From assembly GCF_000016985.1 (NCBI RefSeq), contig NC_009633.1, positions 3,701,539 through 3,765,538 of the forward strand: 64,000 nucleotides of DNA, read 5' to 3'. The notes under the pieces are model-generated. The model saw only the letters and a list, made by a program, of their open reading frames with translations, was not told the DNA's origin and ran no database searches. Positions 1 to 64,000 of the stretch are shown here, in pieces. The DNA comes from Alkaliphilus metalliredigens QYMF. GTDB taxonomy: Bacteria > Bacillota > Clostridia > Peptostreptococcales > Natronincolaceae. Made by a program: the position numbers and the translations under genes. The stretch's first letter is position 1, and each line of letters opens with the position of its first letter.

Positions 1-1
1 A

Positions 2-619
2 ATCCGCCGTGTCGAGGGAGAATCAGCCTATGGTATGACCTTCACACTGCTCACCACCAGCGAAGGAAAGAAAATGGGTAAAACTGAATCCGGTGCGATT
101 TGGTTAGATCCCAATAAAACCTCTCCCTTTGATTTTTACCAGTACTGGCGTAATGTAGGCGATGCAGATGTTCGAAAGTGCCTATGTCTACTGACATTTC
201 TATCTATGGAAGAAATCAATCGACTGGCTACTTTAGAAGGATCTGAGATCAATCAAGCCAAGGAAACATTAGCCTTTGAAGTCACTTCTTTAGTTCATGG
301 AGAAGAGGAGGCTCGCAGGGCCCAAGAGGCTGCTAGAGCCTTGTTTAGCAAGGGTGCCTTAGGAGGTTCTTTTCCCTCTACGGAACTACCAAAATCCGAG
401 TTTATTGATGGCATTGATGTCTTAACCCTACTTACAAAACTCCAACTGGCTTCATCTCGCGGTGAAGGTCGACGCCTGGTACAACAGGGTGGCATTTCGA
501 TAAATGATGAAAAAATAGTAGAAATTGAAGCAGTCATCAACCAAAGCAGTTTTTTAGAAGATGACACCCTCATGATTAAAAAAGGAAAAAAAGTGTATCA
601 TCAAGTTAGACTAGTATAA
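2..619 (+). CDS. tyrS: tyrosyl-tRNA synthetase, 3' part (5' end outside window)
   Basis: Charges tRNA-Tyr with tyrosine in the cytoplasm. The reading frame is open from base 2, so only the C-terminal part of about 205 residues is present. The KMSKS-like ATP-binding loop reads KKMGKTESG near base 70-95, which is the usual form in bacterial TyrRS. An S4-like RNA-binding domain occupies the last ~60 residues (EGRRLVQQGGISIN and following). An internal ATG at 35 is not the start, because the family sequence EGESAYGMTF continues through it. A strong terminator follows 45 bases after the stop, so this is the last gene of its transcript. Confidence 0.93.
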   Translation: MRRVEGESAYGMTFTLLTTSEGKKMGKTESGAIWLDPNKTSPFDFYQYWRNVGDADVRKCLCLLTFLSMEEINRLATLEGSEINQAKETLAFEVTSLVHGEEEARRAQEAARALFSKGALGGSFPSTELPKSEFIDGIDVLTLLTKLQLASSRGEGRRLVQQGGISINDEKIVEIEAVINQSSFLEDDTLMIKKGKKVYHQVRLV

Positions 620-663
620 CATTTTATCTGTACAATCATCTTTTTTTACAGACATAACTAACG

Positions 664-709
664 AATAATCCACTAGCCTATCTACTAGTGGATTATTTCT
701 TTATTTTTT
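664..709 (+). terminator. intrinsic terminator of tyrS
   Basis: A perfect 13-bp inverted repeat (664-676 with 685-697) with an 8-base loop is followed by a T-rich tract on the plus strand. Confidence 0.9.
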
Positions 710-785
710 ATCATAAAAACTTTTATATTTCTTTGATCTTTAGTAATATAGAGTATAAAGCAAAACATTTTATAGGGGTGAAAAA

Positions 786-1634
786 ATGAATCTGATTAAA
801 ATTATCACAGACAGTACCAGTGACTTACCATTAAGTCTCCTTGAAAAAGAGAAAATTCCGGTCATCCCTTTATATATCAGTTTTGATGACCATACATACA
901 GGGATGGTATTGACATGACACCCGCAGTGTTATATGACAAGGTTAAGGCCACCAAGGCACTTCCTAAAACCGCTGCCCCCTCACCCGTAGACTTTCGTAA
1001 TGTATTTGAATCTTATATTGATCAAGGAATGGATATTCTCTACATAGGGCTTTCTTCTAAGCTTTCATCAACCATTCAAAATGCACGAATTGCTGCCTCT
1101 GAATTCCCGGAGGGTCGAATAGAAGTGATTGATTCCCTTAATTTATCTGCTGGGATCGGCTTATTGGTGATAGAAGCCTTGGATCTTGTTAAAACAGAAA
1201 AGCCTCTTCATGAAGTTGCCACTGAAATCCGTCATTTGATCCCTAAGGTGACCACTTATTTTGCTGTTGATTCTCTAGATTATCTTCACAAGGGTGGCCG
1301 ATGCTCTGCTGCTTCAAATTTTTTCGGTAGTATCTTAAAGATTAGACCGATACTTAAGGTAGATGGTGGTAAGATCTTGTTAGATCAAAAAGTTCGTGGC
1401 AAAAGAGAGCGTCTTATCAAAGCCATGCTAGATAGGATTTATGCAGACCAAGAGAAGTTAAATCCTAAAAGGGTGATCATTAATCACTCTTTCTGCCCAA
1501 AAGATGCTGGGTATTTAAAGAGTGAACTTGAGAAGACCCTTGACATTGAGGAAATTCTGATGACAACTGCCGGTTGTGTTATATCTAGCCATTGTGGACC
1601 AGGCACCTTTTCCATTGTTTATTCTCTTAAGTAG
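786..1634 (+). CDS. DegV family fatty-acid-binding protein
   Basis: DegV/FakB proteins bind a fatty acid and present it to a fatty acid kinase for phospholipid synthesis. This protein has 282 residues, the normal family length. The N-terminal motif TDSTSDLP (about residues 8-15) carries the serine/threonine pair that contacts the carboxylate. The middle block YFAVDSLDYLHKGGR and the C-terminal HCGPGTFSIVY are family hallmarks. The start has a GGGGTG ribosome binding site at about 775-780. It stands alone between the tyrS terminator and a convergent DUF362 gene whose stop is only a few bases away. The ligand cannot be read from the sequence. Confidence 0.9.
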   Translation: MNLIKIITDSTSDLPLSLLEKEKIPVIPLYISFDDHTYRDGIDMTPAVLYDKVKATKALPKTAAPSPVDFRNVFESYIDQGMDILYIGLSSKLSSTIQNARIAASEFPEGRIEVIDSLNLSAGIGLLVIEALDLVKTEKPLHEVATEIRHLIPKVTTYFAVDSLDYLHKGGRCSAASNFFGSILKIRPILKVDGGKILLDQKVRGKRERLIKAMLDRIYADQEKLNPKRVIINHSFCPKDAGYLKSELEKTLDIEEILMTTAGCVISSHCGPGTFSIVYSLK

Positions 1635-1636
1635 TC

Positions 1637-2581
1637 TTACTTGCCTTGATTACCATGAATATCTTTAATTTGATTGTTTTTATCTAAGACAATTTCTTGA
1701 CCATATGCGGCCTTAGAAAAGTGCTTTTCAGCCTCTTCTAGGGTCATTCCTTTTATTGTCATGTTTTTAGGGTCTGCCTCTCCTACTTTAGCATGATGAA
1801 GGGCATATAGATACTGTACGGCTTGGGGCAAAAAACCCAAGAGCCTGGCCCCTACTGCGTCGGCAGCGATGGCATCCGTAGCAGCGATTACCAATCCTTT
1901 GGTATCAACAGCTTTACCATCGGATGGCCCTGTTCCAATCATGGCTTTATCCACACTAATAATAGCAATATCAATGGGTATTTTTTTTGCCATGGCTACA
2001 ATAAAACCATGTAAATCCTCATGAATCCCTAGCTGTTTTTTAGGAAAACCATGAATCTCTGCCGGCGGCCAACTTAAAGCCATGTTTTTAATACTGGCAC
2101 TGATTGTAGCCTCTTCATGTTGTTTTAATTGGGTAAAGCTTATGAGTACATCGATTCTTGTAATCAGTTCATTGATTTTTGTTTTAGGAATCAGATCATG
2201 CTCTAATGGAATTTCCACATAGGGGCCATAATTCAAGTCTACAAATGTCACTCCTTCTTCAGCGATCACTTTGTCATAACCGATCTCTTTAAAAACCTTT
2301 ACTGTATCGTCCCCTCCAGACCCAGTTGCAATAATCACTTCTTTAGCTTCTTTCCCCTTGATAAATTGAATCAATTCCCTTAGGGTTTCTGGCCCAACAA
2401 CTGTCCCTGTGTAGGTTGGATTGGCTTTTACCCAGTTTGGTGTAATCACAACGCGATCACCTTTCCGAATCAGTTGATCTATGGGAAGAAGTTTAAGTGC
2501 CTCTACTATGGATTGCTGTTCTTCACGATTAGTCGTAATGCTGACAATGGGTTCCTTTACTCTTTTAACACGCAATTTCAT
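1637..2581 (-). CDS. DUF362 domain protein without ferredoxin domain
   Basis: This cytoplasmic protein of about 314 residues belongs to the DUF362 family, which is common in anaerobes and has no settled biochemical role. Family signatures are the IRKGDRVVITPNWV block, the ATGSGGDDT segment, the KTHG-like region here as FTQLKQHEEAT, and ISVDKAMIGTGPSDG. It lacks the C-terminal 4Fe-4S pair found in its relative at 7222-8385. The GGAGGA ribosome binding site touches the annotated ATG directly (zero spacing). A TTG two codons later (2575-2573) would be correctly spaced, so the true start may be that TTG. It is transcribed convergently with the DegV gene. Confidence 0.82.
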   Translation of the reverse strand: MKLRVKRVKEPIVSITTNREEQQSIVEALKLLPIDQLIRKGDRVVITPNWVKANPTYTGTVVGPETLRELIQFIKGKEAKEVIIATGSGGDDTVKVFKEIGYDKVIAEEGVTFVDLNYGPYVEIPLEHDLIPKTKINELITRIDVLISFTQLKQHEEATISASIKNMALSWPPAEIHGFPKKQLGIHEDLHGFIVAMAKKIPIDIAIISVDKAMIGTGPSDGKAVDTKGLVIAATDAIAADAVGARLLGFLPQAVQYLYALHHAKVGEADPKNMTIKGMTLEEAEKHFSKAAYGQEIVLDKNNQIKDIHGNQGK

Positions 2582-2696
2582 TCCTCCATATTCCTTACTA
2601 TTTTAACCTTATTATTTGTTTAAATTTTATTTTTAAACATCCTGTAGCTAGCTTGATAAAATTAATAAGGAAATGAGTTACTCCTTAAGAGGTTAC

Positions 2697-2733
2697 AAAA
2701 ATGCCCCTAGTCAATAGACTGGGGACATTTTTT
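2697..2733 (-). terminator. terminator downstream of SLH nucleotidase
   Basis: Imperfect inverted repeat (2697-2712 against 2717-2731, with CCCC/GGGG at its core) flanked by T runs on both strands. Its place after the minus-strand gene ending at 2806 suggests it ends that transcript. Confidence 0.65.
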
Positions 2734-2740
2734 TAGTTAT

Positions 2741-2779
2741 AGATCCTTCGACTTCGTTTCACTCCACTCAGGATGACAA
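2741..2779. repeat. dispersed intergenic repeat of the GTCATCCTGAG...GGATCT type
   Basis: The minus strand reads TTTGTCATCCTGAGTGGAGT, continuing to AAGGATCT. From memory, close variants of this short, partly palindromic sequence occur between genes in many unrelated bacterial genomes. Only one copy was noticed in this window. It lies in the 3' region of the nucleotidase gene, between the stop codon and the terminator. Confidence 0.5.
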
Positions 2780-2805
2780 ATTCTGGCTTACATTAACGCT
2801 AATGA

Positions 2806-4995
2806 CTAGTTATTTAAATATATATTTAATATTTGTGCCATTTCCCCACGTTTAATGATCTCTCGAGGGGCTAATGTGCCATCGGGATTACCTGATGTGA
2901 ATCCTAGTTCTACTGCTGCTGCTAATTCTTCATAAGCCCAGTCACTAATGACACCATAATCACTAAACTCATTCAATGCTTCTACATTATACTCATGGGC
3001 CAAATTTAGCGCTCTAATCAAGAAGACAAAGGCTTGCTCTCGATTAATTTTCTCGCTTGTTCCAAAAAGTGACTGGCTTATACCACTTGTGATTTGTAAA
3101 TTGTATGCTGCTTCTACATAAGGTGCTAAAGCCTCATCTACATCTGTAAATCTGTAGTTCTCTAGTTCTTCTATTTCAGGTAGGTCTATTTCTAATGTTC
3201 TCACTAATGCTTCAACAAACTCTCCTCGAGTAACCTGCTCTTCTAAGTTAATACTATGTGAGTTCCATGATCTTTCATGGGCAGGAACATCAATAATTCC
3301 TTTATTGATTAAATTCACTGCATCCTGTCTAGCCCGATGACTCAAGTCTGCTCCAATAATCTCCCAGTTGTTGTCAACCTCTGGATCAATGGTCTCCATC
3401 TCACTAATATAATCAAAGATATAGCTTCTTAATGATTTGGGGTCAGAAATAAAATAAGCATCGTTACTGATGATTCCACTATCTAATAAACCATTGTATC
3501 TATAATTGTTAATGGCCAGGTTAAATGTATCATCATCCATGACTGATTCGCCATTAAAAGTTAAATCAACAATTCTGTCGCCAGGTTCTTGTGAAATGTC
3601 AACCTTGTAGTCTACGCCTTGGAACATATCATAATTATATCCACGAATGTCAGGATTAAAGCTAATGGTAATGTCTCCCGGCTTATATGTATTGTAATAA
3701 CTAGCTGACCATTCCATATAGTTTTTTAATTCAGCACCTGTTACTTCAACACCGTACAATGTATTTGGGTATTTATAGATTCCAAATATATCACCATAGG
3801 CCACAGGTCCCTCTTTGATATTTGACTCACTGGCAAACAATGCGGCTGCAGCTATGTCTGCATCCGGAACAAAGTGTAGTTGAACATTATTGATTAAGTC
3901 AATGACTGCTGAATCCATCAATTGAGCTGATGGCATACTCATATCTTTAATTTCATATTCAGGAACAAAGCTTGCTGTTGCTACTGTTGCTGGTTTACTA
4001 ATAAATTCTAAAGTTGTTTCTTGAGCTGGTCTCAGGGCTTCTGCTAGCTCTGCATCTACTTCATATGCTTCAGCACTAATAATTTCTGTTTCCTGTGCCA
4101 CAACAATCCATTGATCTCCTTGCTTTTCAAGGGTAATATCTACTCTAGCAATTTCTCTTGCTGCATTTGTTGGGCCTACCACAGGCACACCATTAACTTT
4201 AAGGTCCTTGGTGTCATGATCATGTCCTACAATAAAGGCAGCTAGTTGTGGAATTCTTTCAGCAACTAATTTGGCCATTGAACCTTCATTATCATGTCTT
4301 CCTTCTAAACCAGAATGGGCTGTCGCAATGACAATATCTACGCCTTCATCTTCCATTAGTTTTTGATAAACCTTTTCAGCTTCTTTATGCATGGCTCTAA
4401 AATCCAAAGAGGTAACCCTTGGTCCATCCCATCTTGGAATATTGGGTGTTGTCAATCCAATAATTCCTACTTTGATTCCAGCTACTTCTTTAATTGTATA
4501 AGGTGTTACAAAGTAACTGCCATCTTCTTTATTGAAGATGTTAGCTGATAACATTGGAAAATCTGCTTCTTTCTCAATTTTTTGGATTAAATCTAAGCCA
4601 AAATTAAATTCATGATTTCCTAGAGTCATAGAGTCATAACCCATTAGGTTCATGGCTTCAATAATGGGATGTGGTTCATCGATTAAAATGGTATTGTATA
4701 AATCGTCTGTCAGCAATGATCCCTGAATGGTATCTCCATTGTCTACTAATATTGTGTTTGGATTCTCTTTTCGAACTTCTTTAATGATTGTTGCAAGTTT
4801 AACCATTCCACCACGATTATCTTCTCTGCTGTCTTCATAGTTCCAATTATAAAGGGCTCCATGAATGTCACTGGTTGCCAGTACAGTGATTGTCACCTGT
4901 TCTGCAGCATGTACGACATTGAATGGTACCATCAAACCAATAATTAGTGCAAATACTAATAAAAAACTCCCAATCCTTTTAAAATCTTTTCTCAT
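2806..4995 (-). CDS. exported 5'-nucleotidase/2',3'-cyclic phosphodiesterase with SLH domains
   Basis: A 729-residue extracellular metallophosphoesterase, expected to release phosphate and nucleosides from nucleotides at the cell surface. In order it has a signal peptide (about 1-30, ending VVHA-AEQ), the calcineurin-like domain with metal ligands in SDIHG, DNGDT, GNHEFN and GHDHD (about 40-260), and the 5'-nucleotidase C-terminal substrate domain (about 340-530, with YKYPNTLYGVEVTG). SLH repeats follow from about residue 555 to the end (VTRGEFVEALVRTL, INREQAFVFLIRAL, IKRGEMAQILN). SLH repeats bind secondary wall polymer, so the enzyme is probably wall-attached. The start has an AGGGGGAT ribosome binding site. 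The next upstream gene is a paralogue with a different anchor. Confidence 0.93.
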   Translation of the reverse strand: MRKDFKRIGSFLLVFALIIGLMVPFNVVHAAEQVTITVLATSDIHGALYNWNYEDSREDNRGGMVKLATIIKEVRKENPNTILVDNGDTIQGSLLTDDLYNTILIDEPHPIIEAMNLMGYDSMTLGNHEFNFGLDLIQKIEKEADFPMLSANIFNKEDGSYFVTPYTIKEVAGIKVGIIGLTTPNIPRWDGPRVTSLDFRAMHKEAEKVYQKLMEDEGVDIVIATAHSGLEGRHDNEGSMAKLVAERIPQLAAFIVGHDHDTKDLKVNGVPVVGPTNAAREIARVDITLEKQGDQWIVVAQETEIISAEAYEVDAELAEALRPAQETTLEFISKPATVATASFVPEYEIKDMSMPSAQLMDSAVIDLINNVQLHFVPDADIAAAALFASESNIKEGPVAYGDIFGIYKYPNTLYGVEVTGAELKNYMEWSASYYNTYKPGDITISFNPDIRGYNYDMFQGVDYKVDISQEPGDRIVDLTFNGESVMDDDTFNLAINNYRYNGLLDSGIISNDAYFISDPKSLRSYIFDYISEMETIDPEVDNNWEIIGADLSHRARQDAVNLINKGIIDVPAHERSWNSHSINLEEQVTRGEFVEALVRTLEIDLPEIEELENYRFTDVDEALAPYVEAAYNLQITSGISQSLFGTSEKINREQAFVFLIRALNLAHEYNVEALNEFSDYGVISDWAYEELAAAVELGFTSGNPDGTLAPREIIKRGEMAQILNIYLNN

Positions 4996-5162
4996 ACTTA
5001 TCCCCCTAGAGAATTACTCATTTTTAGTAGAAAATCATACTAATAATGGTATTTATACTCTTCTACAAGAAAATGTTTTTACCTTCCTTATATTTAAAAA
5101 CATACCAATAATTACCTGACAGTGATTATTATCAGATGGGGATTATCACAATTAGAGAATTT

Positions 5163-5190
5163 AAAGCGTAATCAATTAAGATTACGCTTT
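5163..5190 (-). terminator. terminator downstream of LysM nucleotidase
   Basis: A perfect 11-bp stem (5163-5173 with 5180-5190) with a 6-base loop lies about 35 bases after the minus-strand stop at 5224. The T tract is weak, but the position fits a terminator. Confidence 0.65.
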
Positions 5191-5223
5191 ATTGGCAGAA
5201 ATTTTTAGTTATCAATCAAAACA

Positions 5224-7014
5224 TTATTGTACTGGTATTCTAAGCTCTTGTCCTGGGAAGATTAAATCTGCATTTCTAATTTCATTTAATACTTGTAGCT
5301 CTTCCCAATTCATATTGTATTCCACTGCGATTCTAGATAACCAGTCATTTGGTTGAACGATATAAATGATATATTGAACTTCCGCTACTGGTTCTTCTAC
5401 CACCGGTACTTCTACTATTGGTTCCTCTACTACTGGTTCTTCAACAACTGGTTCCTCTATTACTGGCTCTTCTACTATTTCTAACGCTACTCCATTAATC
5501 CTACCTTCCACCTGTGGTGCTACCACTTGCTTTTCTTGAATATATTCCATTACAGCTTCGTCCATTGACATATAATCTGTTATCGTTAGCGCTTCAACGA
5601 ACATCGTATATCCATCTCCGCCAGCAGCTAAGAAATCATTTGTAGCCATCAAATAATCTCTTTCTAAATCTAATGGTTCTCCTTGAATCATAATGTCGAT
5701 CACTCTCTCACCTTCTGGTTGATTCGGATCGATTGTATAACTCATCCCAGCTACATGAAGTATGGCACCCGACGGCTCTGGATATCCTTTTGAGCCGATT
5801 TCCAATGCTTCCTTCACTGCAGAACCTTTGATTTCCTTTGTTACCACTACATTTCCAAAAGGTAATACTGTGATTACATCGCCTCTAGTAATCTTACCTT
5901 CAGCAATAGAAGCTCGTATTCCACCTCCGTTTGTCACTACAAAATCAGCACCAGTTGCATCTTGCATGGCATCGGTAATTAAGTTTCCTAAGTTTGTTTC
6001 TCCTGCTCTAGCAGTTTCTCTTTCACCCTCTAGATGTACAGTCGTCGTACCCAAAACTTCTGAGAGTATTAATTTTTGTTCTTCAATAATCGTATCTACC
6101 ACTTCTTTAACAGTAGGATCTTGCTCTAGTTCCATTGCTTCTTCTTTTAAAATAACACTTGCAGTAATACTATCCACCTGACCGTCCTTCATGGTAATTT
6201 CTACTACGCCAAGATTCTTTCCGTACTCCTCAGCACTTACGATTAATGTATTTCCTACCAATAATCCTTCTTCAAACAAGGAATGACTATGTCCATCTAC
6301 AATTAAATGTATTCCTTCTACTTCCTCAGCAACAGCAGAGCTTCGCTCTTCATATTTTGTACTTTCATCTGTTCCTAAATGAGCCAAGGCTATAATCACA
6401 TCAACTTCATCCTGTAATTCTTCTACCATTTCTTTAGCTGCTTCTACAGGATTTACAAAGGTTAGTCCTACTGTTCCTGCAGGGTGACTTTTGAATAGTG
6501 TTTCTGGGCTAGTTAAACCAAAAATACCTACCTTTACACCATTTAATTCTTTAATTATATAAGGTGTTAATAAATATGACCCATCTTCCTTTTTAATATT
6601 GGCTGATAGCACTGGAAAGTTTGCCATTTCATCCAGTTCTAACAGTCTTTCTTGCCCATAATTAAACTCATGATTTCCTGCAACCATCACATCATACTCT
6701 ACTTCATTCATGATACGGACGATACTTTCTCCTCTTTCTAAGGTGGCGATAGGCATTCCATGAAAAGTATCTCCCGCATCCAATAATAGGACATGCTCAT
6801 TCTCACTTCTAAATTGATTCACTAGGGTTGCAATTCTGTCAAATCCCATCCCATCAAATCTGTCTTCCACCACTCTACCATGGATATCATTGGTGTGTAA
6901 AATCATGATCTTTGTTTCTTCTCCCACATTTTCCACAGCAAAAATGGCTCCTACAGTAGAAAATACCATTGCTACTACCAAAAAGCATACAAACAGTTTT
7001 CTTTTAAATAACAT
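5224..7014 (-). CDS. exported 5'-nucleotidase with C-terminal LysM domain
   Basis: A 596-residue secreted enzyme of the UshA/YfkN type that hydrolyses nucleotides or UDP-sugars outside the cell. It has a signal peptide (about 1-27, ending IFAVENV), a metallophosphatase domain with HTNDIHGR, DAGDT, GNHEFNYG and DGHSHS (about 35-255), then the 5'-nucleotidase C domain with NGGGIRAS and ATNDFLAAGGDGY (about 320-495). A Val/Glu/Pro-rich repeat linker of EEPVVEEPIVE type (about 515-545) leads to one LysM module (YIVQPNDWLSRIAVEYNM) for peptidoglycan binding. The ribosome binding site is GGAGGT. It is upstream of the SLH-anchored paralogue but separated from it by a terminator-like hairpin. Confidence 0.93.
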   Translation of the reverse strand: MLFKRKLFVCFLVVAMVFSTVGAIFAVENVGEETKIMILHTNDIHGRVVEDRFDGMGFDRIATLVNQFRSENEHVLLLDAGDTFHGMPIATLERGESIVRIMNEVEYDVMVAGNHEFNYGQERLLELDEMANFPVLSANIKKEDGSYLLTPYIIKELNGVKVGIFGLTSPETLFKSHPAGTVGLTFVNPVEAAKEMVEELQDEVDVIIALAHLGTDESTKYEERSSAVAEEVEGIHLIVDGHSHSLFEEGLLVGNTLIVSAEEYGKNLGVVEITMKDGQVDSITASVILKEEAMELEQDPTVKEVVDTIIEEQKLILSEVLGTTTVHLEGERETARAGETNLGNLITDAMQDATGADFVVTNGGGIRASIAEGKITRGDVITVLPFGNVVVTKEIKGSAVKEALEIGSKGYPEPSGAILHVAGMSYTIDPNQPEGERVIDIMIQGEPLDLERDYLMATNDFLAAGGDGYTMFVEALTITDYMSMDEAVMEYIQEKQVVAPQVEGRINGVALEIVEEPVIEEPVVEEPVVEEPIVEVPVVEEPVAEVQYIIYIVQPNDWLSRIAVEYNMNWEELQVLNEIRNADLIFPGQELRIPVQ

Positions 7015-7221
7015 TTTCCAACCTCCTTATTTAGATAAAAAATTATCTCTTATAATTTATATAAAATATAATACTAAGAGACATTACTTAACTATACTTC
7101 TATATTTTTCCTCAATTTCCTTTTTTATATCGAATAAACTTGTACTTTTTCTATATTTTCTGAATTGTTTTTTTCATACTGTTTCTCATTACAAAGTCAT
7201 TCTTATTATCATTTTAACATC

Positions 7222-8385
7222 TTACAACTTAGCCAGCCATTTCATCAGCAATGGGCGATGGATGTCTACAGCCTTTACTGGGCATAGTTCTTGACAGCAA
7301 AAACATCGTATACACCCGTGTAGATCTACAATAGGTTTTTTGTTTATCATTTTGATTACTTCAGGTGGACAGCTATTTGCGCAATCACGACAGCCTATAC
7401 ATCTATCATGAATAAATACAGGTCTAGGCTGTAAAGCTCCATTTAAAATATCTCTTAAGAATTTAGGTAGCTTTCCCTCTAATAAATCCAGACTCCTTAT
7501 TTCTGGCACAATAAAATCATCTATCATAAACTTATCTATATTTTCTCCCTTTAATTCTATATCCTCTAATGTCCCTCTGCATAAACCTCTTTCTACACAT
7601 CTTTCAATTGTCGGTACCTTCACAGGTATTAAGCCTATGATGGATGTTGCGACTACGTCTAAATGATATGGACTTGTAGATGCAATAACAGCCCCAATTT
7701 GTCTAGGGTCTCCAGCACTGGGTCCATCTCCCTCCATCCCAATAATACCATCCATAAAGGATAACACAGGCTTAGAAGCAACACATATATCAACTAATGC
7801 ATTAGAAAAATCTACATTGCCAGGCATTCTCACATGATACTCTGCCTTTTCTAGCCCCGCCACGATCCCAAACATATTTTTAACTGCACCGGTAAACATC
7901 ATCATACCATGGGTCTTTAGTTTGGAAACGGATATCACTTTATCTACCTCCTGCAAGACTTCAATGGCAGTTATTTTTTTCAAGAGCAATCCCTCTTCAT
8001 TTTTAATCTCTACCACATTTGTATTGTAGTTCAGTTGAGCTCCTACTTCATTTGCGATTTCTTCAATCCCACATGCCCTATAGACACCCTTTAGCAGATT
8101 TATATTATAGGGCCCACCTGGGCTATCACCAATAATGACTTCCGCTCCATAATTTATCAGTATTTCTGCCAAGGCTTTTGTGAACATTGGATGTGTCGTT
8201 GTGGCATCCTCTGGTTTTTTCTTCATTAATAGATTTAGTTTTAGTAGTACCCGATCTCCCTTATTGATAAATTTGCTGATCTCACCTAAGTTTTCAAAAG
8301 ACTTTACCACAGATTGTTTTACTAAATCATAGTCATAGTCTTTACATTCAATCAATGATACAATTTCCTTTTTCAATTTCCCCAC
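7222..8385 (-). CDS. DUF362 protein with two 4Fe-4S clusters
   Basis: A 387-residue cytoplasmic protein. The DUF362 domain spans about residues 20-290 (INKGDRVLLKLNLL, IGDSPGGPYN, VSKLKTHGMMMFTGAVKNMFG). Two ferredoxin motifs follow at the C-terminus: CIGCRDCANSCP (about 325-336) and CIRCFCCQELCP (about 352-363). Each has the CxxCxxCxxxCP pattern for a 4Fe-4S cluster. A redox role is likely, but the substrate is unknown. The start is a GTG behind AGGAAGG; the spacing is short, and a TTG three codons later is an alternative. A HAD phosphatase gene lies just upstream, 21 bases away, so the two may be co-transcribed. Confidence 0.88.
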   Translation of the reverse strand: MGKLKKEIVSLIECKDYDYDLVKQSVVKSFENLGEISKFINKGDRVLLKLNLLMKKKPEDATTTHPMFTKALAEILINYGAEVIIGDSPGGPYNINLLKGVYRACGIEEIANEVGAQLNYNTNVVEIKNEEGLLLKKITAIEVLQEVDKVISVSKLKTHGMMMFTGAVKNMFGIVAGLEKAEYHVRMPGNVDFSNALVDICVASKPVLSFMDGIIGMEGDGPSAGDPRQIGAVIASTSPYHLDVVATSIIGLIPVKVPTIERCVERGLCRGTLEDIELKGENIDKFMIDDFIVPEIRSLDLLEGKLPKFLRDILNGALQPRPVFIHDRCIGCRDCANSCPPEVIKMINKKPIVDLHGCIRCFCCQELCPVKAVDIHRPLLMKWLAKL

Positions 8386-8406
8386 AACCTTCCTAGATCA
8401 GTGTAT

Positions 8407-9231
8407 CTAAAGCAATATATATTTTTTTATTCCCTTTGCTACCCCGCTTTCGTCATTGCTGGCTGTAATATAATCAGCCCGTTCCTTGACAAATTCTTCT
8501 CCATTTTCCATGGCCACAAAGGTTCTTACAGATTCTTTCATGGATAGGTCGTTATAGTTGTCCCCAAAGGCAATCCGTTTTTCTTGGGTAATTTGAAGTA
8601 TCTCAGCTAATCTTTTGATGGCCTTCCCTTTTGAAACACCTTTATTCATTACCTCTAAATTGTTGTACCAGGATTTATCCGTTTCTAATGTTTTCATTTC
8701 ATCAAGGGCTTCTTTTATTTCCTTCAATTTTTTCGGGTCCTCATCCATAATCACAAACTTTAGTACTTCGATGGCATTGTTTGTTAGAAATTCGACAGCA
8801 TTCGTCATTTTTTCCATATGAATTCGATCACTTTCATTTTGCCTCTCGTTCCAGTCATGATACTTTAGAGAGCTAAAACCAAGCTCCTCTATATAAAATT
8901 GTTCTTGGTTATAAAAGTGAAAGTAGACCCCCTTCTCTTTACAAAGCTTTGCAATGGCAATGGCATCCTCAAGTCTAATGGGATTACTATAAACCACCTC
9001 ATTGGTTTGATGATCTCGTATGAGGGCACCGTTACAAGCAATGATAGGTGCTGTGATACCTAGCATCCTGGCATAAAACCTTGCAGAGGTAAAAATCCTT
9101 CCAGTGGCAATGGCGACAGTCATTCCCATATCCTTAACATTTTGTAAAGCCTTCTTATTTTCTTCTGATACTTCTTTGTCACTATTTAATAACGTTCCAT
9201 CCATATCCAAAATAATTAATTGATAACCCAT
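8407..9231 (-). CDS. Cof-type HAD family sugar-phosphate phosphatase
   Basis: A 274-residue hydrolase of the HAD superfamily, Cof subfamily (type IIB cap), probably acting on a phosphorylated sugar or flavin-type metabolite. Motif I is DMDGTLLNS at residues 9-17, with the nucleophilic Asp at 9. Motif II is ATGR near residue 42, the motif III lysine is in GVSKGKAI (about 200), and motif IV is GDNYNDLSM (about 222). The cap domain occupies about residues 85-190. The length is normal for the family. The ribosome binding site is AAGGAGTG. It is the first gene of a probable two-gene unit with the downstream DUF362-ferredoxin gene. The substrate cannot be predicted. Confidence 0.9.
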   Translation of the reverse strand: MGYQLIILDMDGTLLNSDKEVSEENKKALQNVKDMGMTVAIATGRIFTSARFYARMLGITAPIIACNGALIRDHQTNEVVYSNPIRLEDAIAIAKLCKEKGVYFHFYNQEQFYIEELGFSSLKYHDWNERQNESDRIHMEKMTNAVEFLTNNAIEVLKFVIMDEDPKKLKEIKEALDEMKTLETDKSWYNNLEVMNKGVSKGKAIKRLAEILQITQEKRIAFGDNYNDLSMKESVRTFVAMENGEEFVKERADYITASNDESGVAKGIKKYILL

Positions 9232-9270
9232 AGATTCACTCCTTAATTTTCAATTTTTTCCAAATTACAA

Positions 9271-9299
9271 TTGACAAAATATTAACATTAATTTATAAT
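9271..9299 (+). promoter_or_regulatory. sigma-A promoter of the Fur/PerR gene
   Basis: A perfect TTGACA (9271-9276) and TATAAT (9294-9299) are separated by 17 bases and lie about 60 bases upstream of the regulator start codon. The AT-rich sequence around the -10 box resembles half of a Fur-family operator, so autoregulation is possible but not shown. Confidence 0.85.
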
Positions 9300-9359
9300 A
9301 TAAAGTATATAGTTCGAAATCGTTTGTAATAGTTTTTTCATTTTAAAGGTGGTGGTAAA

Positions 9360-9767
9360 ATGGAGGTATTAGTAAAAACATTAAAGTCAAAGGGTTGCAA
9401 AATTACACCGCAAAGATTAGCTGTCTTTCAAGCATTAAAAAAACGCAAGGATCATCCCAATGCAGAAAGCATTTATAAGGACTTAGAAGCAGCCTATCCT
9501 ACCATGAGTTTGGCAACTATTTATAAATCATTAGAACTTTTTATTGATTTAGGCCTAATTCAAGTCATCAATGTAGGAGAAAACAGCTTTCGTTATGATG
9601 GAAATAACGAAGTCCATTCACATTTGATTTGCTCACAATGCGCAAGGGTGGAGGATCTAGACAATTCAATCTTTCAAAACTCAATTCCTTCGGTTCAGGA
9701 AATATCAAATTACAAAGTAGAAAAACAACAGTTTTGCTTTTATGGACATTGTCCTACTTGTCAATAA
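9360..9767 (+). CDS. Fur family metalloregulator, PerR-like
   Basis: A 135-residue DNA-binding repressor of the Fur superfamily. The winged helix covers about residues 10-80 (ITPQRLAVFQALK, AYPTMSLATIYKSLE). The dimerisation domain carries two CxxC structural zinc pairs (CSQC and CPTC) and a histidine cluster HSH for the regulatory metal. The peptide resembles PerR more than Fur because of its short length and the pattern around HSHLICSQC. PerR would sense peroxide and control detoxification genes, but no such target is adjacent. The start is supported by AAAGGTGG. It is divergent from the HAD gene and is followed by its own terminator. Confidence 0.87.
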   Translation: MEVLVKTLKSKGCKITPQRLAVFQALKKRKDHPNAESIYKDLEAAYPTMSLATIYKSLELFIDLGLIQVINVGENSFRYDGNNEVHSHLICSQCARVEDLDNSIFQNSIPSVQEISNYKVEKQQFCFYGHCPTCQ

Positions 9768-9794
9768 ACACCTGAACATACAGGTGTTTTTTTT
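9766..9794 (+). terminator. terminator of the PerR-like gene
   Basis: A 9-bp stem (9766-9774 with 9781-9789) starting in the stop codon is followed by eight or more T residues. Confidence 0.9.
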
Positions 9795-9830
9795 ATACAA
9801 TAGGAAATTTCTGCTTTCCTATTGTATAAA
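9792..9830. repeat. perfect 16-bp inverted repeat
   Basis: Bases 9792-9807 pair exactly with 9815-9830 around a 7-base loop. The hairpin lies between the regulator's terminator and the putative RNA at 9832. The outer part (TTTATACAAT) recurs as a direct copy at about 10005-10014, on the far side of the RNA. It could be a second terminator or the end of an inserted element. Confidence 0.7.
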
Positions 9831-9831
9831 A

Positions 9832-10007
9832 AAGAGGGGTTGTAGGGGATGGAATCCCCTGCCCGTCTTCAGGAAGGTGCTCAGACAGCTTGGCTGTCGT
9901 CGAAGGAAACCTAGGGTCTCCTATAAGCAGGCAACCAATTTAGCTTGCTAAATTGTGTTGATCGCTTAGTTGTTTCATCTAGCGAGAGCGTCGAAGACGC
10001 TCTTTTT
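9832..10007 (+). ncRNA. unassigned structured non-coding RNA with its own terminator
   Basis: A 176-base segment without a credible ORF but with nested complementarity. GGTTG (9838-9842) pairs with CAACC (9932-9936), and CCTGC (9858-9862) pairs with GCAGG (9927-9931). Local hairpins lie at 9844-9860, 9884-9898 (six pairs around TTG), 9936-9955 and 9962-9985. It ends in a hairpin, 9986-10002, followed by five T residues on the plus strand, which fixes the likely orientation. No good promoter was found just upstream, so it may be made by read-through from the regulator gene. It is not a tRNA, RNase P, SRP or tmRNA. The raiA or HEARO RNA classes are possibilities from general size and context only. 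Confidence 0.55.
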
Positions 10008-10014
10008 ATACAAT

Positions 10015-11094
10015 TTAGGATAAAATTTCACTTAAGACTTGTATAAACTTTTCATTTGATTGTTCATCTTTAATGGCTATCCTAAAAAACTGTTCCCCTA
10101 ATCCTTGAAAGTTAGAACAATCCCGTATCATAATATATCGCTCCAATAGCTTTTCTTTTAATTCATCTATGCTTAGACTGGAATCCATTAATTTAATTAA
10201 AACGAAGTTAGCAGTAGATGGGTATACCTTCATTCCTTTGATTTCCTTTAGTTTTACCATAAAGCGGGGTTTTTCATGCTTGAGCCAGCTTTTTGTTTTT
10301 TCTACATAGACTTTATCATTTAAAAGCACTTCCCCAAAAAAACTTGCAAAGGTATTGACACTCCAAGGGATCATTGTATCTGTCATTTGTTCTTGTACCC
10401 CTTTGTCTCCGCATACACCAAAGCCTAGTCTAATACCAGGCATTCCAAAATACTTTGTAAAGGCTCTGATTACAATTAACTCCTTATATTGTTCTACCCA
10501 TTTGAGTACACTGGATCTTTCGTTTTCTCCAACAAAATCAATGAAAGCCTCATCTATCATTACTTTTATTTTTTTATCCTCGCAATGTGTGACCACACGC
10601 TTCAGATCTTCTTTTGAAATTAAATTTCCCGTTGGATTATTAGGATTGCATAATATAATTAAATCAATAGAATCTGTCAAGGATTCTAGCAGGCTTTCGA
10701 TATTGATCTGGAAGGAGTTCTCTTCCCTTAAATAGTATCTAATGACATCACAATCAAAAGCCTTCAATGCCCGTTCATATTCGCCGAATGTCGGTGCCAA
10801 AATCAATGCCCTTTGGGGCTTTAATACTCGAATAAAATCAAAAATCAGCTGTGCTGCACCATTCCCTACAAGTACATCTTCTTTTTGTATACCATAATAA
10901 TGACCTATGGCAAATCGCAAATGATGATAATCGATATCTGGATAATGACATAGATCATTATATTTTTCCTGAATTATCTTTTGAAATGATTCAGGTACAC
11001 CCATGGGATTAATATTCGCGCTATAATCCAAAATTTTTCCTGCCCCAATGGATTTTTCTCTTTCTACCTGAACAATATTTCCACCATGTCTCAT
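10015..11094 (-). CDS. cobD: threonine-phosphate decarboxylase (CobD-type PLP enzyme)
   Basis: A PLP-dependent class I/II aminotransferase-fold enzyme of 359 residues. In cobalamin synthesis CobD decarboxylates L-threonine O-3-phosphate to (R)-1-amino-2-propanol phosphate, the linker of the nucleotide loop. The N-terminus MRHGGNI and DYSANINPMG are typical of CobD. CNPNNPTGN (about 150-158) and the Schiff-base lysine in AFTKYFGMPGIRLG (about 215) complete the active site. HisC is the close alternative, but the operon position, last gene after cbiB, supports CobD. The ribosome binding site is GAGGGGGT. The stop codon abuts the right edge of the putative RNA element at 9832-10007. Confidence 0.92.
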   Translation of the reverse strand: MRHGGNIVQVEREKSIGAGKILDYSANINPMGVPESFQKIIQEKYNDLCHYPDIDYHHLRFAIGHYYGIQKEDVLVGNGAAQLIFDFIRVLKPQRALILAPTFGEYERALKAFDCDVIRYYLREENSFQINIESLLESLTDSIDLIILCNPNNPTGNLISKEDLKRVVTHCEDKKIKVMIDEAFIDFVGENERSSVLKWVEQYKELIVIRAFTKYFGMPGIRLGFGVCGDKGVQEQMTDTMIPWSVNTFASFFGEVLLNDKVYVEKTKSWLKHEKPRFMVKLKEIKGMKVYPSTANFVLIKLMDSSLSIDELKEKLLERYIMIRDCSNFQGLGEQFFRIAIKDEQSNEKFIQVLSEILS

Positions 11095-11098
11095 TGCC

Positions 11099-12043
11099 CT
11101 ACCCCCTCAATCCAATGGATAATATACTAAAAAATACCACTGCCACCGTTGAAGCGGCGTACATCATATGAATCGTATGTAAAATATGTTTTTGATTTAG
11201 TTTTTCAACTTCTTGACCAAGGGTTGGTTTCTCAACCAGTTTCCCAAAGTAGTAACTCATCCCGCCCAGTTGTATTCCTAATACACCTGCCATGGCAGCT
11301 TCGGGATATCCCGCATTAGGGCTACTGTGTTTATTTCCGTCCTGGAGGGCAGTTTGCACTCCTCTTTTAAAATCCTTCCCCATTGGTAGTGCAGCCATGG
11401 AAATAAACATTACCGCAAGTCTAGCTGGTACATAATTCGCAACATCATCTACTCTAGCAGCTACTTTGCCAAAGTACTCATATTTTTCATTTCGGTATCC
11501 AATCATTGAGTCCAGGGTATTCACAGCTTTATAAGCCATTGCAAGAGGAACCCCTCCTATGAAAAGATAAAACATCGGTGCCACAATGCCATCGGAAATA
11601 TTTTCTGCAATGGTTTCCACAGCGCCACGGGCAATTTCTATTTCCTCTAATTCATCGGTTTGCCTACTGACAAGATAAGATAAATTTCTTCGTGCTAATG
11701 ATAAGTTACCCTCTTTTAGGGCCTGATAAACCTTCCTTGTTTCCACATCTAGACTCTTTGTTGCCAATACCGTATATGCTAGAAAAATAGAAACACTGCC
11801 CCCTATGATTGGATGTATACGGTAGCCTATGTAAATAAGCCTACTGGTAAGTATATAACTCAATGCAATCACGATGAAAGCCACAAAAGCCCCAGCAATG
11901 AGCTGCGAGGCTTTTTTATTCTTCTTATTTAGACATTGTTTCTCAAGAAAGAGAATCAGCTTGCCCATAAGCCGTACTGGATGAGGGAACCATTGTGGAT
12001 CTCCTATTATTAAATCGATGATAAAGGCACTCATTAATATCAT
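11099..12043 (-). CDS. cbiB: adenosylcobinamide-phosphate synthase CbiB
   Basis: A 314-residue integral membrane enzyme that attaches aminopropanol phosphate to adenosylcobyric acid. Family motifs are DLIIGDPQWFPHPVRLMG at residues 9-26, SDGIVAPMFY (about 150) and the NTLDSMIGYRNEKY segment (about 175). Several hydrophobic segments (about 50-75, 80-95, 195-215, 290-312) fit membrane spans. Its ATG overlaps the cobQ stop (TAATG), and GGAGGGTG inside the cobQ end serves as ribosome binding site, so translation is probably coupled. The next gene, cobD, starts 5 bases downstream and supplies its substrate. Confidence 0.95.
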   Translation of the reverse strand: MILMSAFIIDLIIGDPQWFPHPVRLMGKLILFLEKQCLNKKNKKASQLIAGAFVAFIVIALSYILTSRLIYIGYRIHPIIGGSVSIFLAYTVLATKSLDVETRKVYQALKEGNLSLARRNLSYLVSRQTDELEEIEIARGAVETIAENISDGIVAPMFYLFIGGVPLAMAYKAVNTLDSMIGYRNEKYEYFGKVAARVDDVANYVPARLAVMFISMAALPMGKDFKRGVQTALQDGNKHSSPNAGYPEAAMAGVLGIQLGGMSYYFGKLVEKPTLGQEVEKLNQKHILHTIHMMYAASTVAVVFFSILSIGLRG

Positions 12044-13569
12044 TATGCTTCACCCTCCAGAATTTTGTAAATATATTTCATATCTATATTTTCTCGAACT
12101 ACCTTTGCAAGGCGACTGTATTCCCTGTCCTTCAGTTCCTCTAAGGAACAATTTCTTTGTTGAATAGTTGGCAGTCCTTTTTTCATTAATAATCCGTTGA
12201 TGATCTTTTCAACTAAGGAAATTTCGTCAAAAATCCCATGTAGATAGGTGCCAAATACTGTTCCAGCTTCATTAATGGCGCCATCGAAGTCATCCACAGG
12301 CTTGCTAAGTCTTTCTTCAATTTTCACAAAGGGTTTAATGGTTGCCCCTCGAAGAGTTCTTCCCATATGAATCTCATATCCCTTGACTTCAATCCCACCA
12401 CATTCAATTTCCTCTAGTAGCTTGTGATCTAATATTTTTCCTGACACCTGTGTTGTCACCTTTTCACTTTCAAAATTTGTCTCCACATCCAGTAATCCTA
12501 ATCCTTGTATCTCTCCTTCAGGACTCTCTACATGATTGGGATCTAAAATGCGATTACCCAGCATTTGATAGCCCCCACAAATGCCACAAATCATTGTCCC
12601 CGTTTTATGGACTTCAATGATTTCTGCTGCTAAACCTACCTCCTGCAAATATTTCAAATCGCCAATTGTATTTTTCGAGCCAGGGATAATAATCATATCA
12701 GGTCTTCCTATGCTTTGGTTTCGTCCAATATAGTTGACATTAACTCCTTCCATCTGCTCTAGAAGATGAAAATCTGTAAAATTGGAAATATGGGGTAGTC
12801 TGATAATCGCAATAGAAATATCTGATTCTTGGTGGTTTTTTTGCTGCAATCGGTCACTCAGACTATCCTCATCCTCTATATCAAATCTTTCATAGGGGAT
12901 CACCCCAATGACAGGAATATTGATTAATTCTTCTAGCATTTTTAATCCTGGTTCAAGTATTTTTAGATCTCCTCTAAATTTATTAATCAGAATACCCTTT
13001 ACGCGACTTCTTTCGGATTCCTCCAAGAGCATAATGGTCCCATATAGAGAAGCAAAAACACCGCCTCTATCAATGTCTCCCACCAATATCACAGGGCTAT
13101 CAGCAATTTCTGCCATCCCCATATTGACGATGTCTTGATCTCTTAAATTAATCTCTGCAGGACTGCCTGCCCCTTCTATGACCACAATGTCATTGGATGT
13201 CTCCAAATCCAGATAAATATCCCGAAGCATAGACTTTAGCTGGGGCTTAAACTGGTGATATTCCTGAGCTGTCATATTTCCGTGGACTGCTCCCTGAATA
13301 ATGACTTGGGCATGGCTATCCGCTGTGGGCTTTAATAAAATAGGGTTCATTTTCACCTGGGGCTTGATCCTTGCTGCTTCTGCTTGAAAAACTTGGGCAC
13401 GTCCCATTTCCAGGCCTTCTTCTGTCACGAAGGAGTTTAATGCCATGTTTTGAGATTTAAAAGGCACCACTCGATAACCATCCTCATTAAATATTCGACA
13501 AAGGGCTGCTGTCAGTAGGCTCTTTCCTACAGAAGAAGCTGTCCCTTGTACCATAATTGATTTTCCCAA
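12043..13569 (-). CDS. cobQ: cobyric acid synthase CobQ/CbiP
   Basis: A 508-residue amidotransferase that amidates four side chains of adenosylcobyrinic a,c-diamide using glutamine and ATP. The N-terminal dethiobiotin-synthetase-like domain has the P-loop-like MVQGTASSVGKS (about 6-17) and IEGAGSPAEINLRD. The C-terminal class I glutaminase domain has the nucleophilic cysteine in ICGICGGYQMLG (about 330-341) and the catalytic histidine in YLHGIFDE (about 445). The start is TTG: GGAGGG lies 8 bases upstream, and an overlapping ATG is out of frame. Translation overlaps cbiB downstream. Its presence without earlier ring-building genes suggests use on salvaged partly amidated corrinoids. Confidence 0.95.
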   Translation of the reverse strand: MGKSIMVQGTASSVGKSLLTAALCRIFNEDGYRVVPFKSQNMALNSFVTEEGLEMGRAQVFQAEAARIKPQVKMNPILLKPTADSHAQVIIQGAVHGNMTAQEYHQFKPQLKSMLRDIYLDLETSNDIVVIEGAGSPAEINLRDQDIVNMGMAEIADSPVILVGDIDRGGVFASLYGTIMLLEESERSRVKGILINKFRGDLKILEPGLKMLEELINIPVIGVIPYERFDIEDEDSLSDRLQQKNHQESDISIAIIRLPHISNFTDFHLLEQMEGVNVNYIGRNQSIGRPDMIIIPGSKNTIGDLKYLQEVGLAAEIIEVHKTGTMICGICGGYQMLGNRILDPNHVESPEGEIQGLGLLDVETNFESEKVTTQVSGKILDHKLLEEIECGGIEVKGYEIHMGRTLRGATIKPFVKIEERLSKPVDDFDGAINEAGTVFGTYLHGIFDEISLVEKIINGLLMKKGLPTIQQRNCSLEELKDREYSRLAKVVRENIDMKYIYKILEGEA

Positions 13570-13572
13570 ACT

Positions 13573-14829
13573 TCATCCCTCCAATACATCTAATAAAGCT
13601 TCTATGCTCTCTACTTTGATTAATCCTTCATTCATAAATTGACCTAGTATTTCTGTTGCTTCTCCACCAGTATAATCTAATCTTTTTCCTTGAAAGGGTT
13701 GGACATAAAGATATACTGGCTTCTTCTGATTTAGCTGTTCTTTAATAATCTCTAAGTTTTTCAGATTTCCATTTCCAATGGGAGCCCCACATAAAATCAC
13801 CAGATCTGCATCCTGGGCCTGCTGATGGCCTCTTTGGAGGACTTCATCACTAATGGGACTAAATGGTTCTTCCTCAGCCATTTCTATAGACAGTAGCTTC
13901 CCTAACTCCCAATCGCTATCTCCAACATTTAAGACACCGGCTGTCACTTGATATCCCTGGTCATTGAGGGTTTGTATTAGGTCTTTTCCTGTTCCCCCTC
14001 CACAAACAATGTGAATTTGTAAATCTTTCGTGTCCTTATTTTTTTCTCGAGTAGACAGGGGTAGGACCTGTAGACAACCTGTGTATACGTTTCTATCAAT
14101 CATCATATCCATCTCATATGCTTTTTGTAGATGTTCAACCGTAATGACATCCTCTGTTTTTCCCATGGTAATCTTCTTTCCCTGATGAAGCAGTAAAATC
14201 TCCTCACTATATCTAGCAGCAAGATTGATATCATGTAGCACAGCGATAATTGTGACTTTCTTTTCTTTGTTTAACTTTTTAAGTAATTCTAATATTTCAA
14301 TTTGATGATGGATGTCGAGTGCCGAGGTTGGCTCGTCTAGTAGAATCACCCTTGGCTCTTGGGCTAGGGCTCTGGCAATAATAACCCGTTGTCGTTCTCC
14401 ACCGCTGAGCTCATTTACATTTCGATCCTTTAAAAACCATGTATTTGTTGATTCCATTGCTTCTTTGACACGCTTTTCATCCTCATGACCTTCTCTTTGA
14501 AAGCGTTTTAAGTGGGGATGTCTTCCCATCATAATGATTTCATAGACCGTAAAATCATAGTGCACCTCTGTGTTTTGAGGTACCACTGCCATTTTCTGCG
14601 CTAATTCCTTAATGGAGTATGCCTTCAATGGTTTGTCTTCTAATACAACGCCACCTTTTATAGGAATGAGATTGGCTGCAATATTCTTTAGTAGTGTTGA
14701 CTTTCCTGAGCCATTAGGACCGATAATGGTTAGAAATCCACCTTTTTGAATGGTGAACTCTAAATTATCTATTATTTTTGTCTCATTATATTGAAAGGTT
14801 AGTTGGTTTACTTTGATTGATGTATCCAT
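13573..14829 (-). CDS. corrinoid ABC transporter ATPase (BtuD-like) fused to an extra Rossmann-like domain
   Basis: Energises import of corrinoids with the adjacent permease and binding protein. Residues about 1-255 are a FecE/BtuD ATPase: Walker A GPNGSGKST, signature NELSGGERQR, Walker [13 protein letters not shown] and the switch histidine in VLHDINLA. About 165 further residues follow that ordinary ATPases of this family lack. They show a glycine-rich IVCGGGTGKDL, then GVLNVGDSDWELG and LVILCGAPIGNGN, which looks like a separate alpha/beta nucleotide-binding-type fold. Its role is unknown; a sensor or a corrinoid-handling domain is possible. The ATG at 14829 is chosen because AGGAG lies 7 bases upstream; a GTG 15 bases earlier overlaps that site. 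Confidence 0.9.
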   Translation of the reverse strand: MDTSIKVNQLTFQYNETKIIDNLEFTIQKGGFLTIIGPNGSGKSTLLKNIAANLIPIKGGVVLEDKPLKAYSIKELAQKMAVVPQNTEVHYDFTVYEIIMMGRHPHLKRFQREGHEDEKRVKEAMESTNTWFLKDRNVNELSGGERQRVIIARALAQEPRVILLDEPTSALDIHHQIEILELLKKLNKEKKVTIIAVLHDINLAARYSEEILLLHQGKKITMGKTEDVITVEHLQKAYEMDMMIDRNVYTGCLQVLPLSTREKNKDTKDLQIHIVCGGGTGKDLIQTLNDQGYQVTAGVLNVGDSDWELGKLLSIEMAEEEPFSPISDEVLQRGHQQAQDADLVILCGAPIGNGNLKNLEIIKEQLNQKKPVYLYVQPFQGKRLDYTGGEATEILGQFMNEGLIKVESIEALLDVLEG

Positions 14830-14845
14830 TTTGCCGCTCCTCACC

Positions 14846-15886
14846 CTATGCCATTCTTTTGGTCCTTCTCAATAAGTATATAAAGAAAGGTCCTCCTACT
14901 AAGGCAGTAATAATACCTACTGGAATCTCTGTTGGGGAAATAATGGTTCTGGCAAATGTATCAGCCATGATCAAGAAAATGCCCCCAATCAGTCCACTGG
15001 CCGGTATCAATACCCGATGATCTGGTCCCACAATCATTCTGGTAATATGAGGGATAATCAATCCAACAAATCCGATGATCCCACTTACAGAGACGGCAAA
15101 GGCAGTGATAAATGCCCCTACAACCAGTACAATTCCCTTTACCTTTTCAACATCTACTCCTGTATTATGGGCTGTATCTTCTCCAAGTAATAATAAATTT
15201 AAATCCTTTGCCAATATATAGATCACTGCACTTCCTAACAAAATGGGAATAAAAACGATTTGAACATGGTTCCATCCTCGAGATGAAAAACTTCCCATGG
15301 TCCAATAGACAATGGTGGCCACATCATTTGTCGAAAGCACCATGATAAAGGATAGGATGGCTGAAAAAAATTGTCCCGTTGCAATACCCGCCAAGAGCAA
15401 GGTGGTCACTGGCACCTTTTCCTTTACTTTAGCCAGCTGATAGACAATTAAAGTGGCAGCCAATGCCCCAATAAAAGCAAAAATCGAGGTCATACTCAAG
15501 CCTAGAATCACTCGATTAAATTTAAATAGGATGGCAATGGCAGCTCCTAAGGCAGCTCCTGAGGAAGTCCCAATAATAAAAGGATCCGCCATTGGATTTT
15601 TCAGCATCCCTTGAAATGCCACCCCTACAACCGATAGACCAAAACCTACTAATAGTGTTAAAAACATCCTGGGCAGGCGAATGCTAGTGATAATACGAAT
15701 ATGAGCTTCGGAGATCCCGTCTAGAGTAACCCATCTACCTAAAATAGGAATTTGATTTAAAATGATTCTAGCACTATCTATCACTTTGATGCTAGCAGCT
15801 CCCATAACTGAGGCCCCTACCATGACGATAAATAGTAAAATCAGTAACGCAATAAATATTTGGTAGGTTTTCATCCATTCCTTCAT
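14846..15886 (-). CDS. corrinoid/iron-type ABC transporter permease (BtuC/FecCD family)
   Basis: A 346-residue membrane permease with about ten hydrophobic spans. Conserved motifs include RLPRMFLTLLVGFGLSVVG, GTSSGAALGAAIA and GFVGLIIPHITRMIVG; the last is the coupling region that contacts the ATPase. The operon, under a cobalamin riboswitch, indicates vitamin B12 or cobinamide as cargo. A longer reading starting at 15937 exists, but GGAGG sits 5 bases before the ATG at 15886, so that start is preferred. About 110 untranslated bases separate it from the binding-protein gene, which is more than elsewhere in this tight operon. Confidence 0.93.
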   Translation of the reverse strand: MKEWMKTYQIFIALLILLFIVMVGASVMGAASIKVIDSARIILNQIPILGRWVTLDGISEAHIRIITSIRLPRMFLTLLVGFGLSVVGVAFQGMLKNPMADPFIIGTSSGAALGAAIAILFKFNRVILGLSMTSIFAFIGALAATLIVYQLAKVKEKVPVTTLLLAGIATGQFFSAILSFIMVLSTNDVATIVYWTMGSFSSRGWNHVQIVFIPILLGSAVIYILAKDLNLLLLGEDTAHNTGVDVEKVKGIVLVVGAFITAFAVSVSGIIGFVGLIIPHITRMIVGPDHRVLIPASGLIGGIFLIMADTFARTIISPTEIPVGIITALVGGPFFIYLLRRTKRMA

Positions 15887-15996
15887 TTTTGCCTCCATAA
15901 TATGAGACTTAACCCAAGGGAAGTTTGAGCCCCCCACTGAATTGTAGCCCGATTCATTTCCAGGACTCCCACTTCATAGGAGGGGCCTTTTTCACA

Positions 15997-16980
15997 TTAG
16001 AATAAATCAGGATGTACTGCCTTGGCAATGACCTCGAATGCTTCTATAATCCTAGCCCCTGGTCTCGAAACCACATTAGGCTCTAGCACTTCAACTCTAT
16101 CTTCTTTAATTGCAGTGATTTCTGAATATCCAGGTCTTGATTTTATTTCCTTAATGAGTTCTTGCTCTTGTTCTTCTGTTAAATCTGTTTCATCACCCAT
16201 GTGAGCAGGAGCTAAAAACACCTCTGGGTCCTTTTCTACCATGACTTCTACACTATATTGTGGATAAGCGCCTTGTGCATCCCCAGCGATATTTTCACCA
16301 CCAGCTAAAACAATGAGTTCATCAATAAAAGAGCTTGGTCCTGCTGTCATTAAAGGCTCGTCCCACATTTGATAAAACACCCTAATCGTTTCGCGTCCTG
16401 CCACGGCATTGATAATGGCATCTCTTTTTTCTGCCATTTCAGCAATAACACTTTCTGCTTCAGCTACTGTATCTGTGATTTCTCCTGTGGATCTCATTGT
16501 TTCAAAAATCTCATCGATGGATTCTGGCACATACCTCACCACGGTGATACCAGCGGCTGCAATTTGTTGCATTGCTTCAGGTTGGCTATCTCCAAATGTA
16601 AAAACAACATCTGGCATCAATTCAATAATTCGCTCGACATTAACAGTCCAAGAGCTTCCGACTTTTTCCTTTGTCAAGGCTTCTTCAGGATAATCGCAGT
16701 AGTCTGACACCCCTACAAGTCGATCACCTAGTCCTAGGGCGTACAAAATTTCTGTTTGACTTGGTGAAATGGAGATGATTCGCTCTGGTTTTGCTTCAAT
16801 AATAATATCATATCCTAGCCCATCGGTTATTTCTAAGGGATATCTCTTTTCTGTTTCATCCAGGACCTCTTCAGGGATTTCTCCTTCAGTAATCTCTTCC
16901 TGTTGTGCTGCACAGCCTGTGAAGAGCCCTATCATTAAAAGTACTCCTATTATTAACAAAAGTATTTTTTTGTTTTTCAT
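15997..16980 (-). CDS. corrinoid ABC transporter substrate-binding lipoprotein (BtuF-like)
   Basis: A 327-residue lipoprotein that captures corrinoids outside the membrane and hands them to the permease. The signal peptide ends in the lipobox LFTGC, with the lipidated cysteine at about residue 23. The mature part is a type III periplasmic-binding fold: PERIISISPSQTEILYALGLGDRLVGVSDYCDYP is the family's N-terminal lobe (about 63-97), and LAGGENIAGDA marks the second lobe (about 225). A helical cluster between lobes (about 160-185) is typical. The ribosome binding site is GAGGAGG. Iron-siderophore binding proteins look alike, so the cargo is inferred from the cobalamin operon. Confidence 0.92.
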   Translation of the reverse strand: MKNKKILLLIIGVLLMIGLFTGCAAQQEEITEGEIPEEVLDETEKRYPLEITDGLGYDIIIEAKPERIISISPSQTEILYALGLGDRLVGVSDYCDYPEEALTKEKVGSSWTVNVERIIELMPDVVFTFGDSQPEAMQQIAAAGITVVRYVPESIDEIFETMRSTGEITDTVAEAESVIAEMAEKRDAIINAVAGRETIRVFYQMWDEPLMTAGPSSFIDELIVLAGGENIAGDAQGAYPQYSVEVMVEKDPEVFLAPAHMGDETDLTEEQEQELIKEIKSRPGYSEITAIKEDRVEVLEPNVVSRPGARIIEAFEVIAKAVHPDLF

Positions 16981-16996
16981 TCATTAGGCCTCCTCG

Positions 16997-17602
16997 TTAC
17001 ACTAGATGTCTGTCCTGGTTGAGCTTGTTTAAAACATACATGTCTCCAACCTTCTCAACTATTGAAATACTACAATGATCTACTTTAAAACTCCAATGAT
17101 GATCAATTTTGCCCGTTATCAAATGTGCAATCACACTTCGGAGTACACCGGAGTGTGCCACAATCACAATATTTTCATTGGGATGTTTCTCAATCAGCTC
17201 TTCTATCTTCTTGGTTGCTCGTTCATGCATTTGCTTCATGCTTTCCCCATTGGGAAACTGAAAATTTACTGAATCAGTTCTAATTCCATTATAAATATCT
17301 GGATGTGTTTCTTGTACTGCCTTCATGGTCCATCCTTCCAAATCTCCAAAGTGGAGCTCTTTAAGCTCTTCTACAACAATGACTTCTTCTTGTCGTTCCC
17401 CTCTAATTGCCTCTGCAGTTTCATAGGCACGCTTTAGGGGACTGGTATAAATGACATGCATTTTTATGTTTCTCAATGCCTCTCCGCAGCCAGCGGCTTG
17501 AATTTTTCCTAATTGATTTAAAGGCCCATCAATCCAACCACAAAGCTTTTTTTCATAGTTATCCTGGGTTTCCCCGTGCCGTATCAAATAAATTCGAGTC
17601 AT
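16997..17602 (-). CDS. cobC: alpha-ribazole phosphatase-like histidine phosphatase
   Basis: A 201-residue member of the histidine phosphatase (phosphoglycerate mutase) superfamily. The catalytic RHGET motif is at residues 8-12, the second histidine lies in VAHSGVLR (about 148), and the SPLKRAYETAEAI block carries the family's arginine. In this operon the expected task is removal of the 5'-phosphate from alpha-ribazole phosphate or adenosylcobalamin phosphate, completing the nucleotide loop. Superfamily members are hard to tell apart by sequence, so the assignment rests on the position between cobS and btuF. The ribosome binding site AAGGGGTG is well placed. Confidence 0.85.
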   Translation of the reverse strand: MTRIYLIRHGETQDNYEKKLCGWIDGPLNQLGKIQAAGCGEALRNIKMHVIYTSPLKRAYETAEAIRGERQEEVIVVEELKELHFGDLEGWTMKAVQETHPDIYNGIRTDSVNFQFPNGESMKQMHERATKKIEELIEKHPNENIVIVAHSGVLRSVIAHLITGKIDHHWSFKVDHCSISIVEKVGDMYVLNKLNQDRHLV

Positions 17603-17657
17603 TTACGCACCCCTTCTTTTCATTATCATCCACCTACGATTCCTTTCCTCGGGTTCC

Positions 17658-18398
17658 TTAGAACAATCCTGCCCCAGTAATCAAAAGGATAAATAATAAA
17701 TAGCATCCTTCAGTCAACTCACATAGGGATCCTAATGTATCCCCGGTCATGCCATCAATTTTCTTCATTACATGCCCTTTATATAATTGACTTCCTATGG
17801 GTAGCAGAAGAGCAAAAATAAGACTAGGCAAATGCATGGCCGCCAAGATAAAGGTCAACAAACTGCTGATCAATAGCTCTTTTTTACTGACCTTTCCAAT
17901 AAAGAGATGTCCTAAGCCCTGGCTTCGACCATAGATTGTTCGATAACAGCCATATACGATAGCCTGTCTTCCCATTACTGGCATCAGTATGATTCCCCAA
18001 TAGATTTGATGTTCTCCTAATCCCTGGATTCCGTAAAGCTTTAGAAGTAGGATAAATACCATAGCTAGGACACCATTCGTTCCCAGTCTACTGTCCTTCA
18101 TAATCTCCAGTATGGTTTCCTTATTACGATTACTGTACAGTCCATCAAATGTGTCACCCAATCCATCTAGGTGTAGGCCTCCCGTAAGAAAAACAAAAAA
18201 TCCCACGGTTAATAGAGCAGATAAAGAATGTGCTAGATATAGAGAAGCGCCTCGATAGGCTACCATGAGCAGTGCACCAATAATGCCCCCCACCACTGGA
18301 AAATAGATAATTCCTTTGTGAAATGCTTCCTCCATAGGAACATCCCTTTTGATAGGAATTCGTGTTAAGAATTGTAAAATACTAATAAATCGATTCAT
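17658..18398 (-). CDS. cobS: adenosylcobinamide-GDP ribazoletransferase (cobalamin synthase)
   Basis: A membrane protein of about 246 residues that joins adenosylcobinamide-GDP to alpha-ribazole. Diagnostic motifs are FLTRIPI near the start, GGLHLDGLGDTFDG (about 75-88) with acidic metal ligands, and MKDSRLGTNGV (about 100-110). Five or six hydrophobic segments are visible. The ATG at 18398 begins one base after the cobO stop (TGATATG). A TTG at 18410 is the alternative and would overlap cobO by 11 bases. GGAAGG lies upstream at a wide spacing, so coupling to cobO translation is likely. Confidence 0.93.
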   Translation of the reverse strand: MNRFISILQFLTRIPIKRDVPMEEAFHKGIIYFPVVGGIIGALLMVAYRGASLYLAHSLSALLTVGFFVFLTGGLHLDGLGDTFDGLYSNRNKETILEIMKDSRLGTNGVLAMVFILLLKLYGIQGLGEHQIYWGIILMPVMGRQAIVYGCYRTIYGRSQGLGHLFIGKVSKKELLISSLLTFILAAMHLPSLIFALLLPIGSQLYKGHVMKKIDGMTGDTLGSLCELTEGCYLLFILLITGAGLF

Positions 18399-18399
18399 A

Positions 18400-18942
18400 T
18401 CAATGTTCAATACCTTCCCTAGATATAATCCCTTTTTCGAAGGGATGCTTGATCATTTTCATTTCCGTCACATAATCTGCACGTTGGACCAAAACTTCTG
18501 GTGCTTGTCTGCCTGTTAAAATCAATTCAACATGATTGGGTTTTTTGTCTATGAGACTGATAATAGCCTCAACTGAGACAATATCCAAATAGATCGAAGC
18601 CATGATTTCATCTAGAATAATCAAATCATATGCATCTGCTATCATAAGCACCTCAATTTGTTCTATTCCCTGTCCAATATCTTCTTTTACCTCTACCCGT
18701 CTTTCTGAACTTAGATTTCGATAAAAATTATTGATAGGTCCAAATCTCATGATTTCAAAGCCTTCTCCCAGCTTCTCAATACTATTTAACTCTCCAGTTT
18801 CATTTCCTTTTAAGAACTGTACCATGAGTACACGATAGCCGGCCCCAGCTGTTCGCATTCCTTGACCCAGTGCAGCTGTCGTCTTTCCTTTTCCATCACC
18901 TGTATAAATATGTATTAATCCTTGTTCTAGCTTTTTACTCAT
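18400..18942 (-). CDS. cobO: cob(I)alamin adenosyltransferase, CobO/BtuR type
   Basis: Transfers the adenosyl group from ATP to reduced corrinoids. The 180 residues match the CobA/BtuR/CobO family. The P-loop GDGKGKTTAALGQGMR spans about residues 15-30, MVQFLKGNETGE is the corrinoid-site block (about 40-51), and LIILDEIMASIYL (about 108-120) holds the Walker B. VELILTGRQAP is the C-terminal family signature. The ribosome binding site is AGGAGGGT. It lies between cobU and cobS, so adenosylation accompanies the salvage of imported cobinamide. Confidence 0.95.
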   Translation of the reverse strand: MSKKLEQGLIHIYTGDGKGKTTAALGQGMRTAGAGYRVLMVQFLKGNETGELNSIEKLGEGFEIMRFGPINNFYRNLSSERRVEVKEDIGQGIEQIEVLMIADAYDLIILDEIMASIYLDIVSVEAIISLIDKKPNHVELILTGRQAPEVLVQRADYVTEMKMIKHPFEKGIISREGIEH

Positions 18943-18963
18943 TATAACCCTCCTTGTATTTTT

Positions 18964-19527
18964 CTATTTGATCCGTTGTGATATCCCACATGTCACTAAA
19001 TAAACCTGGTCTGCTTCCTTGGCAATCATTTGGTTAACCCTTCCTGCAATGTCCCGAAAAATCCGCGCAAGCTTATTCTCTGGGACGATTCCCATACCAA
19101 TTTCATTTGTAATGAATATGACTGGTATCTCTAAGCCCTTTACTGTATCTAGCAAGGTCTTTACCTCTGCTTGGATGTGATTCTCCACCTGATGAATTCT
19201 TTCTGTACCCACCTCATCCCAATTGGATTCTAGTTGAAACATTAAGTTCGTCACCATGATTGTGACACAGTCTAGTAGTACCCCTTCTATTTGACCGCCC
19301 AAGACACTTATGACCGGACCTAAATTTTCATACCCTTCATGGGTCATCCAATGGGATGGTCTTTGTATTTTGTGATGCTTGATACGTTCCTTCATTTCCT
19401 CATCGAAGGCTTGGGCAGTGGCAATATATAATATATTTCCCTGTTTCTCCCTCAATAATGACTCTCCAAAGCTACTTTTCCCACTTCTAGCGCCACCAGT
19501 AACCAGTACAAGTTTTTTTCCACTCAT
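18964..19527 (-). CDS. cobU: adenosylcobinamide kinase / adenosylcobinamide-phosphate guanylyltransferase
   Basis: A bifunctional enzyme that phosphorylates adenosylcobinamide and then links it to GMP. The P-loop TGGARSGKSSFGE is at about residues 9-21, TAQAFDEEMKERIKHHK carries the guanylylated histidine region (about 38-54), and ITNEIGMGIVP is the third family motif (about 138-148). The length is 187 residues, as expected. The ATG at 19527 is preferred because AAGGGG lies 7 bases upstream; a TTG at 19533 is too close to it. It is the first gene of the operon, just below the riboswitch terminator. Confidence 0.95.
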   Translation of the reverse strand: MSGKKLVLVTGGARSGKSSFGESLLREKQGNILYIATAQAFDEEMKERIKHHKIQRPSHWMTHEGYENLGPVISVLGGQIEGVLLDCVTIMVTNLMFQLESNWDEVGTERIHQVENHIQAEVKTLLDTVKGLEIPVIFITNEIGMGIVPENKLARIFRDIAGRVNQMIAKEADQVYLVTCGISQRIK

Positions 19528-19581
19528 GAGCAAACCCCTTTTATTAATAGTTTAGTTCTTCAAATTCTTCAAAAAACAAAA

Positions 19582-19605
19582 CCCTTACCTAAAATTAGGT
19601 AAGGG
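19582..19605 (-). terminator. riboswitch-linked terminator ahead of cobU
   Basis: Bases 19582-19590 pair exactly with 19597-19605. On the minus strand a T-rich stretch follows and then the cobU leader. Its position right after the cobalamin aptamer suggests ligand-controlled termination. Confidence 0.85.
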
Positions 19606-19617
19606 AATAATATACAA

Positions 19618-19815
19618 GCAGCAGGATCCACCCTTCCCTCCGAAGGTTTGTTTGGAATTAGGGTTGGCAGGTCTCCTGACTTGTGATTCTTCTGACACCC
19701 AGCACCTTCCCAATTGACACAATCAGTGGTTTTGCTGGACTCATCCTCACTTACAGTAGCGGGGGCTGTAGTGGATTTCAACCACTTTCCCTATTAAGCT
19801 TTGATAAAGCACCAA
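19618..19815 (-). promoter_or_regulatory. cobalamin riboswitch of the cob operon
   Basis: An adenosylcobalamin-sensing leader. The minus strand contains the B12 box AGTCAGGAGACCTGCC (within 19663-19681), the conserved core CTACAGCCCCCGCTACTGTA (about 19750-19772) with a preceding GGTTGAAATCCAC helix, and the 5' element GGTGCTTTATCAAAGC (about 19798-19813). The terminator at 19582-19605 lies between the aptamer and cobU. High cobalamin would be expected to switch off the operon. An open frame across this region has no protein-like character. Confidence 0.95.
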
Positions 19816-19834
19816 TTCGATTTAATTCATCCTT

Positions 19835-19863
19835 ATCATATCAAATTTATAGTTCATAGGCAA
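19835..19863 (-). promoter_or_regulatory. probable sigma-A promoter of the cob operon
   Basis: On the minus strand TTGCCT (19858-19863) and TATGAT (19835-19840) are 17 bases apart, placing the transcript start about 15 bases before the riboswitch 5' element. Confidence 0.65.
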
Positions 19864-19880
19864 TAGCTATATTGGCCCTT

Positions 19881-21206
19881 CTAGTTAGTGACTTCAAATG
19901 TAAATGTCACCTGCACAGAAGCACGGTCCTGTCTCAAGATCTCTCTTCCTTTCAATTCCTCTTCCACACCATTCCCTATAATGATAAAATCTAATTTCTC
20001 TAAATCAGTATCCTTTGTGATCATTTCACCTGTATAAATACCCCCTGGTATATTTTTTAGAGCTATCCAGACATATCGTTCTCCGAACTCTTCTGAAATG
20101 TATTCATACTCAGTGTTCACTTTTTTATCTTGATAGACTAAAAGTAGCTTGCCATTCTTTTCAATCTTTAAGCGATGATGGTAATGAAAAATAAAATGTA
20201 ATGTTTCGCAAACCTCATCCTCCTCTATACTATCAATTATGTCTAACCCATAAATCTCTTGCAATATCTCTAGGGAGGCTCCCACCATTTGATGATGGTT
20301 CTTTTCTATTTCATAGTAATCGAAAGGGGGTAACTGGGCACTGTTTTTTGTTACAGTCCCATCTCCTTTATAGGTGACAGTATGATCAACAATGACCTCT
20401 TGATTCTCATAGATGAATTTTTTACCATCAACTAATAAACATTCATTTGTTTCTACATTGGTTCCTACAATCACATGGATCCCTTCCACTCGATTTCTTA
20501 GATGTCGCAGGGCGATGGCTTGATTCATTTCATCAAGTTTAAAATTATGATACCGAATCCAGGGTCTTGGGATATGCTTCAAATCCCCAAATCCATTCCT
20601 ATAATATAAGATGTCTCCATAGTCCAATGCAGGAAGCATCTCTTGTATAGCGGGAAATGATTGATGGATTTCATGGATGTTTTCTATTCCCCAGGGAATA
20701 TTCAATAATTTTCTTAGAATCCACATATATCCTCTTTTTATCATGTCATAGAGATTATCTTTTTGATTAGGATCATTTAACATTTCTCCCGTTGACCAAA
20801 AATAATAGGCATCAATGGCACCGGCGTTGGGTGTTCCAATCATGACTAAATTCCCAATGTCATAGTCATACTCTCCGCTTTGTATATAGCTCCTGGCCAC
20901 GATTCCTCCCCTACTGTGGCAGAGTATATCAATTGATTGCCCTGGACACTTTTCTTTTGCTTTCCTTAGCATTGGCTTTAAATACCTGTCAACAATCTCA
21001 TGGGATTCCTTTCTCCAGTCATAATAGCAAATAAACAAATCTTCATTTAAAACATATCCTCTTTGCTCTAGTCCATCAATGAGTGGTTTATAAATCCATC
21101 GAGCCACTCCGAAGCTCCAGTCCCCTGTTCCCGGGATCATATCTCTTCCCATTGACCCCATTAACCCTGGCAGAAAAATCATTGGTGGTTTAGGATTTTT
21201 CCTCAT
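19881..21206 (-). CDS. lecithin:cholesterol acyltransferase-like alpha/beta hydrolase
   Basis: A 441-residue protein without a clear signal peptide. IFLPGLMGSMG (about 10-20) fits the oxyanion-loop region of LCAT-type lipases. LCHSRGGIVARSYI (about 100-113) is the nucleophile elbow, with serine in a HSRGG setting. VGTNVETNE and KGDGTVT (about 255 and 295) fit the acid region, and a histidine-rich NHHQMVG (about 313) could supply the catalytic His. The C-terminal ~120 residues are not obviously part of the hydrolase fold. An esterase or phospholipase role is inferred, with substrate unknown. The ribosome binding site is GGAGGGG. It is upstream of, and separate from, the cob operon promoter. 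Confidence 0.75.
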   Translation of the reverse strand: MRKNPKPPMIFLPGLMGSMGRDMIPGTGDWSFGVARWIYKPLIDGLEQRGYVLNEDLFICYYDWRKESHEIVDRYLKPMLRKAKEKCPGQSIDILCHSRGGIVARSYIQSGEYDYDIGNLVMIGTPNAGAIDAYYFWSTGEMLNDPNQKDNLYDMIKRGYMWILRKLLNIPWGIENIHEIHQSFPAIQEMLPALDYGDILYYRNGFGDLKHIPRPWIRYHNFKLDEMNQAIALRHLRNRVEGIHVIVGTNVETNECLLVDGKKFIYENQEVIVDHTVTYKGDGTVTKNSAQLPPFDYYEIEKNHHQMVGASLEILQEIYGLDIIDSIEEDEVCETLHFIFHYHHRLKIEKNGKLLLVYQDKKVNTEYEYISEEFGERYVWIALKNIPGGIYTGEMITKDTDLEKLDFIIIGNGVEEELKGREILRQDRASVQVTFTFEVTN

Positions 21207-21253
21207 AATTCCCCTCCATAAATATTTTTACTATAATCTATGCTTTAATATAA

Positions 21254-21276
21254 GAAAAAAGCACCCATAGGGTGCT
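21254..21276 (-). terminator. terminator of the DUF2225 gene
   Basis: AGCACCC (21260-21266) pairs with GGGTGCT (21270-21276), followed on the minus strand by a run of T residues. The stem overlaps the stop codon at 21275. Confidence 0.88.
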
Positions 21277-21967
21277 ATCCTCTCTTATTTAGATCATATT
21301 CTTCCTTGGCCAATTGCCATTGGGTTCTTGATTTAAGCTGAATCATTCTTTTATTTTTGATATCAGGATGCTCTAATGTTTTAGCATACCATCGAATGGC
21401 CTCAGGATAATAACCCAGTCGTCTATTTAACTCTCCTAATAAGTATGATACCGAAATTTCATCTAAATTTCCCAAGGGAAGCGGCTCCGTCTCATAGGCT
21501 TCACTGTAACAATTTAAGGCAAACTGTAAAAAATCTTTCTCCTTTGAACTGTTTTGTTCTCGATGGAGCCAAGCTAAGCTTAAACAAAGCCCACCAATAT
21601 AAGCCTTAGGCTTTTTAAGTAGTTGTCCTACTATCAATGCTAGCTTATAGCTTTCCTGGGCCTCTTCAAATGTTCTCACCTTTCCAAAGTCCCGTTGTTT
21701 CCATTTTGTCGCTATCTGAGCATATAAAAAATCTCTCTGGGCCTTTGTCAACTTTTCTTCGTAGCCACTCTCTGTAGCGCTGTATCCACATTGGGGACAA
21801 ATCCAAACATGATAGTAAAAAGGATTGACCCCTTCGTAGGAAACAAAAAAATCATCATGTCTTTTTAGTGCCTTTAATTTTCTCGTCCGTACACGTTTTG
21901 TCTCAAACTGTGTGTCGCAAACTGGGCATTTTATTGTTTTGTCATAGAAAATTGCATTATCCACCAT
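21275..21967 (-). CDS. DUF2225 family protein
   Basis: A 230-residue cytoplasmic protein of unknown function. The N-terminal part carries two CPxC-type zinc-ribbon pairs (CPVCDTQFETK at about 14-24 and CPQCGYSA at about 57-64) characteristic of DUF2225. The rest is alpha-helical and tetratricopeptide-like (for example ALNCYSEAYETEPLPLGN and LGYYPEAIRWYAKTLEHP). Such proteins are frequent in Clostridia and Bacilli. The ribosome binding site is GTGAGG. It is a single gene ending in a strong terminator. No function is suggested by its neighbours. Confidence 0.85.
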   Translation of the reverse strand: MVDNAIFYDKTIKCPVCDTQFETKRVRTRKLKALKRHDDFFVSYEGVNPFYYHVWICPQCGYSATESGYEEKLTKAQRDFLYAQIATKWKQRDFGKVRTFEEAQESYKLALIVGQLLKKPKAYIGGLCLSLAWLHREQNSSKEKDFLQFALNCYSEAYETEPLPLGNLDEISVSYLLGELNRRLGYYPEAIRWYAKTLEHPDIKNKRMIQLKSRTQWQLAKEEYDLNKRG

Positions 21968-22048
21968 AAAACCTCACTCTAGTTATTATTGTTGTAAAAC
22001 CATTATACCAAATTACGCAGATAAATTCTATGTCCAATCTTGAAAGAG

Positions 22049-22072
22049 ACCATGGGTTTTCATACCCATGGT
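22049..22072 (-). terminator. terminator of the VanW gene
   Basis: A perfect 9-bp inverted repeat (22049-22057 with 22064-22072) with a short pyrimidine-rich tail on the minus strand, 12 bases after the stop codon. Confidence 0.7.
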
Positions 22073-22083
22073 CATAATAATAC

Positions 22084-23541
22084 TTATTCTTCACTTACCT
22101 CACTGTCCTCTGGTATTTCTTCAGCTTCCTTTAATTCCCTCGACTCTTCTATATCTTCTTGATTTGCTTCACTTCTTTGGGGCCGAGGTTTTGTTCCTTC
22201 AGCTATAATTGTTTTCACAGGCGGATAATAATCTGTTGAGATTTGTTCTCTCCTTATTTCTTGGTTTCCTTCGTAGTAAACTTTGTCAGTCTTAACCCGA
22301 TACCCCTGTTTTCCCTCCTGCTGGACCTTCCTTTCCCCCACCAAAAGGTTTGGGTCCTGCTTCACTTCTCTAGTTGGACTAATCCGTTCTACTATTTCAG
22401 ATGCTAATCTCACTTGATAGGGGGGCACATTTTTTCCGAATATTCGCACCTCAAGACGATTTCCTAGTACTGTGCTTTCAATATAGATGGGGTGTTCTGT
22501 TGAATTTTTAAATTCAAAATCTAGATACCCGTAGGCCACTGTGGCATCATGGCCCAATGGAACATAGCTCACTGGCAATGAATGATTTTGTCTATTGACA
22601 ATTTCTAAGTCTCCTCGGATCACAGCATTATATAGGGTAGTTGAAACCTGACAGATCCCGCCACCTACCCCTGGTACCAATCGACCAGCCAGGATCACTG
22701 GTGCCTCCTGATATCCTTCTTCCACGCTTCTTGGTCCTGTTTTTTCATTGAATGAAAAGATTTCTCCCGGCATAATCAAAGTGCCATCGATACTACTGGA
22801 CCCAATCTCAATATTTTTTGTCCGCCCCTCCTGTTGAGCATTAAAATTAGTGGCAAATTCACCTATGGTAACTTCAATGACCTTTAGATCTTCTCTTGTC
22901 ACAGAAGCTAACACATGCTTTACAGGAACAGGAAGGATGCCACTATAGGAGCTTGCTAATGCCTCCCTAATCCTAGTTCTAAGTAGCACTTGATCTACTT
23001 GGACTCCTACCTCTTCCTCTGTAATCACAAATGTACCCTCTTCTCGTTTAATTTTTGCATTAATGGGTTCTTTGTCCACCTCAGATCTGATCTCACCTAT
23101 TAAGATCGCAACCTTCTCCCCCTGATGTTTTCCTCTTAATCTAATCACCGGTGCAGTTTTTCTTGTTCTCATGATCTGTTTCAATTGTTCTATTATACTA
23201 CCACTTCTTCCTACCCCATAAGCTTCTGCTACGGCTTCTTCATACAAATAGGTATAGCCCAATTCCTGGTATGAGCGTTTCCATTCTTGAGATTCAAAAT
23301 GCAATTGTAATTGATTTTCACTGACCCCTTTATCATATATCTTTTGAATCTTAGCTAATGCTTCTTCTTTAGATAATCCCCCCACATCCACCTCTTCAAT
23401 ATAGATGTGAGGGTGTATTTTTCCACTGTTGAAAGACAATGCCAGCATGGCAATAAGGCCAATGACAATAACAATTAATATCAGTCCAGCCCCCCATAGA
23501 AAAGCTTTTCTTTTATCTATGCCCTCAAAATTAGTCTTCAC
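22084..23541 (-). CDS. VanW family protein with peptidoglycan-binding domain
   Basis: A 485-residue membrane-anchored protein. One transmembrane segment (about 14-34) is followed by an extracellular YoaR-like domain of the kind called putative peptidoglycan binding (about 45-215, with VDVGGLSKEEAL). The VanW core spans about residues 225-365 (TNFNAQQEGRTKNIEIGSS, GEIFSFNEKTGPR, GGGICQVSTTLYNAV, NHSLPVSYVPLGHDATV). The C-terminus is Glu/Pro-rich and low complexity. VanW-type proteins are tied to the cell wall, but their chemistry is not settled. The start is GTG with GGGGGAGG 5 bases away. It is a single gene with its own terminator. Confidence 0.9.
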   Translation of the reverse strand: MKTNFEGIDKRKAFLWGAGLILIVIVIGLIAMLALSFNSGKIHPHIYIEEVDVGGLSKEEALAKIQKIYDKGVSENQLQLHFESQEWKRSYQELGYTYLYEEAVAEAYGVGRSGSIIEQLKQIMRTRKTAPVIRLRGKHQGEKVAILIGEIRSEVDKEPINAKIKREEGTFVITEEEVGVQVDQVLLRTRIREALASSYSGILPVPVKHVLASVTREDLKVIEVTIGEFATNFNAQQEGRTKNIEIGSSSIDGTLIMPGEIFSFNEKTGPRSVEEGYQEAPVILAGRLVPGVGGGICQVSTTLYNAVIRGDLEIVNRQNHSLPVSYVPLGHDATVAYGYLDFEFKNSTEHPIYIESTVLGNRLEVRIFGKNVPPYQVRLASEIVERISPTREVKQDPNLLVGERKVQQEGKQGYRVKTDKVYYEGNQEIRREQISTDYYPPVKTIIAEGTKPRPQRSEANQEDIEESRELKEAEEIPEDSEVSEE

Positions 23542-23640
23542 ATGATCCTCCCCCTACTGTAACTTGTCTCACCTTACTTTATTCTTATTATCTATTTATT
23601 ATGTATCTAAAGTCATATTCATTCGCCTCTTTTTCCAACT

Positions 23641-23666
23641 AAAAAGGACCCTTTTTAAGAGGCCCT
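23641..23666 (-). terminator. probable terminator of the FtsA-like gene
   Basis: An imperfect stem formed by AAGGACCCT and AGGCCCTT with a T-rich minus-strand tail lies 17 bases after the stop codon. Confidence 0.55.
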
Positions 23667-23682
23667 TAGGGTGACTGTTGTA

Positions 23683-25596
23683 TCATTTTTCCCAATATAC
23701 TGCGACTTGATCTCCTTCCTGTAGGGGAGCCATATAATTTGCAATCATTCCATTATGTTTAAGAATTAGTTTTCCCTTTACCTCCGTACGATCAAAGTCA
23801 ATAAAGTCAAAAACATCTACAAAAATATATCCTTTTTCTCTTTGGGGAAGTATCACTGGTTCTTCATTGCAGTAGACCTTCACCCCAGTCAATCCTTTCT
23901 TATTTTGTTCTTGATCTTTATCTTGTTTTTGTTGTTGTTGTTGTCCAGAGGTTTGCGCTTGTTGTCTCTCTTGTTCCAAATGAGACTGGGTGTGACCTGT
24001 GTCTCTTTTTTTAAAGCGTATTTCATCTCCGGTCTTAAGTAATGTGCTTAAACTAACTTTCTCACCATTAACCAACATATGATTTTTTGTCGTATCAACC
24101 ACTATTTCTTTACACAAATCATTCAAGGTGCAACGGGCATTTTTACCGGGTTCAGCAGAAATCACTTTAATCTGATCCCCGTCTTTAATACGACTATCTA
24201 GACTCCCACTTTGCTCATTAATAAATATTTTAGCTGACTCACCGTATTCGCCATATATGATTTGTTTTTTGCCTTCCACATTAATTTCTATGGATTCGCC
24301 TCGTTTTGCAATCAAATCTCTCGGATTAAAAGCTGCAAGCACTAGGACATCTGAGATCTTTAGATTTTTCGTTTGAAACAGTTTCATCCGCTGTTGGTTG
24401 ATTTGGATCTCAATAAAATCTTCTTTTCGATTATTAATGGCCTTGGCCAATATCCCTACGGGAGTAATCCCTTCAGGCCCTGTTAAAAAGTCTTCCTTCC
24501 AATCTAATGATTGAATCGTATCAATTCCTCTAACAACCACCCTTGCTGTTGCCATTTCTAATTTTTTAGCAATCATTTGAGGGATACCGGGAATTTGACT
24601 TCCTCCACCAATCAGAAAAATGGCACTTGGTGCCTTGCTATTTTGCTGTAGTAGATGAGCTGATATCTCATGGGCTACCAATTCAATTGATTCTTTAATC
24701 TCATTTAAAATTTCTTCTGTCTTTAATTCATAGGACATCCCAACAATGTCTCTAAATCGCTGTATTCCCTCACGACATAGATTGCATTTCAACCGCTCCG
24801 CCTCGTCAAAATCCAATAGATACACCTTGGCAATTGCCTCTGTAATTTCATCTCCTGCAGTAGATGTCATGGAATAGGCCACAACAGTGCCATCCCTTGT
24901 AATGGCAATATCCGATGTTCCTGCTCCAATGTCCACTAGGGCAATATTTAAAAGCCTAGCATTTTGAGGCACAGCCACTTCAATGGCTGCGATAGGCTCT
25001 AGGGTTATGTAATCAACCTCTAATCCAACCTTGGTCATGACTGTGTAGAGGCTGTCCACAACGATCCGCGGAAGAAAGGTTGCAATCAGATCTGCACCGA
25101 TCTGATTTCCTCGATGTCCTACAAGATTTCCAATCATCCCATCATTTAAGTAATAGTACATCACAGTGTGTCCTACACAAAAATAATCCGAATCCATACC
25201 CATTTCCGCTTCCAATGCTTTTTGTGCTTTTTGAAGACCTTCTATCTCTAAGCTCTCTACCATGTGTTGATCAATGCTTTGGTTAGGATCAACCTTTAGA
25301 TCCACACGAATGCCCGTTGTTTTCAAGGACCTCCCCGCTGCTGCAATGGCTACTTCCCGGAGGGAAACCTGGGCCTTTTCTTCTAGCTCCTGTTTTACCT
25401 GTTGAACCCCCTGGGCCACTGCTTCAATGTCATGGATTTGACCATCCATCATGGCACGCTTCTTATGAAATGTCATGGCTGTATGCTTAATGACCAGCCT
25501 TTCATCTTTCATTTGACCCAATACTCCTATAATACTTCTAGTCCCTATATCTAGGGCAAAAACAAGTGATCCTCTCTCTAGCTTATCATTTACCAT
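23683..25596 (-). CDS. FtsA/PilM-like actin-fold ATPase with C-terminal beta-rich extension
   Basis: A 637-residue protein. The first ~370 residues are an FtsA-type ATPase: ALDIGTRSIIGVLG (phosphate 1, about 14-27), an inserted SHS2-like subdomain, LVDIGAGTSDIAI (phosphate 2, about 220) and FLIGGGSQIPGIPQMI (adenosine site, about 325). After that come two short repeats of ubiquitin- or S4-like appearance (ISDVLVLAAFNPRDLI; MLVNGEKVSLSTLLKTGDEI), a Gln-rich linker and a final beta-rich domain. True FtsA ends in a short amphipathic helix, which is absent. It is not beside ftsZ. The ATG at 25596 has AAAGG 9 bases upstream and is preferred over 25623. The cellular role is open. Confidence 0.82.
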   Translation of the reverse strand: MVNDKLERGSLVFALDIGTRSIIGVLGQMKDERLVIKHTAMTFHKKRAMMDGQIHDIEAVAQGVQQVKQELEEKAQVSLREVAIAAAGRSLKTTGIRVDLKVDPNQSIDQHMVESLEIEGLQKAQKALEAEMGMDSDYFCVGHTVMYYYLNDGMIGNLVGHRGNQIGADLIATFLPRIVVDSLYTVMTKVGLEVDYITLEPIAAIEVAVPQNARLLNIALVDIGAGTSDIAITRDGTVVAYSMTSTAGDEITEAIAKVYLLDFDEAERLKCNLCREGIQRFRDIVGMSYELKTEEILNEIKESIELVAHEISAHLLQQNSKAPSAIFLIGGGSQIPGIPQMIAKKLEMATARVVVRGIDTIQSLDWKEDFLTGPEGITPVGILAKAINNRKEDFIEIQINQQRMKLFQTKNLKISDVLVLAAFNPRDLIAKRGESIEINVEGKKQIIYGEYGESAKIFINEQSGSLDSRIKDGDQIKVISAEPGKNARCTLNDLCKEIVVDTTKNHMLVNGEKVSLSTLLKTGDEIRFKKRDTGHTQSHLEQERQQAQTSGQQQQQKQDKDQEQNKKGLTGVKVYCNEEPVILPQREKGYIFVDVFDFIDFDRTEVKGKLILKHNGMIANYMAPLQEGDQVAVYWEK

Positions 25597-25686
25597 TGAA
25601 TACATCCTTTCAATCCTAGACATCTCCGATGCCTTACTATACTTATTATCTCTATTTCGCCATCATAAGACAAATTTCCTTTTTTA

Positions 25687-25726
25687 CATTATAAAAAGAT
25701 GTCTATGTAGACATCTTTTTATAATG
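25687..25726 (-). terminator. perfect 19-bp hairpin terminator of nth
   Basis: Bases 25687-25705 pair exactly with 25708-25726. The stem includes the last codons and stop of nth, and T residues follow on the minus strand. Confidence 0.85.
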
Positions 25727-26353
25727 TAGACAATAGGTTGTCAAGGGACATTCTTCACAAAGAGGACGTCTGGCTTTGCAGATTCGCCGCCCATGAAGAA
25801 TGATCCAATGATGTGCGTCAGACCACATGCTTTTTGGGATACTTTTCATGAGGTCTTGCTCAGTATCGTCAACATTATCCGAATGTGCCAATCCTAGTCT
25901 ATTGGAAACTCTAAACACATGGGTATCCACAGCGATGGCATCCTGGCCGAATACATTGCTAATTACCACATTGGCAGTCTTCCGTCCTACCCCAGGTAAT
26001 GCCATCAAGGCTTCACGTTCCTCAGGAACCTCTCCCCCGTGTTTCTCCATCAATAGATGACAGGTAGCTAAAATATTTTTACTCTTCATGTTATAAAAGC
26101 CACAGCTTTTGATCCATTGCCCTAGCTCCACTTCCGTCAAGGTTAAGATACGCTCTGGTGTTGGATACTTTTCAAACAATGGCTTGGTGACTTGATTGAC
26201 TCTCTTGTCTGTACATTGCGCTGCTAAGATGGTAGAAATCAATAGTTCAAAAGGATTTCTAAAGTTCAATTCGCTCTCTGCATTGGGGTACATATTCTTA
26301 AGCTCTGCCAGTACCGCTGTTCTTTCTTCTTTATTTAATCGTATTTTTCTCAT
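25703..26353 (-). CDS. nth: endonuclease III
   Basis: A DNA glycosylase/AP lyase that removes oxidised pyrimidines in base excision repair. It has 217 residues. The helix-hairpin-helix LPGVGRKTANVV (about 115-126) is followed by the catalytic Asp in VDTHVFRVSNRLG (about 140). The catalytic Lys of this family, normally in the first half of the HhH, is in GRKTAN. The C-terminal 4Fe-4S motif is CKARRPLCEECPLTTYC (C-x6-C-x2-C-x5-C). The ATG at 26353 has AAGGAG 7 bases upstream; a longer frame to 26407 has no site. The DUF503 gene lies just upstream, 34 bases away, and is probably co-transcribed. Confidence 0.96.
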   Translation of the reverse strand: MRKIRLNKEERTAVLAELKNMYPNAESELNFRNPFELLISTILAAQCTDKRVNQVTKPLFEKYPTPERILTLTEVELGQWIKSCGFYNMKSKNILATCHLLMEKHGGEVPEEREALMALPGVGRKTANVVISNVFGQDAIAVDTHVFRVSNRLGLAHSDNVDDTEQDLMKSIPKSMWSDAHHWIILHGRRICKARRPLCEECPLTTYCLHYKKMST

Positions 26354-26387
26354 TTTTCGACTCCTTTTCCTGAAGCATTTCCAATGC

Positions 26388-26666
26388 CTAAGAAATTTCC
26401 ACCTCACATTGGGTAATGTCTACTCGACCATCTCGTTCAATGAATTTAATGACTTCATTAATCATTTCATCGGCATGTCTCCGACTATTACTGACGCATG
26501 AAAATCCAATTTCTGCTATCTGCCATTTATCCTGCTGACCCACCTCAGCAATTGATACATTAAACCTTGACTTGATTCGTTCAATGATGCTTTTCAGAAT
26601 ATGACGTTTTTCTTTTAGAGAATTGGGTTCATACATCATTACTGTCATAAAACATACGCCTACCAT
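26388..26666 (-). CDS. DUF503 family protein (YlxP-like)
   Basis: A 92-residue cytoplasmic protein of the DUF503/YlxP family. The sequence pattern MVGVC, then NSLKEKRHILKSIIERIKSRFNVS and AEVGQQDKWQ, matches the family from start to end, and this fixes the ATG near 26666 (a GTG is directly before it). YlxP-type proteins are often near ribosome-maturation genes, but here the neighbour is nth. AAAGGA lies 13 bases upstream of the ATG, which is long. Function unknown. Confidence 0.88.
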   Translation of the reverse strand: MVGVCFMTVMMYEPNSLKEKRHILKSIIERIKSRFNVSIAEVGQQDKWQIAEIGFSCVSNSRRHADEMINEVIKFIERDGRVDITQCEVEIS

Positions 26667-26775
26667 CACAATGTCCACATCCTTTATACATAGTCATCTC
26701 CAGTAAAATAACCGGGCAATATAATGGTCTGTTTCGCCTGGTTGTTTTCTTTTCGATGCCTTCAATTTCACTATA

Positions 26776-29700
26776 TCAACGCTCTTTTCTAACTTTTATT
26801 GCTATATCATCCAATACAGAGTACATTACTGGGATCACAACCAAAGTGAGGAGGGTTGCTAAGCTTAATCCACCAATCACAACCACAGCTATGGGCTGTT
26901 GTACTTCCGCCCCTTCACCAAAGCCGATGGCCAGGGGTAACAATCCTAATACAGTTGTCAATGTTGTCATCATAATGGGTCTGAGTCTGGTTTTTCCTGC
27001 TATGATAATCGAATCATTCCTCTGGTGAGTTCCATGGTCCCTCAAGGTATTGATATAGTCTATTAAAACAATACCATTATTGACAACAATACCTGCCAAC
27101 ACAATTGCACCGATTCCGCCAGGCACATTAATTGAAATCCCAGCTAGAAATAGTGCAATAATACCACCAGAAAAAGCCAGAGGGACAGACATCATAATCG
27201 TAAAAGGATGCAAAAATGATTGAAATTGTGCTGCTAATATCATATATACCAACATTATTGCTAAAATAACAGCAAGTGTCAAATTGTCGATGGCTTCCTC
27301 TAACTGCTCATTTTCTCCTTTAAATTCATAACTGTATCCAGCTGGCAATGAATAATCCTTTATTTTCTCCTCAATATCCGCCACAACACTGCTTAAATTC
27401 CGATTAAAGAGAGCAGCACGAACGCTAATATTTCTCACTTGATCCATTCTTCTAATGACATTTGGTCCCTGTCCCCTTCGAATTTCAGCCAGTTGATCGA
27501 TTGGCACTTGGCTTCCCATGAGGGTAGGCATTTGTAACTGCATGATATTTTCAGTACTTTCTCTCAGGTAGTTTTCTCCTCGAATTAACACATCTACCTC
27601 TTTACCTTCAATCCTTGCCCTAGTAGCAGTGATTCCTGTCAATGTGTTTCTAAGGGCCATTGCCACCTGAACACTTTGTACTCCATAAAAAGAAGCTGTT
27701 TCTCGGTCAATATGAACTTCAATTTGTTCACGAGCCTGTGTGAAGTTCGATGAGACCTCCCGAGTCCCTTCAACGCCCTTAATGATTTCAATAAAATCCC
27801 TAGAGATTGATTCTAATGTTTCAAGATCATCACCCTTGATGGAGACATCCACTGCTGCGCCCCCAAAGCCTGCTCCCAACATAAATGAATCCGCTGAAAC
27901 TGAAATCTCAGCCCCTGCTATATTTGCCAATCGGGTCCGTATTTCATCTACTAGCTCTAAGGATGTCATACTCCTTTGTCGGGCTGCTACCAAACGTCCA
28001 TCGATACTTCCACGGTTAGGACTTCCAGTAGAGGTAGTAGACATGACATCTCCACCTCCCACATTGGTAAATAATACTTCTATTTCTTCATACTCCGTCA
28101 AAACCCCTTCTACTTCATCCATGACGGCTTCTGTTTCCTGTAGCGTAGCACTTTGAGGCAATCGGATATTTACAGAAAATGTACCTTCATCTAATGATGG
28201 AAAGTATTCTGCTCCCATGCTTGAGGCCAATAGAATCGCCACTGTAAAAATAAGAAATGTGACAAATAGTATTGTTTTTCTATGACTTAAACTCCAGCTT
28301 AAGATTTTCCCATATTTTTCATTAATATATTTAAAGAAACGATGAAATATCCCTAAAACCTGCTGAGGTGTCCTTTTTCCATTCACTCTGTTTTTTTTCA
28401 TTAGCTTAGATGCCAGCATCGGAACCAATGTTAGGGAAACACCTAGTGACGCCAATAATGAAAATGTCACCGTTAATGCCATCTCTCTAAAAACCTGTGC
28501 AGTCATTCCTTCAACAAAAACAATAGGCAGAAAAACTGCCAGTGTTGTCAGAGTAGAGGCTGTTACCGCCATTGCCACCTCTTCAGTTCCCAGGATAGCC
28601 GATTGTTCTGGGTCATTTCCCTCCTCTCGGAACCGATAAATATTTTCCAAAACAACAATACCATTGTCCACAAGCATTCCCACTCCCAATGCAAATCCAC
28701 CTAAAGAAAGTAGGTTTAACGTCATACCTGAAAAATACATCAAGGCGAAGGTGGTGACGATTGAGATGGGAATAGATAAGGCAATGACAAGGGTTGTTCT
28801 TACATTTCCTAGAAATAAATAGAGGATACAAACTGCTAATACCCCTCCAAAGGCCGCGGTCCTCCCCACATTACCAATGGATCTTGTAATAAATCTTGAT
28901 TGGTCGATGACCGATACGATTTGAATACCCTTTATTTCTTCTTCAAGTACTTGAATTGTCTGGTTGATTCGATTGGCCACCTGCACCGTATTGGCTACGG
29001 GCTGTTTTTGGATGGTGATACGGATACTTGGTTCCCCATTGACCTTTGCAATATGTTTGATGTCCTTTGTGGTCAATTGGACCTGGGAGATGTCTTTTAG
29101 ATAAACCCTGATCCCTGTTGGTAAAAGAATGGGTAGGTTTTCAATTTCCCCTATATTTTCAAAGGCTCCTATTGTTCGAAGAAGTATATTCTGTCCACCT
29201 TGTTGAATCTCGCCACCGGGTAAATTAATGTTTTCTGCCCGAATTATTGTGGCAATCTGCTCCATGGTGATTCCATAAGAAGTCAATACATTGGGGTCTA
29301 CTTCGATCTCAACTACTTCTTCATACCCACCTGTCACACTGACAGAAGCCACGCCTTCTAGACGCTCAAACTTTGGCTTGATTTGGGATTCAACAATGGA
29401 TTGCAACTCGCTTAAATCCTCAGTTCCACTCAATCCCAGTACCATGATGGGCAATGCATTGGGGTCAATCCTCAATACCATTGGATCCGTCACTTCGTCT
29501 GGTAAAAAACCCTTGATTAAATCAATTTTTTCCCTCATTTGTAATGTAGCAAAATCCATATCTGTTCCTTGGTTAAACTCGATGATAACAATAGAGTTCC
29601 CCTCCGATGAAGACGATGACATATTCTTTACATTATGAACAGTGGCTACCGCTTCTTCAACCGGTCGTGTCACAAGACCTTCTATTTCTAATGGACCGGC

Positions 29701-29859
29701 CCCTGGGTATTGTGTTGAAACAACAGCAACGGGTATACTAATGTGAGGCAGTAAATCCATAGGGAGTCTCGATAGGGATACCCCACCCAGAAGAAGTAAC
29801 CCAGCGATGACCATCAAAACAGATATGTAGCGATTGACAGCCCACTTTGATACTCTCAT
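26776..29859 (-). CDS. RND family efflux permease (AcrB/SwrC-like)
   Basis: A 1027-residue inner-membrane exporter of the hydrophobe/amphiphile RND family. It has the usual plan of twelve transmembrane spans with two large external loops (about 32-330 and 560-860). The transmembrane-4 motif reads GMLVDNGIVVLENIYR, with Asp-Asn where AcrB has Asp-Asp. The transmembrane-10 motif reads GIVVNNGIVLIDY, with Asn where AcrB has the relay lysine. This pattern fits the Gram-positive SwrC branch, linked to lipopeptide or drug export. The start overlaps the end of the membrane-fusion gene by 4 bases, so translation is coupled. No outer-membrane factor is present, as expected in a single-membrane organism. 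Confidence 0.95.
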   Translation of the reverse strand: MRVSKWAVNRYISVLMVIAGLLLLGGVSLSRLPMDLLPHISIPVAVVSTQYPGAGPLEIEGLVTRPVEEAVATVHNVKNMSSSSSEGNSIVIIEFNQGTDMDFATLQMREKIDLIKGFLPDEVTDPMVLRIDPNALPIMVLGLSGTEDLSELQSIVESQIKPKFERLEGVASVSVTGGYEEVVEIEVDPNVLTSYGITMEQIATIIRAENINLPGGEIQQGGQNILLRTIGAFENIGEIENLPILLPTGIRVYLKDISQVQLTTKDIKHIAKVNGEPSIRITIQKQPVANTVQVANRINQTIQVLEEEIKGIQIVSVIDQSRFITRSIGNVGRTAAFGGVLAVCILYLFLGNVRTTLVIALSIPISIVTTFALMYFSGMTLNLLSLGGFALGVGMLVDNGIVVLENIYRFREEGNDPEQSAILGTEEVAMAVTASTLTTLAVFLPIVFVEGMTAQVFREMALTVTFSLLASLGVSLTLVPMLASKLMKKNRVNGKRTPQQVLGIFHRFFKYINEKYGKILSWSLSHRKTILFVTFLIFTVAILLASSMGAEYFPSLDEGTFSVNIRLPQSATLQETEAVMDEVEGVLTEYEEIEVLFTNVGGGDVMSTTSTGSPNRGSIDGRLVAARQRSMTSLELVDEIRTRLANIAGAEISVSADSFMLGAGFGGAAVDVSIKGDDLETLESISRDFIEIIKGVEGTREVSSNFTQAREQIEVHIDRETASFYGVQSVQVAMALRNTLTGITATRARIEGKEVDVLIRGENYLRESTENIMQLQMPTLMGSQVPIDQLAEIRRGQGPNVIRRMDQVRNISVRAALFNRNLSSVVADIEEKIKDYSLPAGYSYEFKGENEQLEEAIDNLTLAVILAIMLVYMILAAQFQSFLHPFTIMMSVPLAFSGGIIALFLAGISINVPGGIGAIVLAGIVVNNGIVLIDYINTLRDHGTHQRNDSIIIAGKTRLRPIMMTTLTTVLGLLPLAIGFGEGAEVQQPIAVVVIGGLSLATLLTLVVIPVMYSVLDDIAIKVRKER

Positions 29860-30899
29860 TGGTCATCACTCCTGACTACCCGAATGAATGTGTCATCTTG
29901 TACATACTGCTGTCCCTTTACAATGACCCTATCCTCAGCTACTAACCCTGATAAAACTTCTATTTTATCCTCATTCATAATGCCTAGGGTTATCTCCTTT
30001 TTTTGCGCCATTTCTCCATTGACCACAAAAACATAGTTCTTTTCCCCTTCTGTTAATACCGTCCGTCTAGGAATCACTAAGGTATCTTCTCGTCTTATTC
30101 TTTCAATCTGTATTTTACTGATTGCTCCCACTGTTAATTCCTCGTCTTCATTGGACACAATAATCTCCACAACATGAAGATTAGATCTTGGATCAACAAC
30201 TGGATTGATCGCACTAATTTCTCCTGGTTTCTCTTGTTCCAAAACCCTTACTTTAATCTGCTGTCCCACATACAAATCAGACGTTAAATCCTGGGAGATT
30301 TGGATTCTCCCCTTTAATATTGCGGGGTTACTGATCATAATAGCCGGCTGATCATTTAAAACCATTGCATTCAATTGTATATTTAGTTGAGAAACAATCC
30401 CCTTAATAGGTGCAAAATACATCATTTTTTCTAATTGTTCTAAGCTATTGACATAAGCCATTCTAGCTTGTTCTAGTTGACTACTGGCATTTTCCGAGGA
30501 CATTTGGGTGAACTGAGGTGCATTGGGCTCTAATGCTTGCTTTCTTTGTTGTTCATAATTACGCTGAGCCTGAGCATAGACAATTTTTCTTTGCTCAACC
30601 TCTTTACGTACGATGGTTTTATCTAGTTCAAATAAGAGGTCCCCTACTTCAACCCGTTCTCCTAGTCCCACTGTTAACTTGGTTACTTCTATTCCAGGGG
30701 TCTTGGGAATAATCATTGCTGTTTCATCCGCGTCAAGCTTAGTCGTTAAGGTTACCCATTGACTGATAGCTTCCTTTTTTACCACTATGGTCTCAACGGC
30801 AATAGCAGCTTCTTCTATTTCTTTTTCCCCACTACATGCAACAAAAAAAAGAAAGCCCATTATAATGAGCAGGATTAACCGATAAGACTTTTTCCTCAT
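29856..30899 (-). CDS. RND efflux membrane-fusion lipoprotein
   Basis: A 347-residue periplasmic-adaptor-type protein (HlyD/AcrA family). The N-terminus is a lipoprotein signal ending in FFVACSG (Cys about 22). A split biotinyl-lipoyl domain (PGIEVTKLTVGLGERVEVGD and PIKGIVSQLNIQLNA) flanks a short coiled coil (about 105-155), and a beta-barrel domain (about 200-280) and membrane-proximal domain (about 285-340) follow. It would couple to the RND permease encoded next. The hairpin is short compared with Gram-negative adaptors, in line with no TolC partner. The ribosome binding site is GAGGAGG. A lipoprotein gene lies 67 bases upstream and may belong to the operon. Confidence 0.93.
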   Translation of the reverse strand: MRKKSYRLILLIIMGFLFFVACSGEKEIEEAAIAVETIVVKKEAISQWVTLTTKLDADETAMIIPKTPGIEVTKLTVGLGERVEVGDLLFELDKTIVRKEVEQRKIVYAQAQRNYEQQRKQALEPNAPQFTQMSSENASSQLEQARMAYVNSLEQLEKMMYFAPIKGIVSQLNIQLNAMVLNDQPAIMISNPAILKGRIQISQDLTSDLYVGQQIKVRVLEQEKPGEISAINPVVDPRSNLHVVEIIVSNEDEELTVGAISKIQIERIRREDTLVIPRRTVLTEGEKNYVFVVNGEMAQKKEITLGIMNEDKIEVLSGLVAEDRVIVKGQQYVQDDTFIRVVRSDDQ

Positions 30900-30966
30900 A
30901 TTGACGCCTCCTCAATATAGTGATGACCTTTAAAATATCGCCAACATTTGAGAAGTTTAAACCCCT

Positions 30967-31545
30967 TTAATTACCTAATTGCATTCTGAGCCCACCCTTG
31001 ATTTCCTCATAGTACTCTACTACTTCCTGTATACTTTTTTTCTGAATGTCTTCTAACTCCTTTTCTACTAGATGATATTGTTTTAAATGAGTTGTGGGAA
31101 TAGACACGGAATACCCAAGTCCTCTTGTTTTTCCTTGTCTCTCCGTTACTTTTTTTAATGTCTTTTCAATTATTTTTTGTTGATGGATTGAACCGACCTG
31201 ATACATGAAGTAGGCTTGAAGAATGATTTTTTCTGTCTCCTTTGTCATTTGTCCCTGATTTTCCAGTATTGTGATTTGGTCAAATAGTCTTTCTATGGAT
31301 TCAATATATTCATCTTCGGGGAAAAATGCTTCTAGTACTTGGCTCACTTCTATGAATTCTTTAGATAGATTTTGATAAATCAATTCATTTCTTTCTATAT
31401 TCTCATCCATTATTTCAACAAAGGCAACAAGTTCTGCCTTAAGTGCTTCACTAATCTTATTTTCCTGTTTGTCTTGACATGCGGTTACTCCTAAAAAAAT
31501 ACTGCTGAATGCAATGCAAATCATCACTACTTTTACGTTTTTCAT
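30967..31545 (-). CDS. small lipoprotein of unknown function upstream of the RND pump
   Basis: A 192-residue exported lipoprotein. The start at 31545 is chosen because AAAGGAG lies 8 bases upstream; the longer frame to 31614 lacks a site. The signal peptide ends in the lipobox GVTAC (Cys about 22). The mature part is almost wholly helical and charged (NKISEALKAELVAFVEIMDE and following), suggesting a helical bundle or coiled coil. No known domain was recognised. Orientation and spacing suggest it heads the operon with the membrane-fusion and RND genes, so it may be an accessory component, but this is inference. Confidence 0.8.
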   Translation of the reverse strand: MKNVKVVMICIAFSSIFLGVTACQDKQENKISEALKAELVAFVEIMDENIERNELIYQNLSKEFIEVSQVLEAFFPEDEYIESIERLFDQITILENQGQMTKETEKIILQAYFMYQVGSIHQQKIIEKTLKKVTERQGKTRGLGYSVSIPTTHLKQYHLVEKELEDIQKKSIQEVVEYYEEIKGGLRMQLGN

Positions 31546-31729
31546 AGTCTTGACTCCTTTACTACATAAAATGAGACTTAAATTAGCAGGAATTTCCACT
31601 CCCACTCTCTTCACTAAGACTCTTAAACAGTTGATTTTGTTCCCAAATTTTTAAAAATTTTCAATAATAACGCTCTATTATACTTCTATACTTCTCCATT
31701 TTTTTACAAAATCCTTTCACTTTTCAAAC

Positions 31730-31748
31730 AAAAAAACAGCATAGCTGC
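31730..31748 (-). terminator. short terminator after signal peptidase gene
   Basis: CAGC (31737-31740) and GCTG (31744-31747) form a small stem followed on the minus strand by six T residues. The stem is short, so efficiency is uncertain. The hairpin is enclosed by a longer 10-bp inverted repeat (31667-31676 with 31766-31775). Confidence 0.55.
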
Positions 31749-31795
31749 CTTATTAAGAATAAATAAGAGCGTTATATTCACTTCATCGGCTTTAT

Positions 31796-32317
31796 CTATC
31801 TTACGGATCCTACAAGACTCAATGGCAAAAGTCTAAAATATGCTTTTCCCACTACTGCATCTACTTTTACTGACCCTACTTTATAGCTCCGACTGTCAGT
31901 GCTGTTGATTCGGTTATCTCCCAGTACAAAAACCCGCCCCTTTGGTACCACCCCATCTAGCTCTCCAAGGGTCAACATGCCTTGGGGGATATAGGGCTCT
32001 TCTAATTCTTCTTGATTGATAAATACCTTACCGTCTCCAATGGTTATTTGCTCTCCCTCTAGGGCTATCACACGTTTAATCAATTCAATTTTTTTTCCAT
32101 CTACCTTTATATTAGATTTGAAAACAATGATATCTCCATGGGTAGGCTCTTTTGTTTTATAGTTGAGCTGATTCACAAATAAAACACATCCATGTCCCAA
32201 TGTAGGGGTCATTGATTCTCCAGTGATAATTGTGGGTCTAGCAAGGATAGCTATGACAAGGGAGATGATAGCAGCAAAAATAATCACTTTACGCCACTCC
32301 ATGATCTTCTTTTTCAT
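31796..32317 (-). CDS. lepB: type I signal peptidase (copy 1)
   Basis: A 173-residue membrane serine protease that removes signal peptides from exported proteins. One transmembrane segment near the N-terminus (about 11-28) is followed by the catalytic serine in TGESMTPTL (about 35) and the general-base lysine in ELIKRVIALEGE (about 82). The VLGDNRINSTDSR box is near the C-terminus. The short size fits the single-span Gram-positive type. The ATG at 32317 lies 10 bases from GGAG; a TTG two codons earlier is possible. It is a single gene and one of three such paralogues in this window. Confidence 0.93.
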   Translation of the reverse strand: MKKKIMEWRKVIIFAAIISLVIAILARPTIITGESMTPTLGHGCVLFVNQLNYKTKEPTHGDIIVFKSNIKVDGKKIELIKRVIALEGEQITIGDGKVFINQEELEEPYIPQGMLTLGELDGVVPKGRVFVLGDNRINSTDSRSYKVGSVKVDAVVGKAYFRLLPLSLVGSVR

Positions 32318-32590
32318 TGACAAATCTCTCCTTTCTTAGGCTCTCTATGAAACCACTAAATCAGAGAATAGACTGAAAATGTATCGTTATCTTGGAAATG
32401 GTCTTATTATTATATGTTATGTTTCATCAACTGTATCTTTGTTATTTTTCCGTTATTATTTTATCAATTTCTCTTATATCATTACTTCGTTACATTTTTA
32501 CCAATTCCTGCTAATAAATATACTTTTTAATTGATTAATATATCTAGTTTGTCTGATGGACTGGCATCAACTCATGGCACACATATGGCA

Positions 32591-32616
32591 AAAAGCCATG
32601 ATTTCTCATGGCTTTT
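32591..32616 (-). terminator. terminator of kbl; rest of 32318-32638 gap
   Basis: An 11-bp perfect stem (32591-32601 with 32606-32616) lies 22 bases after the kbl stop. The remainder of the 32318-32638 gap is very AT-rich and shows no gene or further clear element beyond what must be the lepB promoter region. Confidence 0.85.
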
Positions 32617-32638
32617 CCTGATAGCTTATTTTATTTAT

Positions 32639-33826
32639 CTATAATAGGTCCATTTCTTGACCCACTTTTTTAAATACTTCTACAGCACGGTCTAATTGTT
32701 CCTTTGTGTGACCTGCTGTTACCATACAACGCACTCTACCTGTCCCCTTAGCTACTGTTGGAAATATGATTCCTGAAACAAAAACGCCATTTTCTAATAG
32801 CTTTTTGCTAAAGGCCATTGCCTTCCCTTCTTCTCCGATGATGACTGGTGTGATCGGTGTCCCACTGTGTCCAATATCGAAACCTAACTGGCTAATCTTC
32901 TCTTTAAAGTATTTCGCATTATCCCATAAACGATCAGTATATTCAGTAGTGCTCATCAACAGTTTTACTGCTTCAATAATTGATCCCACTGCTGCTGGTG
33001 GAAGAGATGTGCTGAATAATAATGGTCTTCCTCGGTGACTTAACCACTCCTTCATTGTATGGCTTCCAGCTACGTAACCACCAATGACACCGATGGCTTT
33101 AGAGAGGGTACCAATTGTAAAGTCAACACGACCATGTAATCCAAAATGATCCACCGTGCCTCTTCCATTTTCCCCCAAAACACCTGATCCATGGGCATCA
33201 TCTACGTAGGTCATGGCCCCATACTTTTCTGCTAATTCCACAATATCAGGTAAGGGTGCAATATCACCATCCATACTAAATACACCATCTGTGATAATCA
33301 GTTTATTTCTGTACTTATCTTGGTTTTCCTTTAGGACCTGCTCTAGATTATCCATATCAGCATGTTTAAATACAGTTTTATCTGCTCTACTGAGTCGTGC
33401 GCCATCAATAATACTTGCATGGTTTAATTGATCGGAGATGATTAAATCTCCCTTCTCTGTAACTGCTTGGATGGTACCAGCATTACAATTAAATCCCGAT
33501 TGGAATACCATTACCGCTTCTTCTCTTTTAAATTCAGCTAAGACACGCTCTAGCTCTTCATGGATATCCATGTTTCCAACAATGGTTCTTACGGCTCCAG
33601 CTCCTACCCCGTACTTTTCAACTGCATCGATTGCTGCCTTCTTTATCTGTGGATGATTAGCAAATCCTAGGTAGTTATTAGATGATAGGTTAATCACCTT
33701 TTTCCCATTTAGCATAATCTCAGCCTCATTTGGGCCTTCTAAAATTGGAAGCTTACGATAGACACCGTCGTTTTTCAATTCTTGGATTTTTTCTTTTAAA
33801 AATTGTAACTCGTGAACATTATTCAT
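32639..33826 (-). CDS. kbl: glycine C-acetyltransferase (2-amino-3-ketobutyrate CoA ligase)
   Basis: A PLP-dependent alpha-oxoamine synthase of 395 residues, interconverting glycine plus acetyl-CoA with 2-amino-3-ketobutyrate and CoA in threonine breakdown. Family motifs are [14 protein letters not shown] (about 46-59), [25 protein letters not shown] (about 207-221) and the Schiff-base lysine in [13 protein letters not shown] (about 240). No threonine dehydrogenase gene is adjacent. The start has GAAGGAGGT 8 bases upstream. BioF (8-amino-7-oxononanoate synthase) is the closest alternative, but the sequence resembles Kbl more and there is no biotin context. It is preceded by a long structured leader. 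Confidence 0.9.
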
Positions 33827-34104
33827 TTTTATGTACCTCCTTCATTAATTTTTTTATTAAAACCTTATCTTTGAGGGGCAATTCCCCATCTAGTTCCTTG
33901 GTGTTTCAGCTTGATGAAACCAGTTTACTATTATTCATTGTGTACCCTAGGGCAACTAATTAAACACGTAGTCCTATGATTAATTAGTTTATTTCCAAGC
34001 TTCTAGGGTTTCTTTATTTGGAAATAAAACAATCTTGCCACAATTCCATTCATTGTAATCCCTTTAAAAATCACATCATTAAATTCTTTTCATTAGTTAT
34101 TATA
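33827..34104 (-). promoter_or_regulatory. long structured 5' leader of kbl, candidate pseudoknot
   Basis: This gap holds no gene but has strong pairing on the minus-strand transcript. An 11-bp perfect hairpin joins 34018-34028 to 33988-33998 around a 19-base loop. A 10-bp perfect hairpin joins 33980-33989 to 33954-33963. CCCTAG in the first loop (34003-34008) can pair with CTAGGG at 33945-33950, giving a pseudoknot. Two further hairpins, about 33898-33920 and 33875-33887, lie closer to the ribosome binding site. A TATAAT box is at 34099-34104 but has no clear -35. No known riboswitch class was recognised. The stretch 34105-34247 is AT-rich, with nothing clear. Confidence 0.55.
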
Positions 34105-34247
34105 CAACAATTAGTAACAAATTCCTCCTGTCTAACTAAAGTTCCAATATTAAAACGATTTAGATTTCATAAGATATTTATATGAATATTGAATGAATGT
34201 CTTTATTTGTAACGATTTATTATTATTTATTAAACATACTGTTGACG

Positions 34248-34290
34248 CAAGTCTAAAAAAGACACCTACTAGGTGTCTTTTTTAGACTTG
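34248..34290 (-). terminator. 20-bp perfect hairpin terminator of the Lon-like gene
   Basis: Bases 34248-34267 pair exactly with 34271-34290 around a 3-base loop. The stem contains the last seven codons and the stop of the protease gene, and T residues are built into the stem. Confidence 0.85.
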
Positions 34291-36626
34291 TATTTCCTAC
34301 TATATTTTTCAAGTCTTCTCTCTACTGCTTCATAAACCACATCTGCTGGTACATCTGTTAATATTTCAATTCCCTCATTAATGTGCTTGATGGCATACAT
34401 ATGGAACTTCTCTTGCCTGACTGCACTTACAACTTCATCGCTAAGCATGAGATCATCAATATTTTGATAAGGAATCACGACACCTTGATTACCGGTCAAC
34501 CCTCTCTTTTGACACAAATGATAAAAACCTTCCACTTTTTCAGTCACACCTCCCACTGGCTGAATAAATCCTTTTTGATTAACGGACCCAGTGACAGCAA
34601 TAGACTGTTTTAATGGAATATTAGCCATATTGGAAAGTAATGCAAATAATTCCGCTCCTGAAGCACTATCCCCATCTATTCCTCCATAGGATTGTTCAAA
34701 GCAAATACGTGCTGTTAGGTTAAATTCTCTCCCTTGAGCAAATCGTTCCATCAAAAATCCAGTTAGAATCATCACTCCTTTATCATATATGTCTCCACTT
34801 AAGTTAGCTTCACGCTCAATATTGACGATATTTCCTTTTCCTCGACTGACTGTAGTTGTAATCGCACTTGGCTTACCAAAACGGTATTCCCCCATGTTAA
34901 TCACAGAAAGACCATTGATTACCCCCACCTTCACCCCTTTCACATCAATTAATATTTTCCCTTCCTTGAACATTTCTTCTGATTTATTCTGATATTTTTT
35001 TAGCCTAGCCCACTTTTCATGAATCGCTAAATTGACATCCCTTTCAGTAATAATTTCATGTTGGTTACTATTTGCCCATTGATTAGCTTCAATGATGATC
35101 TCAATCACTTTATTGAATCGACATGATAGTTTTTTTTGGCTGCCAGCCAATCGAGAACTGTATTCGATGACCCTGGCGGCACCTGTTTTATCAAGTGCTC
35201 TAGTCCCTTCCCTTTGTGTGTAACAGCTAATAAATTGAACCATCTGCTGTTCATGTTCAGGGCTACGGTCCATTTCTTCCTGGAAGTCTACTAGGATTTT
35301 GAAGTACTTTTCAAAATCATCATCATGCTGGTATAGCAGCTGGTGAAGCATCCCACTTCCAATCATGATCACCTTCAAGTTGATTGGTATTGGTTCTAGT
35401 TTAAAGGAACTTCCATCTGCCACCCCTAATTTACTCGTCATGTTTTCAATTGTAATCTCTTTGGTTTGCAAAATTCGTTTTAGTGTTTCCCAGGCAAAGG
35501 GATTTGTCAAAAGCTGCCTTGCCTCAACAATTAAGTAACCTCCATTAGCTGACTGTATGGCTCCTGGTTTGATCTTTAGAAAATTTGTTCTTAGGTTCCC
35601 ATTTACATTTTCATACTCTATTTTACCCGTCAAGTTATTTAATGTAGGATTAAACTCTAATATCACCGGTGCCCCCTCAGTCTTACTGTGGTCAATAAAT
35701 AAGTTGACCATATATCTTTTAAAGAAATCATTTTCTTCAATTTCACTACTAATGCTGACTATTTCTCCATCTTCCTCCGCCATAAATCGATGGATATTTT
35801 CAATTAGATCCTGTTCGACTCGCCTAATATGATCCATTACTTTTTCGCAGTCCTTATATTTATCAAGAAAATCTCCAATTAATGGGCGTACAACAAATAG
35901 TCCAACCTTGATTTCTAGTTGAAGTAATTTTTTCTTTGCCAAACGTTCTAATTGTTTTACCTTGGTGACAATTGATAAAGCCCTTTGATGAACTTCCTCC
36001 ATTCTAACTTCTAATTCCTCCTGGGATTCATCATCTAAGGCCATCATTTCCTCTTCACTGGCCTCTTCCCCCTCTAACAAAGGTGTGAAGGTAAATCCAG
36101 TACTGGTGCTCTTAACAGAAAACTGCTTTTCATTGGCATAGGCTGACAGGTCTTGTATCAGCTTATTTTTTTGCTCCTGAAATTTTTTTAATATGCCATT
36201 ACGCTGGTGATCATAATCTTCACTATTAAAAGCTTGGGGGACCTGTGTTAAGACATCTTTTATTAATTCTCTCATATCGACTTGAAAGTTTTTTCCCATT
36301 CCCGCAGGCATGTTTAATGCAATTATTTTAGCATCTTCATCAAGTCCATAAACATAGCACCAGTCTTGGGGAATTGTTTTTTTCTTTGCTGCAGCCTCAA
36401 CGACTTCTTTTGCATAGGTGGTCCTTCCCGTCCCCTTGGCACCACTGATATAAATATTATAGCTGGGATGCTCAACTTCTAAGCCAAACTCCATTGCTGC
36501 TTCAGCAGTTTTTTGTCCCATAATTCCCATAAGGCACGGTACTTCATCTGTTTTATCAAATTTAAATCGTGTTAAATCACAATATTTTTTCAACTGCTGA
36601 TAGGATAACTTCGGATAGGTTTTCAT
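34269..36626 (-). CDS. Lon-related ATP-dependent protease (AAA_32/Lon-C type)
   Basis: A 785-residue cytoplasmic protease related to Lon. The Walker A reads SGAKGTGRTTYAKEV (about 55-69). A long helical insertion with an acidic stretch (about 165-260) follows, then the second half of the ATPase (NGGYLIVEARQLL). The C-terminal Lon protease domain (about 555-770) has the catalytic serine in GDSASGAELFALL (about 660) and the lysine in GGVTEKVEGFY (about 703). The family lacks the classical Lon N-terminal domain. The AAGGAGG site is well placed. It is a single gene. In some Firmicutes relatives are sporulation-linked, but nothing here proves that. Confidence 0.9.
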   Translation of the reverse strand: MKTYPKLSYQQLKKYCDLTRFKFDKTDEVPCLMGIMGQKTAEAAMEFGLEVEHPSYNIYISGAKGTGRTTYAKEVVEAAAKKKTIPQDWCYVYGLDEDAKIIALNMPAGMGKNFQVDMRELIKDVLTQVPQAFNSEDYDHQRNGILKKFQEQKNKLIQDLSAYANEKQFSVKSTSTGFTFTPLLEGEEASEEEMMALDDESQEELEVRMEEVHQRALSIVTKVKQLERLAKKKLLQLEIKVGLFVVRPLIGDFLDKYKDCEKVMDHIRRVEQDLIENIHRFMAEEDGEIVSISSEIEENDFFKRYMVNLFIDHSKTEGAPVILEFNPTLNNLTGKIEYENVNGNLRTNFLKIKPGAIQSANGGYLIVEARQLLTNPFAWETLKRILQTKEITIENMTSKLGVADGSSFKLEPIPINLKVIMIGSGMLHQLLYQHDDDFEKYFKILVDFQEEMDRSPEHEQQMVQFISCYTQREGTRALDKTGAARVIEYSSRLAGSQKKLSCRFNKVIEIIIEANQWANSNQHEIITERDVNLAIHEKWARLKKYQNKSEEMFKEGKILIDVKGVKVGVINGLSVINMGEYRFGKPSAITTTVSRGKGNIVNIEREANLSGDIYDKGVMILTGFLMERFAQGREFNLTARICFEQSYGGIDGDSASGAELFALLSNMANIPLKQSIAVTGSVNQKGFIQPVGGVTEKVEGFYHLCQKRGLTGNQGVVIPYQNIDDLMLSDEVVSAVRQEKFHMYAIKHINEGIEILTDVPADVVYEAVERRLEKYSRKYKSKKDT

Positions 36627-36723
36627 CTAGATTCCTCCTTGGTCAGCTAAATTGCCTTTCTATTATCCTATTCAGCAAATCATAATTCCTCTACAATTAT
36701 TTTAATTGTCTACTTAAATGTAG

Positions 36724-37836
36724 TTAGGGGTTGCAATACTTATTCATCATACTTTGCAGCTCCTCACTGTTTTCCCTCTCCATCATCTCTTGAAGTAATT
36801 GACAGGTATATTCAGGATCCAGTTCATTAAGTGCCCAAATCGTGACGCTCCTGATATCCAGCCTTGGGTCCTTCAGTAAAGGCAATAAATGTGGTATTGC
36901 TTCTTTATTGTGATGGTTCCCCATGGCAATAATGGCATTTCGTTGCAGTATCTTTTTCCCACGCCATCCCGATGCATTTTGACCATAGATGTCTTTGAAC
37001 TCTTTTTTTGAAATCCCTAAGAAATGGATTAAGTCAATTTCATGTTTAGGATTCTGAGGTTGAAAGCGCAATTCTTTTGTTTTTCTGACTCTTTCATTAT
37101 GAGGACAAACACTTTGACAAATATCACATCCATATATTTTTTTTCCAATTTTCTTTTTATCTGCATCCTTCATTTCCTCCTTTTGCTGGAGCAAATTACT
37201 TACGCATCTTTGGGAATTGAAGGAGTATGGCCCTTGTAATGCCTGATTTGGGCAATGTTTTATGCACAACTGACAGGCTAAGCAAACCTGATCATCCATG
37301 GGTCGATCAGGGGGAAATTCAAGATTGATTAATAAATATCCAATGAAAAACCATGATCCATATTTAGAGCTGATCAAGGTATTATTCCAACCATACCACC
37401 CCAGGCCTGCACGGTAGGCCACTTGGCGATCTACTAAGGGTCCTGTATCTACAAAGGTACGATATTCCACATTCTCCTCTTTCTCCTTAATAAATGACAT
37501 AATCTCTTCTAGCTTCTCTTTGACAATCTGATGATAGTCTGTTCCCCAGGCCGTTCGGGCAAGTTCTCCATAAAATTGTGAGTCCCCTAGAGTTGTCTCA
37601 AGGTCATCTATATAATAAGGCTGTCCAATCACAAGGATAGATTGGGCGTTTGCCATTGTCTTTTTAGGGTCAATTCTTTTTTCCATGTCTTGTTCTTCAA
37701 ACCCAGATAAATATCCCTTTGCCTTTCTTTCTTCTAAAATAGGTCTCAATTCTTCAAAAGGCGCTGCTGTCGTAAATCCAATTAAATCTATGCCAATTGT
37801 TTTTGCAAAATCAATTATTTCCTTCTTTAGATTCAA
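36724..37836 (-). CDS. queG: epoxyqueuosine reductase
   Basis: Catalyses the last step of queuosine biosynthesis in tRNA, reduction of epoxyqueuosine, with cobalamin and two 4Fe-4S clusters. The N-terminal cobalamin-binding region includes RTAWGTDYHQIVKEKL and VDTGPLVDRQVAYRAGLGWYG (about 90-150). The cluster motifs CLACQLCIKHCP (about 185) and CDICQSVCPHN (about 235) follow. A HEAT-like C-terminal part (about 290-365, IPHLLPLLKDPRLDIRSVTIWAL) binds tRNA. The start chosen is TTG at 37836, 8 bases after AAGGAG; the GTG at 37845 overlaps that site. The need for cobalamin links it to the salvage operon in this window. Confidence 0.92.
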   Translation of the reverse strand: MNLKKEIIDFAKTIGIDLIGFTTAAPFEELRPILEERKAKGYLSGFEEQDMEKRIDPKKTMANAQSILVIGQPYYIDDLETTLGDSQFYGELARTAWGTDYHQIVKEKLEEIMSFIKEKEENVEYRTFVDTGPLVDRQVAYRAGLGWYGWNNTLISSKYGSWFFIGYLLINLEFPPDRPMDDQVCLACQLCIKHCPNQALQGPYSFNSQRCVSNLLQQKEEMKDADKKKIGKKIYGCDICQSVCPHNERVRKTKELRFQPQNPKHEIDLIHFLGISKKEFKDIYGQNASGWRGKKILQRNAIIAMGNHHNKEAIPHLLPLLKDPRLDIRSVTIWALNELDPEYTCQLLQEMMERENSEELQSMMNKYCNP

Positions 37837-37907
37837 AGTACTCACTCCTTATTGCATACACAATACCATTGAAGATATTGATTGTAAAGTCAAAATAGTC
37901 ACAAAAA

Positions 37908-37927
37908 AGAGATGTGAAAACATCTCT
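37908..37927 (-). terminator. terminator of signal peptidase copy 2
   Basis: AGAGATGT (37908-37915) pairs with ACATCTCT (37920-37927) and is followed by T residues on the minus strand. It overlaps the stop codon. Confidence 0.85.
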
Positions 37928-38465
37928 ATGGATTGACAAAGGCTTTCAATTCATTCAATGGCCAGACGCGCAAAAGTACTTTTCCTTTAATTTGATTCAC
38001 ATCTACATATCCAAAGCTTCTGCTATCGTTACTGTCATTGCGATTATCTCCTAGCACCAAAACATTATCTGTGGGAACCTGCCCATCATTCAGCCGATAA
38101 TTTCTCTGGATATAAGACTCCCCATTAATATAGGTTTCTTGTACCCTTTCCTCATTAATATATAGTTCCCCTTCTTCGAAGGTAAAATAATCGGATTCTA
38201 TGGCAACGACACGTTTAACAAACAATTCATTTTGTCTCTGACTACTGGGGGGAGAAAACACAATTAAATCTCCTGGTCTTGGGGTTCGCTCTGTTAAATT
38301 GAGCTTTACCACCAATAATCGATCATGGGAATTTAAAGTTGGGTACATGGATTGTCCCTGCACAACAGCAAAGCTAAATAGAAAATGCTCAATCAACATG
38401 GCTATAAAAATAGCTACAATTAAGGCTTGCAGCCATTCCAACGGTTTAGATTTTATTTTTGACAT
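37926..38465 (-). CDS. lepB: type I signal peptidase (copy 2)
   Basis: A 179-residue membrane protease. A single N-terminal transmembrane span (about 13-33) precedes the catalytic serine in VQGQSMYPTL (about 40) and the lysine in ELFVKRVVAIESD (about 86). The VLGDNRNDSNDSR box confirms the family. The ATG at 38465 has AGGA 9 bases upstream; an upstream in-frame start at 38492 lacks one. It is divergent from the RusA gene with a 90-base gap. Sequence differs clearly from the other two copies, so they are not recent duplicates. Confidence 0.93.
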   Translation of the reverse strand: MSKIKSKPLEWLQALIVAIFIAMLIEHFLFSFAVVQGQSMYPTLNSHDRLLVVKLNLTERTPRPGDLIVFSPPSSQRQNELFVKRVVAIESDYFTFEEGELYINEERVQETYINGESYIQRNYRLNDGQVPTDNVLVLGDNRNDSNDSRSFGYVDVNQIKGKVLLRVWPLNELKAFVNP

Positions 38466-38555
38466 GGAATCACATCCTATAGCAATATACAAAAAACAAG
38501 AATCCTTTTTACATTATATGTAGGTTCTATGATAAAATGTGCTTGGAGGTGTACA

Positions 38556-38981
38556 ATGCTGAAATTCACAATACCAGGACGACCAGTTAGTAAGTCCAAC
38601 TTTAAACTGACCCATAAAAACGGACAAGTGTGGATGCCTAAATCTGGTAAACACAGTCGTTATGTGGCTTATGAAAATATGATTGCTGGTTATATTAACC
38701 AACAGTATGCAGGACCTCAATTGACGCAACAATTAATTACAATTTTGAGATTATACTTTCCAGACAGACGGATGGGAGATTTGCACAACTACCCTAAAAG
38801 TATTTGTGATGGGATTGAAAAAAGTGGCATCATTTCAAATGATAAGCAACTTAGACCTGTCCTGCTTTTTGATTTTATTGATTCTGAGAATCCACGAGTT
38901 GAGATCGAGCTCTACGATTTTGAAAAATTCCAAGTACATTACCAAATAAAACCAATAAATGAAGAATCACCTTTTATATAG
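38556..38981 (+). CDS. RusA-family Holliday junction resolvase
   Basis: A 141-residue endonuclease of the RusA fold that cuts four-way DNA junctions. The N-terminal block TIPGRPVSKSNF and the acidic block GDLHNYPKSICDGIEKSG (about 72-89), with conserved Asp and Lys residues, match the family; NDKQL follows. RusA proteins are common in prophages, but copies also occur outside phages in Firmicutes. The ATG at 38556 is supported by GGAGGT 5 bases upstream; an in-frame earlier start at 38529 is not. It is the only plus-strand gene between 10 and 48 kb, with no phage genes nearby. Confidence 0.85.
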   Translation: MLKFTIPGRPVSKSNFKLTHKNGQVWMPKSGKHSRYVAYENMIAGYINQQYAGPQLTQQLITILRLYFPDRRMGDLHNYPKSICDGIEKSGIISNDKQLRPVLLFDFIDSENPRVEIELYDFEKFQVHYQIKPINEESPFI

Positions 38982-39098
38982 TATGCTGTTTAAGAAGAAT
39001 TCTATTCTTATTATTTTTAATTTTTCTCCCACTGAACAACTGAATTCAAAATGATCGTTTCCGTGAACTTCACCTTCACACCTAAAAAACCACAAAAA

Positions 39099-39136
39099 AA
39101 AACCGTCTATTGCTTATTAAGCAATAGACGGTTTTT
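39099..39136. terminator. bidirectional terminator between rusA and DUF456 gene
   Basis: An 18-bp perfect stem (39099-39116 with 39118-39135) has A and T runs on both sides and lies between two converging genes, so it can serve both. Confidence 0.9.
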
Positions 39137-39175
39137 ATATAAATGATAGCTGAATTTTTCCAGAATAGAGTGATT

Positions 39176-39658
39176 CTATGACATCACTTTAAATACAAAT
39201 AACCCTATCATGATTCCTATGATGGTAACATTAACAACAATGCTCAAAACATATCCAAAAAAAGCGGCGCCACCAATTCGAAGTGAGCTTTTCAATGATT
39301 TTCCAGACAGAACTTCACCTGTAAATGTCCCGATTACTTGACCTATGATTAGACCAATGATACTGAGCAGAAAAAAACCAATGATCCCTCCTATAATCAT
39401 ACCCATCACACCTAATTGACTTGCTCCAAATTTTTTTGTGGTAAAAAAAGAGGCTACATAGTCAAATATTATACTGAATAAGGTCAGGATTCCAAATATG
39501 ACAAGCCAATGAAGTGTAATCACTGTAAATTCAGTGCCATAACTATAAAGAAACACTCCTGCTAAAACAAGAATGGGACCCGGTAGTGCTGGCATAAAAA
39601 TACCCGCCACTCCCAGTAGGATTAATATTGTACTTAGTATCAAATAAATATTTTCCAT
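39176..39658 (-). CDS. DUF456 family membrane protein
   Basis: A 160-residue integral membrane protein with five or so hydrophobic stretches. The start reads MENIYLILSTILILLG, followed by FMPALPGPILVLAG, a DUF456 hallmark, and a glycine-rich middle segment IGGIIGFFLLSIIGLIIGQVIG. The function of the family is not known. The ATG at 39658 has AGGA 9 bases upstream and gives the family's usual N-terminus. It is probably monocistronic, ending at the bidirectional terminator. Confidence 0.88.
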   Translation of the reverse strand: MENIYLILSTILILLGVAGIFMPALPGPILVLAGVFLYSYGTEFTVITLHWLVIFGILTLFSIIFDYVASFFTTKKFGASQLGVMGMIIGGIIGFFLLSIIGLIIGQVIGTFTGEVLSGKSLKSSLRIGGAAFFGYVLSIVVNVTIIGIMIGLFVFKVMS

Positions 39659-39756
39659 TGCATACCATCCTACCATGGTTAAATTTTAACTATAGGATCC
39701 ATATCAATCAAGTTAATCTATCATTCTCATTGACAATCTTGTCAACAAATCTGGTA

Positions 39757-40335
39757 CTAACCTCGCTTTTTTAGGGCTGTTACCTTTGGAATCCCTAAGA
39801 CAGTAATACTATAAGGCCTTGTGCCTTGTCGCTTTTGATCCTTTTTGTCCACTAAGTATTCAGTAATTGTGGCCTCTACTTTTTTTGTCAGGTCCTTCAT
39901 TTCTTCTCTACTTAAATAGTATTCACTAAATTGGTTAATAAATTTAGTTTCTTCTACTAGTTGCTCTGATGCACGATAAAACTCTGCACTGGTTTTTTCA
40001 AATAATGAAATGGCCACTTGATTAATTGATTGAAGTACATCCTCATCGATGTTTTTCATAAAATTCTTATCTATCACAAACACCTTTGCCGCAGGTAAAT
40101 AATACTTCTCCACAATACCTGCTTTAATTCTTTCATCAACTAATTCCAATATCTCAACCTTTAATAGACTTTTAATATGATAGTTGACCTTTGCATGTGG
40201 CTCCCCTAGCTTTTCTGCCACTTGCTTAGCAGAACGAGGCTCATCTCGTTCAAAGGATTCTAACACCTCTACTCGGTAGGGGTGAGAGATCGCCTTAATT
40301 TGATCTAAATCTCTTAATACCATTATGTCCTTCAT
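39757..40335 (-). CDS. ArsR-like winged-helix transcriptional regulator
   Basis: A 192-residue DNA-binding protein. The N-terminal winged helix (about 1-80) reads DQIKAISHPYRVEVLESF and SAKQVAEKLGEPHAKVNYHI, the latter being the recognition region. A helical C-terminal half (about 90-185) is larger than in plain ArsR proteins and probably serves dimerisation or ligand sensing. No metal-binding cysteines are present. The ATG at 40335 has a GGGGG site 7 bases upstream. The adjacent nitroreductase gene lies upstream on the same strand but is separated by a terminator, so its target is unknown. Confidence 0.85.
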   Translation of the reverse strand: MKDIMVLRDLDQIKAISHPYRVEVLESFERDEPRSAKQVAEKLGEPHAKVNYHIKSLLKVEILELVDERIKAGIVEKYYLPAAKVFVIDKNFMKNIDEDVLQSINQVAISLFEKTSAEFYRASEQLVEETKFINQFSEYYLSREEMKDLTKKVEATITEYLVDKKDQKRQGTRPYSITVLGIPKVTALKKRG

Positions 40336-40403
40336 AACTAGTCCCCCTTTCTCATTCAATATCAATATTATATTGCTTTTTCAGAAGATTGTCAAAATTC
40401 CAC

Positions 40404-40439
40404 CTAGTAGGAGTCTTGCATATCCAAGACTCCTACTAG
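40404..40439 (-). terminator. 15-bp hairpin terminator of nitroreductase operon
   Basis: CTAGTAGGAGTCTTG (40404-40418) pairs exactly with 40425-40439, and the stem sits directly after the stop codon at 40441. A short T tract follows on the minus strand. Confidence 0.85.
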
Positions 40440-40440
40440 A

Positions 40441-41292
40441 TTAATCCCTATTCAGCTTCAAAGTAGCAATATATTGAAAGTTTTTAGGAGAGACGATTGT
40501 CACTGACTCCCTAGACCAATTGCTTTCAATCCCCACTTCCTTAGCCAGCGCTTCAATATAATACATGAAGATACCACAGTCAATTTTATGGGGATTAAAG
40601 GATTCTTCGTCTTTTTTAAAGGGAATTGTGTATAGATGTAGTTGCTCTCCTTCGATTAATACTCTCCAAGGCTGTTCATTACCCCAGGAGGGTGCCAGCT
40701 TAGCATCTTTTAATATGGCTTCAAAGCCGTCTAAGCTTCCATGCTTAGACTCATTATATGGACGATCCCATGAGTCAATCCACACAAACTCATCTAAGGA
40801 CTTTCGAATCGATGGCTCTGACTGCTTACTCCTATTGAGCAGCTTATAACCAAATGGCTCCACTTCACTTCCTATGGGACTTAGAGCCAGAAGAGTCCTT
40901 CCCCTTGGTACATTAAAAAACTCGTTAATTTGCTGACGGTGATGAATAACAGCTATCCAACAAGTTCCGATTTGAAGCTCTTGTGCAGCTAACAAAACTT
41001 GCTCCATTTGATAACCCATGTTCTCTTGGTATCCTTCTTTGGTATCAGTAATGGCAACTAAGTAATGGGGTGCTTCAAATAGTTTTCCAAAGTAGCCCGT
41101 TGTCACTCCTAGCTTCTTGGTAATCTCCTTTCCTTTTGAAATTTCAAAGGTAACGCTGATGGCCTCATACAAAGCCTTGCTTTGCTGTCCTTGCTTCTTA
41201 AGTTCATTTAATATCGATTCCTCAATGGGTTTTTTAGAAAAATTTCTAGTCGATTTACGATGTATAATAAGTTCTTTCACTGATTTTTTCAT
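40441..41292 (-). CDS. nitroreductase-like protein, TM1586 family
   Basis: A 283-residue FMN-dependent oxidoreductase-like protein. The N-terminal ELIIHRKSTRNFSKKPI (about 5-21) is the flavin phosphate-binding pattern. A second half begins with GFEAILKDAKLAPSWGNEQPW (about 195-215), characteristic of the TM1586-type fold in which two nitroreductase-like halves are fused in one chain. The substrate is unknown. Two ATGs (41298 and 41292) follow AAAGGA; the second has better spacing. It starts 13 bases after the glutaminase stop, so the two are probably co-transcribed. Confidence 0.82.
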   Translation of the reverse strand: MKKSVKELIIHRKSTRNFSKKPIEESILNELKKQGQQSKALYEAISVTFEISKGKEITKKLGVTTGYFGKLFEAPHYLVAITDTKEGYQENMGYQMEQVLLAAQELQIGTCWIAVIHHRQQINEFFNVPRGRTLLALSPIGSEVEPFGYKLLNRSKQSEPSIRKSLDEFVWIDSWDRPYNESKHGSLDGFEAILKDAKLAPSWGNEQPWRVLIEGEQLHLYTIPFKKDEESFNPHKIDCGIFMYYIEALAKEVGIESNWSRESVTIVSPKNFQYIATLKLNRD

Positions 41293-41305
41293 TTTCATCC
41301 ATCCT

Positions 41306-42223
41306 TTAGAAAATAGATAGTCCATAGTCCTCAGCCATTTTTTGTAAAACCCTTACCCCCGCAATACTGTTTCCTTTTTCGTCTAATGATGGACCCACTA
41401 CACCAATACCCATCTTTTTAGGCACTGAAGCCATAATGCCTCCACCTACCCCACTTTTGGCAGGAATACCTACCTTAATGGCAAACTCGCCTGATGCATT
41501 GTACATGCCACAGGTTACCATAAACGCCTCGGCCATCTTGATATATTTTTCATCAATCAGTTGTTGACCTGTTTCGAATAAAACACCCCCATTAGCTAAA
41601 AAGCGTCCGATTTTAGCAATGTCCTTACATGTTACTTCAATAGAGCATTGATTAAAATATAGATCTAGGTCTGATTCAATATCATTTTGCATAATGCCAA
41701 CGTCCTTCATAAAGTAAGCCATGGATCGATTACGGTCACCTGTTATCTTTTCTGATCGATAGACCGATTGGTTAACCTGAAGGTTTGGATTCTCTGTTAA
41801 CTGTCTAAAAAAACCTAGTATTCTCTCTAGCCTTTCCTTTTGAGAGTCTCCTTTGATCATAGATGTGACTGCAATGGCACCGGCATTAATCATTGGATTA
41901 AAAGGCTTCGAAGGTCTTACTACTTCCAGCTTCATCATAGAGTTAAATGGATCTCCTGTGGGCTCCATTCCCACCTTATCAAAGACATATTTTTCACCTC
42001 TATCTGATAAAGCCAGTAGCAATGTCACTACCTTGGAAATACTTTGAATCGTAAAAGGGTATTCGTAGTCTCCAACTCCGTACTCATTTCCATCAAGATC
42101 TGCTACGTAAATTCCCAGGGCCTCTTTGTTAGCCTTACTCAGTTCGGGAATATATGTGGGTAACTGCCCTCCTTGGATATGGTGTCGGTTTGTATCTAGA
42201 ATCTTTTGTAATTGTTCATTCAT
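41306..42223 (-). CDS. glsA: glutaminase
   Basis: Hydrolyses glutamine to glutamate and ammonia. The 305 residues follow the serine beta-lactamase-like glutaminase family. The catalytic SISK motif is in FTIQSISKVV (about 58-67). Other signatures are PFNPMINAGAIAVTS (about 107-121), YRSEKITGDRNRSMAYFM and PAKSGVGGGIMA (about 255-266). The ribosome binding site is a GGGGG run. It is first in a probable two-gene unit with the nitroreductase-like gene and may serve acid tolerance or nitrogen supply, but no context proves this. Confidence 0.95.
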   Translation of the reverse strand: MNEQLQKILDTNRHHIQGGQLPTYIPELSKANKEALGIYVADLDGNEYGVGDYEYPFTIQSISKVVTLLLALSDRGEKYVFDKVGMEPTGDPFNSMMKLEVVRPSKPFNPMINAGAIAVTSMIKGDSQKERLERILGFFRQLTENPNLQVNQSVYRSEKITGDRNRSMAYFMKDVGIMQNDIESDLDLYFNQCSIEVTCKDIAKIGRFLANGGVLFETGQQLIDEKYIKMAEAFMVTCGMYNASGEFAIKVGIPAKSGVGGGIMASVPKKMGIGVVGPSLDEKGNSIAGVRVLQKMAEDYGLSIF

Positions 42224-42269
42224 GTCTTTAGTTTGCCCCCTTATATCTCTTTGGTATTACTGAAGCTAG

Positions 42270-43946
42270 TTATTTAAAACTGCTTCCCCCAATAAATTCA
42301 CGTAAGATTGATGTTTTAGGAATATCATCTTCTTTATCTAAAGCTACAAAATAACTTAAAAATTTCAACAATCGTTTAGCCTCGGGATGATAGGGACTAT
42401 TGTTGTCTACTTGTCGTAACAAAGGCTCTACATATTTTTTCAATACACCCAGTTCATAAAACATCGCGGAGTTAAACATCGCATCAGCATCCTCTTGAAA
42501 AGGAAAAATATTTTTTTCTTCTCCACGTCTAACCGAGGGCCATAGGGCTAGTGTTTTTTCTACATCAATGGATCTAAACTGATTATCCCTAACCATTCTT
42601 CTAATCATTCGTGTATCAGTAGTTGGAATACGATTATGTTCATCTACATTGATTTGGGTTAAGGCACTAATATAAACCTTAAACTTATTTTCTCTAGGAA
42701 TAGCTTTGGTTAATTCATCATTCAAACCGTGGATTCCTTCTAGTACAATAGGTTGGTCCTTACCAATTTTCACTTTATGCCCCTTATACTCTCGTTTCCC
42801 TATATGAAAATTGAAGGTTGGAATTTCGACTTCCTCTCCTTTTATTAACAATTCAAGATGCTCATTAAAAAGTTCCAAGTCAATGGAATGAAGAGACTCA
42901 AAATCATATTCTCCATCTTCCCCCAAAGGGGTGTCTTCCCGATTTACAAAGTAATCATCTAATGAGATTGGTATGGGTTTAAGTCCATTTACCTTGAGCT
43001 GAATGGCTAATCGTTTGGAGAAGGTTGTCTTTCCAGAAGAAGTTGGCCCAGCAATTAAGATCACTCGTTTTCGATCAATGTTCTCTGTGATTTGATCTGC
43101 AATTTCAGCAATCTTTTTTTCATGTAATGCTTCTGCAATTCTAATGAATTCTCCTTCTTCCCTCTCTACGATCAAATCGTTTAATGAAGCAACATGATCT
43201 ACATCTAGAATTTTCCCCCATTTTTCACTCTCTCTGAATATTTTGAAAAGCTTAGGTTGTTCTTCAAACACAGGGATTTGACCCAAGGCTGCAATTCTTG
43301 GATACTGAATAATAACTCCTGGAGCGTAATATTTCAGCTCAAACGCTTTCAGATACCCTGTAGTAGGAACCATATATCCATAAAAATAATTTTTTAACCA
43401 TCCACACTGATACATATTGATATAGGGCTTTTCACGGTATTTTAACAGCTTCACTTTACCCATTTGCCCATATTCCCTAAATATATCCTTCGCTTCATCT
43501 ATTGGAATCCGACTTTTTTCAAATCTAACATCTTCAGCAATAATGTCGTCCATTCGATTTTTAATCCTCTTGACGTCTTCTTCTACCAAGGGTCTCTTGT
43601 AATGTAGTTCACAATATAACCCTTTACTTAAGGAGTGTTCCACAGATACTTTGCACCCAGAAAAGAGTTCCATACAAACTCGGATAAATACAAAGGACAA
43701 ACTTCTTTGATACACTCTCGACCCAATGGAATGACATACATCTATGAATTGGATATCACTATCCTCGTACAATTGGTAATTTAATTCTTTTAATTGATTA
43801 TCAACAGTTGCTGTTACTATTAAATAATCCATCTCCTCCTGAAATTCTTTACTGAGTTCTTCAAGTGTTATACCAGATTCATAGTCAAATGGTCCTTTAC
43901 CATTGATCATCAGGGCAACATGGCTGCCTGTCTTTTCATTAATCAT
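42270..43946 (-). CDS. uridine kinase-like nucleoside kinase with TGS-type N-terminal region
   Basis: A 558-residue fusion protein found widely in Clostridia. The N-terminal half resembles the TGS and second-additional domains of threonyl-tRNA synthetase (for example SLSFVFIRVCMELF, SVEHSLSKGLYCELHY). The C-terminal half (about 285-500) is a phosphoribulokinase/uridine kinase domain with Walker A LIAGPTSSGKTTFSKRL (about 293-309), DDYFVNREDTPLGEDGEYDF and VLEGIHGLND. The substrate is probably a nucleoside. The ATG at 43946 has AGGGGG 7 bases upstream and is preferred over 44000. It is not clearly in an operon with glsA, 46 bases away, though co-transcription is possible. Confidence 0.9.
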   Translation of the reverse strand: MINEKTGSHVALMINGKGPFDYESGITLEELSKEFQEEMDYLIVTATVDNQLKELNYQLYEDSDIQFIDVCHSIGSRVYQRSLSFVFIRVCMELFSGCKVSVEHSLSKGLYCELHYKRPLVEEDVKRIKNRMDDIIAEDVRFEKSRIPIDEAKDIFREYGQMGKVKLLKYREKPYINMYQCGWLKNYFYGYMVPTTGYLKAFELKYYAPGVIIQYPRIAALGQIPVFEEQPKLFKIFRESEKWGKILDVDHVASLNDLIVEREEGEFIRIAEALHEKKIAEIADQITENIDRKRVILIAGPTSSGKTTFSKRLAIQLKVNGLKPIPISLDDYFVNREDTPLGEDGEYDFESLHSIDLELFNEHLELLIKGEEVEIPTFNFHIGKREYKGHKVKIGKDQPIVLEGIHGLNDELTKAIPRENKFKVYISALTQINVDEHNRIPTTDTRMIRRMVRDNQFRSIDVEKTLALWPSVRRGEEKNIFPFQEDADAMFNSAMFYELGVLKKYVEPLLRQVDNNSPYHPEAKRLLKFLSYFVALDKEDDIPKTSILREFIGGSSFK

Positions 43947-44026
43947 TTTCAATCCCCCTAATGTTCTTTTTATATGTATTGTATTAGTACTCATAATCAA
44001 TATATACCCTAATTTCTACTTCAATT

Positions 44027-44060
44027 AAAAAAGTTCCTGCTAATGAGCAGAAACTTTTTT
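44027..44060 (-). terminator. terminator of CBS-pair gene
   Basis: AAAAAAGTTCCTGCT pairs with AGCAGAAACTTTTTT (44027-44041 with 44046-44060, one mismatch), then T residues follow on the minus strand. Confidence 0.88.
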
Positions 44061-44073
44061 TAGTCTTATGCCA

Positions 44074-44508
44074 TTACTTCATGTTTTTTAGGTTACTTGG
44101 AGTAGAAATTTCACTTAGAGCGTCTCCAGCCTCATCGACATAAATATTTTTAACTGCTAAATCTCCAATGGCTAACATCCCTACGATTTGCCCATTTTCA
44201 ACAACTGGCAAACGGCGAATTTGATTCTCCCCCATGACTCTAGCGGCTTCATGTATATCAGTTTCAGGAGAGACAGACACTAGATTTTGTGTCATGACCC
44301 TCTCTATTGTATCCGTCGCTTGAAGTCCTGCTGTTAATCCACGAATAACGATGTCGCGATCAGTGACAATCCCTACAGGTTGATTTTGTTGATTACAAAC
44401 TGGAACTGAACCTATATCTAAACTTTTCATGATTTGTGCCACTTCATTTACTGTGCTATTTTGCTGGGCAAATGAAACTTGAGATGTCATGACTTCTTTT
44501 ACTTTCAT
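44074..44508 (-). CDS. tandem CBS domain protein
   Basis: A 144-residue cytoplasmic protein made only of two CBS domains (about 1-60 and 67-130), which together bind adenine nucleotides. Each has the pattern of a hydrophobic VNEVAQIM or IHEAARVM helix followed by GIVTDRDIVIRGL or GMLAIGDLAVK. Stand-alone CBS pairs are usually regulatory partners or energy sensors. The start has GGAGGAG upstream. It is monocistronic, with its own terminator, and the partner is not evident. Confidence 0.92.
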   Translation of the reverse strand: MKVKEVMTSQVSFAQQNSTVNEVAQIMKSLDIGSVPVCNQQNQPVGIVTDRDIVIRGLTAGLQATDTIERVMTQNLVSVSPETDIHEAARVMGENQIRRLPVVENGQIVGMLAIGDLAVKNIYVDEAGDALSEISTPSNLKNMK

Positions 44509-44602
44509 TTAATCTCCTCCTCATATACTTTTTCATCTCTATTTTTTGTATATGTGGCGGTTTTTATACCTACTATTTTTGATCAAAGGAGACATTATTC
44601 AC

Positions 44603-45406
44603 TCATTTCCCTGCTTGAAAAATCGTGGCCTTTTCTGTGCCTTCTAGTAGTTTTAATAAGATGTTTTCCTTTTTTCCATTTGCAAGTATCATTGGAATTC
44701 CATAATCATTAACTGCTTTTGCCGCTTCAATTTTCGTGGCAATTCCCCCTGTACCAAATTCATTTACGTCCCCAACTTCAATTTTTTCAAGCAATTCGTC
44801 TATATTCATCACATTTTCTACTAATATGGCATCTTCATGCTCCTTAGGATTTTTATCATAGATCCCATCAATATCACTAAAGAGTATCAATAAATCCGCA
44901 TTCCAAATATTTGTTGTTAATGCTGCAAGGGTGTCATTATCTCCTATTCTAATCTCCTCTACACTGACAGTATCATTTTCATTGATGATCGGGATTACGC
45001 CCTCATCTACTAGTGTAAATAATGTGTTTCTTATATTGAGTCTTCTATGAGCATCAGAAAAATCATCTCTTGTTAACAGCATTTGTGCAATAAAAACATT
45101 GTATGGCTCAAAGCATCTTCGATAAGCATCCATCAGCTCTACTTGTCCTATGGCACAAAGTGCCTGTTTATAGTTCATATCTTCTTTTCTCATCCACTTG
45201 CCTAGAGTCGAAACCCCAGCAATTCTTGCGCCTGATGATACAATCACAAATTGCTTTCCCTTGTCCCTCAGGTAAATGATTTGTTCACTTAGTTCCTTTA
45301 AAAAATTCTTGTTAATTGTTCCATTGTCATTAGACAGGGTATTACTTCCTATCTTAATTACAATTTTTTTACTCTTATTGATTAGTTCTTCTATCATCCT
45401 ATTCAC
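44603..45406 (-). CDS. proB: glutamate 5-kinase, short form without PUA domain
   Basis: Phosphorylates glutamate in the first step of proline synthesis. The amino acid kinase fold is complete: VIKIGSNTLSNDNG (about 17-30), VSSGARIAGVSTLG, NENDTVSVEEIRIGDNDTLAA (about 139-159) and the FGTGGIATKIEAAKA block (about 207-221). The length is 267 residues, whereas the common form has about 365 with a C-terminal PUA domain, so that domain is absent. The GTG at 45406 overlaps the proA stop (TAGTG); an ATG three codons later is an alternative. Transcription is shared with proA behind a proline T-box. Confidence 0.95.
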   Translation of the reverse strand: MNRMIEELINKSKKIVIKIGSNTLSNDNGTINKNFLKELSEQIIYLRDKGKQFVIVSSGARIAGVSTLGKWMRKEDMNYKQALCAIGQVELMDAYRRCFEPYNVFIAQMLLTRDDFSDAHRRLNIRNTLFTLVDEGVIPIINENDTVSVEEIRIGDNDTLAALTTNIWNADLLILFSDIDGIYDKNPKEHEDAILVENVMNIDELLEKIEVGDVNEFGTGGIATKIEAAKAVNDYGIPMILANGKKENILLKLLEGTEKATIFQAGK

Positions 45407-46650
45407 TACTTTCTAATTTGTCCATTTCCAACAATGGTATATTTGACAGTCACTAATTCATTTAATCCCATAGGTCCTCTAGCATGTATTTTTTGTGTAC
45501 TAATTCCCATTTCTCCTCCAAAACCAAACTCACTACCATCTGTAAAACGAGTGGAGGCATTCACATACACTGCTGCTGCATCTACTTGCCGCAGAAACTG
45601 ATTTGCATGACTTAAATTCTCCGTTAAAATGGCTTCTGAGTGCTTTGTTCCAAAATGATTGATATGCTCAATGGCTTCATCAACATTTGGCACCACTTTA
45701 ACCGCTACAATATAATCCAAGAATTCCTCTGCCCAATCATCCTCTATTGCTAGTTTTCCCCCGATTAGGCTTTGTGTATGCTGACAGCCTCTTATTTCCA
45801 CTTGCTTTCCGATCCGCCCACTTACCTTTGGAAGCAAATCTTTAGCTATTTTTTCATGGATCAAGACTGTTTCACAAGCATTGCATACTCCTGGTCGTTG
45901 TACCTTTGCATTTTCAATAATATCAACTGCTTCATCAATATTTGCACTTTCATCAACAAATATATGACAATTACCTACTCCCGTTTCTATTGTGGGTACA
46001 GTTGCATTTTTCACAACAAAATCAATCAGTTCTTTTCCACCTCGAGGTATGATTAGATCGATATATTCATTTAATGTCAGCATTTCTTTTACAAGCCCTC
46101 TATCTGGATCATCAATTAAACTAATGACAGCCTCTGAAACATCACTGTTTTTCAATCCTTCTTTAATTGCATGCACTAAAGCCCGATTAGAGAAGATTGA
46201 TGTGGAGCTTCCTCTTAACAGGACTCCATTTCCACTTTTTAATGTTAAACAAAATGCATCAACAGTCACATTAGGTCTTGATTCATAGATGATCCCGATA
46301 ACACCTATTGGAACCGTCATTTTGCTCACTGTTAACCCATTTTCTAATGTCCACACTTCATTACTTTTCCATACTGGGTCCTTTAACTCAATGATCGTTT
46401 GGATTCCTTTAATCATTCCTTCTACTCTATCCTTTGTCAGCCTCAATCTGTCTACTAAGCTCTCTTTCATCCCTTTTGCTTCTGCATTTTCAACATCTTT
46501 TTGATTTTCTTGAATGATAAATGATTCATTTTTTTGTAAACTGATAGCCACTTGTCTTAATGCTTCATTCTTATCCTTTGTATTCATTGAAGATAGTTGC
46601 TTTGATGCATTTTGTAGCACTTTACATTGTTCCATTAAATTGGTCATCAT
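45406..46650 (-). CDS. proA: gamma-glutamyl phosphate reductase
   Basis: The second enzyme of proline synthesis, reducing glutamyl phosphate with NADPH. It has about 414 residues of the aldehyde dehydrogenase superfamily. Family features are PIGVIGIIYESRPNVTVDA (about 110-128), the RGSS motif in GVLLRGSSTS, IPRGGKELI, and the nucleophilic cysteine in QRPGVCNACETVLIH (about 252-266). C-terminal FTDGSEFGFGGEMGIST is conserved. AAAGGAG precedes two adjacent ATGs (46650 and 46647); a TTG just before is too close. It is the first gene after the T-box leader and is coupled to proB by overlap. Confidence 0.96.
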   Translation of the reverse strand: MMTNLMEQCKVLQNASKQLSSMNTKDKNEALRQVAISLQKNESFIIQENQKDVENAEAKGMKESLVDRLRLTKDRVEGMIKGIQTIIELKDPVWKSNEVWTLENGLTVSKMTVPIGVIGIIYESRPNVTVDAFCLTLKSGNGVLLRGSSTSIFSNRALVHAIKEGLKNSDVSEAVISLIDDPDRGLVKEMLTLNEYIDLIIPRGGKELIDFVVKNATVPTIETGVGNCHIFVDESANIDEAVDIIENAKVQRPGVCNACETVLIHEKIAKDLLPKVSGRIGKQVEIRGCQHTQSLIGGKLAIEDDWAEEFLDYIVAVKVVPNVDEAIEHINHFGTKHSEAILTENLSHANQFLRQVDAAAVYVNASTRFTDGSEFGFGGEMGISTQKIHARGPMGLNELVTVKYTIVGNGQIRK

Positions 46651-46721
46651 CAATACTCCTTTCGTATTTTACGCTTGTATATTTTGTGAAATCTTTTTAT
46701 ATACTTGAAAAAACATTATAC

Positions 46722-46972
46722 AAAAAAAGCACTCATCCCATGAAAGGGACGAGTGCTTACCCGCGTTACCACCCTAATTAGCCAATCGTGAAATTGACTC
46801 TCTTAGTATAATCTTAACGTGATTATCCCCGTAGTGACTTAGTCATCACCTGCTCTAGAGTGGGTTCAAAAAGCTAGTCTACAAGGCTCTCACCATTACC
46901 TTATTCTCTGTAAAACATTACTTTTATACTATTCTCCGTCACCGCACTTTTCCGATAATAGATTTATTAAAA
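46722..46972 (-). promoter_or_regulatory. proline T-box riboswitch of proAB
   Basis: A tRNA-sensing leader. The minus strand shows the T-box core AGGGTGGTAACGCGG (46761-46775) followed by a terminator (46729-46735 with 46751-46757) and seven T residues. Further upstream are stem I features, including AGAGA and GGTGAGAGCC segments. The sequence GAACCCACTCTAGAG places a CCC (46862-46864) in the usual specifier position, matching a proline codon and the downstream genes. Uncharged proline tRNA would be expected to prevent termination. Confidence 0.93.
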
Positions 46973-46975
46973 ATA

Positions 46976-47004
46976 ATTATAAGTAATTACCCACAGCCTG
47001 TCAA
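46976..47004 (-). promoter_or_regulatory. sigma-A promoter of the proAB T-box transcript
   Basis: On the minus strand a perfect TTGACA (46999-47004) and TATAAT (46976-46981) are 17 bases apart, just before the T-box stem I. Confidence 0.9.
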
Positions 47005-47063
47005 TGTTTTTTTGCATAAATCAACAGTTAATCGACAGTTATTTGTTATTAATTAATATCTAT

Positions 47064-47597
47064 TTAAGCCTTTGCAATCGATAGGGGTCCAATTCTATTA
47101 AAGGGAAATAGTCGTATGAAAGCCTTCCCCATGATGTCATCAATCTCTATCAATCCCAGTATATCATCTCGACTATCTAGACTATTGTTTCGGTTATCTC
47201 CCATTGCAAATATTTTTCCCTCTGGAACAACTAAGTCTACTTGTCCGTAGGTATAATCCTCAGCAATATAGGTTTCCTCAAGCATTTCTCCATTAACATA
47301 GACCTCTCCATTGGCGATGGTTATTTCATCACCAGGCACACCAATCACCCGTTTAATAAGTAATTTATCTTTTCCACCAATGGTCTTAAGTGATGATTGA
47401 AAAACAACAATATCCCCCTTATGAGGAGTGCCTCGATTATATAACAATCTATTGATAATTAAAAAGTCATTTTCCTCCAAAGTTGGACTCATGGAGTAAT
47501 TTTTTACAATGGTTGGCTTAACAAATGTGGTTATTGCCAATGCAATTATCAATGCCAATGCAATGGTCTTGATCCACTCTATTATCTCTTTTTTCAT
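47064..47597 (-). CDS. lepB: type I signal peptidase (copy 3)
   Basis: A 177-residue membrane protease with one N-terminal span (about 7-26). The catalytic serine is in VKNYSMSPTL (about 36), the lysine in LLIKRVIGVPGD (about 82), and MGDNRNNSLDSRD is the conserved C-terminal box. The ATG at 47597 has a GGGGG site 6 bases upstream; a longer frame to 47654 lacks one. It is monocistronic. It is the third signal peptidase within 16 kb. Confidence 0.93.
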   Translation of the reverse strand: MKKEIIEWIKTIALALIIALAITTFVKPTIVKNYSMSPTLEENDFLIINRLLYNRGTPHKGDIVVFQSSLKTIGGKDKLLIKRVIGVPGDEITIANGEVYVNGEMLEETYIAEDYTYGQVDLVVPEGKIFAMGDNRNNSLDSRDDILGLIEIDDIMGKAFIRLFPFNRIGPLSIAKA

Positions 47598-47676
47598 TTT
47601 CATCCCCCTAATGCCTATCAATAGAATTCCATAGACCATTTTACCACTGTTCATATTTTATTGCAAATATTTAAGA

Positions 47677-47702
47677 CATCCCGCTCATAGTAGGACGGGA
47701 TG
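47677..47702 (-). terminator. hairpin after the YtxJ-like gene
   Basis: CATCCCG (47677-47683) pairs with CGGGATG (47696-47702) with a 12-base loop, 16 bases after the stop codon. The T tract is weak. Confidence 0.6.
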
Positions 47703-47718
47703 CCCCTTTCTTAGGTAT

Positions 47719-48075
47719 CTAAAAACCAACAAATTCGCTGACAACTTCAAGCAGTTGATCCGTTGTAATACCATTACCACTTTCATCCCAGGCCACTTCT
47801 GCTTCTATGACTAAGATGATCTGGGGTGTGTCATGGTTTACCTCCAAGAGCTCCTCAACTGCATCAGATACTTCCATATCTTCCCGAACGTATACAACTG
47901 TAGACATGATATCTTCTTCATTTTCTTCTATAAAGTCTTTGTACTGTTGAAAAACATCCTCACTTTCTTGCTTTGCCACATCATGCTTGAATATAAAGAC
48001 AGGCTTCTTATGTGATTTCTTTATTAGTTTTTCTAAATCCTCTACGGTATCTATTTCTTTGATTTTTTTTGCCAT
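47719..48075 (-). CDS. YtxJ/BrxC-like thioredoxin-fold protein lacking the active-site cysteine
   Basis: A 118-residue cytoplasmic protein. The pattern VEDLEKLIKKSHKKPVFIFKH, a VSDAVEEL helix and HDTPQIILV, which carries the cis-proline type motif, match YtxJ (monothiol bacilliredoxin BrxC). The family's cysteine normally follows KHS/T in a segment like KHSTTCPIS. Here the text is KHDVAKQES, with no cysteine anywhere in the protein. It therefore cannot do thiol exchange in the usual way. It may be a structural or binding relative. The ribosome binding site is AGGGGAGGGT. It is a single gene. Confidence 0.7.
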   Translation of the reverse strand: MAKKIKEIDTVEDLEKLIKKSHKKPVFIFKHDVAKQESEDVFQQYKDFIEENEEDIMSTVVYVREDMEVSDAVEELLEVNHDTPQIILVIEAEVAWDESGNGITTDQLLEVVSEFVGF

Positions 48076-48321
48076 TTGACACCCTCCCCTTGCAAGCTTT
48101 TAACTACTAATTGTATATTAGCTATTTAAACATATTATAACTGCTATTGCAATTATTATGTAATTTTCATGATTTTAAACATTAGTTGGAAATATCAAGA
48201 ACAATTATTTGATCATTCTATCTCTAAAGGGATAAATTACATCCGTCTTTACCTTGAAATTTGCTTTCTATATGTGCTATGCTTAAAAAAGACAATACAT
48301 AAAGAAGGAGAATGGATAAAT

Positions 48322-48900
48322 ATGGAAAAGTTAAAAGACTTAATCTATGACTATTCAGATATTTTACTAGGGATGGTCATTGTAGTTGGTATGTTTATTG
48401 TTATCTCCTTCAGCCTTGGGGCTTGGTTTGATGACAATAATCTTGTGGTTATTGCAGCAAGTGATTCCCAAGCGGAAACGACACCACCTATCAACAATTT
48501 CCCTGAAATTCATGATGATGAAATAGAAGAATCTGCTGAATTGGATTCCGAAATATCTGGTGAAACAGAAGAATCCGCTGAATTGGATTCCGAAATATCT
48601 GGTGAAACAGAAGAAGTGACTGCAGAAGCAGAAGTACCTGTGGTGGAATCTACTGAACCAGTCGTTGTCGTTGAAGCGCCCATCACCCCTGAAGTCATGA
48701 AGATAACGATTCCAAATGGAACTCCTGGAGTCAGGATTGCTGGTATTCTAGTTGACAATGGTTTAATTGAAGATGGACAAGTCTTTGTTCAATTAGCTGA
48801 AGAGTTGAACTTAGCCTTAAAATTGAAGTCTGGTACCTTTGACATTCCCGTCAATTCCTCAATTGAAGAAATGATTCGTATTATCTCAGGGACAAATTAG
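48322..48900 (+). CDS. membrane protein with isolated MltG/YceG-like module
   Basis: A 193-residue protein with one transmembrane segment (about 15-35), an acidic, low-complexity stretch (about 55-125) and a C-terminal ~65-residue module: TIPNGTPGVRIAGILVDNGLI and ESGTFDI-like KSGTFDIPV. That module resembles the LysM-like N-terminal part of MltG endolytic transglycosylases, but the catalytic domain is absent. The acidic stretch holds a 14-residue tandem repeat. The ATG at 48322 has GGAG 11 bases upstream and opens the likely signal-anchor. The orientation is opposite to its neighbours. The role is unknown; wall binding or a domain spun off from MltG is possible. Confidence 0.75.
   Translation: MEKLKDLIYDYSDILLGMVIVVGMFIVISFSLGAWFDDNNLVVIAASDSQAETTPPINNFPEIHDDEIEESAELDSEISGETEESAELDSEISGETEEVTAEAEVPVVESTEPVVVVEAPITPEVMKITIPNGTPGVRIAGILVDNGLIEDGQVFVQLAEELNLALKLKSGTFDIPVNSSIEEMIRIISGTN
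48526..48609 (+). repeat. two 42-bp tandem repeats inside the MltG-like gene
   Basis: The unit EESAELDSEISGET is encoded twice in a row, with one silent base difference. It lies in the acidic linker, and the reading frame is kept. Confidence 0.95.
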
Positions 48901-48970
48901 AATAGAGACCTTACAGGTCCTCTACCCAGACTATTGAAAATTGAAAATGCTCATCTTCTTAGTTACTTCA

Positions 48971-49022
48971 AAACCCCAGCACCCTTACGTATTTCATCTA
49001 TACGCTTCGGTGCTGGGTTTTC
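48971..49022 (+). terminator. terminator of the MltG-like gene
   Basis: CCCAGCACC (48975-48983) pairs with GGTGCTGGG (49009-49017), flanked by AAA and TTTT, about 70 bases after the stop codon. Confidence 0.75.
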
Positions 49023-49081
49023 CTGTGCCTCTAACCTAAACGTTTTTGAACAGTCTACACTTTATTACTTTTTTCTACAAA

Positions 49082-49747
49082 CTATCCTACTTGACTTTTT
49101 TCTTCAATGAAATCAGATAATGTCTCTACATAGATATCAACAATTCCCTTAAGCTCCAGAAGAGAGTCCTTTGAATATTCATCATAAACCCCTATCACTT
49201 TCATGCCTGCAGCCTTACCTGCCAAGGCTCCCGCAACAGTATCTTCAAATACCAGTGTCTTTCTAGGGTTCACATTTAAATTTTCGGCAACCTTAAAAAA
49301 AACATCGGGATGTGGCTTTCCTTTAGCAACCTCACATGAAGTGACGATGGAGTGAAAGTATTTTTTCAAGTTATGCTGACTCAATACGCCTTCTACTAGT
49401 TCCGCTGAGCAGCTGGTTCCCAGACCAATTTTAATTCCCTTTGCCTTTAGAATTTCAATAAATTCCTTTGCACCAGGCTTTAATTGAATCTTATTTTTGT
49501 AATATTCCTGTCCTATTTCAATCCATTCCTTTTTAATTGCTTCAACAGATTCTGGTAAATTGAAGGTCTTTTTGAAAAACGCAGCTGTTTCTGTGAAGCT
49601 CATGCCTTCAATTCCTTTTCCCAAATCTTCAGGCAGTAAAATCCCCCTCTTTTCTAAGAATTCAACATCAATTTTCATCCAAACCCACATGGAATCGATT
49701 AAAGTTCCATCTAAATCAAAAATCACCGCTTCAATATCTTGTAGCAT
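49082..49747 (-). CDS. HAD phosphatase/phosphoglucomutase-like protein
   Basis: A 221-residue HAD hydrolase of subfamily IA with a helical cap (about 17-80). Motif I is FDLDGTLIDS (about 10-19), motif II is GLGTSCSAELV, the motif III lysine is in KGKPHPDVF (about 143), and motif IV is FEDTVAGALAGKAAGM. The sequence resembles beta-phosphoglucomutase/phosphoglycolate phosphatase-like enzymes. No pathway context is present. The ribosome binding site is AGGGGG. Confidence 0.9.
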   Translation of the reverse strand: MLQDIEAVIFDLDGTLIDSMWVWMKIDVEFLEKRGILLPEDLGKGIEGMSFTETAAFFKKTFNLPESVEAIKKEWIEIGQEYYKNKIQLKPGAKEFIEILKAKGIKIGLGTSCSAELVEGVLSQHNLKKYFHSIVTSCEVAKGKPHPDVFFKVAENLNVNPRKTLVFEDTVAGALAGKAAGMKVIGVYDEYSKDSLLELKGIVDIYVETLSDFIEEKSQVG

Positions 49748-49836
49748 TTTTATCCCCCTTGCTTGACCATCAATTCACCATTTTAGCATCCCATGGCTCC
49801 AGTCAATTGAATTGTTATATCATATTGTATCATATT

Positions 49837-50544
49837 TCATTCCTCTTTTTCATTAATTCGATTAAAGTGATCACGGCTCTCCTTCGTATAGCGATTCAGA
49901 CGAATTATATTCACACGCCATAGATAAATCACATAAGGAAGGAATAGCAGCATCAGTATGGGGATTTGTGCCATTAATATAAAGTTGAATAATCCATGAA
50001 ATACGATTGGCACAATCAGTGATTTCGTAAAATACTTAGACCTGAGTTCTTTATCCTCTGTATATTTTGCTAGAGATAGATAATACCCCATGGTGACCCC
50101 AAATAACATATGAGCTGGAACAGATAAAATGCCTCTCATAATTCCCACATAGTAATTGCCTGTATATCTAAATACCACATACATGATATTTTCTACAGTG
50201 GCAAATCCTAGTGCAGAAAAAACAGCATAAATAATGCCATCTAGTTTTTCATTAAAATGTCTACTATGATACGCCCCAAAAAGAATAGCCAACCGTTTGA
50301 AATATTCTTCTGTAAACCCTGCCACCATAAAAGCAATATAGACGGTTGATAATATTCCCGGAAGTATATTAATTGAGAGCAATAACCTTTGAATCACAAT
50401 AACTGGCAGTACGCTTAATGCACCTAAAGCAAAAACCTTCAACAATAATCCTAAGGGCTCTCGATCATATCGATCAGCAAAATAAAAGGCCATTCCGATG
50501 GCTATCGTTGGCGTGATTGCAATAATGAACAATCTCAATATCAT
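49837..50544 (-). CDS. PrsW family intramembrane glutamic protease
   Basis: A 235-residue multi-spanning protein with about seven hydrophobic segments. The catalytic-type motifs are present: FTEEYFKRLAIL (two glutamates, about 76-87), FATVENIMYV (about 114), HMLFGVTMGYYLS (about 143) and FHGLFNFILMA (about 182). In Bacillus PrsW cleaves the anti-sigma factor RsiW. No sigma/anti-sigma pair lies nearby, so the substrate is unknown. The start has AAAGGAG. It is separate from the HAD gene. Confidence 0.9.
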   Translation of the reverse strand: MILRLFIIAITPTIAIGMAFYFADRYDREPLGLLLKVFALGALSVLPVIVIQRLLLSINILPGILSTVYIAFMVAGFTEEYFKRLAILFGAYHSRHFNEKLDGIIYAVFSALGFATVENIMYVVFRYTGNYYVGIMRGILSVPAHMLFGVTMGYYLSLAKYTEDKELRSKYFTKSLIVPIVFHGLFNFILMAQIPILMLLFLPYVIYLWRVNIIRLNRYTKESRDHFNRINEKEE

Positions 50545-50624
50545 ATGTTTCTCCTTTCATTTTTGATATCTTCACACAAATTCATTACTGTATATGTACT
50601 TTCAAATACTTGATTTAATTCTAT

Positions 50625-51209
50625 TTAAAGGCGACTCACTAAGCTGGCTACCTGTTGAAGCATTTCTTGTCTCTTCTCATCAGTGGTGCTGGTAACTTGA
50701 AAAAGATTTTCATATGTGACATCGCTGATACCAGAAAAATTAAAAATTCCCTTGATAAGCATCGTTTCAATTGCTTCTAAAGTTCCTTCATTTTGCATCT
50801 TCTCCTGGTTAGCCCCTGAGGTCGTAATAATGAGAGCCCGTTTGTCTCCTAGCAGTCCTTTTATGGTTCCATCTTCCTGATGTTCATAGGCAAATCCATG
50901 GCTCAACACTCGGTCAATCCATCCCTTTACGATAGCAGGAGGTGCAATCCACCATATGGGGAAAATGAATATTAGGTTTTCTGCCCATCTCACATCGTTC
51001 TGCTCTAATGCAATATCATCTGCCACAGTTCCTTTTCTCATTTGCATTAAATCATTAACAGTCAAAATTCCATTAAAATTCATTGCGTATAAATCCTTCA
51101 CGATATATTCGACTCCATTTTCCTTCAATTGATTTTCTACAACATATCGTATTGCCCCATTGAAGCTATCTGAATTAGGATGTGCAAATATGACCAGCGT
51201 TTTCATCAT
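50625..51209 (-). CDS. flavodoxin-like NAD(P)H:quinone oxidoreductase
   Basis: A protein of about 194 residues in the flavodoxin_2 (NQO1/MdaB/KefF-like) family. The start TLVIFAHPNSDSFNGAI (about 4-20) binds the FMN phosphate, LIFIFPIWWIAPPAIVKGWIDRVL (about 78-101) is the conserved dimer/flavin segment, and IITTSGANQE (about 129) follows. It would reduce quinones or similar electrophiles with two electrons. GAGGAGGGG precedes two adjacent ATGs (51209 and 51206). Two 36-bp repeats lie just upstream. Confidence 0.9.
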   Translation of the reverse strand: MMKTLVIFAHPNSDSFNGAIRYVVENQLKENGVEYIVKDLYAMNFNGILTVNDLMQMRKGTVADDIALEQNDVRWAENLIFIFPIWWIAPPAIVKGWIDRVLSHGFAYEHQEDGTIKGLLGDKRALIITTSGANQEKMQNEGTLEAIETMLIKGIFNFSGISDVTYENLFQVTSTTDEKRQEMLQQVASLVSRL

Positions 51210-51270
51210 CAACCCCTCCTCAATTAAATCTTATTCTTATTATCGGTTTATTTTACGCTTTTTACACAAA

Positions 51271-51389
51271 ATTCGTCTGACGCTACCGCGTCGACTCATA
51301 GCGCACTTAAATCTTTAACGGGCGTTGTTTAAGATTTCAAGTGCTTAAATGTAATTCGTCTGACGCTAGCGCGTCGACTCATAGCGCAC
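51271..51389. repeat. pair of 36-bp hairpin-bearing repeats with self-complementary spacer
   Basis: Copies at 51271-51306 and 51354-51389 differ at one base. Each contains GACGC-N4-GCGTC, so each can fold. The 47-base spacer, with the ends of the first repeat, forms a further imperfect hairpin: GCACTTAAATCTT against AAGATTTCAAGTGC. The array ends next to the cotJC terminator. It looks like a REP/BIME-type intergenic repeat. Confidence 0.8.
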
Positions 51390-51390
51390 A

Positions 51391-51418
51391 AAAAAAGATC
51401 AGGTGTATCACCTGATCT
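51391..51418 (-). terminator. terminator of the cotJABC operon
   Basis: AGATCAGGTG pairs with CACCTGATCT (51396-51405 with 51409-51418), followed by T residues on the minus strand. Confidence 0.9.
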
Positions 51419-51989
51419 AATATATTTTCTTGGTTTCTTTGTATTCTTGTACGATACGTAGTGCTTCTCCAAAGCGTTGGAAGTGCACTACCTCTCTCTC
51501 CCTTAAAAATCTCAATGGGTCCTTCAGCCCAGGATCATCAGTTAGATCCAATAAATTTTCATATACCGTTCTTGCTTTTTGCTCTGCTGCCATATCTTCA
51601 TGTAAGTCAGCTATGGGGTCAGCATGGGCTTGAATATATGCAGCTGTCCATGGTACTCCATTAGAGTCCGAAGGAAATTGGGCCCCGTCTCGAATGGCAT
51701 AAAATGATCCAAGTCCAGCTTCCTCTATTTCAGCTATGGTTGCATCCTTCATCAATTGATAAATCATGGTATTGATCATTTCAACATGAGCTAGTTCTTC
51801 GGTGCCTATATCTGTCAGCAATGCCTTGGATTCATTGGTGGGCATGGTATATCTTTGATTTAAATAACGTATGGCAGCCGATAATTCCCCATCGGGTCCG
51901 CCGTACTGGGTGAGTAGGTATCTAGCCATACGCAAATCTTTTTGGCCTACATGTACGGGATATTGCAATTTTTTTTCATAAATCCACAT
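51417..51989 (-). CDS. cotJC: spore coat protein CotJC (manganese-catalase-like)
   Basis: A 190-residue four-helix-bundle protein related to manganese catalase, found in the spore coat. YGGPDGELSAAIRYLNQRY (about 30-48), GTEELAHVEMI (about 65-75) and EDMAAEQKARTVYENLL carry the Glu/His ligands expected for a dimanganese site; REREVVHFQRFGEAL (about 163-177) supplies the last ones. The ATG has GGAGG 7 bases upstream. It is the third gene of cotJABC and marks the organism as a spore former. Expression is expected in the mother cell. Confidence 0.95.
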   Translation of the reverse strand: MWIYEKKLQYPVHVGQKDLRMARYLLTQYGGPDGELSAAIRYLNQRYTMPTNESKALLTDIGTEELAHVEMINTMIYQLMKDATIAEIEEAGLGSFYAIRDGAQFPSDSNGVPWTAAYIQAHADPIADLHEDMAAEQKARTVYENLLDLTDDPGLKDPLRFLREREVVHFQRFGEALRIVQEYKETKKIY

Positions 51990-52009
51990 ATACTTTCCTC
52001 CCTATTCCT

Positions 52010-52276
52010 TTAGTATTGTTTTTCCCAGGGCCATGGTCCCTCTACCCATTGCCAAGGATAGCGACTTGGTGAAAATCCAAAATTCAGCAATGGTCCATGG
52101 GCCATTTCATATTGCTTCTTCAATGCCATCAATTGCTGGTGTAAATGATTATACCGAGCTAAGGCCTTTTGATCACAGCGATGTGTATCTAGATAAAGAT
52201 TTAACTCAAGGGCTGCAAATTCCACTTCTTGTATACAGGTTAACAAAGCTTTCCTATCATGTGTTCTTTCATGCAT
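52010..52276 (-). CDS. cotJB: spore coat protein CotJB
   Basis: An 88-residue small coat protein. The family pattern CIQEVEFAALELNLYLDTH and LARYNHLHQQLMALKKQYE is present, with a Trp/Pro-rich end (YPWQWVEGPWPWE). The ATG at 52276 overlaps the cotJA stop by one base and has GGAGAGG upstream; the earlier start at 52294 lies within cotJA. It is co-translated with its partners cotJA and cotJC. Confidence 0.93.
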   Translation of the reverse strand: MHERTHDRKALLTCIQEVEFAALELNLYLDTHRCDQKALARYNHLHQQLMALKKQYEMAHGPLLNFGFSPSRYPWQWVEGPWPWEKQY

Positions 52277-52503
52277 TACCTCTCCCCCTTCCAATGTTTA
52301 TCCTCTGGTACATAGGGCTGGAATAGTTCCGGAAAAAGCGTTCCCTTCATCAGTGCTTCACTGAGGGAATAGGCGTCTACAAAGCTCTGATAAGGTATAT
52401 ACGCGTTTGCCAACATGACTTGCCTTGGCATAAAGGGGATGGGATAGATATAGCATGGATCTCCCACCGGTGGTAAATAATGTGTTGGGTTATTTGGGTA
52501 CAC
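52276..52503 (-). CDS. cotJA: spore coat associated protein CotJA
   Basis: A 75-residue protein, rich in Pro and Tyr at the start (HYLPPVGDPCYIYPIPFMPRQ) and with the family segment LANAYIPYQSFVDAYSLSEAL followed by GTLFPELF. The start codon is GTG with AAGGAGG 8 bases upstream. It is the first gene of the cotJABC operon. Relatives need the whole operon to enter the coat. Confidence 0.93.
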   Translation of the reverse strand: MYPNNPTHYLPPVGDPCYIYPIPFMPRQVMLANAYIPYQSFVDAYSLSEALMKGTLFPELFQPYVPEDKHWKGER

Positions 52504-52693
52504 AGATCCTTCCTCCTTTTATTAAATGATGGAAGTAGCGTAAGTTACACGTAAATATTCTCATTTCATTTCATGAAGCCCGCTACGTAGTATCATCATA
52601 TTCACAAATGTGGTTTTCTGTGTTTTATTTATCATGATTTTTAAGATGGCACATATACTTTAGAATGAGGATTTTTTCTCTACCTACACACAG

Positions 52694-52731
52694 AAAAGCG
52701 CCTACTATTCATTTGAATAGTAGGCGCTTTT
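52694..52731 (-). terminator. 17-bp perfect hairpin terminator of the cyclophilin gene
   Basis: Bases 52694-52710 pair exactly with 52715-52731 around a 4-base loop, starting 9 bases after the stop codon. T residues lie in the descending arm. Confidence 0.92.
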
Positions 52732-52739
52732 GATTTATT

Positions 52740-53258
52740 TTACAATTTTTCTGGCTCTGGGTACTCGGTATCGAAGGTTTCTACTGTGACTTCCTTCATC
52801 ACCTGATCTTCAAGGGGTTTATCTCTTGGATCACGCTTTACGGAAACAATTTTATCAACTTCTTCTATTCCTTCGGTGACCTTACCAAATCCTGCATACT
52901 GTCCATCTAAGTGTGAAGCATTATCTGCCATAATAAAAAATTGCGAGCCTGCAGAGTTGGGATTCATTGAACGAGCCATAGAAAGGACTCCTTTCGTATG
53001 AACCAGATCATTTTTAAAGCCATTTCCACTAAATTCACCTTTGATGGAATATCCTGGTCCGCCAATGCCTAGTCCTTCCGGATCTCCTCCCTGAATCATA
53101 AATCCTGGAATTACACGATGGAAAATTACGCCATTGTAAAATCCTTTTTTGATTAAAGAGATAAAGTTATTGACAGTATTAGGTGCAATTTCAGGGTAAA
53201 GCTCTGCTTTAATCTCCTTGCCACTTTCCATTGTAATTGTCATAATTGGATTTTTCAT
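52740..53258 (-). CDS. cyclophilin-type peptidyl-prolyl isomerase
   Basis: Speeds cis-trans isomerisation of proline bonds during protein folding. A protein of about 172 residues with the cyclophilin core: FISLIKKGFYNGVIFHRVIPGF carries the catalytic arginine (HRV), and MIQGGDPEGLGIGGPGY, MARSMNPNSAGSQFFI and YAGFGKVTEGIEEVD follow. There is no signal peptide, so it is cytoplasmic. GGAAG precedes the ATG at 53258; another ATG two codons earlier is possible. It is monocistronic. Confidence 0.95.
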   Translation of the reverse strand: MKNPIMTITMESGKEIKAELYPEIAPNTVNNFISLIKKGFYNGVIFHRVIPGFMIQGGDPEGLGIGGPGYSIKGEFSGNGFKNDLVHTKGVLSMARSMNPNSAGSQFFIMADNASHLDGQYAGFGKVTEGIEEVDKIVSVKRDPRDKPLEDQVMKEVTVETFDTEYPEPEKL

Positions 53259-53446
53259 TATCATCTTCCTTTCTTCTTATCGGTTGATTTTATATATACA
53301 TCATCTTTGAAATAGACTTGGGTTAGATTCAGCTATAAAATCTCCTCTGAATGACGTCTTAGTTTATCTTACTACAGTATGCGTCATTTTTCCACATTTT
53401 ATCAATATCCCCAGGAATTTTTTATAAATTCATAACATACGCGTAC

Positions 53447-53491
53447 AAAAAAGGGATAGATAATATATTCTTTTGTATTATCTATCCCTTT
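53447..53491 (-). terminator. terminator of ablB
   Basis: A 16-bp stem (53450-53465 with 53476-53491) lies just after the stop codon, with T residues following on the minus strand. Confidence 0.9.
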
Positions 53492-53498
53492 CTACAAT

Positions 53499-54341
53499 CT
53501 ATGTTTTTAAGATTTTTACCCATATATTCATGTCTTCAAAACTTCCTGAAATGTCACAATTTTGAATTAAAGTCCCTTGAAACCCGTAACCATGTTTTGC
53601 TACTGCATGATTCATCCCGTAGGATTGTGCTCTCGTTAAAGAAAATAAATTAGGTACTTCTTTTACTCTAAGTCGATCCTCTAAGTGAAACATAATTCTT
53701 GTGAGCAAACCCTTTCCTCGGTACTCAGGCAATGTGGCACAATCAGTAATTTCCGCATTGTTATACTTCGGATTGATGTCTGCTGAAGCAATGCTCACAA
53801 TTCTATCCTCATGGGTGACCAAAGAAAATAATGTGTCTTCTTTCATTACTTTTTTAACGTATTTGGGTTCATTCATCGGTGTTGGATAGCTTTTAAATAC
53901 CTTTCCAAAGACATTAGCCATTTCAATAACATCACTTTCCTTCGCCCTTCTGAGTTCAAAACCTTCCGGCAAATCTAATGTTTTTGGAATTGTATTCTTC
54001 TCTTGGGCACTTTCAATAATATGCCGCTGTTCTTCTTTCAGTGGCTGGACTGTTCTTGATTGATTTAAAAATATAGAGTAGATAAAGGCTGTCTCACCAT
54101 CAAAAAAACCTTCGATTTCTCCCTCTTTCTTCAAAGGAAGTCCTCTTAGTAAAGAGATATCCTCTTCCTGACCATAGACAGTAATTTTATCAATATTCTG
54201 TTTTAAGGCTGCTTTTTTAAGTGCATCTAGTTCCTCTTCTAACCAGTCACTATCATATTGATATAAAATAACCCTCTTATTTGTTACATCTAATATAATA
54301 TCTTCATTTTTTTCTTCTCGTTCGACTATTTGCTTTAACAT
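53499..54341 (-). CDS. ablB: putative beta-lysine N6-acetyltransferase
   Basis: A 280-residue GNAT-family acetyltransferase matching AblB/YodP, which acetylates beta-lysine to the compatible solute N6-acetyl-beta-lysine. The N-terminal ~125 residues are the family-specific domain. The GNAT part (about 130-280) has LRRAKESDVIEMANVFGKVF, SYPTPMNEPKYV, and the acetyl-CoA loop LPEYRGKGLLTRIMFHLED (about 213-231). Its usual partner AblA (lysine 2,3-aminomutase) is not adjacent. The ATG at 54341 has AAGGAGG 5 bases upstream; the longer frame to 54392 has none. It is expressed from a promoter with a long leader and terminator. Confidence 0.85.
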   Translation of the reverse strand: MLKQIVEREEKNEDIILDVTNKRVILYQYDSDWLEEELDALKKAALKQNIDKITVYGQEEDISLLRGLPLKKEGEIEGFFDGETAFIYSIFLNQSRTVQPLKEEQRHIIESAQEKNTIPKTLDLPEGFELRRAKESDVIEMANVFGKVFKSYPTPMNEPKYVKKVMKEDTLFSLVTHEDRIVSIASADINPKYNNAEITDCATLPEYRGKGLLTRIMFHLEDRLRVKEVPNLFSLTRAQSYGMNHAVAKHGYGFQGTLIQNCDISGSFEDMNIWVKILKT

Positions 54342-54406
54342 AGCATCCTCCTTCAATTTTAAGTTTGAATTTTCATAGCTGCAAGAAAGCACCTTTTTTT
54401 AGATAC

Positions 54407-54662
54407 AAAAAATACCCTTCCTTATTAAAGAGGAAGAGTATCCAGATTTCGCCTTATCGACTCATCTTAAACCACCATAAATATGATAGTCTATTACTGG
54501 CCCATTTGAGCCCGTAAGAATCACATCTCTATCGGATGTTTTTCTCTATGGGTTTTGGCACTACGAACATGCTTATTGGAATCTGTTGATAACATATCCC
54601 AACTCACACATTTGCCTTTTTCACCATAGATACTTCACATACTTGATATTGTGTACTTTCTT
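54407..54662 (-). promoter_or_regulatory. structured leader with terminator upstream of ablB; candidate unknown riboswitch
   Basis: About 255 transcribed bases lie between the promoter and ablB and hold no ORF. On the minus strand, hairpins can form at about 54524-54540 (ACATC/GATGT) and about 54493-54518 (TTAC-GGCTC / GGGCC-GTAA). A pairing of AAAACCCATA with TATGGTGGTTT encloses them. The module ends in a terminator (54412-54422 with 54431-54441, one mismatch) followed by T residues, upstream of the ablB ribosome binding site. The lysine, c-di-AMP, T-box, SAM, glycine and M-box classes were compared by eye and do not fit. Confidence 0.6.
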
Positions 54663-54669
54663 GCTCTCT

Positions 54670-54697
54670 ATTATATCACATTGGGATTTACTGTCAA
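54670..54697 (-). promoter_or_regulatory. sigma-A promoter of ablB leader transcript
   Basis: On the minus strand a perfect TTGACA (54692-54697) and TATAAT (54670-54675) are 16 bases apart. The rest of the 54698-54902 gap up to mnmA shows no gene or clear element. Confidence 0.88.
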
Positions 54698-54902
54698 CTT
54701 GACCTAGGTCACAGAATTCATATGAATTATTTGGTAAGATAGCATTAAAGTAGTTTATTTACTTGATTCAGTAAATTCCTTACAAATCCATGGTAATGCA
54801 TTACATAACATCTCATCAAAAAATAAAACATTGCAATCCATCAAATTTAGTTATTGAAGTACTGGGACTTTTGCTTAAGTAGGTCGTTTTATCTATTTAA
54901 AA

Positions 54903-56042
<1,140 letters not shown>

Positions 56043-56257
56043 CTAAAGCATTTCAAAAAATAACAAATCAATATAACAGTTTATTTTCTTTTTAATGCCT
56101 AATATGTATTTTTCCCTAAATCACTATTTTTAATAGCATCTTACCTTGCACCCATATACATCAATACATTGTTTCATAAATGCTCAAGAAATATTATAGC
56201 ATATCTATGGCACAATGGACAGTGAACTGGTTTTAGCAAAATCAAAATAAAAAGCAC

Positions 56258-56312
56258 TTAGCTTTGAAATTGAGGTCATCTCAAAGTCAAATCTAAGTAC
56301 TCATTTATATCT
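56258..56312 (-). terminator. long hairpin downstream of glnQ; description of the 56013-56360 gap
   Basis: An imperfect, 20-bp-plus stem (AGCACTTAG with CTAAGTACT, TTTGA with TCAAA, TTGAG with CTCAA) ends the transporter transcript, with T residues on the minus strand. The remaining gap (56013-56257) is AT-rich and holds only what should be the mnmA promoter; no gene was seen. Confidence 0.75.
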
Positions 56313-56360
56313 ACTTAAGGCTGGACTGAAGCTCAGGTTATATTGAGAACTTCCTACAGA

Positions 56361-57086
56361 TTAAAAATGAATTTGACCAAAAAATGCCTTTAACCTTTCA
56401 TGCTTTGGGGTTTCAAAAATTTCTTGAGGTGTCCCCTGTTCTGCAATGACTCCTTCAAGCAAAAAAATTACCTTATCTGCCACTTCTTTTGCAAATCCCA
56501 TTTCGTGGGTTACAATAATCATGGTCATTCCCTCTTTGGCTAAATCCTTCATAACCGCCAAAACTTCCCCAACCAGCTCCGGGTCCAGGGCAGAAGTTGG
56601 TTCATCAAACAAAACAACCTTTGGTTCCATTGCTAATGTCCTTGCAATTGCCACTCTTTGTTGCTGTCCACCAGATAGCATTGCAGGATATTGATTTGCT
56701 TTATCTGATAAACCCACTTTCTCTAATAATGCCAATGCTTTTTCCTTGGCTGTATTCTTATCTTCTTTTTTTACTGTTAGGGGCCCTTCCATAACATTTT
56801 CCAAAGCAGTCATATGGGGAAATAAATTAAATCGTTGAAATACCATTCCTACCTTTTGTCTAGTCTCGGTAATATCCTTTGCTCTATCCAAGATCTGTTT
56901 ACCCTCAACCCATATTTCCCCTTGATTTTTTCTCTCTAGATAGTTGATGCATCTTAGGAGTGTACTCTTGCCAGAACCACTGGAACCAATCATACAAACA
57001 ACTTGCCCTTCTGTTACTTCCATGTTGATTCCTTTCAAAACCTCAAGATCTCCAAAATATTTATGCAAATTTTTAATTTGTATCAT
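56361..57086 (-). CDS. polar amino acid ABC transporter ATPase
   Basis: A 241-residue ATPase of the GlnQ/HisP group. Walker A is GSSGSGKST (about 35-43), the signature is LSGGQQQR (about 141), Walker B is [14 protein letters not shown] (about 158-171), and the switch histidine is in VTHEMGFA. It powers uptake by the permease and binding protein encoded upstream. The ATG at 57086 lies inside the end of the permease gene's ribosome-binding context (GAGAGGTG), close enough for coupled translation. It is the last gene of the operon. The amino acid imported is not determined. Confidence 0.95.
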
Positions 57087-57090
57087 GATT

Positions 57091-57774
57091 TCACCTCTCA
57101 TATACTTTAAGTCGTGCTTCTATTTTCAATAATCCCTTAGACAACACGGTTGTAATAATCATATAATAACTCCCTGCAATAAAATACATGGGCCATGGAT
57201 TAAATGTTGCTGCTGTATATTGTCTTGTTAGCATTAGTGTTTCTGTTATTGTGATGACACTGGCTAAAGATGAATCCTTAATGGCAATAATGAACTGGTT
57301 TCCCAAAGAGGGCACAGAGCGTTTAAATGCTTGAGGCAATGTGACCCTTTTCATAGCTTGCCATTTTGTCATCCCTAGGGCTGAAGCTGCTTCTTTTTGA
57401 CCGTAATCAATGGACTCAATGGCTCCTCTAAATATCTCACTAATGTAAGCACCATTATGAAAGGCTAATCCAATGACAGCTGATATAAAAGGGGATAGTT
57501 TGATACCTATTTCAGGTAAAGCTTGAAAAATAAATATAAGCTGTAAGAGCAATGGTGTTCCTCTAACCACACTAATATATATATCAATGGCCTTCATCAA
57601 CGGCTTAATTTTTGTCATTTTCAACATGGTAGCCAATAAACCAAATACGGTCCCTAGTAAAATTGAAAAGAATGATAGCTGTAAAGTAAGTTTCACACCG
57701 GGTAAAAATTTTGGTGCAAATGTGATGACGACTTGCACAAAATTCATTATCTCATTTATTATTTCATTGAACAT
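57091..57774 (-). CDS. polar amino acid ABC transporter permease
   Basis: A 227-residue membrane permease of the HisMQ type. About five spans are visible. The segment [21 protein letters not shown] opens the core, [31 protein letters not shown] (about 110-140) is the conserved EAA loop that docks the ATPase, and [28 protein letters not shown] follows. Only one permease gene is present, so it probably works as a homodimer. It lies between the binding protein and ATPase genes. Confidence 0.95.
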
Positions 57775-57804
57775 CTAAAGTCCCCCCGTTCCTGCATAAA
57801 ACTA

Positions 57805-57833
57805 GAAATGGGCAATATCACTATTACCCATTC
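57805..57833 (-). promoter_or_regulatory. intercistronic hairpin between binding protein and permease genes
   Basis: GAAATGGGCAA (57805-57815) pairs with TTACCCATTC (57824-57833) with a bulge and a G-U pair. There is no strong T run. Such hairpins often protect the upstream binding-protein message so that it is made in excess. Confidence 0.55.
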
Positions 57834-57856
57834 CTCATTACAAGTTATGCTTACAT

Positions 57857-58699
57857 TTAGTTATCTAATATATTCGTTCCGAACCACGTATTACTAATCT
57901 CTGCATATGTACCATCTTGAATAATCTCTTGTAATGCATCATTAACTGCATCTAACAAATCTGTATCATCTTTTCTAATAGCAATTCCGATTTCTTCAAT
58001 ATATAAGGGCTCTCCCACAGGTTTTAATGGCATATCAAAGGATTCAATTCCATGTAGTCCCACCAATAATCCTGTTATCAACCCATCAGATCTTCCCTGT
58101 TGAACAGCTCTCATATTATCTACATCACTCTCAAACTGCAAAATATCAGTTACATTCTCCATATCAACCAAAAAGTCTTGGAAGGTAGTTCCTGTTACAA
58201 CCCCAACAGCTGCATCCTCTATTTGTGATAAATCATTTTCCTCAAGCTCTTCACTACCAAAAAATTGTGCACCATCATAATAATAAGGAGTTGAAAAATT
58301 AACTCTTTCTAATCTTTCATCCGTAATGGCCATACTACCAATAATCATATCAAAACGTCCACTGGTTAATCCACTAATAATTCCATCCCATAAAACCGTC
58401 ATTGGTTCTGCTTCCACACCCATTTTTTCTGCAATGGCATTGGCAATATCAATATCAAAACCGATTAATTGTCCATCGGTATCGATAAAGTTAAATGGTG
58501 GATATGCACCAGTCATGGCAAAGGTCAAGGACCCCCTTGCATTAATGTCCTCTAGTGTCCCTCCATCCACATCAATTTCAACGTTAGCGTCACTATCCAT
58601 ATCAGGGTCAGTTTCAACGGGCTCAACATTCTCCCCGGCACACCCAACCATAAATAGTAACATCATAATTAAAAATACGGTACCTAGTTTTTTCATCAT
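57857..58699 (-). CDS. polar amino acid ABC transporter substrate-binding lipoprotein
   Basis: A 280-residue lipoprotein of the bacterial extracellular solute-binding family 3. The signal ends in LFMVGCAG (Cys about 19). A short acidic linker (about 22-47, rich in Asp/Glu) precedes the binding domain: LTFAMTGAYPPFNFIDTDGQLIGFDIDIANAIAEKM, WDGIISGLTSGRFDMIIGSM and ERVNFSTPYYYDGAQFF. FAIRKDDTDL-type IAIRKDDTDLLD near the C-terminus closes the fold. GGAGG lies 6 bases before the ATG at 58699; another ATG follows directly. It is the first gene of the operon. Confidence 0.94.
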   Translation of the reverse strand: MMKKLGTVFLIMMLLFMVGCAGENVEPVETDPDMDSDANVEIDVDGGTLEDINARGSLTFAMTGAYPPFNFIDTDGQLIGFDIDIANAIAEKMGVEAEPMTVLWDGIISGLTSGRFDMIIGSMAITDERLERVNFSTPYYYDGAQFFGSEELEENDLSQIEDAAVGVVTGTTFQDFLVDMENVTDILQFESDVDNMRAVQQGRSDGLITGLLVGLHGIESFDMPLKPVGEPLYIEEIGIAIRKDDTDLLDAVNDALQEIIQDGTYAEISNTWFGTNILDN

Positions 58700-58727
58700 T
58701 TTTTCCCTCCATATTAATATATTTTGG

Positions 58728-58755
58728 GCTGTCGACAGCAAAACTTTCACGTGAA
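58728..58755. promoter_or_regulatory. two perfect palindromes in the 5' untranslated region of the amino-acid ABC operon
   Basis: GCTGTCGACAGC (58728-58739) and TTCACGTGAA (58746-58755) lie between the probable transcript start and the ribosome binding site. They may be operator sites for a repressor, but no matching regulator is encoded nearby. Confidence 0.5.
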
Positions 58756-58777
58756 TATGCAAATTTAGCTTATGATC

Positions 58778-58806
58778 ATTTTACTATAATTTTCCTTATT
58801 TATCAA
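58778..58806 (-). promoter_or_regulatory. probable sigma-A promoter of the amino-acid ABC operon
   Basis: On the minus strand TTGATA (58801-58806) and TAAAAT (58778-58783) are separated by 17 bases, about 80 bases upstream of the start codon. Confidence 0.65.
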
Positions 58807-59141
58807 AGTGGATAATCCTGCTTTAATTCCCAGTAGCACAGCTACCTATCTATCTACTCTAGTCTGATGCCACATTCTTAGTAATCCTCTGGTATACTTT
58901 TACATCCTTGTCTATGTTTTATTATATTTAACATGACTCGAATCCCATCTACTATCATATGATAATAATAAAGACAGGTATTTAACAGAATTCTTATATG
59001 CTCAGTAGTCTTTTATCTATTAATCTTTTAGTAGAAAATAATTTTTATTAATTATTTTCCATTATTTAAAGGAATTCAATAAAAAAAACAGAATTATATA
59101 ATGTGTGAATAATGAAAAACTTTAGGTGGTGGATTTATTAT
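58807..59141. other. intergenic region between divergent ABC operon and NlpC gene
   Basis: About 335 AT-rich bases without a credible ORF. A TATAAT at about 59096-59101 could be the -10 box of the NlpC/P60 gene, but no convincing -35 was found. Nothing else was recognised. Confidence 0.6.
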
Positions 59142-60260
59142 ATGAATATACTGAAGAGGAAATCTATGGCATTAACACTGATAATACCTATCATTGCAAC
59201 AGGTTTATCAACTTCCTTTGTTTTTGCAGAGGAAAAAGATGCGACGATCATTTCTAACCAAGGAATTTTAAGAAATCTAGCGAATTTCCAAGGGGAAGTC
59301 ATTGAAACACTGCCAATTGGAACTCAAGTAATGGTTAAGGAAACAACCCAGGATTGGTACCAGGTTCAATTACAAGGTGGCAATACCTCAGGTTGGATTT
59401 ATAAAGATATTCTGATAAAAAATGAAGAGACTACGAATACTTTTAAAAAGGGAACGATTACAGCCAACATACTAAATGTGCGTTCTATCCCTTCAACTGA
59501 TGGTAGTATTGTAACCAAATTATCTAATGGCTCTGATGTCACTATCCTTGATACAAAGGATCAATGGTATCAAATTCAATTAGCCAACGGAACAAAGGGT
59601 TTTGTTCATAGTGACTTTGTCACTTCTATTCCGAGCTACCCTAAGGCTAAGGTATTAAAGGATTATAGCTCTCTTAGAGAAAAACCAAACTCCAACAGTC
59701 CTCTGGTTATGGGACTTAATACAGCTGATGTTATTTATATAAAGGGATACGATAATGGATGGTACCATGTGGTAACAAAGGATTTTATAGAGGGTTTTAT
59801 CAAGAGTGAAGTGGTCACACTACACATTGATATGACAAACCCCGTTAGTCGTTCAGGTTCTAGAACTGCCACACTTACCGGCATCAAATCAGTTACGGAA
59901 AAATATTTAGGGAAGCCTTATCAGTATGGAGCCAGTGGACCGAATGCTTTTGATTGCTCAGGCTTTACTTCTTATATTCTTAGCACCTATTATAAAGACT
60001 ATCTTAGACAAAAACAGATCAATTTACCAAGATCCTCTAGAGATCAGGCCAATGTGGGTACTCGAATTAATCGAAATCAGCTTCAAACAGGGGATTTAGT
60101 ATTCTTTAATAATGGTACAAGTCGAATTCAACATGTAGGTATCTATATTGGAGACAATCAATTTATTCATTCAGCTTCAGGGAGAAATAGTGGCATTATT
60201 ATCTCTTCCCTAAGTGAGAGCTACTATGACCGCGGATACCATACAGCAACAAGATTATAA
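59142..60260 (+). CDS. secreted SH3-domain NlpC/P60 peptidoglycan hydrolase
   Basis: A 372-residue exported cell-wall enzyme that cleaves stem peptides. The signal peptide (about 1-30) ends in TSFVFAEEK. Three bacterial SH3 modules follow (about 35-95, 100-160 and 165-228), each with the pattern of TLPIGTQVMVKE, then WYQVQL and GWIYKDIL or GFVHSDFV. The NlpC/P60 domain covers about 245-372: catalytic cysteine in NAFDCSGFTSYI (about 274), histidine in RIQHVGIYIG and FIHSASGRNSG (about 325-350). The start at 59142 has AGGTGGTGG 9 bases upstream; a frame starting at 59112 lacks one and would spoil the signal peptide. It is monocistronic. Confidence 0.92.
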   Translation: MNILKRKSMALTLIIPIIATGLSTSFVFAEEKDATIISNQGILRNLANFQGEVIETLPIGTQVMVKETTQDWYQVQLQGGNTSGWIYKDILIKNEETTNTFKKGTITANILNVRSIPSTDGSIVTKLSNGSDVTILDTKDQWYQIQLANGTKGFVHSDFVTSIPSYPKAKVLKDYSSLREKPNSNSPLVMGLNTADVIYIKGYDNGWYHVVTKDFIEGFIKSEVVTLHIDMTNPVSRSGSRTATLTGIKSVTEKYLGKPYQYGASGPNAFDCSGFTSYILSTYYKDYLRQKQINLPRSSRDQANVGTRINRNQLQTGDLVFFNNGTSRIQHVGIYIGDNQFIHSASGRNSGIIISSLSESYYDRGYHTATRL

Positions 60261-60314
60261 ACGAGACTTTGTTTGTTTATTCGGAAGAAATTTTTGACTT
60301 CCTCTAAAAAGATA

Positions 60315-60371
60315 AAATCCGGCTAGAACCTATAGGGTGTTTTCATCCCTACTGAGTTCTAGCCGGATTTA
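60315..60371 (+). terminator. long hairpin terminator of the NlpC gene
   Basis: A 15-bp perfect outer stem (60315-60329 with 60356-60370) encloses an inner AGGG/CCCT stem. T residues follow only weakly, but the position after the stop supports termination. Confidence 0.8.
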
Positions 60372-60512
60372 CTTTGGAGATATCGTGACCTTTCCCCCTA
60401 TATACCTTACAACCTTTAATCTCATTAAAATGAGAACCCTTTATGTAAATCCCACATATTATATACCAAGACTAGAGATAGTCTTTAGAACAACAAAAGG
60501 TAGGTGAAATAT

Positions 60513-60710
60513 ATGAGTGAAGTTGCAGCAACGCAACGTGGTTTGTTTGGTGGATTCGGTGGACAAAGCAGTTTACTATTCTTCTTCTTATTGCTTGTGC
60601 TTATATTCTGTAACTGTTCTATATTCAGAGGTGCTGGAGATAGTCTACTATTCTTCTTCTTATTGCTAGTTGTTCTTTTTGGTGGAAGAACTCTATTTGG
60701 AGGTTGCTAG
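60513..60710 (+). CDS. 65-residue hydrophobic protein with an internal duplication
   Basis: A very small membrane protein. After a short polar start (MSEVAATQRGLFGGFGGQ) the segment SLLFFFLLLVL occurs, followed by CNCSIFRGAGD, then SLLFFFLLLVV again and a glycine-rich end FGGRTLFGGC. The two copies are each membrane-spanning in length. The arrangement resembles small spore-associated membrane proteins of Bacilli and Clostridia, but no family was identified. The ATG at 60513 follows AGGTAGGTG; a GTG 9 bases earlier is part of that site. A CATATTATA at 60455-60463 fits a mother-cell sigma -10 pattern loosely. The downstream terminator supports a real gene. Confidence 0.65.
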   Translation: MSEVAATQRGLFGGFGGQSSLLFFFLLLVLIFCNCSIFRGAGDSLLFFFLLLVVLFGGRTLFGGC

Positions 60711-60750
60711 AAATAACTGCAAATCCAGACCTATCTCTTGAATGAATGAA

Positions 60751-60792
60751 GCAAAGCCCTAGACCAGTATCCTCTAGGGCTTTGCATATTTT
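60751..60792 (+). terminator. 13-bp hairpin terminator of the small protein gene
   Basis: Bases 60751-60763 pair exactly with 60773-60785, followed by T residues. It overlaps the last codons of the minus-strand hydrolase remnant. Confidence 0.88.
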
Positions 60793-61133
60793 TCAATAAA
60801 GAGTGGTTCAATGACAACTGTCATTCTCTTACCAATGGCTTCATATCCCAAGCTATTTGGATGTAACCCATCGAAGGACATATTTTCTTGAAAAAACACC
60901 CTGTTTATTTCTTGGATCAGGTCTTCCTTCACTTGGGTACCAATGCTGCTTTCTCCCATCATAGTTGATCGTATACCCCACCTTTCCTGAAGTATGTCGA
61001 TTGCCTTATTCCTATTTTCCACTTCCCATGTGATAAACTGTTCATTTAACAGATCCTTTACTTCCAGTTTTTTCACAATACTTCCTTTTTGAATGATGTT
61101 ATGAACCCCATCCCACCATTTCATTCTGTTCAC
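60774..61133 (-). pseudogene. remnant of a GDSL/SGNH hydrolase (C-terminal part)
   Basis: The last 120 residues of an SGNH-type hydrolase. FDGLHPNSLGYEAIGKRM carries the catalytic Asp-x-x-His pair (DGLH) and the typical C-terminal helix. The N-terminal part with the GDS nucleophile motif and the Gly and Asn blocks is missing upstream, and the frame begins at an isolated ATG without a convincing ribosome binding site. It is followed upstream by a second gene fragment (61171-61383). I regard it as a truncated gene. Confidence 0.7.
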
Positions 61134-61170
61134 TCATATGATATCTTAGCTAAATACCCATTTTATGACC

Positions 61171-61383
61171 TCAAAACCTAATATAATATTGACTCTCAAT
61201 AAATATACTTATCAAATTAGTAAAGAATCCAATAAATGCACTGGCATTAGTTAATCTACCACTCTTTATCAAATGGTTCAAGTCGTTCACTGATAAAAAA
61301 TACTTCACATTGGTTTTATAGGTTTCATTAACGTCTACCAGCCCTTGTAAATTAGCACCCTGTCCCTTAGCCCTTTCTATCAA
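61171..61383 (-). pseudogene. remnant of a DegV-family gene
   Basis: About 70 residues with the internal DegV pattern: IERAKGQGANLQGLVDVNE, then VKYFLSVNDLNHLIKSGRL and NASAFIGF. This corresponds to the middle of a DegV protein (about 280 residues). Both the ligand-binding N-terminus and the C-terminus are missing. No ribosome binding site is evident. It is not derived from the intact DegV gene at 786 by simple copying, since the residues differ widely. Confidence 0.7.
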
Positions 61384-61591
61384 TGAAAAAATTGAACAGT
61401 ATGATTACATTAATACATCATTCGACTTTATATATGTGAAAATTGTTGAAGCTTGTCCTTTTAGAAATCGTATCTATTGTAAATTTAACTATCATCCGGT
61501 GGGTTAATTTACAGAGATTCACTGTTATTTAAGCTATGCTATGTTAAAATGACATTATGAAATCAATTTGATACCTAGAAAGGATGTTATT

Positions 61592-63229
61592 ATGTTTGAA
61601 GAAAAAATTCGTCCGTTATTTCTTCGCCTTTTGGCGACACAAAGTGATACAAATACCCTGAGAGAAACCTATATTGAGGAGCAGATTTTACACTGGATTA
61701 AGGAGCAGCCCTATTTCAGTGAAAATAGTGATCTCTGTGGCACCCATCCCATCGACAATGATCCCTATGAAAGAAATGTGGTGTGGTCATTGGTCAAGGG
61801 AAAAGGTAGTCAAACCATCGTCATGATCCATCATCATGATGCGTTAGATATTGAAGACTATGGAAAGTTAAAACCCATGGCCCTAAGGCCTGATGAATTA
61901 GAAGAAGCATTAAAAGAGCGTCGCCTCCCTCCTCAAGCAAAAAAAGATCTTGAATCTGGAGAATGGACATTTGGTAGGGGCACTGCAGATATGAAGTCAG
62001 GGGCTGCCATCCAATTGGTTTTAAGTGCTCATTTCTCAGAGGACAAAGATTTTTCTGGTAATATCCTCTTACTCAGTGTACCGGATGAAGAAACCCTATC
62101 AAGAGGTATGCTCAGTGCCGTTTCTTTAATGACTTCATTAAGAGACGAGTATCAATTAGAATATATACTGGCGATCAATAGTGAGCCTTATTTTAATCAA
62201 ACAAAGGGTAAGGCCCTATTTTATGAGGGCTCTGTTGGAAAAGTGATGCCTGTGCTTTATGTAAAGGGGGTTAAAAGTCATATTGGGCAACCCTTTAATG
62301 GTATGAACCCCTCCTTAGTACTTGCAGATCTACAGAAAAAAACTGAACTCAATGTACAGCTTTGTGATTTGCATGGCAATGAAGCTACGCCCCCCCCTGT
62401 TTGGGTAAATCTAAAGGATCGTAAAAAAGCCTATGACGCTTCTATTCCAGAGGCTGCTACAGGTTACTTTAACTGGTTAACCTTTACTCGATCTCCTAAA
62501 AAAATTATGGACCAATTGGTTTCCTTATCCCATAGAACCTTAAGAGATTCTCTGATTCACTTTAAGGATGCCTATGAAAATTACTGCAACCTGATTGGGG
62601 AAGAACCAGAGGAAATCTCCTTTGACCCTAAGGTCTATACCTTTGAAATGATTTACAATACGGCCATGAGTAAAAACAAAGCTCTCTTTGAAGAAGCCTA
62701 TGGTGCTTTTTTAGAGGAAATGATAGTCGCATTACACGAAAATATCATCACCCTTCCAGAGGCCACTACCCGTTTGATTGAATTTGTTGCGGAATGGATT
62801 GATTTAGAGGGGCCTTCCATAGTGATTGCCCTATCTGGCCCATACTATCCCCATATCAATAACCAGTTAATTAATCAGAAGCTCCCCTTTTCCCTTGAAG
62901 AAATCATCAACAGGATTTCAGTGGAAAAATACAATTTAACCTTTGAATCCAAAGGCTTTTTCATGGGAATCTCTGATTTATCCTATGCTTCTTGGGCAGG
63001 TAAAACAGAGGATACTGAGTTGATAAAGGCCAATAGCCCGGGGTGGGATGTTATCTATCATATTCCCTTTAAGGATCTCACCACCCTGAAAATGCCGGTG
63101 GTCAACATTGGTCCTTGGGGAAAGGACCTCCATCAAATAACCGAAAGAGTCTATACACAGGATGTTTATGAAAGAATCCCCACCATCATTAAAGGTTTGA
63201 TTTTGGAATGTTTTTCACCAACTGAATAG
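61592..63229 (+). CDS. rocB: M20 family metallopeptidase, RocB-like
   Basis: A 545-residue zinc-dependent hydrolase of the M20 family, close to RocB of arginine utilisation. Likely zinc ligands are in IHHHDALDIEDYG (about 77-89), GRGTADMKSGAA (about 131-142; the Asp bridges metals) and PDEETLSRG (about 170; general base Glu). The chain is longer than ordinary M20 peptidases, as is normal for RocB. The role in arginine use is by similarity; no arginase or ornithine genes are adjacent. The ATG at 61592 has AAAGGA 7 bases upstream; a TTG at 61568 is less likely. It is monocistronic. Confidence 0.88.
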   Translation: MFEEKIRPLFLRLLATQSDTNTLRETYIEEQILHWIKEQPYFSENSDLCGTHPIDNDPYERNVVWSLVKGKGSQTIVMIHHHDALDIEDYGKLKPMALRPDELEEALKERRLPPQAKKDLESGEWTFGRGTADMKSGAAIQLVLSAHFSEDKDFSGNILLLSVPDEETLSRGMLSAVSLMTSLRDEYQLEYILAINSEPYFNQTKGKALFYEGSVGKVMPVLYVKGVKSHIGQPFNGMNPSLVLADLQKKTELNVQLCDLHGNEATPPPVWVNLKDRKKAYDASIPEAATGYFNWLTFTRSPKKIMDQLVSLSHRTLRDSLIHFKDAYENYCNLIGEEPEEISFDPKVYTFEMIYNTAMSKNKALFEEAYGAFLEEMIVALHENIITLPEATTRLIEFVAEWIDLEGPSIVIALSGPYYPHINNQLINQKLPFSLEEIINRISVEKYNLTFESKGFFMGISDLSYASWAGKTEDTELIKANSPGWDVIYHIPFKDLTTLKMPVVNIGPWGKDLHQITERVYTQDVYERIPTIIKGLILECFSPTE

Positions 63230-63250
63230 CAGTGAATAATGCTTTATAAC

Positions 63251-63300
63251 AAAAGACTTCAAACCGCCACTTAGCTATGTGCTGGTTTGAAGTCTTTTAT
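63251..63300 (+). terminator. terminator of rocB
   Basis: A 15-bp perfect stem (63251-63265 with 63284-63298) with T residues in the descending arm lies 22 bases after the stop. Confidence 0.9.
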
Positions 63301-63301
63301 T

Positions 63302-63420
63302 TGTAACTCTATTATTAAAGAAACAGATTTGATTGAAGCCTTGCAAAATGCTACAATTGCTGGAGCCGCCCTAGACGTTCAAGACCCGGAGCCTCCAGCG
63401 TTAAATAATCCATTGTTCAC
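63302..63420 (+). pseudogene. fragment of a D-2-hydroxyacid dehydrogenase gene
   Basis: About 40 residues reading KETDLIEALQNATIAGAALDV then DPEPPALNNPLF. This is the conserved segment that follows the catalytic Arg region in phosphoglycerate-dehydrogenase-like enzymes. Both flanks of the gene are missing, and the frame then continues into unrelated sequence. It is a short remnant. Confidence 0.7.
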
Positions 63421-63838
63421 CATTTCCGCCTTCAATGACTCGCTCTTCATAATAGCTACTGTTCACGTCGTCATATCTTACAGTATATTGTGTACTCCCA
63501 TCCCGAGGAATTTCTATCTTCTGAATGAAGGCGCTAATGGTTGTGGCTACTCCCTGATTATCTAACACCTCTTCACTCCAAAGGTTCCCAGCTACTAAAG
63601 GAGCCTGAATCAAAGTAATCTTATTGAATTTTGAATCAAGCATAGTCTCTTCGCTCTTTTCTTGAACTATTTTATTATCAGTAATGATATATTTAATATT
63701 AATATTTCGATCCATAGTACTTTCCCCACCAGAGGGGTCACCTACTTCACCACGAATCACATATTCTCGTTTTTCACCTTCATCAATAATCTCTTCAATT
63801 CGCATTTGATGACTATATTCTGCAAAGCCATCGTACAT
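63401..63838 (-). CDS. hypothetical protein, C-terminal part, possibly frameshifted
   Basis: A 145-residue open frame without a recognised domain. It looks like the C-terminal beta-rich part of an exported lipoprotein (LIQAPLVAGNLWSEEVL, IEIPRDGSTQYTVRYDD). Protein-like sequence in the same frame continues upstream of the first ATG to about 63925 (NYNDTINQNQQLAALLPQ), where a TAA interrupts. There is no ribosome binding site before the ATG at 63838. The gene may therefore be 5'-truncated, frameshifted or continue outside the window. No function is proposed. Confidence 0.45.
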   Translation of the reverse strand: MYDGFAEYSHQMRIEEIIDEGEKREYVIRGEVGDPSGGESTMDRNINIKYIITDNKIVQEKSEETMLDSKFNKITLIQAPLVAGNLWSEEVLDNQGVATTISAFIQKIEIPRDGSTQYTVRYDDVNSSYYEERVIEGGNGEQWII

Positions 63839-64000
63839 CCAAACAAAACCACTAGCTTGAGGTAATAATGCTGCTAGCTGTTGATTCTGATTTATCGTAT
63901 CATTGTAGTTTAATATATACTTCCTTTATCCACAAATACATTACCACTGTAGACTTAATACAAGAAAATACCAACCAATTTTTACCACTTCACTAAGTTA

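Follow-up and report, generated by a model that had tools for sequence, protein, structure and literature searches.

Between the PerR-like gene and cobD of Alkaliphilus metalliredigens QYMF lies a stretch of DNA that appears to encode a compact folded molecule, and the question is what kind of element occupies this gap. The locus is part of a window of 64,000 bases, the whole stretch of DNA that was analysed, and positions without further qualification refer to it. An earlier note took the segment 9832–10007 for a structured RNA of unassigned class, with raiA-like or HEARO-like RNA as guesses. Comparison with the Rfam covariance models contradicts the first statement: the full model of RF02937 (Clostridiales-2 RNA; positions 1–82 of 82) aligns to the perR–cobD element with 86.9 bits, well above its gathering score of 58.6 (E 7.9e-20), and this is the element's sole Rfam match at the gathering threshold. 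Neither guess was borne out, since raiA (RF03072) and HEARO / IscB omega RNA, like 6S, gave no covariance-model match in 9650–10150 at E values up to 10 with relaxed filters. Other low-scoring Rfam matches (miRNA, snoRNA and similar) are attributable to chance or to the bare palindrome.

The match names the core of the element and leaves its nature to be settled. RF02937 carries the Rfam type ‘Gene; sRNA’, and neither name nor type hints at dispersal or at an association with terminators. Moreover, the model is confined to the central part of the unit, less than half of approximately 9788–10009, and lacks most of the left palindrome, hairpin P4, an optional cassette and the right-end terminator (Table 1). 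The family probably stems from a survey published in 2017 that proposed 224 candidate structured RNAs. A literature search returned no paper naming RF02937 and no description of the repeat; ‘Clostridiales-2’ matched only microbiome papers. Two further RNAs lie elsewhere in the window, both on the minus strand: a cobalamin riboswitch (RF00174, 19649–19831, 123 bits), with cobD and cbiB in the same window, and a T-box leader (RF00230, 46742–46951, 121 bits).

Table 1. Anatomy of the perR–cobD element and its upstream terminator, in window positions
Feature	Position	Strand	Basis
perR intrinsic terminator, hairpin AAACACCTGAACATACAGGTGTTT and T-run	hairpin 9766–9789, T-run to 9797	+	terminator scan; most other copies alike
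Whole repeat element, A-type with cassette	9788–10009	+	limits from copy alignments
Left-end palindrome, TTTTTATACAATAGGAAA / TTTCCTATTGTATAAAAA	9790–9832 (9790–9807 / 9815–9832)	+	perfect here; fold
RF02937 match	9828–9910	+	86.9 bits
Hairpin P2, GTAGGGGAT / ATCCCCTGC	9842–9862	+	double changes, A-type vs B-type copies
Conserved segment AGGAAGGTGCTCAG, mostly unpaired	9871–9884	+	near-invariant in 52 aligned copies; retained class-wide
Hairpin P3, GACAG / CTGTC	9884–9898	+	A-U/G-C/C-G and A-U/U-A exchanges
Hairpin P4, GGAAACC / GGTCTCC	9900–9921 (9905–9911 / 9915–9921)	+	one mismatch here; A-U to G-C exchange
Outer helix around P4, TCG / CGA	9900–9902 / 9983–9985	+	U-A to C-G exchange
Optional cassette, 58 bases	9924–9981 (own hairpin 9924–9968)	+	copy alignments; internal compensatory changes
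Right-end hairpin GAGCGTC GAA GACGCTC, then TTTTTAT	9986–10009	+	sequence; covarying in copies

The limits of the unit were set by aligning its copies. The earlier limits prove too narrow, the left palindrome being part of the unit. Compared with the consensus built from the other copies in the genome, the whole element shows 94% identity across 222 bases. The order of parts is left palindrome, GGGG and P2, AGGAAGGTGCTCAG, P3, GTCGAAGG, P4, the cassette where present, and the right hairpin, giving a size of about 160 bases, or about 220 with the cassette. Two subfamilies can be told apart by their ends. In A-type copies the left palindrome extends into the T-run and the 3' end is a terminator-like hairpin followed by TTTTTAT; B-type copies start with ATGTCTAGG or ATATATAGG and end in TTTGTTC. 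The left palindromes vary among copies and are yet near-perfect (L018, L057, L094, L106, L211, L223, L235), truncated copies included; either correction of the quasi-palindromes or selection for the hairpin could be responsible.

The impression of far more structure than a spacer needs was sound. Both 9832–10007 (z = -4.0) and the entire element (z = -7.1) fold more stably than every one of their 200 dinucleotide-preserving shuffles; thus strong structure with a terminator-like 3' end (hairpin and T-run, 9986–10007) was correctly observed. The absence of an ORF was not confirmed: an ORF of 69 amino acids (9742–9951) does overlap the segment, although Pfam assigns it no family and there is no evidence of a gene.

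Once the genome is considered, the RNA can no longer be viewed as the product of one gene at one locus between perR and cobD. The single contig of 4,929,566 bases holds 20 RF02937 matches on both strands, plus truncated pieces, and the copies have no fixed neighbours; the perR–cobD element is one copy of a dispersed repeat. RF02937 was found in 14 of 60 relatives, with up to 22 copies in the richest and none in others of the same family; among 297 genomes of the order and 391 of the class, 30 and 29 respectively are positive. The positive genomes of the order and class mostly carry either few copies or more than 10 each, the high counts being lower bounds, so that copy number across Clostridia is very patchy, from 0 to more than 20. 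A pattern scan of named genomes placed the repeat in Geosporobacter, Anaerosolibacter, Anaerovirgula, Natronincola and Alkaliphilus. The viral contigs, phages and plasmids scanned yielded no copy. A more distant relative without P3, with the core AGGAGAGTACAGCGAAGCGTCCTAGGGAAC, occurs at L111–L115 (genomes G006, G008 and G017); G006 has 13 weak matches, with scores under the Rfam cut-off.

The copies permit the fold to be examined by covariation. Across 30 A-type copies, 99.3% of the proposed-pair cells hold standard pairs (94.5% after shuffling), 15 pairs are changed on both sides (4.7 after shuffling), and the covariation score is 0.149 against 0.058. None of these values is reached in 500 shuffles, a count that is not a probability because the copies are related. 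Sliding the partner destroys the signal. Ten of the 15 doubly changed pairs belong to the left palindrome, which has 19 pairs in all. In 52 copies of both types, double changes occur in 11 of 23 pairs. Compensatory changes in homologues thus support the hairpins, and the reading as a structured plus-strand fold that covaries and closes with a terminator-like end of its own is upheld. Plus-strand mismatches are G-T in 45 cells and A-C in 4 (16 and 4 after removal of one constant T-G pair of 29 cells), an excess that points to a plus-strand single strand, whether RNA or single-stranded DNA, as the folded form.

Two long-range helices proposed in the earlier note (9838–9842 with 9932–9936, and 9858–9862 with 9927–9931) did not survive this comparison. 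Their letters are complementary here, but the helices are absent from the minimum-energy fold, and in cassette-bearing B-type copies only 2–4 of the 5 pairs remain. Their 3' halves sit in the optional cassette, and this folds into a separate hairpin with compensatory changes; the helices were therefore rejected as unsupported. The cassette lies between P4 and the 3' side of the outer helix, and is present at an identical position in 8 of the 19 intact copies of the genome and in both subfamilies, the rest lacking it. Overall, 16 of 121 copy segments scanned contain it, at most once per copy. Its sequence is quasi-palindromic, in L025 and L203 perfectly so, and shows compensatory changes from TAAGC/GCTTA to TAAGT/ACTTA (L016) and from CAAC/GTTG to CAGC/GCTG (L056). 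In genome G037, some copies (L096, L104, L106) carry a different cassette at almost this position. A c-di-GMP-I riboswitch lies near a repeat copy of this genome (L102, 1772–1856, minus strand).

The perR terminator directly abuts the left end of the element, and most copies lie immediately behind the T-run of an intrinsic-terminator hairpin and in its orientation. Among 76 copies with a recognisable T-run, 43 (57%) have a hairpin of -8 kcal/mol or lower immediately 5' of it, compared with 17 of 200 control T-runs (8.5%), i.e., other runs of at least 5 T at the same loci (Mann-Whitney p 3e-12). This enrichment is conservative: in several copies (L097, L100, L125, L154) a T-run internal to the terminator was picked, and real terminators are among the controls. 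Of 20 copies drawn from other families of the class, 8 show the arrangement by eye (L220, L222, L223, L225, L232–L235). The perR terminator is presumably the insertion target of this copy. Solitary left-end palindromes, with the rest of the element missing, were also observed 3' of terminator-like hairpins, one A-type (L214, 932–976) and one B-type (L181, 3217–3245).

This pattern bears on another reading of the locus, in which the element acts in cis on perR or cobD, as a 3'-UTR or by reinforcing a terminator. The position just 3' of the perR terminator and adjoining the cobD stop codon would fit such a role. The other 19 matches of the genome, however, have different flanks, and the same arrangement recurs behind many unrelated terminators. 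In view of the dispersed copies, this reading is largely refuted and, in our opinion, highly improbable.

Further lines of evidence suggest mobility. The copies share sharp common ends and differ in their flanks. In the A. metalliredigens genome, truncation is seen on both sides, with four copies shortened at the 5' end (2194447, 483074, 1060645, 3213793) and five at the 3' end (588229, 1237137, 1723132, 3789931, 1021661), and an internally deleted copy at 4412432 joins the left and right end hairpins. In genome G012, L088 and the second L085 copy fuse GGTGC or GATGC directly to a T-run, everything from P3 to the right hairpin being gone. There is one clean empty site, between diverged species: the two genes flanking a Natronincola copy (L083, G012) have orthologues in G011 (L075) with no element in the gap between them, the junction not being base-precise because the intergenic sequence has diverged. 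In two more comparisons (L165/L154, and L098/window 43880–44092) the relative's gap seems to be free of the element, in alignments too poor to count.

A multi-copy regulatory sRNA of the host, in which duplication would have multiplied an RNA gene and every copy would serve the host, for instance by antisense regulation or protein sequestration, has to be weighed against these observations. Such a reading would agree with the Rfam type, with strongly conserved unpaired segments and compensated hairpins, and with the terminator-like right end. We consider it doubtful. No conserved promoter accompanies the copies, the lone promoter-like match (9773–9801) lying inside the upstream terminator at chance level; numbers range from 0 to more than 20 among relatives; and flanks vary, truncated copies are common and placement tracks upstream terminators.

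In our opinion, the feature is best explained as one copy of a non-autonomous, dispersed, terminator-targeting mobile repeat of Clostridia that takes the form of a structured single strand, a reading to which we give a probability of about 80%. A folded single strand, either top-strand DNA or RNA, would be moved in trans by some machinery that may recognise the end hairpins and a target made of a hairpin plus T-run. Insertion behind a terminator would disrupt neither the upstream gene nor its stop signal, and the right-end terminator of the element would re-close the site; insertions would thus be nearly harmless. A transcript, if any, would arise by read-through of the upstream terminator or from some other promoter. 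Several points count against a mobile repeat: the search for a mobilising enzyme found none, a target-site duplication is not statistically clear, only the one clean empty site was obtained, and the unpaired segments are strictly conserved across the class, beyond the needs of a passive hitch-hiker. A more far-reaching reading, in our view unlikely, is a self-contained class of elements that enter terminator T-runs as a folded single strand (RNA or single-stranded DNA), use their own terminator as 3' end, and keep a strictly conserved RNA core recognised by a host or helper enzyme, as a bacterial counterpart of SINEs.

The mobile-repeat reading invites the question of which machinery would be involved. 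Multiple, patchy, non-coding copies are found here, as in classical MITEs and other small dispersed repeats. Unlike in a classical MITE, no terminal inverted repeats in common with an autonomous IS were found: the element begins and ends in two distinct hairpins whose sequences are unrelated, and a blast search with the element consensus found no element ends at any of the 15 Y1 transposase and 7 reverse transcriptase-like loci encoded in the genome. A genome search for either end detached from the core, as expected of an autonomous partner, returned only copies and truncated copies. A reverse transcriptase gene of the genome is adjoined by an RT-14 RNA (RF02921; L201, 2413–2560, minus strand).

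A derivative of the IS200/IS605 or REP type, which a Y1 (HUH) transposase would mobilise in the form of single-stranded DNA, would account for hairpins at both ends, the lack of terminal inverted repeats, a single orientation, a T-rich left target and a plus-strand fold, and Y1 genes are plentiful in this genome. The idea is possible, if tentative. None of the 15 Y1 genes is flanked by the element's ends, and the presence of Y1 does not follow the element: G201 and G279, with 5 and 9 copies, gave no Y1 match, while G015 (20 Y1 genes) and G024 (16) are Y1-rich and without the element. As a helper, Y1 transposase is thus not consistently present.

Alternatively, the repeat could be a retroposon moving through RNA, its U-tail annealing to the A-run opposite a terminator T-run and priming reverse transcription, in the manner of eukaryotic SINEs. 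The plus-strand fold, the A-type 3' U-tail, the T-run target and the genome's reverse transcriptase-like genes are in line with such a route, as are matching sequences 3' of the T-run at both ends of five copies (L017 TTTTTATACAAT, L018 TTTTTTCAA, L080 TTTTTGTCT, L101 TTTTTAAT and L234 TTTTTTAGG). Target-primed insertion, however, favours 5' truncation, and here 5' and 3' truncations are near-equal (4 and 5); B-type copies end in GTTC, not in a T-run; and flank matching, tested as target-site duplication over 58 copies, is not significant (p 0.065), with none obvious in B-type copies. Group II introns were rejected as a helper, since how many a genome has bears no relation to its copy number (G123, one intron, at least 14 copies; G019, 15 introns, 2 copies); group II domain V (RF00029) has no match in the 64-kb window. 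A retroposon is thus decidedly unlikely, and a DNA intermediate appears somewhat more likely than RNA. Given the near-equal truncations, the flank statistics and the search for a partner, which found none, we commit ourselves only to a trans-mobilised folded single strand that targets terminators.

If the mobile-repeat reading is right, an Rfam ‘sRNA’ family is part of a widespread modular mobile repeat whose habitat is the space behind intrinsic terminators, and the clostridial copies should not be annotated as 20 independent sRNAs. The repeat would also serve as a well-delimited case in which to look for the enzyme that moves small non-coding elements without terminal inverted repeats, and to ask why an RNA core is conserved class-wide.

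Several known systems resemble the element in part. Group IIC introns insert 3' of intrinsic terminator hairpins, in one orientation. They share the terminator-hairpin target with the element, which differs in being far too short, in giving no group II match and in its unrelated copy number. The raiA motif, or ModT RNA (RF03072; PMC11706538), is likewise a structured clostridial RNA of similar length, but it does not match the element at E 10. The repeats bcr1–bcr3 of the Bacillus cereus group, called MITE-like (PMC6542083, PMC3446304), are, as far as the descriptions drawn on here go, also small, non-coding and dispersed, with a predicted fold, a copy number that varies and a TTTAT motif associated with mobility, which is a shared likeness; compared by description, these accounts leave terminator placement unmentioned for bcr, and the element lacks terminal inverted repeats. 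BOX of Streptococcus pneumoniae, as described, is a different family, in which modules amplify in tandem, unlike the single cassette of the element, and whose terminal inverted repeats are said to resemble an IS (PMC3049150). BOX is nevertheless modular in the same sense as the element, its middle module being dispensable and the remaining fold undisturbed by its loss (PMC3049150).
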